A stretch of DNA of 37,817 bases. Source: an uncultured Verrucomicrobiota bacterium (GTDB taxonomy: Bacteria; Verrucomicrobiota; Verrucomicrobiia; Limisphaerales; UBA9464). The stretch spans positions 1 to 37,817 of the forward strand of contig CAIWVP010000196.1 in assembly GCA_903916195.1 (NCBI GenBank). The letters run 5' to 3'. The stretch's first letter is position 1. Every line of letters starts with the position of its first letter. This document shows, piece after piece, positions 1 through 37,817 of the stretch. Both the position numbers and the translations under genes were made by a program. Below the pieces are notes generated by a model. The model worked only from the letters and a program-made list of their open reading frames with translations, did no database searches and had not been told where the DNA came from.

Positions 1-198
1 GGATCGAAGCATCACGACGAGCATCCTCTCGAGATCACCGGAGCCCGTCTGGCCGCCGACGGCCGCACCGTGGAACTCGCCATCCCGGGGCTCGCACCGA
101 CCCGGTGCTACGAGCTCAAGATGAACCTGCCCGGGCCGGACGGGGCCGATATCGAACGCTCGTTGCACGGCACCCTCCATCAGCTCTCCGAACGATGA
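1..198 (+). CDS. C-terminal end of a PVC-type propeller/DUF6797-like protein (partial)
   Basis: The reading frame is open from the first base of the window and ends at TGA 196-198, giving the last 65 residues of a protein that begins upstream. The visible part has a beta-rich pattern (ARLAADGRTVELAIPGL) and then a short tail ending HGTLHQLSER. This resembles the C-terminal Ig-like tail of exported PVC-group propeller or cytochrome proteins (DUF6797/DUF7133 type). It also resembles the tail of the ThuA-propeller fusion at 5187-7691, which has a similar SADG-V-L-A pattern. No catalytic or heme motif is visible in the fragment, so the family name is an inference from the tail. Its stop codon overlaps the start of the DPP IV gene in an ATGA arrangement, so the two are probably translated together. 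Confidence 0.6.
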   Translation, partial: GSKHHDEHPLEITGARLAADGRTVELAIPGLAPTRCYELKMNLPGPDGADIERSLHGTLHQLSER

Positions 199-2471
199 AC
201 ACTCCACGCATCCGCGGATCCTTGGGGCCGATAGCGGTCTGGCTCTTCCTCGTCCTTTCGTCCGGGACATCGGCCGTCGGGGCCGCGGACCCGACGAACT
301 CGCCGCTGCTCACGGTGAAAGGTATCTTCACCGGCGATGACTTTGAGGGCGGATCGTTCGCCGGGCGTTGGCTCAAGGACGTCCCGGCGTACACGACCTT
401 CGAGGAATCCAAGGCTCCGTCGGGCGGGAAGGACCTCGTCCGGCACGACCCGAGGACCGGTGCCAAGGAGGTCCTCGTGCCGGCCTCGGATTTCATCCCT
501 TCCGGCGCCACCGCACCGCTGGCCATCGAGGACCATGCCTGGTCGGAGGATCGTTCCCGTCTGCTGGTGTTCACGAACTCCAAGCGTGTCTGGCGCGCCA
601 ACAGCCGCGGCGATTACTGGGTCCTCGACCGCACGAGCCACGAGCTCATCCCCATCGGCGGGGACGCGACCTCGTCGACGCTGATGGCCGCGAAGTTCTC
701 GCCGGACGGCAACCGCGTCGCCTACGTCCGCGAACGCAACCTCTACGTGCAGGACCTCCAGAGCCGGCGCATCACCGCGCTGACCTCCGACACGTCGCCG
801 GAGATCATCAACGGCACGTTCGACTGGGTGTACGAGGAGGAGCTGTATCTCCGCGACGGGTTCCGCTGGAGCCAGGACGGCCGGTCCATCGTCTATTGGC
901 AGCTCGACACGACCGGCGTGCGCGAGGTGCCGCTGGTCAACAACACCGACGGCCTCTACCCGAGGACGCAGATGGTGAAGTATCCCAAGACCGGCGACCT
1001 GAACTCGTCCGCCCGCGTGGGCGTGGTGGCGGCCGCGGGCGGCCCGACGCGGTGGCTCGACGTCCCGGGCGATCCGCGCGAGCACTACATCTTCGACGTC
1101 GGATGTCCCGAGGGTGCCGGTGATATCTTCCTCCAGCAGTTGGACCGGTTGCAGAAGACGAACCAAGTGATGCTCGCGGACCTGGGCACCGGCGCCGTGC
1201 AGCCGCTGTTCACAGACTCGGACGCGGCTTGGGTCGATGCGCACCAAGGCCTCAAGTGGATCGACGGCGGGAAGCGCTTCATCGCTTGGAGCGAACGCGA
1301 CGGCTGGAAGCACCTCCACATCGGACGGCGCGACACCGGCAAGCTGGAGACGGCCACCCGCGGCGACTTCGATGTGACCGGCCTCGTCCATGTCGACGAG
1401 AAGGACGAGTGGATCTACTTCATCGCCTCTCCCGATGCGCCGACGCAGCGCTACCTCTACCGGTCCCGCTTCAACGGGCGCCACCGTGAGCGCCTCACGC
1501 CTGTGGGACAGAAAGGCACCCATTCGTACCAGGCCTCCTCCGACGGGCGATGGGCCTTCCACACGTGGTCGACGTTCGACGAGCCGCCGGTGACCGAGCT
1601 CGTCTCGTTGCCGGACCACAAGCAGGTCCGCATGCTGGAGGAGAACAAGAAGCTCAAGGAACGGGTCGCGGCGTTGATACGTCCTTCCACCGAGTTCTTC
1701 CGCGTGCCGGTGGCGGAAGGCGTCGAGCTCGACGCGTGGTGCATCAAGCCGCCGGACTTCGATCCGACGAAGAAGTACCCGCTGCTCGTCCACGTCTACG
1801 GCGAGCCCGCGGGCTCGACGGTCAAGGACGCCTGGGGCGGCAAGGGCCATCTCTGGCACCTCATGCTCGCGCAGCAGGGATATCTGGTGATGAGCTTCGA
1901 CAACCGCGGCACCGACACGCCGCGCGGACGCGCCTGGCGCAAGTCGATCTACCGGCAGGTGGGGGTCCTGGCATCCCAGGACCAGTCGGAGGCTTTGAAG
2001 AAGGTGGTCGCGACGCGGCCTTACGTTGATGCAGGGCGGATCGGCATCTGGGGCTGGAGCGGCGGCGGTTCGATGACGTTGAACTGCCTCCTGCGGTACC
2101 CGGACCTGTACCAGGTCGGCATCTCGGTCGCGGCCGTGCCGAACATGCGCTTCTACGACACCATCTATCAGGAGCGCTACATGGGCCTTCCTTCGGACAA
2201 CGTGGACGGATATCGGAACGGCTCGCCGATCACCTTCGCCGGGCAGCTCAAGGGCGATCTCCTGCTCATCCACGGCACGGGCGACGACAACTGCCACTAC
2301 CAAGGCCAGGAGACGCTGGTCAACGAGCTCATCCGGCAGGATAAACAGTTCCGCATGATGTCGTATCCGAACCGCACCCACGCGATCAAGGAAGGTGCGA
2401 ACACGACCTCACACCTGCGCGAGCTCATGACCTCGTTCCTTCGCGAGAAGCTGCCGGCGGGCCCGCGCTGA
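195..2471 (+). CDS. Dipeptidyl-peptidase IV-type S9 serine peptidase, exported
   Basis: This 758-aa protein has the two domains of the DPP IV branch of family S9. The N-terminal beta-propeller runs to about residue 490 and carries the substrate-amine-binding DWVYEEE motif (residues 210-216). The C-terminal alpha/beta-hydrolase domain holds the catalytic triad: Ser622 in GWSGGGS, Asp697 in GTGDDN and His729 in RTHA. It probably removes Xaa-Pro/Ala dipeptides from peptides outside the cytoplasm. The start at 195 is chosen because it gives a signal peptide (hydrophobic IAVWLFLVLSSG, cleavage near SAVGAAD) and overlaps the upstream stop as ATGA. A GTG 90 bases upstream would add an Arg-rich extension before the signal and is unlikely. 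The typical nucleophile elbow is GWSYGG, and here Gly replaces Tyr. The next gene starts 5 nt downstream. Confidence 0.93.
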   Translation: MNTPRIRGSLGPIAVWLFLVLSSGTSAVGAADPTNSPLLTVKGIFTGDDFEGGSFAGRWLKDVPAYTTFEESKAPSGGKDLVRHDPRTGAKEVLVPASDFIPSGATAPLAIEDHAWSEDRSRLLVFTNSKRVWRANSRGDYWVLDRTSHELIPIGGDATSSTLMAAKFSPDGNRVAYVRERNLYVQDLQSRRITALTSDTSPEIINGTFDWVYEEELYLRDGFRWSQDGRSIVYWQLDTTGVREVPLVNNTDGLYPRTQMVKYPKTGDLNSSARVGVVAAAGGPTRWLDVPGDPREHYIFDVGCPEGAGDIFLQQLDRLQKTNQVMLADLGTGAVQPLFTDSDAAWVDAHQGLKWIDGGKRFIAWSERDGWKHLHIGRRDTGKLETATRGDFDVTGLVHVDEKDEWIYFIASPDAPTQRYLYRSRFNGRHRERLTPVGQKGTHSYQASSDGRWAFHTWSTFDEPPVTELVSLPDHKQVRMLEENKKLKERVAALIRPSTEFFRVPVAEGVELDAWCIKPPDFDPTKKYPLLVHVYGEPAGSTVKDAWGGKGHLWHLMLAQQGYLVMSFDNRGTDTPRGRAWRKSIYRQVGVLASQDQSEALKKVVATRPYVDAGRIGIWGWSGGGSMTLNCLLRYPDLYQVGISVAAVPNMRFYDTIYQERYMGLPSDNVDGYRNGSPITFAGQLKGDLLLIHGTGDDNCHYQGQETLVNELIRQDKQFRMMSYPNRTHAIKEGANTTSHLRELMTSFLREKLPAGPR

Positions 2472-2476
2472 AGCCC

Positions 2477-5197
2477 ATGGACCCGCTTTTGCCCCACATT
2501 TCTCCGATACCGCCGCGCCCGCTCCGCCGGCCAGGACCGTGGTCCTTCCTTCGCCTGTCGGCGGCGATGCTCCTCGGCGCGGCGGTGGCCACTGGTGCGT
2601 CGGCCGCGGCGATCGACGGCCACGTGCTGCTCGGCGAACGGCATTGCACGGCGTGCCATGCGGTCAGCGGGACCGCGGCGTCATGGATCACGCCGAAGAC
2701 CGCGCCGCGGCTGACCGGTCTCGCCGGACGGGCCGATGCGGGTTGGGTCCGGCGCTTCTTGGCGGCGCCGGACGCGACGTTGCCGGGGACGACCATGCCG
2801 GACGTGCTTCATCGCCTTCCCGGAGCCGATCGCGAGGGCGCGGCCGAGGCGCTGACGCATCATCTCTTCTCCTCGGCGACGGCGGCCGCTGCCGTCCGGG
2901 TCTTCCCCGACAAGGCGGCCATCGCGCGAGGAGAGGCGTTGTATCATCGGGTCGGTTGCGTGGCCTGCCACGCCCCGCAGGACGCGGCGGCCGAGGCCGT
3001 GCCTTCCGTGCCGTTGCCGCGCATGGAAGAGAAGTGGACCCATGCGCCGCTGCGGCAGTTCTTGCTCGATCCATCGGCGGTGCGGCCTTCGGGCCGGATG
3101 CCCGCGATGGGGCTCACCGACCGCGAGGCCTCCGACATCGCGCACTACCTGCTGCGCGCGACGCGGGTCCACTCGCCGCTGGAAGCGACGGTCTGCCGGG
3201 CGCGGCTGCGATCGCTCGCCGACCTCGACACGGCGGAGGCGGTCCGCACCGTGCCGGTGGACGGCTTCACGCTCGCGGTGCCGGGAGCGGACGGCCGGTT
3301 GGCGCTGCGTTTCAACGGTTGGCTGCGCGTGGATGCCGCGGGTAGCCACACGTTCCGGCTGTCGGCCGATGGCGCGACGCGGCTCTCGGTCGACGGCGAC
3401 TGGATCGAGGACGTCGATTGCTGGGACCGCGACGCGACGAACGCCGAAGGGTCGCTGCAGCTCTCGCCCGGTTGGCACGCGGTGCGTCTCGATTTCGCGC
3501 AGCGCGGATCGAAGCCGCCGCGGTTGCGGGTCGAGATGGAAGGCCCGGGCATCCCGCGCGGACCCATCGCCGCGGAGCGTCTGCGCGCCGATCGCGAGAT
3601 CGGGCCGGGATCCGCGCCGGCTCCGTTCGTGGTGGATCCAGCGAAGGCCGGGCGCGGCAAGGCCTTGTTCGCGGGCCTCGATTGCGCGGCTTGCCACGAC
3701 GGGAAGATGCCGGCCAAGGCGATGCCGGAGCTCGTCCGGGCGGATCCGGTCCGCGGGTGTCTCGCGGATGCGCCCGCGGCCGGCGTCCCCGGCTTCGCGC
3801 TGTCCGATGCGGAACGGGTCGCGCTGCGGTCGGCGCTGGTCGGGCTCCGGCGTCCGGACCTCGCGGCACCGTCGTCGCAGCAGCGGGTCGCGCACACGAT
3901 GACCACCTTCCGCTGCACCGCGTGCCACGTCCGCGACGGTGTCGGGGGCGTCACCGCGGGGCGCGACCGGTACTTCACCTCGAACGGCGAGGACCTCGGC
4001 GAGGAAGGCCGGTTGCCGCCGCGGCTCGACGGGGTGGGCGACAAGCTGCGTCCGGCATGGCTCGGTGATGTCCTTGCGAAGGGCACGGGCGTCCGGCCTT
4101 ACCTCGACACGCGGATGCCGCGGTTCGGCGCGACGAATGTCGGCCACCTCGCGGCGTTGTTCGTCGCCCTCGACCGGCGTCCGAGGTCGCCGGCGCCGAT
4201 GTCCGACACGGCGGACGCGCAGCGCGAGGCGGGACGCACCTTGATCGGGACCGACGGCTTGTCGTGCATCGCTTGCCATCGTTTCAACCGCCAACCGGCG
4301 CACGCGCTCCAGGTGCTCGACCTCACGACCACGACCGAGCGGCTGAACGAGGATTGGTTCCGCGCGTTCCTCCGCGAACCGGAACGCTTCAATGTCGGCA
4401 CGCGGATGCCGTCGTTCTGGCCCGGTGGTGTGAGCCCGATCCCGGCGTTGCTCGGTGGCGACACGGATCGTCAGCACGCGGCGATCTGGACCTATCTCGC
4501 CGACGGAGCGCGCGCGAAGGCTCCCGAAGGGTTGAGCCGCGAGAGCATGGAGCTCGTCGTCGGCGGAGAAGCGGTCCTGTATCGCGGCAAGCTCTGGGAG
4601 GCGGGGTTCCGCGCGGTCGCGGTCGGCTATCCCGAGCAGGTCGACATGGCGTTCGACGCCGAGGAATCGCGGCTCGCGCTGCTGTGGCGCGGACGCTTCC
4701 TCAACGCCGGGCCGCACTGGGGCGTCCAGGGCATGGGGCAGATCCGTCCGCTCGGCACCGACGTGGTCGTGCTACCCCGCGGACCGGCCTTCGCGGTGCT
4801 CGCCGACGCCGCGGCTCCTTGGCCCACCGGGACGGGGCGCGGCCCGGCCACGAAGTTCCACGGCTACCAGCTCGACGCGTTGAAGCGTCCGACGCTGCTC
4901 TACGCGGTCCATGGGACGGAGGTGGAAGACTTCCTCGCCGGTGCGGTCACGGAGGGCGGGCCTTCGGTCCGGCGGACACTGAAGTTCTTGGGCGCCGTGC
5001 CCGCGGGGCTCCATCTGCGCCTCGCTTCCGGGAAGTTGACGCCGGTCGACGGCGACGCGTGGCAGCTCGATGGCACGGTCAAGATCCGTGTCCGCGGCGG
5101 CGCGGCGATCGCGCGCGGCGAAGGTGGCCGCAAAGAACTGCTCGTGGCCATCGATGCGGCGGCGAAAGCCGGACTGGAGATCGTTTATGCCTGGTGA
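2477..5197 (+). CDS. Exported multiheme c-type cytochrome with PA14-like domain
   Basis: This 906-aa protein has a signal peptide (AAMLLGAAVATGASA) and five CXXCH heme c sites, at about residues 57, 161, 403, 480 and 597. Between the second and third sites, roughly residues 255-355, lies a PA14-like beta domain. Its signs are LRFNGWLRVDAAGSHTF, LSVDGDWI and a GWHAVRLDFAQ strand, the layout of carbohydrate-binding PA14 modules. Several GRMP/TRMP-like loops with a Met follow the hemes and could supply distal ligands. The C-terminal 300 residues are beta-rich with no heme site and match the tail of PVC-type cytochromes with unassigned function. It probably carries electrons for a periplasmic sugar or polyol oxidation. 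The substrate is inferred, and the PA14 assignment rests on pattern only. It lies 5 nt after the peptidase and overlaps the next gene by 11 nt. Confidence 0.85.
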   Translation: MDPLLPHISPIPPRPLRRPGPWSFLRLSAAMLLGAAVATGASAAAIDGHVLLGERHCTACHAVSGTAASWITPKTAPRLTGLAGRADAGWVRRFLAAPDATLPGTTMPDVLHRLPGADREGAAEALTHHLFSSATAAAAVRVFPDKAAIARGEALYHRVGCVACHAPQDAAAEAVPSVPLPRMEEKWTHAPLRQFLLDPSAVRPSGRMPAMGLTDREASDIAHYLLRATRVHSPLEATVCRARLRSLADLDTAEAVRTVPVDGFTLAVPGADGRLALRFNGWLRVDAAGSHTFRLSADGATRLSVDGDWIEDVDCWDRDATNAEGSLQLSPGWHAVRLDFAQRGSKPPRLRVEMEGPGIPRGPIAAERLRADREIGPGSAPAPFVVDPAKAGRGKALFAGLDCAACHDGKMPAKAMPELVRADPVRGCLADAPAAGVPGFALSDAERVALRSALVGLRRPDLAAPSSQQRVAHTMTTFRCTACHVRDGVGGVTAGRDRYFTSNGEDLGEEGRLPPRLDGVGDKLRPAWLGDVLAKGTGVRPYLDTRMPRFGATNVGHLAALFVALDRRPRSPAPMSDTADAQREAGRTLIGTDGLSCIACHRFNRQPAHALQVLDLTTTTERLNEDWFRAFLREPERFNVGTRMPSFWPGGVSPIPALLGGDTDRQHAAIWTYLADGARAKAPEGLSRESMELVVGGEAVLYRGKLWEAGFRAVAVGYPEQVDMAFDAEESRLALLWRGRFLNAGPHWGVQGMGQIRPLGTDVVVLPRGPAFAVLADAAAPWPTGTGRGPATKFHGYQLDALKRPTLLYAVHGTEVEDFLAGAVTEGGPSVRRTLKFLGAVPAGLHLRLASGKLTPVDGDAWQLDGTVKIRVRGGAAIARGEGGRKELLVAIDAAAKAGLEIVYAW

Positions 5198-7691
5198 TCC
5201 GAAACAGCAGCGGACGGTCGGGCCCGGCACCGGGCTTCGTCGCGTGTTCCACGCGCTCGGTCTCGTCGTGAAAACGTGGATGGGGCTCACGGTATTGGTG
5301 TCCATGACCGCCTCTGCCGAGGACCCATGGCTCAGCTACAAAGGCGGGGCCGGGCCGGGGAAGGGGAAGAAGATCGTCTTTGTCACCGGCGACGAAGAAT
5401 ACAGGTCGGAAGAATCGATGCCGGCGATGGCCCGCATCCTCGCGAAACGGCACGGCTTCGATTGCACCGTGCTGTTCGCGATCGACCCGAAGTCCGGCGA
5501 GATCGACCCGAAGATCGTCGACAACATCCCCGGCCTCGACGCGCTCAAGACCGCGGATCTGATGGTCGTGTTCACGCGGTTCCGGCATCTGCCCGAGGAC
5601 CAGATGGCGAAGTTCGTGGATTACGTGGAATCCGGTCGGCCGGTCATCGGCGTGCGGACGGCGACCCACGCGTTCGATTACGACAAGTTCCAGAAAGAAA
5701 AGTTCTCCAAGTGGGCGTGGCGCGGGCCGCATCCGGATTTCAAGGGCGGTTTCGGGCGACAAGTGCTCGGCGAGACCTGGGTCGACCATTATGGAGGCTA
5801 CCGCAGCGAGAGCACGCTGGGGATCATCGTCCCGGAGATGAAGGGGCATCCTGTGCTCCGCGGCGTCGATTCGATCTGGGGCCTCTCGCACGCCTATCAG
5901 GTGACGACCTTGGCCGGCGACAGCCGTCCGCTCGTGATGGGCCAGCCGCTGGTCGGGCTGAGACCGGACGACAAGCCCGACGCGGAGAAGCCGCCCGTGC
6001 CGGTCGCCTGGGTGAAGACCTACACCGGACAGGCCGGCAAGGCCGCCCGCGTCTTCACCACGACCTACGGCTACGGGGACGACTTCAAAGAAGAGGGCGT
6101 GCGCCGGATGTTCGTGAACGCGTGCTACTGGTGCGTCGGGCTCGAAGACAAGATCCCGGCGAGATCTGATGTCGCGCACGTCGGTCCTTACCAGCCGAAG
6201 AAGAGCGATTTCGGCGGCTACCGGCGCGGCATGACGCCGGAGGACCTGCGACAGAACCTCAGCACCGACGATCTGCCGGAGATCGAACCGAACGCCCGGG
6301 AAGCCGAGGCGTATCGCATCGTCGACATCCCGACACCGCCCGGCGCGGTCGTTGAATCGGGCAGCATGCTGGAGCTGCCCGACGGGCGCCTGGCGATCGG
6401 GACCCGGCGCGGCGAGATCTACTTCGTCGCCGGCGCCGAGATGGATCCGCCGGTGCCGCGGTGGACGTTGTTCGCGTCGGGTTTGACCGAGGTCTTCGGC
6501 CTCGCTTGGCGGGACGGCGTGCTCTACGCGACGCAACAGGGCGAGCTGACGCGTGTGCTCGACACCGACGGCGACGGGCGCGCCGACCGTTTCGAGACCG
6601 TGAGCGACGCCTGGGCCTGGGGCAGCGAGCACGAGTTCACCTTCGGTTCCGGCTTCGACAAGGACGGAGCGATCTGGACGGTGCACGGGTTGTCCGATAG
6701 CTACACGTCGGACCGGTTGTTCCGCGGTTGGGCGCTGCGGCATTTCCCGGACGGTCGGTGGGAAGCCATGTGCAGCGGGCTGCGGAGCCCGGGCGGCATC
6801 GCGTTCAACGCCGAAGGCGACGTCTTCTATGCCGAGAGCCAGGGCCCGTGGGGCAGCGCCTGCACGCTGAAGCAGCTCCGGAAGGGCGGGTTCATGGGGC
6901 ATCCCATCAGCAACAAGTGGTGGGACCAGGCGCCGGGCATGGGACCGCGTCCCGCCGAGCCGACCGGCGGCGACGACGGCCGGCGCCACATCGACGCGGC
7001 GCGGATCCCGCAGCTCGTGCTGCCGTCGGTGACCTTTCCCTATAAGAAGATGGGCCAGAGCGCGTCGGCCGTGATGCGCGATGTCTCGGGCGGGAAGTTC
7101 GGCCCGTTCGCCGACCAGTTCCTGGTCGCCGATTACACGCTGAGCCTGGTCATGCGCGCCGAGATGGAGAAGGTGGGCGGCGGCTACCAAGGCACCTGCT
7201 ATCCGTTCCGCCAAGGCCTCGCGACCGGGCTGATCGGAGGGAAGCTCACCCGGGGCGGCCATCTCTTCGTCGGCGGGAGCAAGCGGGGCTGGCCGGTGCG
7301 GGGCCTCGCCGAGCGGGCGCTGCAACGGATCGATTGGACCGGCCGGACGCCGTTCGAGGTCCGCACCACGCGGGCGACCCGGGACGGCTTCGAGCTGACC
7401 TTCACGGCCCCGGTGGATCCGAAGGCCGCCGCGGATCCGGACAGCTACGGCTTGGAGACCTTCACCCACCACTACTTCGGCGCCTATGGCGGTCCGGAGA
7501 TCGAGCATGCGGACCAGCGCATCGTCTCGGCGCAGGTCAGCGCCGACGGTCTCGTCGTGCGGCTCGCGGTGGACACGATCGTCGTCGGCCACATCCATGA
7601 GCTGCATTTCCCGGGCGTGCGCGACCGCGCGGGAAATCCGTTGGTCCATGACGTCGCCTACTACACGATGAACCGCATCCCCGCACGCTGA
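5187..7691 (+). CDS. ThuA domain fused to a PVC-type propeller (sorbosone-dehydrogenase-like)
   Basis: This 834-aa protein has two parts. Residues of about 60-325 form a ThuA/glutamine-amidotransferase-like domain (KIVFVTGDEEYRSEE near the start, and THAFDYDKF). Residues of about 380-710 form a beta-propeller like the PVC-type glucose/sorbosone dehydrogenases (LPDGRLAIGTRRGEIY, GLRSPGGIAFNAEGDVFYAE). A C-terminal Ig-like tail follows (about 715-834). ThuA domains are tied to trehalose and other sugar-glycoside metabolism, and the propellers usually bind PQQ or sugars. No CXXCH site is present, so electrons would go to a partner such as the cytochrome encoded just before it. The start at 5187 overlaps the cytochrome stop by 11 nt and leaves a plausible secretion signal. 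An ATG at 5280 is an alternative start. The upstream GTG-type extension overlaps another frame and was rejected. Confidence 0.85.
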   Translation: MPGDPKQQRTVGPGTGLRRVFHALGLVVKTWMGLTVLVSMTASAEDPWLSYKGGAGPGKGKKIVFVTGDEEYRSEESMPAMARILAKRHGFDCTVLFAIDPKSGEIDPKIVDNIPGLDALKTADLMVVFTRFRHLPEDQMAKFVDYVESGRPVIGVRTATHAFDYDKFQKEKFSKWAWRGPHPDFKGGFGRQVLGETWVDHYGGYRSESTLGIIVPEMKGHPVLRGVDSIWGLSHAYQVTTLAGDSRPLVMGQPLVGLRPDDKPDAEKPPVPVAWVKTYTGQAGKAARVFTTTYGYGDDFKEEGVRRMFVNACYWCVGLEDKIPARSDVAHVGPYQPKKSDFGGYRRGMTPEDLRQNLSTDDLPEIEPNAREAEAYRIVDIPTPPGAVVESGSMLELPDGRLAIGTRRGEIYFVAGAEMDPPVPRWTLFASGLTEVFGLAWRDGVLYATQQGELTRVLDTDGDGRADRFETVSDAWAWGSEHEFTFGSGFDKDGAIWTVHGLSDSYTSDRLFRGWALRHFPDGRWEAMCSGLRSPGGIAFNAEGDVFYAESQGPWGSACTLKQLRKGGFMGHPISNKWWDQAPGMGPRPAEPTGGDDGRRHIDAARIPQLVLPSVTFPYKKMGQSASAVMRDVSGGKFGPFADQFLVADYTLSLVMRAEMEKVGGGYQGTCYPFRQGLATGLIGGKLTRGGHLFVGGSKRGWPVRGLAERALQRIDWTGRTPFEVRTTRATRDGFELTFTAPVDPKAAADPDSYGLETFTHHYFGAYGGPEIEHADQRIVSAQVSADGLVVRLAVDTIVVGHIHELHFPGVRDRAGNPLVHDVAYYTMNRIPAR

Positions 7692-7698
7692 CGCCGCC

Positions 7699-9570
7699 AT
7701 GCACCGCTTTCTCCTCCGACTCTTCGCGCTGACCTTCTGGATTATCCCTTCGGCTGCTTTCATCGCGGCCCATGCCACCGAGCCGGTGAAGGTGTTGCCA
7801 TTGCCCGGCGGATCCTTTCTCGTCGACGGGCACGCCGCGTTCGTCATCCCTGCGGCGTCGGCGGAAGGCGGCGGTGCGAAGCCATGGGTCTGGTACGCGC
7901 CGACGTTGCCCGGCCTGCCCGGACCGGAGGAGCGCTGGATGTTCGAGCGGTTCCTCGACGCCGGCATCGCGGTCGCGGGCATCGATGTCGGGGAATCCTA
8001 CGGCAGTCCCGACGGACGCGCTTTGTTCTCCCGGTTCCACGACGAGATGACGCGGAAGCGCGGCTACGCGTCGAAGCCCGTGCTGCTCGGACGGAGCCGC
8101 GGCGGGCTGATGACGCTCGCTTGGGCGGCGGAGAACCCCGAGAAAGTGGCGGGCTTCGCCGGCATCTATCCGGTCTGCGACATCGCGAGCTACCCGGGCG
8201 TGGCGAAGGCCGCCCCGGCCTACGGCATGGACGCCGCGCAGCTCCTGGCGCATCTCGCCGAGCACAACCCGGTCGACCGCCTCGCGGCGTTGGCGCGGGC
8301 GAAGGTCCCGCTCTTCGCCATCCACGGCGACGTCGACGCGCTGGTGCCCCTCGCGGCGAACTCCGGGCTCGTGAAGCAGCGCTACGATGCGCTGGGCGGC
8401 ACGATGCGATTGGTCGTGCCGGCGGGGCAGGGGCACAACATGTGGACCGGCTTCTTCCAGTGCCAGGAGCTCGTCGATTTCGTGGTGGCCCGGGCGGCCG
8501 GGCCGGTGGTGTTGACCTCGCCGCTCGAGCATCAGGTGGTCCAACGTGGTTCGCGCCGCAAAGGGACGATCCCCGTCCGCGGCACGCTGGCATCCGTCGA
8601 AGGTCGGCGTATCGCCGTCGAGGCGCGGGTCGTCGTGGCCGGCAAGGCGGGCAAGTGGCGCCGCATCCCGCTCGACCGGGTCGCCGGGACCTTCGCGGGT
8701 GAGATGGAAGCCCCGGCGGGGGGGTGGCACCGGCTGGAGGCCCGGGTGTCGTCCGATGGCAAGGTCGTCGCCGGGACCACGGTCGCGCATGTCGGCGTCG
8801 GCGAGGTCTTCGTGGTGGCCGGGCAATCGAACTCGGCGAACCACGGCGAGGAGAAGCAGACCGTGCGGTCCGGCCGGGTCGTCGCCTTCGATGGGAGACG
8901 TTGGTCGGTGGCCGACGATCCACAGCCCGGCGCGAGCGGCGGCGGCGGTAGCTTCCTTCCGCCGTTCGGCGACGCGATCGCGGCGGAGTTCGATGTCCCG
9001 GTCGGCTGGGTCGCCTGCGGTGCCGGCGGCACGAGCGTGCGCGAATGGCTACCCAAGGGCGCGCGGTTCCCGGGACCTCCCACCGTGATGTCGCACGTGA
9101 CGCGGATGCCCGAGGGCGATTGGTCCTGCGACGGCGCGCTGTACGGCAATCTTGTTGATCGCATGGCATCGCCCGGACCCCGCGGATTCCGCGCCGTGCT
9201 CTGGCACCAGGGCGAGAGCGACGCGAACCAGGCCGATCCGACCCGGACGTTGTCCGGTCCGCTCTACCGGGAGTTCTTGGAGCGGATCATCCGCGATTCA
9301 CGGCGGGCCATCGGCTGGGAACCGCCGTGGTTCGTCGCGCAGGTGAGCTACCACGTCCCGGGTGATGAGGCGTCGCCGGAGATCCGCGCGGCGCAGGCGT
9401 CGCTCTGGCGCGACCGGGTGGCTTTGGAAGGACCCGACACCGACGCGTTGAAGGGCACTCTGCGGGACGGCGGAGGCAAAGGCGTGCACTTCAGCGGACC
9501 CGGCCTCCGCGCACACGCCGCGAGTTGGGCCGAGAAGGTCTCGCCCTGGCTCGCGCGGCAGCTCCGGTGA
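7699..9570 (+). CDS. Alpha/beta hydrolase fused to sialate O-acetylesterase-like (SASA) domain
   Basis: This 623-aa exported protein (signal ALTFWIIPSAAFIAAHA) joins two esterase folds. Residues of about 40-270 are an alpha/beta hydrolase with nucleophile Ser133 in GRSRGG, the acid in HGDVDAL and the His in GQGHN. Residues of about 370-620 are a SASA/SGNH carbohydrate esterase, with Ser377 in AGQSN, the WHQGE block at 502-506 and a late GVHFSG His. A beta-sandwich linker of about 100 residues lies between them. Both halves keep their catalytic residues, so each may be active. Together they could remove two different acyl groups from one polysaccharide. It lies 7 nt after the ThuA fusion and just before two sulfatases, which fits stripping of substituents from a decorated glycan. 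The substrate is inferred. Confidence 0.88.
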   Translation: MHRFLLRLFALTFWIIPSAAFIAAHATEPVKVLPLPGGSFLVDGHAAFVIPAASAEGGGAKPWVWYAPTLPGLPGPEERWMFERFLDAGIAVAGIDVGESYGSPDGRALFSRFHDEMTRKRGYASKPVLLGRSRGGLMTLAWAAENPEKVAGFAGIYPVCDIASYPGVAKAAPAYGMDAAQLLAHLAEHNPVDRLAALARAKVPLFAIHGDVDALVPLAANSGLVKQRYDALGGTMRLVVPAGQGHNMWTGFFQCQELVDFVVARAAGPVVLTSPLEHQVVQRGSRRKGTIPVRGTLASVEGRRIAVEARVVVAGKAGKWRRIPLDRVAGTFAGEMEAPAGGWHRLEARVSSDGKVVAGTTVAHVGVGEVFVVAGQSNSANHGEEKQTVRSGRVVAFDGRRWSVADDPQPGASGGGGSFLPPFGDAIAAEFDVPVGWVACGAGGTSVREWLPKGARFPGPPTVMSHVTRMPEGDWSCDGALYGNLVDRMASPGPRGFRAVLWHQGESDANQADPTRTLSGPLYREFLERIIRDSRRAIGWEPPWFVAQVSYHVPGDEASPEIRAAQASLWRDRVALEGPDTDALKGTLRDGGGKGVHFSGPGLRAHAASWAEKVSPWLARQLR

Positions 9571-9583
9571 GAAGCATCCCGTG

Positions 9584-11008
9584 ATGAAGACCCTCATCGG
9601 ATTGGCCATCGCTCTGTTCTCGACGCTCGTCCCGTCCCGGGCGGCGTCAGGTCCGACCAAGCCTTGGAACTTCATCGTCATCCTGGTCGACGACCTCGGC
9701 TGGACGGATCTCTCGTGCATGGGCAGCACCTTTTATGAGACGCCGAACATCGATCGTCTCGCCGCACAGGGCATGAAGTTCACCCAGGCCTACTCCGCTT
9801 GCACGGTGTGCTCGCCGACGCGCGCGTCGTTGCTCACCGGCCGCTATCCCGCGCGCCTGCACGTCACCGATTGGATCGAGGGACATCGGGACCCGAAGGC
9901 CAAGCTCCGCGTGCCGGACTGGACGATGCACCTGCCGTTGGAAGAGCAGACCCTCGCCGAGGCCTTGAAGCCGGCGGGCTATGCCACGGTGAGCATCGGC
10001 AAGTGGCATCTGGGCGGCCCCGGGTTCTTCCCGGAGCAACAGGGATTCGACCAGAACATCGGCGGCTATGACCGCGGGCAACCGCCGAGCTACGTCGCGC
10101 CGTACAAGATCCCGACGCTGGCCGAAGGGCCGCCGGGAGAATTTCTCACCGACCGGGAATCGGCCGAGGCCGTGAAGTTCATCAGCGCGAACCGGGACCG
10201 TCCGTTCTTCGTCTATCTCCCGCATTACGCCGTCCATCAGCCCATCGCCGGCAAGCCCGAGGTCGTCGAGCGCTATCGCCGCAAGGCCCGGCCCGATGCG
10301 CCCCACCGGGATCCGGCCTACGCGGCGCTCATCGAGAGCGTCGACGACAGCGTCGGCCGCATCACCCGGACGCTCGACGCGCTCGGCATCGCCGACCGCA
10401 CGGTGGTGGTCTTCACGTCGGACAACGGCGGGCTGACGGTCGGGCGGGTCCCGCCGACCTCGAACGTCCCGCTGCGCGTCGGCAAAGGATCCGCCTATGA
10501 AGGCGGCGTGCGCGTGCCCTTCATCGTGCGTTGGCCCGGCCATGCCGCACCGGGCACGACCGAGGTCACGCCGGTGATCTCGCCGGACCTCTTCCCGACG
10601 CTGCTGGAGATCGCCGGGGTCCGTCCGCTCCGGGATCGGGTGATCGACGGCCGCAGTATCGTTCCGTTGTTGGAGCGCCGTCGCGGGTTCACGCGGGACG
10701 CGATCTTCTGGCATTACCCGCACTTCCATCCGGGCGGCGCGACGCCGTACGGCGCGGTCCGGTCGGGCGCTCTGAAGCTCATCGAGTTCTACGAGGACGA
10801 CCACGTCGAGCTCTACGACCTGGGCGCCGATATCGGGGAGAAGAACGACCTGGCCCGCAGCCGGCCGGCCGATGTCCGGCGGCTCCGGAAGCAACTGGCC
10901 GATTGGCGCCGGTCCGTCGGCGCGCAGATGCCGACGCCGAACCCGGCCTATGTCCCGCCACGGTCGGCGCCGCCGGCTCTCGGTGGGTCTCCGGAGGTGA
11001 AGCCATGA
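9584..11008 (+). CDS. Sulfatase (arylsulfatase A family), exported
   Basis: This 474-aa family S1 sulfatase hydrolyses sulfate esters outside the cytoplasm. The formylglycine motif is CSPTR with Cys76, followed by ASLLTGRYP. Metal ligands are Asp36 and Asp37 in the VDDLGW strand and the Asp-Asn pair in TSDNGG. GKWHLGG is the conserved second signature. A signal peptide (LIGLAIALFSTLVPSRA) precedes the domain. Maturation needs a formylglycine-generating enzyme, which is not in this window. The GTG directly before the chosen ATG is an equally good start and would add one residue. The gap to the esterase stop is 13 nt, and the stop overlaps the next sulfatase start as ATGA. The sulfatase subfamily cannot be assigned by eye. 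Confidence 0.93.
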   Translation: MKTLIGLAIALFSTLVPSRAASGPTKPWNFIVILVDDLGWTDLSCMGSTFYETPNIDRLAAQGMKFTQAYSACTVCSPTRASLLTGRYPARLHVTDWIEGHRDPKAKLRVPDWTMHLPLEEQTLAEALKPAGYATVSIGKWHLGGPGFFPEQQGFDQNIGGYDRGQPPSYVAPYKIPTLAEGPPGEFLTDRESAEAVKFISANRDRPFFVYLPHYAVHQPIAGKPEVVERYRRKARPDAPHRDPAYAALIESVDDSVGRITRTLDALGIADRTVVVFTSDNGGLTVGRVPPTSNVPLRVGKGSAYEGGVRVPFIVRWPGHAAPGTTEVTPVISPDLFPTLLEIAGVRPLRDRVIDGRSIVPLLERRRGFTRDAIFWHYPHFHPGGATPYGAVRSGALKLIEFYEDDHVELYDLGADIGEKNDLARSRPADVRRLRKQLADWRRSVGAQMPTPNPAYVPPRSAPPALGGSPEVKP

Positions 11009-12618
11009 CACGTCGTGCGCGGTCCACCTTCATCGCGTGGATGCGGCTCGCGGTGTTCGTGATCGCCACCGCCGCGGTATCCCTCCATGGAGGGGTCGCG
11101 GCGAAGCCCAACATCGTGCTGATCCTCGCGGACGATCTGGGCTACGGCGACGTCCGTTGCCTCAACCCCGACGGGAAGATCGCCACGCCGGAGATCGACC
11201 GCTTGGCCGCGGCCGGGATGGTCTTCACCGACGCGCACTCCAGCTCGGCCGTCTGCACGCCGACGCGGTACGGGCTGATGACGGGCCGGTACAACTGGCG
11301 CTCGCGCCTGAAGAGCGGCGTGCTCGGTGGCATGAGCCCGCCGCTGATCGAGCCCGGTCGCCTGACCTTGCCGCGCTTCCTCCAAAAGCAGGGCTATCAC
11401 ACCGCCTGCATCGGCAAGTGGCATCTCGGCCTTGGGTGGCCGGTCCGCGCCGGCCAGCCGGGATTCGATGACCGCGTCGAAAAGGGCGAAGAGGCGTGGC
11501 GCGCGGATTTCACCCGGCCGATCGCGGGCGGTCCGCTCAGCGTCGGATTCGACCGGTTCTTCGGCATCGCGGCATCGCTCGACATGGTGCCGTACACGTT
11601 CATCGAGGACGATCATGTCGCCGTGGTGCCGACGCTCACGAACGACTTCCCGATGATCATCGCGCGGACGGACGGCGCGACGCGGCGTGGTCCGGCGGCG
11701 GTGGGCTTCGAGGCCGAGGCCGTGCTGCCTGTGCTGACCGCCAAGGCCGTCGCGTACCTCGATGGAAGGGCGGCCGATGCGAAGGCCGGCCGGCCGTTCT
11801 TCCTCTACCTACCGTTGAACGCGCCGCACACGCCGATCGCGCCGACCGACGCGTGGCGCGGCAAGAGCGGTATCAACGCCTACGCGGACTTCGTCATGCA
11901 GACCGATGCGAGCATCGGCGAGGTGCTCGCCGCGCTCGACCGGCTCGGGTTGGCACAGGACACCTGGGTCATCGTCGCGAGCGACAACGGCTGTTCGCCG
12001 GCGGCGCAGTTCTCCGAGCTCCGGGCCAAGGGGCACGAACCGAGCGGCCCGCTCCGCGGGGCCAAGGCCGACATCTTCGAGGGCGGCCACCGCATCCCGC
12101 TGGTCGTCCGTTGGCCGGGCCGCGTCCAGGCCGGCAGCCGGAGCGACCGGTTGGTCTGTCTCAACGATCTCTTCGCCACCTGCGCGGAGATCATCGGGAA
12201 GCCGGTCCCGTCCGATGCCGCCGAGGATAGCATCAGCCTCCTCCCGGTGCTCGAAGGCCGTTCCGGCGCGCCGATGCGCGAGACGCTGGTGCACCATTCG
12301 ATCGACGGATCGTTCGCCGTGCGGCAAGGCGGATGGAAGCTGGAGCTTTGTCCCGATTCAGGCGGATGGAGCCGACCTGCGTCCGGGAGCGCGGCATCGG
12401 CGAAGCTTCCTCCGACCCAGCTCTACGATCTCGTCCGCGATCCGGCCGAGACCGACAACGTCGCCGCGGCGCATCCTGAGATCGTGGCCCGGCTCACGGG
12501 GTTGTTGGAACGCTCTATCGCCGAAGGCCGGAGCACGCCGGGTCCGTCGCGCCCGAACACCGGACCGGTCGGGATCCGGCGGCCCGGCCCGAGGACCGGA
12601 GCCCCGGTGGCGCCTTAG
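11005..12618 (+). CDS. Second sulfatase (arylsulfatase family), exported
   Basis: This 537-aa family S1 sulfatase has the formylglycine motif CTPTR at Cys84, followed by YGLMTGRYNW. Its metal ligands are in ILADDLGYGD and ASDNGC, and it has the GKWHLGLG signature. A signal peptide (LAVFVIATAAVSLHGGVA) leads into the domain. The YGLMTGRYNWR form of the signature and an insert around 150-200 differ from the upstream sulfatase, so the two probably act on different sulfate positions rather than being recent duplicates. The start at 11005 overlaps the upstream stop as ATGA. A longer frame reaches upstream but only as a shadow of the first sulfatase. This is the last gene of the plus-strand operon, and the next gene is convergent, 54 nt away. 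Confidence 0.93.
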   Translation: MTRRARSTFIAWMRLAVFVIATAAVSLHGGVAAKPNIVLILADDLGYGDVRCLNPDGKIATPEIDRLAAAGMVFTDAHSSSAVCTPTRYGLMTGRYNWRSRLKSGVLGGMSPPLIEPGRLTLPRFLQKQGYHTACIGKWHLGLGWPVRAGQPGFDDRVEKGEEAWRADFTRPIAGGPLSVGFDRFFGIAASLDMVPYTFIEDDHVAVVPTLTNDFPMIIARTDGATRRGPAAVGFEAEAVLPVLTAKAVAYLDGRAADAKAGRPFFLYLPLNAPHTPIAPTDAWRGKSGINAYADFVMQTDASIGEVLAALDRLGLAQDTWVIVASDNGCSPAAQFSELRAKGHEPSGPLRGAKADIFEGGHRIPLVVRWPGRVQAGSRSDRLVCLNDLFATCAEIIGKPVPSDAAEDSISLLPVLEGRSGAPMRETLVHHSIDGSFAVRQGGWKLELCPDSGGWSRPASGSAASAKLPPTQLYDLVRDPAETDNVAAAHPEIVARLTGLLERSIAEGRSTPGPSRPNTGPVGIRRPGPRTGAPVAP

Positions 12619-12672
12619 CCGAGCGGTGAGGCTTCCCGTTGTCCGGTGCGATTGTCCGGCCCGGCCGCGCCG

Positions 12673-13617
12673 TCAGTGCGTCAGGACGTGGCGGAGGTAG
12701 AGGTACATCAGCGGTGCGTTGAACAGCAGGCTGTCCAGCAGGTCGAGGATGCCGCCGATGCCGGGGAAGAACTTCCCGGAATCCTTCACGCCGGCCTCGC
12801 GCTTGAAGAGCGATTCGATGAGGTCGCCGATCACCGCGGCGACGCTGAGCACGACACCGAGGATGACGGCGTGGAAGTGGGTGGTCTCCTTGAGGTGGTC
12901 GTGGCACAGGTGCGCGAAGGCCACGCTCACCCCGGTCGAGACCACGATCGCGCCGGCGAATCCTTCCCACGTCTTCCCCGGGCTGATGCGCGGGATCATC
13001 TTGTGCCGTCCGATCAGCGAGCCGACGCAGTAGGCGCCGAGATCGCTGAACTTGGTGACGAGGATGAAGTAGAGCACGTAGTAGCGGCCGTCGACGCCCG
13101 GGAAGAAGTTGATCTTCTGGATGAAGTTCAGCAGCCACGGCACGTACATCAGCCCGAACAAGGTCGTGGAGATGGCCAGGATGCCGGCGGTGTTGTTCTT
13201 CGCGAGGAACTGGCGCACGCAGAGGCCGAGCACGAAGAGGATCAGCACCGAGGACTCGAAGTCGCCCGGCTTGGAAGCCATCCCGGCCTTGCCGATCCCC
13301 GGCAGATAGGCGGTGAGATAGAAGAAGGTCGACGCCATCAGCAAAAGGCCGCCGAGCACGCCCCAGGTCTTGAAGCACACCAGGCCGCGTTTTTCGACGA
13401 GCCCGTAGAACTCGAGCATGCCGGTCCACGCGAGCAGCATCATGAGCGCGAGGAACACGTGGTTCGCGACCAGGATGTTGGTCGAGAAGATGGCCGTGAG
13501 CACGATGGTCCACAGCACCACGGTGCTGCCGAGCCGGCGCACGAAGGTCTGCGCCTTGGTCAGGGCGGGCGGGGCGGGCGTCGGTGCAGCGGTCGGTTCC
13601 GTGCCGGCGGTCGTCAT
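12673..13617 (-). CDS. cdsA: Phosphatidate cytidylyltransferase
   Basis: This 314-aa integral membrane enzyme makes CDP-diacylglycerol from phosphatidate and CTP, the branch point of phospholipid synthesis. Several hydrophobic helices precede the conserved C-terminal region SDLGAYCVGSLIGRHK / SPGKTWEG and the family signature at about residues 269-295 (SLFKREAGVKDSGK, then FPGIGGILDLLDS). The common form of the last block is PGHGGILDRxDS. Here His is Ile and Arg is Leu, while both Asp residues remain. The start at 13617 (MTTAGTEP) gives a Pro/Ala-rich cytoplasmic N-terminus before the first helix. A longer start at 13656 is possible. It lies 63 nt after modB on the same strand, so it may be the last gene of that transcript, although the function is unrelated. 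Confidence 0.93.
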   Translation of the reverse strand: MTTAGTEPTAAPTPAPPALTKAQTFVRRLGSTVVLWTIVLTAIFSTNILVANHVFLALMMLLAWTGMLEFYGLVEKRGLVCFKTWGVLGGLLLMASTFFYLTAYLPGIGKAGMASKPGDFESSVLILFVLGLCVRQFLAKNNTAGILAISTTLFGLMYVPWLLNFIQKINFFPGVDGRYYVLYFILVTKFSDLGAYCVGSLIGRHKMIPRISPGKTWEGFAGAIVVSTGVSVAFAHLCHDHLKETTHFHAVILGVVLSVAAVIGDLIESLFKREAGVKDSGKFFPGIGGILDLLDSLLFNAPLMYLYLRHVLTH

Positions 13618-13680
13618 CGGCGGAGGGTGCCAGACGGCTCCGGCAGGACGAACCAAAACTTGGCCATCGGGTCGACCGGC

Positions 13681-14361
13681 TCAATCTCGGCCCGCCGGGT
13701 TCCCGAGCCGGAGATTCCGCTGCAAGGCGTAGGTCAGGCTCAGCACCAGGAACGACACGACCAGAAGGAACAGCGAGGTGCGGCCGGCCCCGGCGTAGTC
13801 GAGCCCCTGGACCTGGTCGTAGATGGCGATCGAGACCGTGCGTGTCACGCCGGGGATGTTCCCGCCGACCATCAGTACCACGCCGAACTCCCCGAGCGTG
13901 TGCGCGAAGCTCAGGACCATGCCGGCGAGCAATCCTGGCCAGGCCAGCGGGACGACGATGCGCCGGAACGTGTGCCACGGCGAGGCGCCGAGGCTCCGCG
14001 AGGCCTCGACGAGACGAGGGTCCACCGCGCGGAAGGCCGCGGTGAACGGTTGCACGGCGAACGGCAGGCTGTAGAGCGACGACGCGACCAACAGCCCGCC
14101 GAAGGTGAAGGGCAGGCGGCTTCCAGCGAGCGTCTCGTACCACCCGCCGAGCACGCCGTGCGGCCCGAGCGCGACGAGCACATAGTAGCCCAGCACGGTC
14201 GGCGGCAGCACGAGCGGCAGCGCGACGACCGCCTCGACGAAAAGGCGTCCGCGCCAGCGCGTCGTCGCCAGCCACCACGCGAGCGGCAGGCCGGTGACGA
14301 GCAGCATGAGCGCCGTGCAGCCCGAGAGCCGCGCGGTCAGCGCGATGGCCGTCCAATCCAT
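13681..14361 (-). CDS. modB: Molybdate ABC transporter permease
   Basis: This 226-aa membrane protein has five to six predicted transmembrane helices and the permease EAA loop (VEASRSLGASPWHTFRRIVVPLAWPG) that docks the ATPase. The PLVLPPTVLGYYVLVALG segment and the FAHTLGEFGVVLMVGGNIPG block are typical of ModB rather than of sulfate or phosphate permeases. It forms the channel for molybdate (or tungstate) delivered by ModA. The start lies 4 nt after the modA stop. No ModC ATPase gene follows: the next gene is cdsA. Either modC is elsewhere in the genome or another ATPase is shared. Oxyanion specificity is inferred from the family. Confidence 0.95.
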   Translation of the reverse strand: MDWTAIALTARLSGCTALMLLVTGLPLAWWLATTRWRGRLFVEAVVALPLVLPPTVLGYYVLVALGPHGVLGGWYETLAGSRLPFTFGGLLVASSLYSLPFAVQPFTAAFRAVDPRLVEASRSLGASPWHTFRRIVVPLAWPGLLAGMVLSFAHTLGEFGVVLMVGGNIPGVTRTVSIAIYDQVQGLDYAGAGRTSLFLLVVSFLVLSLTYALQRNLRLGNPAGRD

Positions 14362-14365
14362 GCGG

Positions 14366-15232
14366 TCATTTGTCCGGCAGGACGAACCCGTAGCGAGCCA
14401 GAACTGCGCGGCCCTCCTCGCCCGTGAGCACCGCCCGGAGCGCGCGTGCCGCCTCGGCGTTCTTGCCGCCGGTGAGGACCACGCCGCCCTGCTCGAGGCG
14501 CGGATGGGCCTCCGCCGGGATCTCCCAGAGGCGACCGGTGTCCGCCATCTTCGGCGCGACGGCGAGCGACCGCGCGATGACCCCGATATCGGCCGCGCCG
14601 GAGCCGACGAACTGCGCCGCCTGCGCGACGTTCTCGCCGAGCACGAGACGGTCCTTCACCGCGGCATGGATGCCGTAGTGCTCCATCGCCGCCACCGCCG
14701 CCGCGCCGTACGGCGCGTGCGCCGGGTTCGCGATGGCGATCTTCGCCGCCCTCGGGTCGAGCAGCGCACGGATGCCCGCCTTCTCGACCTCGATGCCCGA
14801 CGCCTTCGGCACCCACACGACGAGCCGGCCGATGCCATAGATGAAACGGCTCGCCTCGTCGGCCTTGCCGGTTGTGACGAGCCGCCGCGGAAAGCCCGCG
14901 TCGGCCGAGAGGAACAGGTCGAACGGCGCGCCTTGGGCGATCTGGGCGAAGAGATTGCCGGATGAACCGTAGCTCGCTTTGACGGTGACCTGCGGATGCG
15001 TCTTGCCGAACCCGCCGATGACTTCGTCGAGCGCGAACTTGAGGTCCGCGGCGGCGGCGACGAGAAGATCGCCCGACAGGGCCGTCTCCGCAAAGGAGGG
15101 GAACGCCGAGAACGCGGCCGCTCCTGTCGCCAAGGCGGAGGCAGCGAGCCGGAGGCCGGTGCGACGGGAGACCAGGGCCGGGCTGATGCCGCCACAAAGG
15201 CCCGACAAGTCCGCCCTTCGGTCCGCGCTCAC
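14366..15232 (-). CDS. modA: Molybdate-binding periplasmic protein
   Basis: This 288-aa substrate-binding protein captures molybdate or tungstate. It shows the ModA pattern AAADLKFALDEV, SYGSSGNLFAQI and GAPFDLFLSAD near the N-terminus, and a C-terminal AEAARALRAVLTGEEGRAVLARYGF. The likely start is GTG at 15232, which overlaps the stop of the upstream redoxin gene as GTGA. The leader is long, about 48 residues, and has SRRTGLR at 22-28 before the hydrophobic stretch. That looks like a weak Tat signal, since Gly replaces the usual Phe. A Sec signal from an internal start is the alternative. The frame extends further upstream only as a shadow of the redoxin gene. modB starts 4 nt after its stop. 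Confidence 0.92.
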   Translation of the reverse strand: MSADRRADLSGLCGGISPALVSRRTGLRLAASALATGAAAFSAFPSFAETALSGDLLVAAAADLKFALDEVIGGFGKTHPQVTVKASYGSSGNLFAQIAQGAPFDLFLSADAGFPRRLVTTGKADEASRFIYGIGRLVVWVPKASGIEVEKAGIRALLDPRAAKIAIANPAHAPYGAAAVAAMEHYGIHAAVKDRLVLGENVAQAAQFVGSGAADIGVIARSLAVAPKMADTGRLWEIPAEAHPRLEQGGVVLTGGKNAEAARALRAVLTGEEGRAVLARYGFVLPDK

Positions 15233-16371
15233 TTCATCCCGGGCCACGGCGTGATGGCGTTGAGCGCCGGCACGATCTTGCGGCGCAGCTCCAGGAAATC
15301 GACCTCGCCCGTGTGGCGGTACAGCACCTTGCCGTCGGGCGCGACCAGCAGCGTGTGGGGCAGGGGCCCCTTCCACTCGGGATCGAGCGCCTCGGTGAGC
15401 TTGTCCTCGTCGGTCTCGCCGTAGATGAGGTTCTGGGCGGAAGAATGATGCTTCTTCAGGAACTTGAGCACCATGTCCTTCTCGTCGGGCATCTGCGCGG
15501 CGACGGTGACGAGCTCGAAGTCGCGTTGGCGGAACCGCAGGCGGGTGTCCACGAAGTCGTCGAACTCGGCCACGCACGGACCGCAACGGGTGGACCACAC
15601 GCTGATGAGCCGGAGCTTCCCGGTGCCCTTGTTCTCGCGGAGGGCCTTGAGCGCAGCGGCGTCGGCGGTCGCGAGCGTGACGGGTTCCTTGTGGACCTTC
15701 TCCAGCCAGCGCGCGTTGGCGTCGGTCTTGCCGGCCCATTTGGTCGAGCAGCCGAAGACCTTGGTGTCCTTCAGCCGGGGCTCCTTTCCTTCCAGCAGGT
15801 CGTCCATCGCGTTGCGCAGGTCGCGCGACTTCACGAGGTCGAGACGTTCGGCGTCGTCGATGCGCCCGCGGTACCGGAGCACGCGCTGCCGGTCGAACAG
15901 GAAGACGTGGGGCGTGGCGACCGGTCCGTACTTCAGCGACGCGGACTCGGTGTCGCCGTCGTAGAGATAGGGGAAGTTGTAGCCGCGATCCTTGGCGCGG
16001 GCCTTCATGTCTTCGAGGTCGTCGCCCAGGTCGGTGTAGCCCAGTTCATCGGCGCGGACCGCGGCGGGGCTGTTCGGCGAGATGGCGACCACGGCGACAC
16101 CCTTGGTCCGATAATCGCGGACGAGATCCTTGATGCGCTCTTCGTAGGCCTGCGCGGTCGGGCAATGATTACAGGTGAAGACCACCGCCAGCAGCTTGGC
16201 GTCCTGGTACTCGGCGAGCGTGTGGTTCTTCCCGTCCACGCCGGGCAGGTCGAAATCTGGCGCGGCGGAGCCGAGCGCCAAAGTGGGATGATCCTCCGCG
16301 ATGGCGATGGATGCGGCGAGGATCGCGAGCAACAAGGCGAGGGGTTTCACAGGTCCCGAGGATGGAAGCAC
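15229..16371 (-). CDS. Exported protein with two redoxin (thioredoxin-fold) domains
   Basis: This 380-aa protein has a signal peptide (LALLLAILAASIAIA) and two thioredoxin folds. The first, about residues 30-190, is peroxiredoxin/AhpC-TSA-like with a CNHC pair at 67-70 (VVFTCNHCPTAQ) and the cis-Pro loop ATPHVFLFD. The second, about 240-375, is TlpA/ResA-like with the active site WSTRCGPC (Cys263 and Cys266) and LPHTLLVAPDGKVLYRHTG. Such proteins reduce or form disulfides outside the cytoplasm. In the CNHC form, Asn-His replaces the usual Gly-Pro, as in other PVC redoxins. The start may instead be a GTG seven codons in. The modA start overlaps its stop, so the three genes are translated as a chain. 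A link with molybdoenzyme maturation is inferred. Confidence 0.88.
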   Translation of the reverse strand: MLPSSGPVKPLALLLAILAASIAIAEDHPTLALGSAAPDFDLPGVDGKNHTLAEYQDAKLLAVVFTCNHCPTAQAYEERIKDLVRDYRTKGVAVVAISPNSPAAVRADELGYTDLGDDLEDMKARAKDRGYNFPYLYDGDTESASLKYGPVATPHVFLFDRQRVLRYRGRIDDAERLDLVKSRDLRNAMDDLLEGKEPRLKDTKVFGCSTKWAGKTDANARWLEKVHKEPVTLATADAAALKALRENKGTGKLRLISVWSTRCGPCVAEFDDFVDTRLRFRQRDFELVTVAAQMPDEKDMVLKFLKKHHSSAQNLIYGETDEDKLTEALDPEWKGPLPHTLLVAPDGKVLYRHTGEVDFLELRRKIVPALNAITPWPGMK

Positions 16372-16466
16372 CGCGACGGCGCGGGCAAACCGATTCTTGG
16401 CGAAGACCGGGGTCCGTCCGACTGCGAAGGGTTGCGTCGGAATCGGCGGCGGCGATTCTCCCGTGC

Positions 16467-17270
16467 ATGGAACGGCTTGGGCTCAACCGGAGCGGCTACT
16501 TCGGCGAACGCATCGACATCGATATCACGTTGGAGGCGTGTGCCGCGGCCGCGCGACGCAACGGCTGGAAGGTCGGGTCGTTCCCGGCGGGCGCCCTCGG
16601 CCTGGTGGCCCTGCACCGTCCGGCGCCGGCGGGGAGCGCTTCCGCGCCGCGCGTCTATCTCTCGACGGGGATGCACGGCGACGAACCGGCTGGTCCGGTC
16701 GCCGCCCGCCGCCTGCTGGAAGAGGACCTCTGGCCGGCCGCGGAGATCTGGTTGCTGCCGTGTCTGAACCCGGACGGCATCCGGGCCAACACACGGGAGA
16801 ACGCGGGCGGCATCGACATCAACCGAGATTACCGCCATTTCCGCAGCCAAGAAGCCCGCGGTCACGTCGAGTGGCTCGGGCATCAGCCGCCGTTCGACCT
16901 CACCTTGCTGCTGCACGAGGACTGGGAATCGCACGGGTTCTATTGCTACGAGCTGAACCCTGACCGGAGACCATCGCTGGCGGAGGTGATGATCGAGGAG
17001 GTCCGCCCCGTCTGCCCGATCGACGGCTCGGAGACGATCGACGGGCGTCCGTCGCGGCATCCCGGGATCCTTCGGCCGGAGGAATGGCCGGACTTCGATC
17101 CGGCGGAGCGCGCGGAATGGCCGGAGGCTCTCTGGCTCAGCATGAACCAGACGCGCCTGAACTACACCCTCGAGGCTCCGAGCGATTGGCCGCTCGCCGT
17201 CCGGGTCGAGGCGCTCGTCCGCACCGTGCGCGCTGCGATGGAGCGTTGCTGTGCGGAGGCGGTCCGGTAG
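16467..17270 (+). CDS. M14-family zinc carboxypeptidase/deacylase
   Basis: This 267-aa cytoplasmic protein (no signal peptide) has the metal and catalytic residues of the M14 family. The zinc ligands are His70 and Glu73 in MHGDEP and His150 in LLHEDW. Substrate-binding NRD is at 119-121, and the probable catalytic Glu236 is in YTLEAP. Its short length and GMHGDEPAGPVAARRLLEE segment resemble the succinylglutamate desuccinylase/aspartoacylase-like and murein-peptide amidase branches rather than digestive carboxypeptidases. The substrate is not clear. It could be a murein peptide or an acylated amino acid. The ATG at 16467 is chosen because upstream codons overlap the divergent promoter region. 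hemW starts 16 nt after its stop. Confidence 0.83.
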   Translation: MERLGLNRSGYFGERIDIDITLEACAAAARRNGWKVGSFPAGALGLVALHRPAPAGSASAPRVYLSTGMHGDEPAGPVAARRLLEEDLWPAAEIWLLPCLNPDGIRANTRENAGGIDINRDYRHFRSQEARGHVEWLGHQPPFDLTLLLHEDWESHGFYCYELNPDRRPSLAEVMIEEVRPVCPIDGSETIDGRPSRHPGILRPEEWPDFDPAERAEWPEALWLSMNQTRLNYTLEAPSDWPLAVRVEALVRTVRAAMERCCAEAVR

Positions 17271-17286
17271 GCTGCGCGGCCTGCGT

Positions 17287-18600
17287 ATGGATGTCTCCCT
17301 CGCTCCCGGGCCGGTCCCTGCCCCCATCGTCTTCCGCCCGCGCGCGGCCGCCGTGCCCGCTCCTGCGGCGGTCCCTTCGTCCCGGGAACCGGTGCGCAGC
17401 CTGTATGTCCATGTGCCGTTCTGCGCGCACAAGTGCGAGTACTGCGCCTTCTACTCCGCGCCGCCGTCGGGCGACGTCATCAACCGCTACGTCGCCGCGC
17501 TGGTGCGCGAGCTGGAGCTGGTCGCACCGGATTGCCGGCCGGACACGGTCTTCTTCGGCGGCGGCACGCCCTCGCTGCTCACGCTCAAGCAATGGGAGAC
17601 CGTGCTCGGGGCGATGGACCGGCTCGGCCTCACCGGCGCGGGAGAATGGACCGTGGAGTGCAATCCCGCGACCGTCTCCGCCGACAAGGCGAAGCTGTTG
17701 CGCGACGCCGGCGTCAACCGCATCTCGATGGGCGTGCAATCCCTCGACGAATCGTTGCTCGAACGGCTCGGGCGCATCCACTCGCGCGAGCAGGTCTTCC
17801 GCAGCCATGACATCCTGCGCGCCGCCGGCTTCGACAACCTGAACATCGACCTGATGTTCGCCATCCCGGGCCAGACGATGGGGCTCTGGCACCGCACGCT
17901 CGACGAGGCGCTCGCGTTGGGGACCGAGCACCTGAGCTGCTACGAGGTCATCTACGAGGACGACACGCCGCTCTACCAACAGCTCCAGGCGGGAGAGTTC
18001 GACGTGGACGAGGAGCTCGCCTGCGAGATGCACGAGGCGTTGGTCGACCGTGCGGCCGGCGTCGGTCTCCGGCAATATGAGGTCGCCAACTTCGCCCGCG
18101 ACCAGCGCGTCGGCGTCGGACAACCGACGCCGAACGCGGAGCGGACCTCCGATATCCGATCCCCGATCCACCGTCCCCTGTCGTCGATCCCCGCCCTGGC
18201 TTGCCGCCACAATGTCGGCTACTGGCGCGGCCGCGATACCTACGGGGTCGGCCCGAGCGCGAGCGAATACGTCCGCGGATTGCGCGCGAAGAACTGGGCG
18301 AACACCGACCTCTGGATCGGGCAGCTGGAGAAGGGCCGGCGCGCGAAGGAATCCGCCGAGGCGCTGGCGCCGGAGGCGAGGGCGGGCGAGTTGGCGGCGT
18401 TCGGTCTGCGCATGAACGCGGGGTGGCCGTTCGCCGAGTTCACCGAGCGCACCGGCTTCGACCTGCGGACCGGATGGCGCGCCGAGCTGGACCGTCTGGT
18501 GGCCTGCGGTTGGGGCGAAGAGACGGCGGATTCGTTCCGGCTCACCCGTCAGGGGCTCCGCTTCGCCGATTCGGTGGCGGAGATGTTCCTGCGCTCCTGA
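17287..18600 (+). CDS. hemW: Heme chaperone, radical SAM family, with an in-frame insertion
   Basis: This 437-aa protein is HemW, the radical-SAM heme chaperone related to coproporphyrinogen III dehydrogenase. The [4Fe-4S] motif CAHKCEYC has the CxxxCxxC spacing and is followed by AFYS. Further motifs are FFGGGTPSLL, ECNPATV, ISMGVQS, LNIDLMFAIPGQT and CRHNVGYW. Between YEVANFAR and CRHN, where the family normally has about five residues, there is a stretch of about 32 residues (272-304, bases about 18100-18198). It is polar, Arg/Ser/Pro-rich and includes a strong DNA hairpin, so it looks like an inserted repeat that stayed in frame. The C-terminal HemW domain is intact. An upstream GTG at 17251 would overlap the peptidase stop. 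The ATG at 17287 fits the family better. Confidence 0.93.
   Translation: MDVSLAPGPVPAPIVFRPRAAAVPAPAAVPSSREPVRSLYVHVPFCAHKCEYCAFYSAPPSGDVINRYVAALVRELELVAPDCRPDTVFFGGGTPSLLTLKQWETVLGAMDRLGLTGAGEWTVECNPATVSADKAKLLRDAGVNRISMGVQSLDESLLERLGRIHSREQVFRSHDILRAAGFDNLNIDLMFAIPGQTMGLWHRTLDEALALGTEHLSCYEVIYEDDTPLYQQLQAGEFDVDEELACEMHEALVDRAAGVGLRQYEVANFARDQRVGVGQPTPNAERTSDIRSPIHRPLSSIPALACRHNVGYWRGRDTYGVGPSASEYVRGLRAKNWANTDLWIGQLEKGRRAKESAEALAPEARAGELAAFGLRMNAGWPFAEFTERTGFDLRTGWRAELDRLVACGWGEETADSFRLTRQGLRFADSVAEMFLRS
18107..18198. repeat. REP-like palindromic insertion inside hemW
   Basis: Bases 18107-18119 pair with 18124-18137 to form a 13-bp stem with a single bulged base and an ACAA loop. This is followed by a run of related short units (TCCGATATCCGATCC-like, 18147-18175). 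The whole stretch coincides with the residues that HemW proteins usually lack. No stop is introduced, and the encoded peptide (GVGQPTPNAERTSDIRSP) is low in complexity. This looks like an interspersed palindromic repeat inserted in a tolerated surface loop. The boundaries are estimated from where family similarity stops. Confidence 0.6.
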
Positions 18601-18739
18601 CTCTGCTCAAGCAGGCCGGGCGGAGCAGGCGTCGTCTCGTCATCCAGGACGGATCGCCTGGGGCATCGTTCCCGACAATCCTGACGTCATCCGGCTGGGT
18701 CGGCCCGGAGTCGGAACACCGGCTTCAATCATCGCGCCG

Positions 18740-20011
18740 TCACTCCGCGATCACGACGCACTGCCAGTTCTTCGCGTCGCGGAGGTAGAGGCGACCGTCG
18801 GAGTAGGCTGGATTGCACCAGTTCGCGCCGCAGACCTGCACTCGACCGAGTTCCTTGAAGGCCGTCGCGTCGGCCGCGAACAAACCGACCGCGCCGCCAT
18901 CGGTCAGGGTCAGGACGTTCCCGCCCAAGACCACGAACCCGGCATGCGCCTTGTCGGCCGAGGTCGTGAACCATCCGTCCTGGCTCCATCGCTTGCTGCC
19001 GGTCGGCAGGTCGACCGCGACCAGGTCCTTGGATGGTCCGAGCCCGTAGAGCGTGTCGCCGACGCGCACCGGACTGGAGAAGTTCATCGCCCCGTCCTTG
19101 CTCACCCATGCTTGCGACACCTTCTGGCCGCCTCCTTCGCTCTCGATCTTCAGGCCCATCAGGCCGGCCGTGTGGGAAGCGACCGCCACGATGTCGCCGA
19201 GCACGACCGGCGTGGTCACGTGGCGACCGAACGCGGTCTTGACCGGGTAGCGCCACAGCAGCTTGCCGTCGGACGCGGCGAGGCCGATGACGGCCTCGGC
19301 GGTGAAGCACACGTATTGCCGTGTGCCGGCCAGCGTGGCGACCACTGGCGGGGCATAGCCGGCCTGGTCGTCCTGGGACTTCCAGCGCACCGCTCCGGAC
19401 CGCTTGTCGAAGGCGACGATGCCCGCGCCTTTCATCCCGCCGGCGCAGACGATGAGCAGGTCGCCGTCGACGAGCGGGGAACCGTCGTTGCCATGGCGCG
19501 CCGCGCCGGCCGTGTTGCCCTTCTCGCCGGTGAAGACGGCTCCGAGGTCGTCGGTGTACCGCGTGCGCCAGACCCGCCTTCCGTCGGCGACGGAACGGCA
19601 CTGCAGCTCGCCTTTGCACGAGACGACGTAGACGCGTTCGGCGTCGACGACCGGCGTGCAGCGCGGACCGGTCGGCCCCTGCGAATCGGTGAACGGCGAG
19701 TCCACCGCCTGCCGCCAGATCTCTTTGCCGTCGGCCAACGCGAGAGCGCGGAGCGTCTCTTGGCCGTCCTGGTGGTCGAAGGCGAAGAGCTTCCCGGCGG
19801 CGACGACGGGTGAAGCGAGGCCGGGTCCGGCCGGCACCCGCCAAGAGGTCTTCAGTTCGGCGGGCAGCTTCGACGGGACTTTTTCGGACGGCGGCGCATG
19901 ACCGTCGCCGAGGGGGCCGCGCCATCGCGGCCAATCGGCGGCCTGCGCCGCGGTGACGAGCAAGGCGCCGAGCGTCCACGCGGTGAAGGTCCAGGCGCGG
20001 TGCGGGTTCAT
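18740..20011 (-). CDS. Exported PQQ-like beta-propeller (WD40-like) protein
   Basis: This 423-aa protein has a signal peptide (FTAWTLGALLVTAAQA) followed by the ADWPRWRGPLGDG opening that is common in PVC-group PQQ-like propellers. Repeated blades of the type (G)xLxAFDxxxGxxxWR are spaced about 45-50 residues apart, for example ALADGKEIWRQ, SVADGRRVWRT, DKRSGAVRWKS and ASDGKLLWRYP. That fits an eight-bladed quinoprotein-like fold. The Ca and PQQ ligands of true quinoprotein dehydrogenases are not evident, so it may be a BamB-like scaffold or a binding protein. The start at 20011 (MNPHRAW) overlaps the stop of the upstream small membrane protein as ATGA, so the two are translationally coupled. 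It is convergent with hemW across 139 nt that hold no clear terminator. Confidence 0.87.
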   Translation of the reverse strand: MNPHRAWTFTAWTLGALLVTAAQAADWPRWRGPLGDGHAPPSEKVPSKLPAELKTSWRVPAGPGLASPVVAAGKLFAFDHQDGQETLRALALADGKEIWRQAVDSPFTDSQGPTGPRCTPVVDAERVYVVSCKGELQCRSVADGRRVWRTRYTDDLGAVFTGEKGNTAGAARHGNDGSPLVDGDLLIVCAGGMKGAGIVAFDKRSGAVRWKSQDDQAGYAPPVVATLAGTRQYVCFTAEAVIGLAASDGKLLWRYPVKTAFGRHVTTPVVLGDIVAVASHTAGLMGLKIESEGGGQKVSQAWVSKDGAMNFSSPVRVGDTLYGLGPSKDLVAVDLPTGSKRWSQDGWFTTSADKAHAGFVVLGGNVLTLTDGGAVGLFAADATAFKELGRVQVCGANWCNPAYSDGRLYLRDAKNWQCVVIAE

Positions 20012-20181
20012 CGGTTCTCGTTGGCGTACCACATCAGCGCCGAGAGCCCGGCGGCCACGAGAGCAGCGGTGACGAGCGACGCGATCATGTGGACGCGTCG
20101 CTTGTGCTTGGCACCGCGGCCTTGGCCCGGGAGCAGGTAATAGCGGTGCTCCTCAGGATTCTTTGGTTTGAAACCGAACAT
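20008..20181 (-). CDS. Small single-pass membrane protein (57 aa), function unknown
   Basis: The frame encodes 57 residues from ATG 20181. A basic, aromatic N-terminal part (HRYYLLPGQGRGAKHKRR) is followed by one hydrophobic helix (IASLVTAALVAAGLSALMW) and a short polar end. By the positive-inside rule the basic part should face the cytoplasm. The stop overlaps the start of the PQQ-like propeller gene as ATGA. This supports real translation and suggests a partner or anchor role. I do not recognise a named family. A longer frame exists upstream, but the region between this gene and the divergent aldehyde dehydrogenase is better read as promoter space. Confidence 0.65.
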   Translation of the reverse strand: MFGFKPKNPEEHRYYLLPGQGRGAKHKRRVHMIASLVTAALVAAGLSALMWYANENR

Positions 20182-20432
20182 ACGAGACAGGATGGACGGC
20201 GGGGTTATAGGCAGAGCCGGGAGCCCAGCGCAACCGACGAGCAACGGCGCGGTGATTTTCTTGTGATCGGAGCGCCGCGGTTCGGCCTTCGGCGACCGTC
20301 TCCGGCTCCACATCCCGGATCAAGGGCATGGACGCGCTGCCATGCCGGCGCTAAGAACACGGCGTCTCCCCGAGAACAGAAACCGATGCCGCACCGGCGC
20401 CGAGTGCCCGGTCGGCGACCTATGCCGCCACC

Positions 20433-21956
20433 ATGAAGACCCGCCCCGCGTCCGCCAAAAAGACCATCACCTCCGGCAATTCCGCCCCCGCCCACGGCGT
20501 CTCCGCGAAGACCCGCAAGATGCTCATCAACGGCCAGTGGGTCGCCGCCGCCTCCGGCGAGACGTTCCCGACGATCGACCCCGCGACCGGCGAGGTGATC
20601 TGCCGCGTGCCGGCCGGTGACAAGGCCGACATCGATGCCGCGGTCAAGGCGGCGCGGGCCGCGTTCGAGACCGGGCCATGGCGCAGGCTGACGGCGTCCG
20701 AGCGCGGACGGCTGCTGTGGAAGCTCGCCGATCTGCTGGAGGAGAACCTGGAGGAGTTCGCACGCCTCGATTCGCTCGACAACGGCAAGCCGCTCGCCGT
20801 CGCCCGCGCCGCCGACGTGCCGCTGGCGGTCGATCTGTTCCGCTACATGGCCGGTTGGACCACCAAGATCCACGGACGCACCTTCCCCATCTCCGTGCCC
20901 TACGCGCCGGGCGCGCAATTCCATGCCTATACCCAGCGCGAGCCCGTGGGCGTGGTCGGCCAGATCATCCCGTGGAACTTCCCCTTGCTGATGGCCGCGT
21001 GGAAGCTCGGTCCCGCGCTGGCCACCGGCTGCACCGTGGTGCTCAAGCCCGCCGAGCAGACGCCGCTCTCCGCGCTCCGTCTCGGCGAGCTGATCCAGCA
21101 AGCCGGGTTCCCGGACGGCGTGGTGAACATCGTCACCGGCCTGGGCGAGACCGCGGGCGCGGCGCTGGCCGGCCATCCGGGGATCGACAAGATCGCCTTC
21201 ACCGGCTCGACCGAGGTCGGCAAGCTCATCGTCCGCGCGGCGGCGAACGACCTGAAGAAGGTCTCGCTCGAGCTCGGCGGCAAGTCGCCCAACATCATCC
21301 TCGACGACGCCGACCTCGAGACGGCCATCCCGGGCGCGGCGAGCGCGATCTTCTTCAACCACGGCCAATGCTGCTGCGCCGGTTCGCGCCTCTACGTCCA
21401 CAAGAAGCACTTCAACAAGGTCGTCGAAGGGGTCGCGGCGGCGGCCGCCAAGATCAAGGTCGGTCCCGGCCTCGCGCCCGACACCGAGATGGGCCCGCTC
21501 GTCTCCGAGGAGCAGCTGGACCGCGTGATGGGCTTCCTCCGGTCCGGTCAGAGCGAGGGCGCGAAGCCGCTCGCCGGAGGCGGACGCCACGGCGACCGCG
21601 GCTACTTCGTGGAGCCGACCGTGTTGGTGGACACCAAGCCCGGCATGAAGGTGCTGGAGGAGGAGATCTTCGGGCCGGTGGTGTGCGCCGTGCCGTTCAC
21701 GGATGTAGACGAGGTGCTCGCCGCGGCGAACAGCAACATCTACGGCCTCGCCGCCGCGGTGTGGACCCGCGACGTGTCCCGGGCGCACCAGCTCGCGAGC
21801 GCGCTGCGCGCCGGCACCGTGTGGGTGAACTGCTACAACATCTTCGACGCCGCGCTGCCCTTCGGGGGCTACAAGCAATCCGGCTGGGGCCGCGAGATGG
21901 GCGAAGAAGCGCTGCAACTCTACACCGAGACCAAGGCCGTCTGCGTGAGGCTGTGA
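20433..21956 (+). CDS. NAD(P)-dependent aldehyde dehydrogenase (ALDH1/2-like)
   Basis: This 507-aa enzyme oxidises an aldehyde to its acid. It has the full ALDH signature set: the PWNFPLLMAAWKLGPALATG cofactor site, FTGSTEVG, the general base Glu280 in LELGGKSP, and the nucleophile Cys314 in GQCCCAGSR. EEIFGPVV and FGGYKQSGWGRE near the end are also typical. The triple Cys and overall length place it with the class 1/2 tetrameric enzymes. Substrate cannot be told from sequence. The N-terminus has a Lys/Ala/Ser-rich extension of about 28 residues before MLINGQWV. The extension has no hydrophobic core, so it is probably not a signal. The gene stands alone, divergent from the propeller pair and followed by a 283-nt gap holding an inverted-repeat element. 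Confidence 0.95.
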   Translation: MKTRPASAKKTITSGNSAPAHGVSAKTRKMLINGQWVAAASGETFPTIDPATGEVICRVPAGDKADIDAAVKAARAAFETGPWRRLTASERGRLLWKLADLLEENLEEFARLDSLDNGKPLAVARAADVPLAVDLFRYMAGWTTKIHGRTFPISVPYAPGAQFHAYTQREPVGVVGQIIPWNFPLLMAAWKLGPALATGCTVVLKPAEQTPLSALRLGELIQQAGFPDGVVNIVTGLGETAGAALAGHPGIDKIAFTGSTEVGKLIVRAAANDLKKVSLELGGKSPNIILDDADLETAIPGAASAIFFNHGQCCCAGSRLYVHKKHFNKVVEGVAAAAAKIKVGPGLAPDTEMGPLVSEEQLDRVMGFLRSGQSEGAKPLAGGGRHGDRGYFVEPTVLVDTKPGMKVLEEEIFGPVVCAVPFTDVDEVLAAANSNIYGLAAAVWTRDVSRAHQLASALRAGTVWVNCYNIFDAALPFGGYKQSGWGREMGEEALQLYTETKAVCVRL

Positions 21957-22037
21957 GGCGGCGGCGGTCGCCGGTCGCGGTGGCAAGCCACACGCAATCA
22001 AAGACCTCGCGGATTCTGCGCAGGGCAGGGGGGAGAC

Positions 22038-22186
22038 GCCGGGAGGGCGGCGGTTCTACCCGCGCCCTGATCAATTCGCGAGGGTCGTGCCCGGATGGAT
22101 CCCATGGAGGGCGTCCTGTCCGGGAACCTCCAGCCCGTGTGGCGGAGAACGATTTGGCGCGCGGGTGGAACCGCCGCCCTCCCGGC
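22038..22186. repeat. Long inverted-repeat element (28-bp arms)
   Basis: Left arm 22038-22065 and right arm 22159-22186 are reverse complements over 28 bp with one mismatch (core GGGAGGGCGGCGGTTCTACC on the left). The 93-nt interior contains a smaller pair, CCCGGA at 22090-22095 and TCCGGG at 22119-22124. The element fills most of the gap between the aldehyde dehydrogenase and the acyltransferase gene. It contains no gene. Its form suits an interspersed non-autonomous palindromic element or a large RNA hairpin. No second copy is seen in this window. Confidence 0.72.
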
Positions 22187-22239
22187 TCGCGCGTCATTTC
22201 ATCGTTCACCCTTGCGCGTTTCTTCTCCACCCTCCGGCC

Positions 22240-23475
22240 ATGAGCACTCCGGACCCCGCACCTGCCGTCCCCACCACGCTCGCCCCGAACCGTCTCACCT
22301 CGCTCGACGCCTACCGCGGCTTCGTGATGCTGCTGATGATGGGCGAGGTGCTGCGGTTCTGCGACGTCGCCGGCAAGCTGGACGAGGGCGGCCACGGCGG
22401 TCTCTGGGCGGGGCTCTGGGCTTTTCTCTGCCGTCAGCAATCGCACGTCGACTGGGTCGGCTGCGTGCTGCACGACATGATCCAGCCGTCGTTCTCTTTC
22501 CTCGTCGGTGTCGCGCTGCCGTTCTCCATCGCGGCCCGCGCGGCCCGCGGCCAGGGCACGGTGCCGATGGCGGGTCATGCCGTCCTGCGCGCGGTGCTGC
22601 TGACCTTGCTCGGCGTGTTCCTTCGCTCGACGCACGCGTCGCAGACGAACTGGACCTTCGAGGACACGCTTTCCCAGATCGGTCTCGGCTATGTGTTCCT
22701 CTTCCTGCTCGGGCTCCGGCCGGTGCGCGACCAGTGGATCGGGCTCGGCGTGATCCTCGTCGGTTATTGGGCCGCCTTCGCGCTGTGGCCGTTGCCGGGG
22801 ATGGATTTCGACCACGGCAAGGTCGGTGTCTCCGCGGCGTGGCTGAAGGAGCACGGACACACCGGCTTCGCCGCCCATTGGCAGAAGAACAGCAACTTCG
22901 CCTGGGCCTTCGACACCTGGTTCCTCAACCTGTTCTCCCGGGCCAAGCCGTGGCTCTACAACGGCGGCGGCTACTCCACCATCAGCTTCATCCCGACGCT
23001 CGGCACGATGGTGCTGGGGCTGATCGCGGGCGGGGTGTTGCGCAGCGAACGGGACGGCCGGGCCAAGCTGAAGTGGCTCGCGACGGCCGGCGTGGTCTGC
23101 CTCGCGTCGGGCTGGGCGTTGGGTGCGCTGGGGATCTGTCCGGTGGTGAAGAAGATCTGGACGCCGAGCTGGGTGCTCTTCAGCGGCGGTTGGTGCTGCC
23201 TGTTGCTCGCCGGGTTCCATGCCTTGGTGGATTTCCACGGCTGGAAGCGGTGGGCCTTCCCGCTGGTCGTCGTGGGCACGAATTCGATCGCCGCCTACAG
23301 CATCGCCCATCTCTGGGACGGATTCATCGCGAAGAACCTGAAGACCCACCTGGGCCAGGGCTTCTTCGGCTTTGCCGGCGCGTACGAGCCGTTCGTCTTC
23401 GGTGCGACCGTGCTGCTCGTGGAGTGGGCGATCCTGCATTGGATGTGGCGCCGCAAGATCTTCCTGCGCCTCTGA
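22240..23475 (+). CDS. DUF5009/HGSNAT-like membrane acyltransferase
   Basis: This 411-aa protein has about ten predicted transmembrane helices. It opens with the family mark LTSLDAYRGFVMLLMMGE, and HDMIQPSFSFLVGVALPFS lies in the third helix region. Relatives include heparan-alpha-glucosaminide N-acetyltransferase, which moves an acetyl group across a membrane onto a sugar amine. The bacterial proteins are annotated DUF5009 and have no tested role that I can name. The start at 22240 (MSTPDPAP) is chosen because the reading frame further upstream runs through the inverted-repeat element. It probably modifies a sugar in the envelope, but the acceptor is unknown. It is followed 91 nt later by the DUF5069 gene. 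Confidence 0.87.
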   Translation: MSTPDPAPAVPTTLAPNRLTSLDAYRGFVMLLMMGEVLRFCDVAGKLDEGGHGGLWAGLWAFLCRQQSHVDWVGCVLHDMIQPSFSFLVGVALPFSIAARAARGQGTVPMAGHAVLRAVLLTLLGVFLRSTHASQTNWTFEDTLSQIGLGYVFLFLLGLRPVRDQWIGLGVILVGYWAAFALWPLPGMDFDHGKVGVSAAWLKEHGHTGFAAHWQKNSNFAWAFDTWFLNLFSRAKPWLYNGGGYSTISFIPTLGTMVLGLIAGGVLRSERDGRAKLKWLATAGVVCLASGWALGALGICPVVKKIWTPSWVLFSGGWCCLLLAGFHALVDFHGWKRWAFPLVVVGTNSIAAYSIAHLWDGFIAKNLKTHLGQGFFGFAGAYEPFVFGATVLLVEWAILHWMWRRKIFLRL

Positions 23476-23566
23476 CGTCGCCGCCGCGAAAACCATTTGC
23501 CCGGGACGTCACGGGCTCGCAAAGTCTCCTCCGTACCGTCGTCTGCACAGCAAACATACAACACCC

Positions 23567-24013
23567 ATGAGCGAATCCTACGTTCCCCTCATCAGCTCCG
23601 GCGTCGCCGGTCCGCTGGGCGTCCTCCACCTCCCGCGCCTCTGGCTCAAGGCCTCTCTCGAGGCCGCCGGCAAGCTCGCCGCCGGGTATCCCGGCATCGG
23701 CCAGGGCTATGACATGATGGTCATCAGCGCCCTCGGCCTGAGCGCCGACGCGGTGAAGGCCTTCCTCGCCGCTTCCAAGCCGACCTATCCTCAGTTCGAG
23801 GCCTGGATCAAGACCCAGCCCGGCGTCAACCTGACCAAGGGCAACATCCACAAGCTGAACGTCTCGATCGCCGGCTACATCCACGCCGACGAGACCCGCA
23901 AGAACATCCTCACGGCCAGCGGCCTGCCCGACAACGGCTCCGTCCTTCCCGACGCGGTCAACCTGAACAACATCGACGACTGGTTCGAGTTCCACCAGGC
24001 CGTGCTCAAGTGA
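23567..24013 (+). CDS. DUF5069 domain protein (148 aa)
   Basis: This is a small soluble protein with the pattern of DUF5069: PRLWLKASLEAAGKLAAGYP near the start, GQGYDMMVISALGLSADAV in the middle and DDWFEFHQAV at the end. The family is found mostly in Verrucomicrobiota and related phyla and has no assigned function. The visible sequence is helical, has no Cys and no signal peptide, and shows no catalytic motif that I can recognise. Codon use is typical of a well-expressed gene. It is a single-gene unit with its own strong terminator just downstream. The start at 23567 is the first ATG after the upstream gene and matches the conserved beginning. Confidence 0.85.
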   Translation: MSESYVPLISSGVAGPLGVLHLPRLWLKASLEAAGKLAAGYPGIGQGYDMMVISALGLSADAVKAFLAASKPTYPQFEAWIKTQPGVNLTKGNIHKLNVSIAGYIHADETRKNILTASGLPDNGSVLPDAVNLNNIDDWFEFHQAVLK

Positions 24014-24042
24014 GCCCAGGTCGTCGCTGACGATACTTTCCG

Positions 24043-24073
24043 ACGGCGCGGCCCCGAGGTCGCGCCGTTTTTT
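24043..24073 (+). terminator. Rho-independent terminator after the DUF5069 gene
   Basis: An 8-bp GC-rich stem (ACGGCGCG 24043-24050 with CGCGCCGT 24061-24068) encloses a 10-nt loop and is followed directly by a T run to 24073. It lies 30 nt after the DUF5069 stop and ahead of the convergent DUF1501 gene. It is the clearest intrinsic terminator in the window. Confidence 0.9.
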
Positions 24074-24164
24074 GTTTCTCCGGGAGCAGCGGGCCGCGAA
24101 CGGCACGAAGGACGCCGTGCCGCCGCTCGGGTCCTCACCCGCCCGCTCAGCGCGACGGGATTCC

Positions 24165-25610
24165 TCACGCCAGCAGCGGCTTGACCAACTCGCCGTGGAT
24201 GTCGGTGAGGCGGAAATCGCGGCCCTCGAAGCGGTGGGTGAAGCGGGTGTGCTCGATGCCGAGCAGATGCAGCATCGTGGCGTGCAGGTCGTGCACGCTC
24301 ACGGGGTCCTTCACGATGTTGTAGCCGAAGTCGTCGGTCTGCCCGACCACGGTGCCGGGCTTCACGCCGCCGCCGGCCATCCAGAGAGAATAGCAGCGCG
24401 GATGATGGTCGCGGCCGAAGCTGGCCTTGGTGATGTCGCCTTGCGAGTAGGCCGTGCGGCCGAACTCGCCGCCCCAGATGACCAGCGTGTCGTCGAGCAG
24501 GCCGCGCTGTTTCAGGTCCTTCACCAGCGCGGCGCTCGCCTGGTCCGTGTTCTTCGTCTGCGCCTTGATGCCGTCGGGCAGACCGCCGTGGTGGTCCCAG
24601 TCGCGGTGGCAGAGCTGGATGAAGCGGACGCCGCGTTCCGCGAGCCGTCGGGCCAGCAGGCAGTTGTTGGCGAACGACGATCTGCCCGGGACGGCACCGT
24701 AGGATTCGAGGACCTCCTTGGGCTCCTTCGCGATGTCCATCAGCTCCGGCACGCTGGTCTGCATGCGGAAGGCGAGCTCGTAGTTGTCGATGTGGGTGGC
24801 GATGTCGGGGTCGCCGAGCGCGCCGAGCTGGCGCTTGTTCAGGTCCTGCATGGCGTCGAGCAGCTCGCGGCGGGCGGTGCTGCTGAGGCCGGGCGGGTTC
24901 GAGACGTAGAGCACCGGGTCGCCTTGGCTGCGCATCTGCACGCCCTGGTAGTTGCCGGGGAGGAAGCCGTTGCCCCAGTAGCGGGCCTGCAATGATTGGC
25001 CGCCGCTGCCGCTCACCAGCACGACGAACGCGGGCAGGTTCTCGTTCTCGCTTCCGAGACCGTAGCTCACCCAGGCGCCCATCGTCGGACGGCCCGGCTG
25101 CTGGTTGCCTGTCCCGAAGAAGGTGACCGCCGGGTCGTGGTTGATCGGGTCGGTGTGCATCGAGCGGATGAGCGCGATGTCGTCCGCGATGCCGCCGATG
25201 TGCGGCAGCATGCTGCTCATCTCGGTGCCGGCTTTGCCGTACCGCTTGAAGTCGAACGCCGGCCCGACGCACTTGAGCACCGACTGGCCCGCGGTCATGC
25301 CGGTGATGCGCTGCCCCATGCGGACGCTCGGAGGCAGCTCCTGTCCGGTCATCTCGGTGAGCTTGGTCTTCGGATCGAAGAGGTCGAGGTGCGACGGCGC
25401 GCCGGATTGGAACAGGTAGATGACGCGCTTGGCCTTCGGTGCGAAGTGCAGGGTCTTCAGCGCGCCCATCGACTTCAGCGCCGGCTCGGTCGAGCCCAAC
25501 AGGCGCGGGTTGAGCAGGGTTGCGAGGGCGATACCGCCGAGGCCCGTCGTGCTGCGGGTCAGGAAGGTGCGGCGGGTGAGCGTGCGTTCGAGGTCGGGTC
25601 GGAAGTCCAT
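24165..25610 (-). CDS. DUF1501 protein, Tat-exported, sulfatase-like fold
   Basis: This 481-aa protein carries a Tat signal (TRRTFLTRS from residue 12, then GLGGIALATLL). DUF1501 proteins have an alkaline-phosphatase/sulfatase-like fold, and they are almost always encoded beside a PSD1 cytochrome in PVC bacteria. Visible conserved stretches are YLFQSGAPSHLDLFDPK, WGGEFGRTAYSQG, GRDHHPRCYS and DLHATMLHLLG. These suggest metal-binding Asp/His sites. The reaction and substrate are not known. The start at 25610 places the gene 1 nt after the stop of the PIN-toxin gene. It therefore appears to be the last gene of a transcript that also carries the toxin-antitoxin pair. An upstream start 14 codons earlier would overlap the toxin gene and was rejected. 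Confidence 0.92.
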   Translation of the reverse strand: MDFRPDLERTLTRRTFLTRSTTGLGGIALATLLNPRLLGSTEPALKSMGALKTLHFAPKAKRVIYLFQSGAPSHLDLFDPKTKLTEMTGQELPPSVRMGQRITGMTAGQSVLKCVGPAFDFKRYGKAGTEMSSMLPHIGGIADDIALIRSMHTDPINHDPAVTFFGTGNQQPGRPTMGAWVSYGLGSENENLPAFVVLVSGSGGQSLQARYWGNGFLPGNYQGVQMRSQGDPVLYVSNPPGLSSTARRELLDAMQDLNKRQLGALGDPDIATHIDNYELAFRMQTSVPELMDIAKEPKEVLESYGAVPGRSSFANNCLLARRLAERGVRFIQLCHRDWDHHGGLPDGIKAQTKNTDQASAALVKDLKQRGLLDDTLVIWGGEFGRTAYSQGDITKASFGRDHHPRCYSLWMAGGGVKPGTVVGQTDDFGYNIVKDPVSVHDLHATMLHLLGIEHTRFTHRFEGRDFRLTDIHGELVKPLLA

Positions 25611-25611
25611 G

Positions 25612-26031
25612 TCAGTCCCAGGGGTTGAAGAGGTCGGCGCCGGTGCGGGCAAAGTCAGCGGTGTTGCGGGTGATGATGGTCAGATGGTGGGTCAACGCGG
25701 TGGCGGCGATGAGGCTGTAGAGAGTCGGAAGAGGTGGACCGGAGGTCTCGGCAGCGGCCATGAGATCGCCCCATCGGGTGGCCACGACATCGTCGAACGG
25801 CAGGATCCGGCGATGGAAGCGGGCGGCAAGCTCATGATGGATCCAACCGAGCAATTGGCGACGACGCTTCGGATCGTCCAGCCGGGCCGCTCCTTTGTGG
25901 AGCTCGCCGATGGTGACCGCGCTCAGGAACAGGGCCGATTCCTCCTGCTGACCAAGCCAAGCCATCACCTTCGGCGAAGCGGTCTTCTTCCGCGCCTCGG
26001 AGATGACGCAGGTGTCGAGCAGCCAATTCAT
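25612..26031 (-). CDS. vapC: PIN-domain toxin (VapC-like), third acidic residue replaced
   Basis: This 139-aa protein is a PIN-domain RNase of the VapC/FitB type, which cleaves specific RNAs when its antitoxin is lost. The first acidic residue is Asp6 in LLDTCVISE, the second is Glu43 in TIGELHKG, and the fourth is Asp126 in TRNTADF. In the third block the family has a form like LPVxDxLIAATA. Here it reads LPTLYSLIAATA, so Tyr105 stands where Asp is expected. The codon is TAC, one base from the GAC of Asp. The toxin may be weakened or inactive, or another residue may take the role. The start overlaps the antitoxin stop as ATGA, and the DUF1501 start lies 1 nt after its stop. Confidence 0.9.
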   Translation of the reverse strand: MNWLLDTCVISEARKKTASPKVMAWLGQQEESALFLSAVTIGELHKGAARLDDPKRRRQLLGWIHHELAARFHRRILPFDDVVATRWGDLMAAAETSGPPLPTLYSLIAATALTHHLTIITRNTADFARTGADLFNPWD

Positions 26032-26276
26032 AGCTCGATCTCGCGCGGGAAGTCCTTCTGCCGCTCGAAGTCGACATCGAGTCCGCGGAGCGGTGACCCG
26101 AGCAACATCTGGACGAGCGACTTCTTCGGCTTGGCCTTCTTGAACTCTGCCATCGAGACGACCATGACGGTCGGTTCACCGTGGCGGGTGACGGTTTGCG
26201 GGCCCTGGGTCAAGGCGTTGTCCACGACGAGGCTGAACTGGTTCTTGGCCTCCTGAAGTTGCCAGACGTTCTTCAT
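26028..26276 (-). CDS. Phd/YefM-type antitoxin
   Basis: This 82-aa protein begins with the Phd-type DNA-binding pattern (VWQLQEAKNQFSLVVDNAL, then TVTRHGEPTVMVVS) and ends in a polar, charged tail (DFERQKDFPREIEL) that would wrap the toxin. It should neutralise the downstream PIN protein and repress its own promoter. Phd-type antitoxins paired with PIN toxins are common. The stop overlaps the toxin start, which fits tight coupling. It starts 51 nt after the stop of the PSD1 cytochrome gene. That gap carries a tandem 9-bp repeat, which is a candidate operator. Confidence 0.88.
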   Translation of the reverse strand: MKNVWQLQEAKNQFSLVVDNALTQGPQTVTRHGEPTVMVVSMAEFKKAKPKKSLVQMLLGSPLRGLDVDFERQKDFPREIEL

Positions 26277-26296
26277 GGTTCGGAATCTCGAGCCCT

Positions 26297-26314
26297 TGAT
26301 CTAGCTGATCTAGC
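26297..26314. promoter_or_regulatory. Tandem 9-bp repeat, candidate operator of the toxin-antitoxin module
   Basis: TGATCTAGC occurs twice in direct succession at 26297-26305 and 26306-26314, with a partial third unit (GGATCAGC) at 26317-26324. It lies in the 51-nt gap between the PSD1 stop and the antitoxin start. Antitoxins of the Phd family bind short repeats just upstream of their own gene, so this is a likely autoregulation site. No clear -35/-10 pair is visible around it. Confidence 0.45.
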
Positions 26315-26327
26315 GAGGATCAGCGGC

Positions 26328-29300
26328 TCAACGGGTGATGGTCTCGTTGAGGTTCAGCAGCACGTTGGCGACGGCGGTCATCGCCGCGAGCTCGGGCATG
26401 TCGGCCTTCTCGGGGACCTTCGACTCGCCGACCTTGAGCAGGGCCTCGGCGGCCTTCGGGTCGGCGCGGAAGGTGGCGAGCTGGCGGTCGTAGGTCTTCT
26501 GGAGCAGGCCGATCTCCTCGGGCTGCGGCGGGCGACCCAGCGTGTGCCGGAAGGCACGGACCAGACGGCGCCCGGTGTCGGACGGCTCTTCGCCGGTGAC
26601 CCGCTGGGCCAGACCGCGGGCGGCTTCGACGAACGCCGGGTCGTTCATCAGCACGAGCGATTGCAGCGGCGTCTGCGTCCGTTGGCGGAGGAAGGTGCAG
26701 ACCTCGCGGTTCGGCGCGTCGAAGGTCGCCATCGCCGGATGATGCGCCGAGCGGCGCCAGAACACGTACATGCCGCGCCGATAGAGAGCGTCGCCGTGGT
26801 CCTGGGTGAAGGCTGAATCGGTGCCGTCCCACAACCCGGGCGGCTGGTAGGGCTTCACGCTCGGGCCGCCGATCTTCGGGTTGAGCAGGCCGGACACGGC
26901 GAGGGCGTTGTCGCGGATGAACTCCGCGTCGAGCCGCACCCGCGGTCCGCGGCTGATGAGCCGGTTGTAAGGGTCGCGTTCCAGCTTCTCGTGGGTGACG
27001 GCGGCGGATTGCCGGTAGGCGGAGCTGGTCACGAGGATCCGGACCAAGGCCTTCAGGTCCCACGGCTTGACCGGGCGCGGCCCGTCGGGATCACCGTCGC
27101 GGAACCGCACGGCCAGCCAATCGAGCAGCTCGGGATGGCTCGGCCATTCGCCTTGGGAGCCGAAGTCGTTCGCCGTCTTCACCAGGCCGGTGCCGAAGAA
27201 CATCGCCCAGTAGCGGTTCACCGTGACGCGGGCCATCAGCGGATTGTCCTTCGAGACCAGCCATCGCGCCAGCGCGAGACGGTTGGTCGGACCGCCGGCC
27301 AACGGTGGGAGGAAGGCCGGCGTCCCGGCCGTGACCTGCTCGCCCTTGGTCCGGAAATCGCCGCGCACCAGCACGAAGGTGTCCCGGGGCGGATCCATCT
27401 CTTCCATGACCAGCGAGGTCGGGATCGCGGCATAGAGCGACTCTTTCTGGCGCCGCGCCTTCGCGAGCGCGGCGTCGGACCTCAGATAATCGGTGGCGTA
27501 GGTCTCCTTGTAGAAGCGCGACAGGTCGCCGCGCTCCTCGTCGGTCCGGGTGCCGCGCGACTTCGCGATGGTCGGCAGATAACCGTCGAGCACGAGGAGC
27601 CGGATGTCCTCGGCCGACAACGGACGCGAATAGAAGCGCAGGTCGTCCACCTGTCCGGTGAAGTCCGACTCGCCGTTCCGCGCGCCGACCCGCAAAGGCC
27701 CGGCCGTGGCGATGTCGCCCTTCAGTTGGTCTTTCTCGGTCTCCGTGTCCTTGGCCTTGCCGTTCACGTAGAGCTTGAGGCCGGCGGCCTTGCCCGAACC
27801 GTCGTAGGTGGCGGCGACGTGCAGCCACTGGCCCTGCGGGAACTGCTCCTTCGTCCGTACCTTCAGGGCGTCGTCCGGCCACGCGTGGATGAGATGCACC
27901 TGCGGGCGTCCATCGGCGATGAGCAGGTCGAAGCCGCGGTAGCCGGGCGCCTTCTCCTGCTTGCTGAACACCGCGCCGTTGCCCTGGATCTTCAGCCAAG
28001 CACTGAAGGTGAACGCGTTGGTGCGTTCGAAGGAGACCTTCTGCCCGAGGTCGACGTGCGATTTGCCGTCGAGCTTGAGTGACTTGCCGATGCGACCGTC
28101 GGCGAACTCCGCCGGCCCGGTCCTCACCAGACGCGCTGAATCGGACGACGAGGAGCCGGTCCCGCCCGTGTCGGCGGCCGGTGCGTTGGTCGTGTTGTCG
28201 AGCGTGCCGTCGAACGGCAGCAGCGCGACCAGGGCGGCCGGGTCGACCTTGGCGGGCGGCTTCGCGACCATCTCCCGCTCCCATTTCTCCTGCGTCTCTC
28301 CGAGCTCGTTGACGCGGTCCTGCAGCGTCTTCTCGGCGTCCTTCAGGCGGAACTCGTCTTCGACGAACTGGCGTGCCTGTTCCGGCGTTGGCACCGGGAG
28401 ACGCGGCGGCGGGTTGTCGGAGCGGATGCGGTCGAGGCCCTTCTCCGGCACGTTGTGGAAGAACGCGTAGAGCCGGTAGAACTCCTTCGTCGTCATCGGA
28501 TCGTACTTGTGGTCGTGGCACTCGGTGCAGCCCACCGTGAGCCCCAGCCACACCGCGCCGACCGTGTTCACTCGGTCGACGACATATTTGTTGAGGTACT
28601 CGTCGGGGTCCGCGCCGCCCTCGTCGTTCGTCATGTTGTTGCGGACGAACCCCGTGGCGATGCGCTGCTCCGGCGTCGCGTCCGGCAACAGGTCGCCCGC
28701 GAGCTGCTCGACGGTGAACTGGTCGTAGGGCTTGTCGTCGTTGAAGGCCTTGATCGCCCAGTCGCGCCAGAGCCACATGAAGCGCACGCCGTCGAAGTGG
28801 TAGCCGCTCGTGTCGGCGAAGCGCGCGAGATCGAGCCAGTTCGCCGTCATCCGCTCGCCGTACTGCGGCAGCTCCATGAGCCGGTCCACCAGCTTCTCGT
28901 AGGCCTCGGGCGATTTGTCGGCCAGGAAGGCGTCGACCTCCTCGATCGTGGGCGGAAGCCCGGTGAGATCGAACCGCGCGCGTCGGATGAGCGTGGCCTT
29001 GTCCGCTTCGGCGTCCGGCTGGATGCCTTCCTTGGAAAGCCGGTCGAGCACGAACCGATCGACCGGGTTGCCGGCCCAACGCGGGTCCTTGACCTCGGGC
29101 AACGCGGAGCGCTCCGGCGGGAGGAACGACCAGTGCTCCTTCCACTTCGCGCCTTCCTGGACCCACCGCTGGAGCAGCTCGACCTGCGCCTTGGTCAGCG
29201 GCTTGCCGGTCTTCGGCGGCGGCATGACCTCCTCGGTGTCGGCGGTGAGGATGCGCTCGACCAGCGTGCTCTTGGCCGTGTCGCCCGCGATGAGCGCGTG

Positions 29301-29543
29301 CTTGCCGGACTTGAGCTCCTTGAAGGCGTCGGCCTGCTTGTCGAGGCGGAGGCCGCCCTTGCGCTTGTTCTCGTCGGGACCGTGGCAGGCATAGCATCGG
29401 TCCGACAGGATCGGCCGGATGTCCCGGTTGAAATCGACCGGCGACGGCGAAGTCGCCGCCGCGATCGCGGCGCTGACGGAGACGACGAAGCTCAGCCCGC
29501 GCAAGGCGAGGCGCAGCGCATGGGCATACCGGACGGGAACCAT
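26328..29543 (-). CDS. PSD1 family exported cytochrome (DUF1549/DUF1553) with LamG-like domain
   Basis: This 1071-aa protein has the standard PVC layout. A signal peptide (LSFVVSVSAAIAAA) is followed by a planctomycete cytochrome C domain with a CYACH heme site (FNRDIRPILSDRCYACHGPDENKRKGGL, about 40-130). The DUF1549 block comes next, with a second site CTECH (VGCTECHDHKYDP), and DUF1553 lies at the C-terminus (NRYWAMFFGTGLVKTANDFG). In the middle, about residues 415-650, a LamG/concanavalin-like domain is present (LLPFDGTLDNTT, HVDLGQKVSFERTNAFTFSAWL, WLHVAATYDGSGK, VDDLRFYSRPLS). LamG modules often bind glycans. These proteins are thought to act in periplasmic oxidation of complex sugars together with DUF1501, but the role is untested. 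The DUF1501 partner lies downstream, separated by the toxin-antitoxin pair. Confidence 0.93.
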   Translation of the reverse strand: MVPVRYAHALRLALRGLSFVVSVSAAIAAATSPSPVDFNRDIRPILSDRCYACHGPDENKRKGGLRLDKQADAFKELKSGKHALIAGDTAKSTLVERILTADTEEVMPPPKTGKPLTKAQVELLQRWVQEGAKWKEHWSFLPPERSALPEVKDPRWAGNPVDRFVLDRLSKEGIQPDAEADKATLIRRARFDLTGLPPTIEEVDAFLADKSPEAYEKLVDRLMELPQYGERMTANWLDLARFADTSGYHFDGVRFMWLWRDWAIKAFNDDKPYDQFTVEQLAGDLLPDATPEQRIATGFVRNNMTNDEGGADPDEYLNKYVVDRVNTVGAVWLGLTVGCTECHDHKYDPMTTKEFYRLYAFFHNVPEKGLDRIRSDNPPPRLPVPTPEQARQFVEDEFRLKDAEKTLQDRVNELGETQEKWEREMVAKPPAKVDPAALVALLPFDGTLDNTTNAPAADTGGTGSSSSDSARLVRTGPAEFADGRIGKSLKLDGKSHVDLGQKVSFERTNAFTFSAWLKIQGNGAVFSKQEKAPGYRGFDLLIADGRPQVHLIHAWPDDALKVRTKEQFPQGQWLHVAATYDGSGKAAGLKLYVNGKAKDTETEKDQLKGDIATAGPLRVGARNGESDFTGQVDDLRFYSRPLSAEDIRLLVLDGYLPTIAKSRGTRTDEERGDLSRFYKETYATDYLRSDAALAKARRQKESLYAAIPTSLVMEEMDPPRDTFVLVRGDFRTKGEQVTAGTPAFLPPLAGGPTNRLALARWLVSKDNPLMARVTVNRYWAMFFGTGLVKTANDFGSQGEWPSHPELLDWLAVRFRDGDPDGPRPVKPWDLKALVRILVTSSAYRQSAAVTHEKLERDPYNRLISRGPRVRLDAEFIRDNALAVSGLLNPKIGGPSVKPYQPPGLWDGTDSAFTQDHGDALYRRGMYVFWRRSAHHPAMATFDAPNREVCTFLRQRTQTPLQSLVLMNDPAFVEAARGLAQRVTGEEPSDTGRRLVRAFRHTLGRPPQPEEIGLLQKTYDRQLATFRADPKAAEALLKVGESKVPEKADMPELAAMTAVANVLLNLNETITR

Positions 29544-29682
29544 TCGCGAACTCTAGGGGCGATGTCGTCCGTTTCAACCGTGCTGCGCAGGAAATCTCCG
29601 CGGCAGCGTGCCGACGTTGCCACCGTGTCCGTCCGACGATAGCTTCGCCTCCTGAATCCGCCCGCGGCAACGCGGGTCTCTT

Positions 29683-30879
29683 ATGTCCGCACCCTTGAGC
29701 CCCGAGCCCGTCCTGTCGTCCGCCGATCGTCCTGAGCCGTCCGCTGCCGCCCCGCGCGTCGGCGACCGCGTCACGCTCGACATCCATGATCTCGCGTTCG
29801 GCGGCGAAGGCGTCGGGCGCGCCGGCGAGTTCGTCGTGTTCGTGCCGTTCGTCTGCCCCGGCGAGCGCGTGGAGGTGAAGCTCACCGAGGTGAAGAAGAA
29901 CTTCGCCCGGGGCGAGATGGTCCGCTTGGTCACGACCTCGCCGGACCGGGTCGAACCGGGGTGCGCCTACTTCGGCGAATGTGGCGGATGCCAGTACCAG
30001 CATCTCAGCTACGCCGCGCAGGTCCTCTGGAAGCAGAAACAGATCACCGACCTCTTCCAGCGCGTCGGCGGGTTCGACGCCGCGGTGGTGCGGCCGGTCG
30101 TCCCATGCCCCGCGCCGTACGGTTATCGCAACCGCGTCCTCGTGCGCAGCCAGTGGAACAAGCCCGCGCAGAAGCTGAACCTCGGCTTCATCCGCGCCGA
30201 TTGCGGTCTCGTCTGCGACATCGAGTCCTGCGCCATCGCCGAGCCCGGGATCAACCAAGCCATCACCGCTTGGCGCAAGAACCCGCCGCCGAAGGGCGGG
30301 CTCAAGACGCTCCTGCGCATCCCGCCCGAGGGCTGGATCGTGCCGGAGCACAGCTTCTTCCAGAACAATTTCTTCCTGCTGCCGGCGTTGGTCGATGGCG
30401 TGCGCGCCCGCCTGGCCGACGCCGGCAGCCGGCACCTCATCGATGCGTATTGCGGGGTCGGCTTCTTCAGCCTCTCCCTCGCGGCGTCGGTGGATTCCTT
30501 CCTCGGCGTCGAACTCGATGTGCCGGCCATCCGCGCGGCGCGGCAGAACCAGCAGGACCGCGGCATCACCAACGGCGAGTACGTCGCGGGCGACACCGAT
30601 GCGCTGCTGCCGTCGCTGCTCGCGAAGCGGGATCCGGCGAAGACCGCGGTGCTGCTCGATCCGCCGAGGGTCGGTTGCCGGCCGCCGAGCCTCCACGTGC
30701 TCCGGGAGACCGGGCCGGCGCAGATCCTTTATGTGAGCTGCCATCCGGCCACGTTGGCGCGCGACCTGAAGCTGCTTTGCGCGGACGACCGGTACCGGGT
30801 CGCCGATGTGCTGCCGTTCGACATGTTCCCGCAGACCCAGCACGTCGAGTGCGTCGCAGACCTGCGGCTCGTCCGCTGA
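29683..30879 (+). CDS. Fe-S RNA (uracil-5-)-methyltransferase, RlmD/TrmA family
   Basis: This 398-aa SAM-dependent enzyme methylates C5 of a uridine in 23S rRNA or tRNA. A TRAM-like RNA-binding domain lies at about 25-85 (VGDRVTLDIHDLAFGGEGVGR). Three cluster cysteines follow (Cys94, Cys100 and Cys103 in GECGGCQYQHL), and a fourth is probably in LVCDIESC. The methyltransferase domain has DAYCGVGFFSLSLA for SAM binding, DPPRVG, and the nucleophile Cys353 in YVSCHPATLARDL. The Fe-S cluster and TRAM domain point to the RumA/RlmD-like subgroup rather than classic TrmA, but the exact target base cannot be set from sequence. It is divergent from the PSD1 gene with 139 nt between them, and it stands alone. 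Confidence 0.92.
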   Translation: MSAPLSPEPVLSSADRPEPSAAAPRVGDRVTLDIHDLAFGGEGVGRAGEFVVFVPFVCPGERVEVKLTEVKKNFARGEMVRLVTTSPDRVEPGCAYFGECGGCQYQHLSYAAQVLWKQKQITDLFQRVGGFDAAVVRPVVPCPAPYGYRNRVLVRSQWNKPAQKLNLGFIRADCGLVCDIESCAIAEPGINQAITAWRKNPPPKGGLKTLLRIPPEGWIVPEHSFFQNNFFLLPALVDGVRARLADAGSRHLIDAYCGVGFFSLSLAASVDSFLGVELDVPAIRAARQNQQDRGITNGEYVAGDTDALLPSLLAKRDPAKTAVLLDPPRVGCRPPSLHVLRETGPAQILYVSCHPATLARDLKLLCADDRYRVADVLPFDMFPQTQHVECVADLRLVR

Positions 30880-31070
30880 AGAAGGCGCGGGGCGTCCGGA
30901 AGCCGGGACGAAGGCATCAACGCCCCCGCCAACGCGGCGGAACACCCTGGGGGATGTCGGGAAAACCCGGCGCGAAGTGCGAGCCCCACGAGGATGCCGC
31001 CCAGTCCGGTACCGAAGCCGCGGACCGGATCGATGCCCAGGATCCGGGCTCCCGGTTCCGCCCCCTGGAA

Positions 31071-31107
31071 ACGAAAACGGGACGGACGCTCATGGCATCC
31101 GTCCCGT
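31071..31107 (-). terminator. Rho-independent terminator of the aldolase gene (minus strand)
   Basis: Bases 31077-31086 and 31098-31107 form a perfect 10-bp stem (ACGGGACGGA / TCCGTCCCGT) with an 11-nt loop. Read on the minus strand, the stem is followed by TTTTCGTTT. It lies 39 nt after the stop of the aldolase gene and is oriented to stop it. Confidence 0.85.
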
Positions 31108-31145
31108 GGAGGTCCTGCAGAAAGCCGGCGAGGACCGGCCGGTTC

Positions 31146-32135
31146 TCAATCGAAGGCGTGGCCGGCGCAGCAGAGCACGTTTCTGAGCTTGTGGCGGACG
31201 AGCTCCTTGACCTTGGCGCGGGCCGGGGCCAGGTACTTGCGGGGATCGAATTCGCTCGGTTTCTCGAACAGGACCTTGCGGATCGCAGCGGTCATCGCCA
31301 ACCGGAGGTCGGTATCGATGTTGACCTTGGTGCAACCCACGCGGCGAGCGATCTCGATGTCCGCCTCGGACACGCCGGCGGTCTCTTCGCCCATCGCGCC
31401 GCCGTACTTGTTGATCTCTTGGGCCAGTTCCTTGGGCACCGAGGAGGCACCGTGGAGCACCAGCGGGTAATCGCCCATGCCGGCATCCATGAGGGCTTTC
31501 TTGATGGCCTTGAGGCGCTCGAGGTCGAGGTGCTGCTCGCCCTTGAACTTGTAGGCGCCATGGCTGTTGCCGATGGCGACCGCGAGGGAGTCGACGCCCG
31601 ACTGGCGGACGAACTCGACGGCCTCGTCGGGGTGGGTGTAGGCGCCGCCCTTGGAGTAGCTGCCGCCTTCCTCGCCGTCGTCGTGCTGCGCGCCGACGAG
31701 CATGCCGAGCTCGCCTTCGACGACGCAGTTATGCTTGTGGGCGTACTCCACGACCTTGCGGCAGATCTCGACGTTCTTCTCGAACGGATCGTGCGACGCG
31801 TCGATCATCACGCTGGTGAAGCCCTCGTCGATGCACTGCTTGCACAGCTCGAAGCTGTCGCCGTGGTCGAGATGGACCGCGATGGGGATGGTCGAGAGGC
31901 TGACCGCCGCCTCGATGAGCTTCTTGAGGTAGACCGGATGGGCGTAGTCGCGGGCTCCTTTGGAGATCTGGAGCATCACGGGCGCCTTCTCCTCCTCGCA
32001 GGCCTCGATGATGGCCTGGAGCAGCTCCATGTTGTTCACGTTGAACGCGCCAAGGGCGTACTTGCCTTTGAGCGCTTTCGCGAACAGATCGTTGGTGTGG
32101 GTCAGTGGCATAGCGTTTTCAGATTCTTGGTTCAT
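31146..32135 (-). CDS. fba: Class II fructose-bisphosphate aldolase
   Basis: This 329-aa zinc enzyme cleaves fructose 1,6-bisphosphate to glyceraldehyde 3-phosphate and dihydroxyacetone phosphate in glycolysis and gluconeogenesis. It has the class II marks AVHLDHGDS (catalytic Asp90, zinc His91), VVEGELG, the GNSHGAYK zinc His, VLHGASSVP with the second site, and NIDTDLRLA for phosphate binding. Length and the YALGAFNVNN opening match the family. The start at 32135 (MNQESENAMPL) is the longest ATG. The Met nine codons in, at 32111, matches the usual MPL opening and could be the true start. The gene is monocistronic: a terminator follows it, and a 170-nt divergent region separates it from the next gene. 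Confidence 0.96.
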   Translation of the reverse strand: MNQESENAMPLTHTNDLFAKALKGKYALGAFNVNNMELLQAIIEACEEEKAPVMLQISKGARDYAHPVYLKKLIEAAVSLSTIPIAVHLDHGDSFELCKQCIDEGFTSVMIDASHDPFEKNVEICRKVVEYAHKHNCVVEGELGMLVGAQHDDGEEGGSYSKGGAYTHPDEAVEFVRQSGVDSLAVAIGNSHGAYKFKGEQHLDLERLKAIKKALMDAGMGDYPLVLHGASSVPKELAQEINKYGGAMGEETAGVSEADIEIARRVGCTKVNIDTDLRLAMTAAIRKVLFEKPSEFDPRKYLAPARAKVKELVRHKLRNVLCCAGHAFD

Positions 32136-32305
32136 CCCGGCACGAGGCCGGACGAGCGGCTAGCGTAAGGAAGCCGCGGGAAGTTTGGAACGGGTTTTTT
32201 CCGCGATAGGGCCTGCCCGAGAAGCGCCGGTTCCCAAGGGTGCTTCGGGAGTCTGCTTGAATCCCGACGGCGTCCCGTGCTCTAAGCTGTCCCGCTTCCG
32301 GCCCC

Positions 32306-33130
32306 ATGAACATCCTTTCCCGCATCCTGCTCGCCTCCGTGCTCTCGTGGGCGCCCGTCCACCGATGCGTGGCGGCGGACCCGGCCCGTCAGGCCTTCGC
32401 CGACGTGCTGTCCCAGGTCGCGGATTTGTTCGAGGTCAAGGCCGGTCCATCGCGGACGCTCATGACGGTGGTGGAGGTCGTTTACGCCCGAGGGTGGGAT
32501 GCGGGCTTGGTCGGTCGTCCTGTCTCGGTGGCGTTCCAGGCGCCGGACCGGCTGCAATTGGCGGCGAAGCTCGGGAAGGACGACGTCTGGGCAGGACGTG
32601 ACGGGCAAGAGATCTGGTCCTGCCGGCCGGGCAAGGGGCCTGCGCTGATCGGGGCCCCCGGCGTGAAACACAACGCCACCCGTGCGGATGCCGGGATCGT
32701 CCGTCTTGCGCCGGTCCAGATGCCGTGGTCCGCCCAGCAGCTCGTGCTGCTGCCCTACGTCTGCCAGGTCGACGGCTTGCCGGACCAGGTGGTCGAAGGC
32801 GTGCGATGCCGGGTCGTCCGGGCCCGACCGCTGGCGCAGGCGAAGGCCGCGCTCCAGGTCCCTGCGTTCACGCTGACTCTCTGGCTGCGCGACGGCGAAC
32901 CGCTGCCGGTGCGGATCGCCTACGAGGGCGAGGACGGCACCGCGGCCACCATCGCCTTCCGCCAGACCCGGCTGGTGCGGGCTTGGGCGGCGGCGAGGTG
33001 GAAGGTGCCTCCTGTCGCCGGTGCCAAGGCTGAAAGGGTCGCTTTGTCGCAGGTGCGGAAGGCCATCCCACCGGTGCTGGAGGTCTTCCTGACGCCGGCC
33101 TCGTTGCCCGTGCAGGCGGTCGGGAATTGA
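32306..33130 (+). CDS. Exported LolA/DUF2092-like protein
   Basis: This 274-aa protein has a signal peptide (LSRILLASVLSWAPVHRCVA). It then has a pattern of beta strands and short helices that resembles the LolA/LolB half-barrel used in DUF2092 and similar lipoprotein-carrier folds (VSVAFQAPDRLQLAAKLG, DDVWAGRDGQEIWSCRPG, LTLWLRDGEPLPVRIAYE). Proteins of this fold bind lipids or hydrophobic ligands in the periplasm. No lipobox, metal site or catalytic motif is visible. The match is by pattern only, so function is open. It is divergent from fba and convergent with amt, so it stands alone. Confidence 0.65.
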   Translation: MNILSRILLASVLSWAPVHRCVAADPARQAFADVLSQVADLFEVKAGPSRTLMTVVEVVYARGWDAGLVGRPVSVAFQAPDRLQLAAKLGKDDVWAGRDGQEIWSCRPGKGPALIGAPGVKHNATRADAGIVRLAPVQMPWSAQQLVLLPYVCQVDGLPDQVVEGVRCRVVRARPLAQAKAALQVPAFTLTLWLRDGEPLPVRIAYEGEDGTAATIAFRQTRLVRAWAAARWKVPPVAGAKAERVALSQVRKAIPPVLEVFLTPASLPVQAVGN

Positions 33131-33172
33131 ACCCGTCGTGCCGGCACCAAAGCCGGACCGGGACCGCCCTGG

Positions 33173-34582
33173 TCAGTGCGTGTAGCCTTCTTCGCCGTGT
33201 TCCGCGAGGTCGAGGCCCTGGTTCTCGACCTCTTCGGCGACGCGGCATCCGATGGTGCGGTCGATGACCCGGTAGAGCACCACCGTCGCGACGACGGAAA
33301 GCACCAGCACGAGGCCGCCGGCCTTGATCTGCTCGAGCCAGAGCGTGTGTCCCACGATGCCCTTGAGCCGGTCGCCGGCGAGGTTCGGGTTGGCTGCCGG
33401 CGACGCGAGAAAGCCGGCGAGCAAGGTGCCCAGCGTGCCGCCGACCGCATGGACGCCGAAGGTGTCGAGCGAATCGTCGTACTTGAGCCAGCTCTTGAGC
33501 TTGCCGCAGGCGTAGAAGGTGGCGATGCCGGCGCCCAGGCCGATGGCGACCGCGCCGTCCGCGGTCACGAAGCCGCTGGCCGGCGTGATCGTCGCCAAGC
33601 CGGCGACCGCGCCCGAGCACATGCCGAGGATGCTCGGCTTGCCGCGCACGACCTGTTCGAGGAACGCCCAGACGCACAGGCCGACGCCCGCGCTGAGCGT
33701 CGTGGCGACGAAAGCGTTGGACGCGATGGCGTCCGCCGCGAGCGCGCTGCCGGCGTTGAACCCGTACCAGCCGAACCAGAGCATCCCGGTGCCCACGAGG
33801 CAGAGCACCATGCTGTGAGGCACGAAGGGCTCGCGTCCGAAACCCTTGCGCGGCCCGAGCAGGAGGCAGAGCACGAGAGCGCTCCATCCGGACGTCATAT
33901 GCACCACGATACCGCCCGCGAAATCGATCGCCTTGATCTTGGCGTCGGCGTTGCCCAAGCCGTTCATCCAGCCGTCGGAGGCCCAGAGCATGTGCGCCGT
34001 GGGGAAGTAGACGATGAACATCCACGCTACGCAGAAGACCATCAGCGCCTTGAACCGCATGCGTTCCGCGATCGCGCCGACGATCAGCGCCGGCGTGATG
34101 ATGGCGAACATCAGTTGGTACATCGCGTAGATGTTGTGCGACACCCATGGACCGTAATCCGGGTGCGGCTCGGCGGTGACGCCGTGGAGGAAGCTCCAGC
34201 CCAGCCCGCCCAGGAACGGCGACCCCTTGGAGAACGACAGCGAATAGCCGCACACCCACCACAGCACCGTGACCAATCCGGCGAGGCCGAGGCATTGCGC
34301 CAGCACGGAGAGCACGTTCTTCCGCCGCACCAATCCACCGTAGAAGAGCGCGAGCCCCGGCAGGGTCATGAACAGCACCATCCCGGCGCTGACCATGAGC
34401 CAGGCGTTGTGCCCGGGGCCGGGGACGCCTTTGAGGGCGGTCAGGCCGGGGCCGCTGTTCTTGACGTAGGCCTCGAGGTCGGCGAGGCGCTGTTCGACGG
34501 TCGGGTCGGCGGCGAACAGGGCGCTCGCCGTCATCATCGAAACGGCGGACCAACCCAGCAGGAGACGGAGGAGGGATCGCAT
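33173..34582 (-). CDS. amt: Ammonium transporter
   Basis: This 469-aa Amt/MEP/Rh-family channel has a cleaved signal peptide (SAVSMMTASALFAADP) and about eleven transmembrane helices. The twin pore histidines are in VVHMTSGWSAL and FGVHAVGG, and DFAGG precedes the first. The FYGGLVRRKNVLS loop and the GMLWFGWYGFNAGSALA helix are typical. It conducts ammonium or ammonia into the cell for assimilation. The C-terminal EEVENQGLDLAEHGEEGY tail is the usual docking region for P-II protein. It starts 16 nt after the glnK stop, so the two form the usual glnK-amt pair. Confidence 0.96.
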   Translation of the reverse strand: MRSLLRLLLGWSAVSMMTASALFAADPTVEQRLADLEAYVKNSGPGLTALKGVPGPGHNAWLMVSAGMVLFMTLPGLALFYGGLVRRKNVLSVLAQCLGLAGLVTVLWWVCGYSLSFSKGSPFLGGLGWSFLHGVTAEPHPDYGPWVSHNIYAMYQLMFAIITPALIVGAIAERMRFKALMVFCVAWMFIVYFPTAHMLWASDGWMNGLGNADAKIKAIDFAGGIVVHMTSGWSALVLCLLLGPRKGFGREPFVPHSMVLCLVGTGMLWFGWYGFNAGSALAADAIASNAFVATTLSAGVGLCVWAFLEQVVRGKPSILGMCSGAVAGLATITPASGFVTADGAVAIGLGAGIATFYACGKLKSWLKYDDSLDTFGVHAVGGTLGTLLAGFLASPAANPNLAGDRLKGIVGHTLWLEQIKAGGLVLVLSVVATVVLYRVIDRTIGCRVAEEVENQGLDLAEHGEEGYTH

Positions 34583-34598
34583 GGAGGGAAAGGTGGGT

Positions 34599-35046
<448 letters not shown>

Positions 35047-35189
35047 CAGGACTTGACCTCGTGAAGTCGCTGCCACCGGTGAGCGGACGGGCCCGTCGTC
35101 GGTGACCGGTCGCGGTGCCGTTGGCAGATCCGACCCGCTCGATCGCCGGGGGCTCCGGCCCCGTCAGCACCTGGGAGTCTGTTTGAAAA

Positions 35190-35209
35190 GGGCGGCTGGA
35201 AGCCTGCCC
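35190..35209. repeat. Short REP-like hairpin
   Basis: GGGCGGCT (35190-35197) pairs with AGCCTGCCC (35201-35209) across a 3-nt loop, giving 8 bp with one bulged T. There is no T run, so it is not a terminator. It resembles short interspersed palindromes common in PVC-group genomes, but only one copy is visible here. Confidence 0.4.
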
Positions 35210-35345
35210 GACCCCTCGCACGTGAGTTTTCAGTCAGGCTCCCGGCCCAAACCATGCAGTCGGGATCGTCGGCGCGCACAGCAGCCCCGCGAGTGGTCCG
35301 GCGTGCCCTCGCTTCATCCGCCTGTCCGGCCCGAAGTCCGAAGAG

Positions 35346-35585
35346 GTGCCGGCGCTGGTGGGCGAACCGGGGTCGGTGTTCGCGGGCCTGTCGGACCTTT
35401 CCGTCATCGCGGCCGGTCTGTTGCTGGCGTTCTGGATGGTGGCGTCCCCGGGGTATCCCGAGGCGCGCACGATGGCCGGCATGGCGCTGGGCTGTAGCCT
35501 GCACTTCGTCTTCCTGTGGGCGGTGCTGGATCTGCTGTCGCGCATCCTCGGCGGGCTGGAACGGAGGGGGCAGGAAAGCCAGTGA
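35346..35585 (+). CDS. Small membrane protein (79 aa), unknown function
   Basis: From a GTG at 35346 the frame encodes 79 residues with two hydrophobic helices (LSVIAAGLLLAFWMVA and GCSLHFVFLWAVLDLLSRIL) and a polar, charged end. The residue pattern looks like a real membrane protein, but the start is weak and the frame is open further upstream without a start codon. It could be the tail of a decayed gene. The stop codon lies inside the first unit of the period-8 repeat array, so the natural C-terminus may have been altered by that insertion. I do not recognise a family. Confidence 0.4.
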   Translation: MPALVGEPGSVFAGLSDLSVIAAGLLLAFWMVASPGYPEARTMAGMALGCSLHFVFLWAVLDLLSRILGGLERRGQESQ

Positions 35586-35681
35586 GCCAGTGAGCCAGTG
35601 GGTAAGTGGGCAAGTGGGCAAGTGGGCAAGTGGGCGGTTGACCTACTTGCCTACTGGCTCACTGGCTTACTCGCCTACCCC
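35578..35681. repeat. Period-8 tandem array with opposing complementary array (cruciform)
   Basis: From 35578 the sequence runs in 8-nt units: GCCAGTGA twice, GCCAGTGG, GTAAGTGG, then GCAAGTGG three times, and a diverged unit to 35641. From 35642 the complement appears in the opposite order, also in 8-nt steps (CCTACTTG, CCTACTGG, CTCACTGG, CTTACTCG, CCTACCCC). The GCCAGTGAGCCAGTRGG segments of the two halves pair almost perfectly. A 10-nt CGCCTCCTTC repeat follows at 35682-35704. The element holds no gene and could fold as a long hairpin. Confidence 0.75.
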
Positions 35682-35872
35682 CGCCTCCTTCCGCCTCCTT
35701 CCGCCTTGCCTTTCCGGCCTGCCGGTGTTCTAGCGAGATTGGCCATCTGTTCCTCGCCGATGGCTTCGAACATCTTTCGCCCGAGCTGCCCGACCGCCAG
35801 CGCCACACCCTCACGGTGCGCCTCGACACGCCGGACAATGTCGAGGATCGGGCAGAGCGGGAGTCCGCCGCT
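35675..35872 (-). pseudogene. Coding-like remnant without a start codon
   Basis: On the minus strand a frame ends at TAG 35675-35677 and reads as a plausible helical protein end: ILDIVRRVEAHREGVALAVG, then QLGRKMFEAIGEEQMANLAR and a Lys/Arg/Gly tail. It has no ATG, GTG or TTG at a useful position before the helical part, and upstream it runs into the end of the hybrid kinase gene in another frame. It may be the 3' end of a decayed gene or a chance frame. I recognise no family. The remaining bases of the 35586-35918 gap hold the repeat array described separately. Confidence 0.3.
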
Positions 35873-35918
35873 GGAAGGCCTGGTGCCGAGGGTGGAGGCG
35901 GGACCGGATACCGTCCGG

Positions 35919-37595
35919 TCAGCGCCCAGGGGTTCTCGCGGCCAGTTCGCGGAGGAGAGCGGCGAGCGCGCGCAGGGAGAACGGCTTGCTCCGGTAATCC
36001 GTCATCCCGGCGGCGATGCAGCGCTCCCGGTCGCCGACCATCGACAGCGCCGTGAGACCCAGCACCGGGGTGGCCGCGAGCACGGGCTCGGCCATCTCGC
36101 GGATCCGCCGGGTCGCCTCCATTCCGTCCATGTGCGGCATCTGGACATCCATCACCACGACATCCGGCCGGAGCCGGGACAACAGGATGAGTGCCGTCGG
36201 TCCGTCGCTCGCTCCGTGGGCGTCGAATCCCGCGTTGACCAGATAGTCGCAAAGCAGACCTCGGTTGATATCGTTGTCATCCACCACCAATACCCGGATC
36301 GGCATCGCGAGCATCGCTTCGGACGCCGGTGTCGGCGCGACCCTGTCCGTTACCGGGCCGACCGGAGCGGCTTCGGGATGTCCGACCGCTGCCGGGACCG
36401 AGGGTAGGACGAGGATGAACCGGCTTCCGATGTCGACGAGGCTCGTCACCGTCAAGGTGATGCCTTGCGCATCGGCAAATTGCTTCACCAAGGCAAGCCC
36501 GAGACCTGATCCTCGACGGGGCCGACGGCCCGGTATCCCGACCTGGGCGAACGGGATGAAGAGGCGCTCGAAATCTCCGGGTGCGATGCCGGGACCTTGG
36601 TCCACGATGAGCACGCGCGGGTTGCCCGAGGGACAGCGGGAGACGTCGACCGCGACCTCTTGCCCCGCTGGCGTGAACTCCACCGCGTTGGCCAGGAGGT
36701 TGACCAAGATCTGGCGCAGCATGAAATCGTCCGCCCAGATCTCGTCGATGTCCGGGGAGATGTCCACCCGGACTCCGACGCCCTTGTGCCGGGCAGCGGC
36801 GGACACCGTCTCGATAGCGGAGTGGATCAGCGGCCCCACCTTGAACCGGTCCATTTCCGCGGTGAGTTTGCCGGCGCCGACGCGGGCGATCTGGATGATC
36901 CGGTCGACCTGCCTCAGCAGGGTCTCGCCACACTGGCGGATCTCCGACACGCCCTTCCGGGTCGCGTCGGGCGCCGCGTCCGCCCCGGATGGATCCCTCA
37001 TCATTTCGGTGAGCAGAAGGATGCTCGTCAACGGTGTGCGGAACTCGTGGGCGGCCTGCGCGAGGAAAAGGTCCCGGTTCTCCAGATCCGCCTTCAGTCT
37101 GGCGATCTCCGCGGCATGGCGACCGCTGCCGTCGGGCGGGGATCCGGATGTCCCGGGCGCCGGCGACGGGGAAGGAGACAGGTCGCAGGTGCAAAGCCGG
37201 GCCGGCACGCCTTCGAAGAGGACCGCGATCGAGCGGAAAGTCGCCATCACCCTCCGTTCGTCTTTCAGGCGGTAGAGCGCGGACACCGTCCTTTCTTTCG
37301 TTGGGTGCGACGTCGGGAGACCGGTCATCCCGACATCGAGTTCCGGCTGCACGAGGATAGCCGAGAGTTGCAGTGTCGAGAACTCGTCCGGGGTGTAGCC
37401 GAAAAAGGCCGTGCACGCCGGGTTCACGGCGAGGTAGCGCAGAGTCGCCGATCCGTGGATCCAGACCGGCCGTGAGGACGACTCCGACATCAGCATGAAT
37501 TCATGCCGGGACAACTCGTTCATCGGCATCTGCGGGCCGTGGGCAGTGTCGCTCGGCGTTACCGGGGGGGCGGTCCTGGTGGGTTGGAGATGCAC
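35919..37595 (-). CDS. Soluble PAS-histidine kinase-receiver hybrid sensor
   Basis: This 558-aa protein has a PAS-like sensor (about 30-140, with LRYLAVNPACTAFFGYTPDE) and a short Pro/Ser linker. The HisKA helix has the phospho-acceptor His183 in AAHEFRTPL. The ATPase domain shows an N-box (NLLANAVEFTPAG), G1 (VDQGPGI) and G2 (GSGLGLALV). The C-terminal receiver has VLVVDDND and the phospho-acceptor Asp483 in VVMDVQMPHMDG. There is no transmembrane segment, so the signal should be cytoplasmic. No response regulator with an output domain and no HPt gene lies nearby, so phosphate must pass to an unlinked partner. The start is uncertain: GTG at 37595, or ATG at 37529 or 37523. The PAS domain is intact with any of these. 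Confidence 0.9.
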   Translation of the reverse strand: MHLQPTRTAPPVTPSDTAHGPQMPMNELSRHEFMLMSESSSRPVWIHGSATLRYLAVNPACTAFFGYTPDEFSTLQLSAILVQPELDVGMTGLPTSHPTKERTVSALYRLKDERRVMATFRSIAVLFEGVPARLCTCDLSPSPSPAPGTSGSPPDGSGRHAAEIARLKADLENRDLFLAQAAHEFRTPLTSILLLTEMMRDPSGADAAPDATRKGVSEIRQCGETLLRQVDRIIQIARVGAGKLTAEMDRFKVGPLIHSAIETVSAAARHKGVGVRVDISPDIDEIWADDFMLRQILVNLLANAVEFTPAGQEVAVDVSRCPSGNPRVLIVDQGPGIAPGDFERLFIPFAQVGIPGRRPRRGSGLGLALVKQFADAQGITLTVTSLVDIGSRFILVLPSVPAAVGHPEAAPVGPVTDRVAPTPASEAMLAMPIRVLVVDDNDINRGLLCDYLVNAGFDAHGASDGPTALILLSRLRPDVVVMDVQMPHMDGMEATRRIREMAEPVLAATPVLGLTALSMVGDRERCIAAGMTDYRSKPFSLRALAALLRELAARTPGR

Positions 37596-37817
37596 GTGGT
37601 TTCGATTCCGCCCGAACTATGGTCGCGGCCTTGATGTCCAGCAAGGTCCGCGGGACGCCCCAAGCAGTCACCCTATAGCGTTCCACCTATCTTTTTTAGT
37701 GTCGGGGAGGGAACAAAAGCTTACTGATCATTTCTTGCCAGCCCGGTCCCTATGCCTTTAGTTCGCTCTCCCCATCGGCCAGCCGGTACGCGTCCCACGG
37801 CTGGCCGTGATCCGGGA
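37596..37817. other. Region upstream of the hybrid kinase, no gene seen
   Basis: The last 222 bases are less GC-rich than the rest and contain A/T runs (around 37690-37735) that may hold the kinase promoter on the minus strand. A TATAGG-like box lies at 37674-37679 on that strand, but no convincing -35 partner is seen. A 10-bp inverted repeat (CGGCCAGCCG 37776-37785 with CGGCTGGCCG 37798-37807) sits at the window edge. No coding frame is supported. Confidence 0.45.

Follow-up and report, generated by a model that had tools for sequence, protein, structure and literature searches.

Does the hemW gene of this Limisphaerales genome, from an order of soil and freshwater bacteria, contain a structured DNA repeat that entered a conserved housekeeping enzyme in frame and was tolerated there as a surface loop? 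The sequence-only reading had proposed as much, and had further seen in the insert a sign of active spread of such elements and of the creation of new protein segments. The stretch analyzed (37,817 nt, hereafter the window) is contig G000:C196 of a 4.39 Mb draft genome of 211 contigs. The gene, its loop and its repeats were characterized, HemW loops were compared across the order and the phylum, and related elements were examined in other genes and genomes.

The window's HemW and its loop

The features of the gene and its loop are as follows.

17251 to 18600, plus strand: hemW, radical SAM heme chaperone HemW, 449 aa, from the open reading frame list
18100 to 18186, plus strand: residues 284-312, the part of the loop found hypervariable from loop lengths, with disorder predicted from AlphaFold2 pLDDT
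18107 to 18137, no strand: imperfect palindrome with the loop ACAA at 18120-18123 and a 10 bp stem, 18110-18119/18124-18133
18138 to 18169, no strand: second imperfect palindrome, 19-nt overlapping arms, 74%
18149 to 18193, plus strand: degenerate 7-mer run CCGATNN (Tandem Repeats Finder 18156-18193, period 7, score 32)
18187 to 18201, plus strand: conserved end of the extension, IPALA, residues 313-317, from the alignment of 68 sequences

The frame is open from 17251 to 18600 without interruption, as the sequence-only reading had stated, and its product is HemW (TIGR00539, 221.8 bits against a cut-off of 205.4, with the radical SAM motif CxxxCxxC). The AlphaFold2 model of the protein had a mean pLDDT of 84.3 and a pTM of 0.83, with a block value of 48 at residues 291-310 and of 86 and 92 in the flanking blocks. 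A sequence search of the PDB found no HemW structure, and the loop was therefore placed on the AlphaFold2 model only. In the window 34 residues separate YEVANFAR from CRHN, and 44 residues run from YE up to HN. In outgroup HemW from other orders and classes of the phylum (20 genes read out of 58 outgroup genomes searched), the distance from the Y of YE to HN was 14 residues in 19 of 20 and 21 in one. The insert is real: the extra residues are absent from 19 of the 20 outgroup proteins. The earlier figure of about 32 residues that HemW normally lacks becomes 30 relative to the usual 14, and only 17 relative to the nearest sisters, G002 and G004 (27 residues). In G003, the nearest genome by UvrC, a distant HemW paralogue was the only HemW match. 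The inserted residues were found not to be conserved, being wholly different in sister species. From R283 to P314 no residue was invariant or nearly invariant in the 68 aligned sequences, while P314 and A317 of IPALA (the IPxxA end) were invariant in all of them, and the extension accordingly looks old and its middle free to vary.

The hairpin carries less weight. Of the 13-bp stem with an ACAA loop described previously, the loop and 10 perfect pairs hold, and the three further pairs (18107-18109 with 18135-18137) form only across a bulged A18134. No other perfect stem of at least 10 bp enclosing 3-10 nt occurs in the window; dinucleotide shuffles of the window average 1.15 such stems, with at least one in 24 of 40, and the palindrome alone thus proves nothing. 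Shuffles of the hemW gene contained such a stem in 22 of 500 cases. The RNA fold of 18100-18205 had a z of -2.02, with an equally good fold in 5 of 200 shuffles, and the repeat scores of the loop were weak (tandem p = 0.04, inverted p = 0.07).

Genome searches yielded no second copy of the whole insert or of the palindrome. The whole 126-base insert had none in its own genome or genus, the next best genome match being at E 0.074 (83% over 30 bases), and the weaker matching loci examined were mostly within long open frames. A joined query of loops from relatives and the window gave two matches at E<=0.01 in the window's genome, the first being the window itself. Partial matches in G005 and G003 (L287, L288), whose open frames have 586 and 590 codons, were set aside as chance. 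The palindrome was also rejected as a genomic family: its core pattern, CGGACAACCGNCGNCG with 2 mismatches, had 259 matches against 161 for the control, and the loci examined were mostly long open frames in which the second arm was missing by eye. The proposed active spread is not shown at this site, where the palindrome is single-copy and at chance level.

The 7-mer part behaves differently from the whole insert, and the related short units noted earlier are substantiated by it. With up to one mismatch allowed, CCGATNNCCGATNNCCGAT (18149-18167) matched the genome 7 times and the reversed pattern not once; the 7 matches represent 5 places including the window, hence 4 other places and a small dispersed family. 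The absence of further genomic copies, which would have spoken against a repeat, thus applies to the insert as a whole and not to its 7-mer part. In the same genus, G001, G006 and G007 contained 22, 48 and 56 matches with a reversed control of 0, and the two nearest sisters, G002 and G004, contained none. The pattern was counted in 29 genomes, and the reversed control was nonzero in 5 of them (G010, G011, G041, G043, G045). Cyanobacterial STRR are dispersed tandem arrays of heptamers, and cases of heptamer arrays are known within rnpB and a tRNA-Leu intron. The run at 18149-18193 resembles these in its dispersed tandem 7-mers, though it is degenerate (score 32). Compared with intragenic REP or Rickettsia palindromic elements (RPE), the insert has a stem-loop (10 bp, ACAA), though not beyond chance, and lies in frame in a conserved gene whose orthologues lack it; only its 7-mer part recurs in its own genome. 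An assignment as a CGTC-tagged REP was considered, such REPs being dispersed families with an unpaired CGTC tag, a stem of 8-9 bp, a loop of 4-5 nt and a short tail. CGTC does precede GGCGTCGG-ACAA-CCGACGCC, and the lengths match Table 1 of Di Nocera et al. 2013 (PMC3733652); the assignment was rejected because the searches revealed no family and the TC of CGTC is paired with GA in the tail.

An extension in every Limisphaerales loop read

HemW was located at 135 loci, of which three (L114, L178, L185) had no motif match; the remaining 132 rows yielded 102 distinct loops. For 53 of these the stated taxonomy of at least one source genome placed it in the same genus, family or order, and 49 were assigned to the order by similarity and record titles alone. 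The loops spanned 19-96 residues from YE to HN (median 31), so that all 102 exceed 14 residues, by 5 to 82. Such a HemW is also present in public MAG records under the titles Akkermansia muciniphila or Klebsiella pneumoniae (L101, L151 and others), and these titles look wrong.

Repeats were scored against dinucleotide shuffles (200 per loop, 100 per control segment) for 101 of the 102 loops, one of less than 24 nt being omitted. At p<=0.01, tandem repeats were present in 22/101 loops, inverted repeats in 8/101 and either type in 25/101 (counting L044, whose repeat is weak), compared with 7/303 equally long control segments from the same loci. The tandem units included heptamers such as ACCAGCA, TTCCCCA, GAAACTC and ATCAACT and 8-mers such as GGAGTGAT, and in L143, L117 and L150 units of 7-8 bases were arranged as inverted arms. 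Several members of the family have plain Ala/Pro/Gly-rich loops.

Membership of these loops in repeat families of their own genomes was examined with two joined queries. Fourteen long loops, joined as one query, were searched against their 14 genomes, and among the matches listed further copies of the own loop were found for 8 of 14: over most of the loop in G041, G050, G058, G060 and G062, and over part of it in G036, G055 and G061. Among the same matches no own-loop copy appeared for G000 (the window), G014, G043, G051, G059 and G063. The second query, of 13 short heptamer loops, gave further copies of the own unit for 8 among the matches listed (G064, G065, G066, G068, G069, G070, G073, G075) and none for the other 5, and several of the short-loop units were common to multiple genomes. 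About half of the repeat-type loops searched therefore belong to repeat families of their own genome. Two units, CAACATT and the CCCTCTCCCC hairpin, were found again in many of the 14 genomes and are thus widespread in the order and not private to one genome. The longest loop, that of G041 (L161, 96 residues from YE to HN), contains a dispersed element of approximately 118 bp with a CCCTCTCCCC...GGGGAGAGGG hairpin, which was present in whole or in part in all 20 of the other stretches fetched (77-95%), most copies having both ends in common with the one in HemW.

Some close relatives were found to differ completely at this site. L109 and L111 share 95.1% identity over 366 aligned residues outside the loop, and their loops are unrelated, one being a CAACATT/AATCCAAC array and the other a 69-bp palindromic element. 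The loops were likewise wholly different in L122/L134 (94.3%) and L133/L184 (91.3%), and the same heptamer was retained in both loops of L140/L151 (94.0%). On a loop-free tree of 101 HemW, the repeat label (25/101 rows) requires 16 changes, 5 of which are forced by well-supported branches alone, and none of 500 shuffles (mean 22.4) clustered the label as strongly. With so few forced changes and such clustering, inheritance contributes as well. Because of its weak scores (p 0.04 and 0.07) the window loop was labelled 'no repeat' on this tree, and the clade of 37 rows around it contains two rows labelled repeat, one of which (L044) is weak.

In-frame elements in other housekeeping genes

A second dispersed family of the window's genome is represented in the window itself by the following feature.

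35572 to 35680, no strand: inverted 8-mer array, CCAGTGAG/AGTGGGCA and complement, over the stop codon (35583) of a plus strand frame

This array has the same architecture as the arrays in the loops and belongs to a dispersed family of its own genome. The 8-mer pattern with up to 2 mismatches had 62 matches against 31 for the control (overlapping matches counted), 10 of them exact. Twelve loci were examined, two of which (L314, L316) had no motif match. In 9 of the remaining 10 the array lay no more than 65 codons from one end of the longest overlapping open frame, and the only mid-frame array was that of UvrC (L320:877-2664, minus strand, on G000:C118), where the inverted 8-mer array is in frame before LPDLILIDGGKG. 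At least one case in the window's genome is therefore clearer than that of HemW. In the same genus, the UvrC linkers of G002, G003 and G004 contain varying versions of the 8-mer ahead of LPDLILIDGG; the linker varies strongly across the genus (the motif used in this comparison matched 13 of 19 genes), and that of G036 has, by eye, a different inverted repeat. At G000:C121:24208-24277 an 8-mer array of CCAGTGAG is directly followed by a 7-mer array of CCGATCA on the other strand.

The broadest case was observed in G062. Its element is approximately 70 bp long with 23-bp inverted ends; the arms are nearly identical among copies and the middles unrelated. A covariance model built from 10 copies gave 111 matches over both strands, which correspond to 58 places as counted from the match rows. 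Of these, 38 were read (L334-L372; L352 had no arm-pattern match), the remainder being mostly weaker. In 20 of the 38 the element was in frame and lay within a span matched to a named family, or between two such spans. Eight of the 20 hosts are DNA replication or repair proteins (LigA, RecN, UvrB, AddA, AddB, DnaX, RecQ, Mfd), the others being HrpB, MnmE, ProS, ValS, HemW, HemE, HemB, AcnA, a glycogen debranching enzyme, Aas, an OppD-like ATPase and a metal P-type ATPase. The position between spans is deduced for AddB and RecN, whose second spans were counted without coordinates. Five more places were at or outside the matched span (LuxC-like, HydE-like, M3 peptidase, CstA, UDG family 4), and 13 had no named family, of which 8 were scanned (L356, L359, L366, L369 and L372 were left out). 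The presence of the same element in frame in hemW, hemE and hemB (L347, L358, L362) places it in three heme-related genes. As a dispersed palindrome in frame in several proteins, the G062 element has the attributes of intragenic REP and RPE. HrpB of G050 and XseA of G058 likewise bear the element of their own genome.

A Y1 transposase domain (PF01797) was present in all 8 genomes searched. No elements were found beside Y1 transposase genes at the 4 of 12 matches read in G062 or at the 4 of 4 in G000, so that no REPtron for the G062 element was found among the 4 of 12 matches read. In G041 a diverged copy of the element (75% over 75 bases) lies approximately 280 bases from the best Y1 transposase match, and in G050 7-mer copies lie approximately 860 bases from a Y1 transposase gene.

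Events of this kind are already known, since palindromes inside ORFs have been described as intragenic REPs. According to the main text of Di Nocera et al. 2013 (PMC3733652), GTAG- and CGTC-tagged dispersed palindromes occur inside ORFs, more than half of the inserts are dimers or groups that encode 20-30 residues, and many are in DNA synthesis and repair genes. The same text places most intragenic GTAG repeats in Opitutus terrae, of the same phylum, with both uvrA, DNA ligase and RNA helicases among the hosts, and most intragenic CGTC repeats in Rickettsia conorii; the recB REPs of two Xanthomonas species are at about the same site. HemW is not named in that main text. The likeness is in dispersed palindromes within ORFs, often of repair genes; the difference from what that text describes is that here a single site is used across a whole order by unrelated families, 7-8-mer arrays included. 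RPE, as summarized in the same source, are palindromic elements in frame in proteins that are likely functional, a feature shared with the present cases, which differ in coming from Verrucomicrobiota drafts and in comprising several unrelated families with replacement at one site. The TAACTGA arrays of Beggiatoaceae and cyanobacteria (PMC4679880) are also dispersed tandem 7-mers, 'intergenic' by the title of that paper, whereas here heptamers also code for protein inside an enzyme. Borg proteins, as described in PMC9879509, acquire disordered regions from tandem DNA repeats and are similar in that DNA repeats create disordered protein segments; compared by description only, Borgs are extrachromosomal and archaeal, and their repeats are tandem and not inserts of a dispersed family. 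Among the matches listed from the open-access literature, no paper dealt with inserts in HemW or with repeats in the coding DNA of Limisphaerales.

Origin and meaning of the loop extension

Taken together, these results suggest that HemW of Limisphaerales probably has an order-specific extension at a surface site which has been repeatedly entered by dispersed genomic repeats, often with replacement. The common site, the extension in every loop read, the assignment of about half of the repeat-type loops searched to families of their own genomes, the replacement between close sisters and the elements in frame in other housekeeping genes are direct observations. The extension would occupy one surface site just before CRHN, with the IPxxA end kept and the remainder free to vary. 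Palindromic elements and short 7-8-mer arrays, often as inverted arms, would have landed repeatedly in this loop, and some sister species would thereby bear unrelated repeats at the site. The survivors would be those insertions that are in frame, free of stops and within a tolerant loop. Entry may have occurred by insertion or template switching followed by selection, and the loop itself presumably has little function. The original interpretation, of a structured repeat in frame that is tolerated as a surface loop and supplies new protein segments, is thus largely right on the evidence from relatives; UvrC of the same genome also speaks for it, while the window's HemW remains a weak instance. 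The position of the site, the 7-mer family and the UvrC precedent suggest that the window loop is a worn member of the series (a 7-mer run and a hairpin), at best a worn example of an event type already known in outline.

For the window loop, an ordinary low-complexity linker whose length has drifted by slippage, with a hairpin that arose by chance in DNA of 68% G+C, is a rather unlikely explanation. It would account for a hairpin that is expected 1.15 times per shuffled window, for an insert without a second copy in genome or genus, for repeat p values of 0.04 and 0.07, and for the plain Ala/Pro/Gly-rich loops of several family members. It fits less well with a 7-mer unit dispersed in the genome and part of the genus, where the reversed control is 0, with clear repeat inserts at the same site in relatives, and with the UvrC case in the same genome. 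We consider it improbable that HemW of this order uses the extension as a functional part, in contact with a partner or heme, with the repeats as mere filling: an extension in all 102 distinct loops read and the invariant P and A of IPxxA in 68 sequences would be expected of such a part, but its length ranges from 19 to 96 residues, no residue from R283 to P314 is invariant or nearly so, and the loop is predicted to be disordered. It is highly improbable that the repeats are retained for an mRNA hairpin that would slow translation or shield the transcript where the radical SAM core gives way to the C-terminal domain, as the inverted arms in 8/101 loops at p<=0.01 and the window fold (z -2.02) are set against 93/101 loops with no such inverted signal and 19/20 outgroups in which 14 residues suffice.

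Under the preferred reading of repeated entry by dispersed repeats, what appears to be new is an order-wide and often rewritten site that is fed by unrelated families, protein-coding 7-8-mer arrays among them. We tentatively suggest a broader possibility, that Limisphaerales might keep a few fixed protein sites (HemW before CRHN and the linker of UvrC) as landing sites that are rewritten continually, into which a currently spreading family is copied and later replaced via recombination or template switching between dispersed repeats. The residues made by repeats in LigA, UvrB, UvrC, RecN, Mfd, MnmE, ValS and others also call for caution in annotation and phylogeny. Furthermore, the loops provide in-frame repeat inserts that can be counted at a single site of a single enzyme, with clean 14-residue outgroups as the state before. 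They allow tests of how coding DNA acquires short repeats and of whether the resulting segments stay neutral or gain function. If the broader possibility were true, scattered repeats would steadily supply the whole order with new disordered protein segments, and HemW would naturally record the repeat history of each genome.
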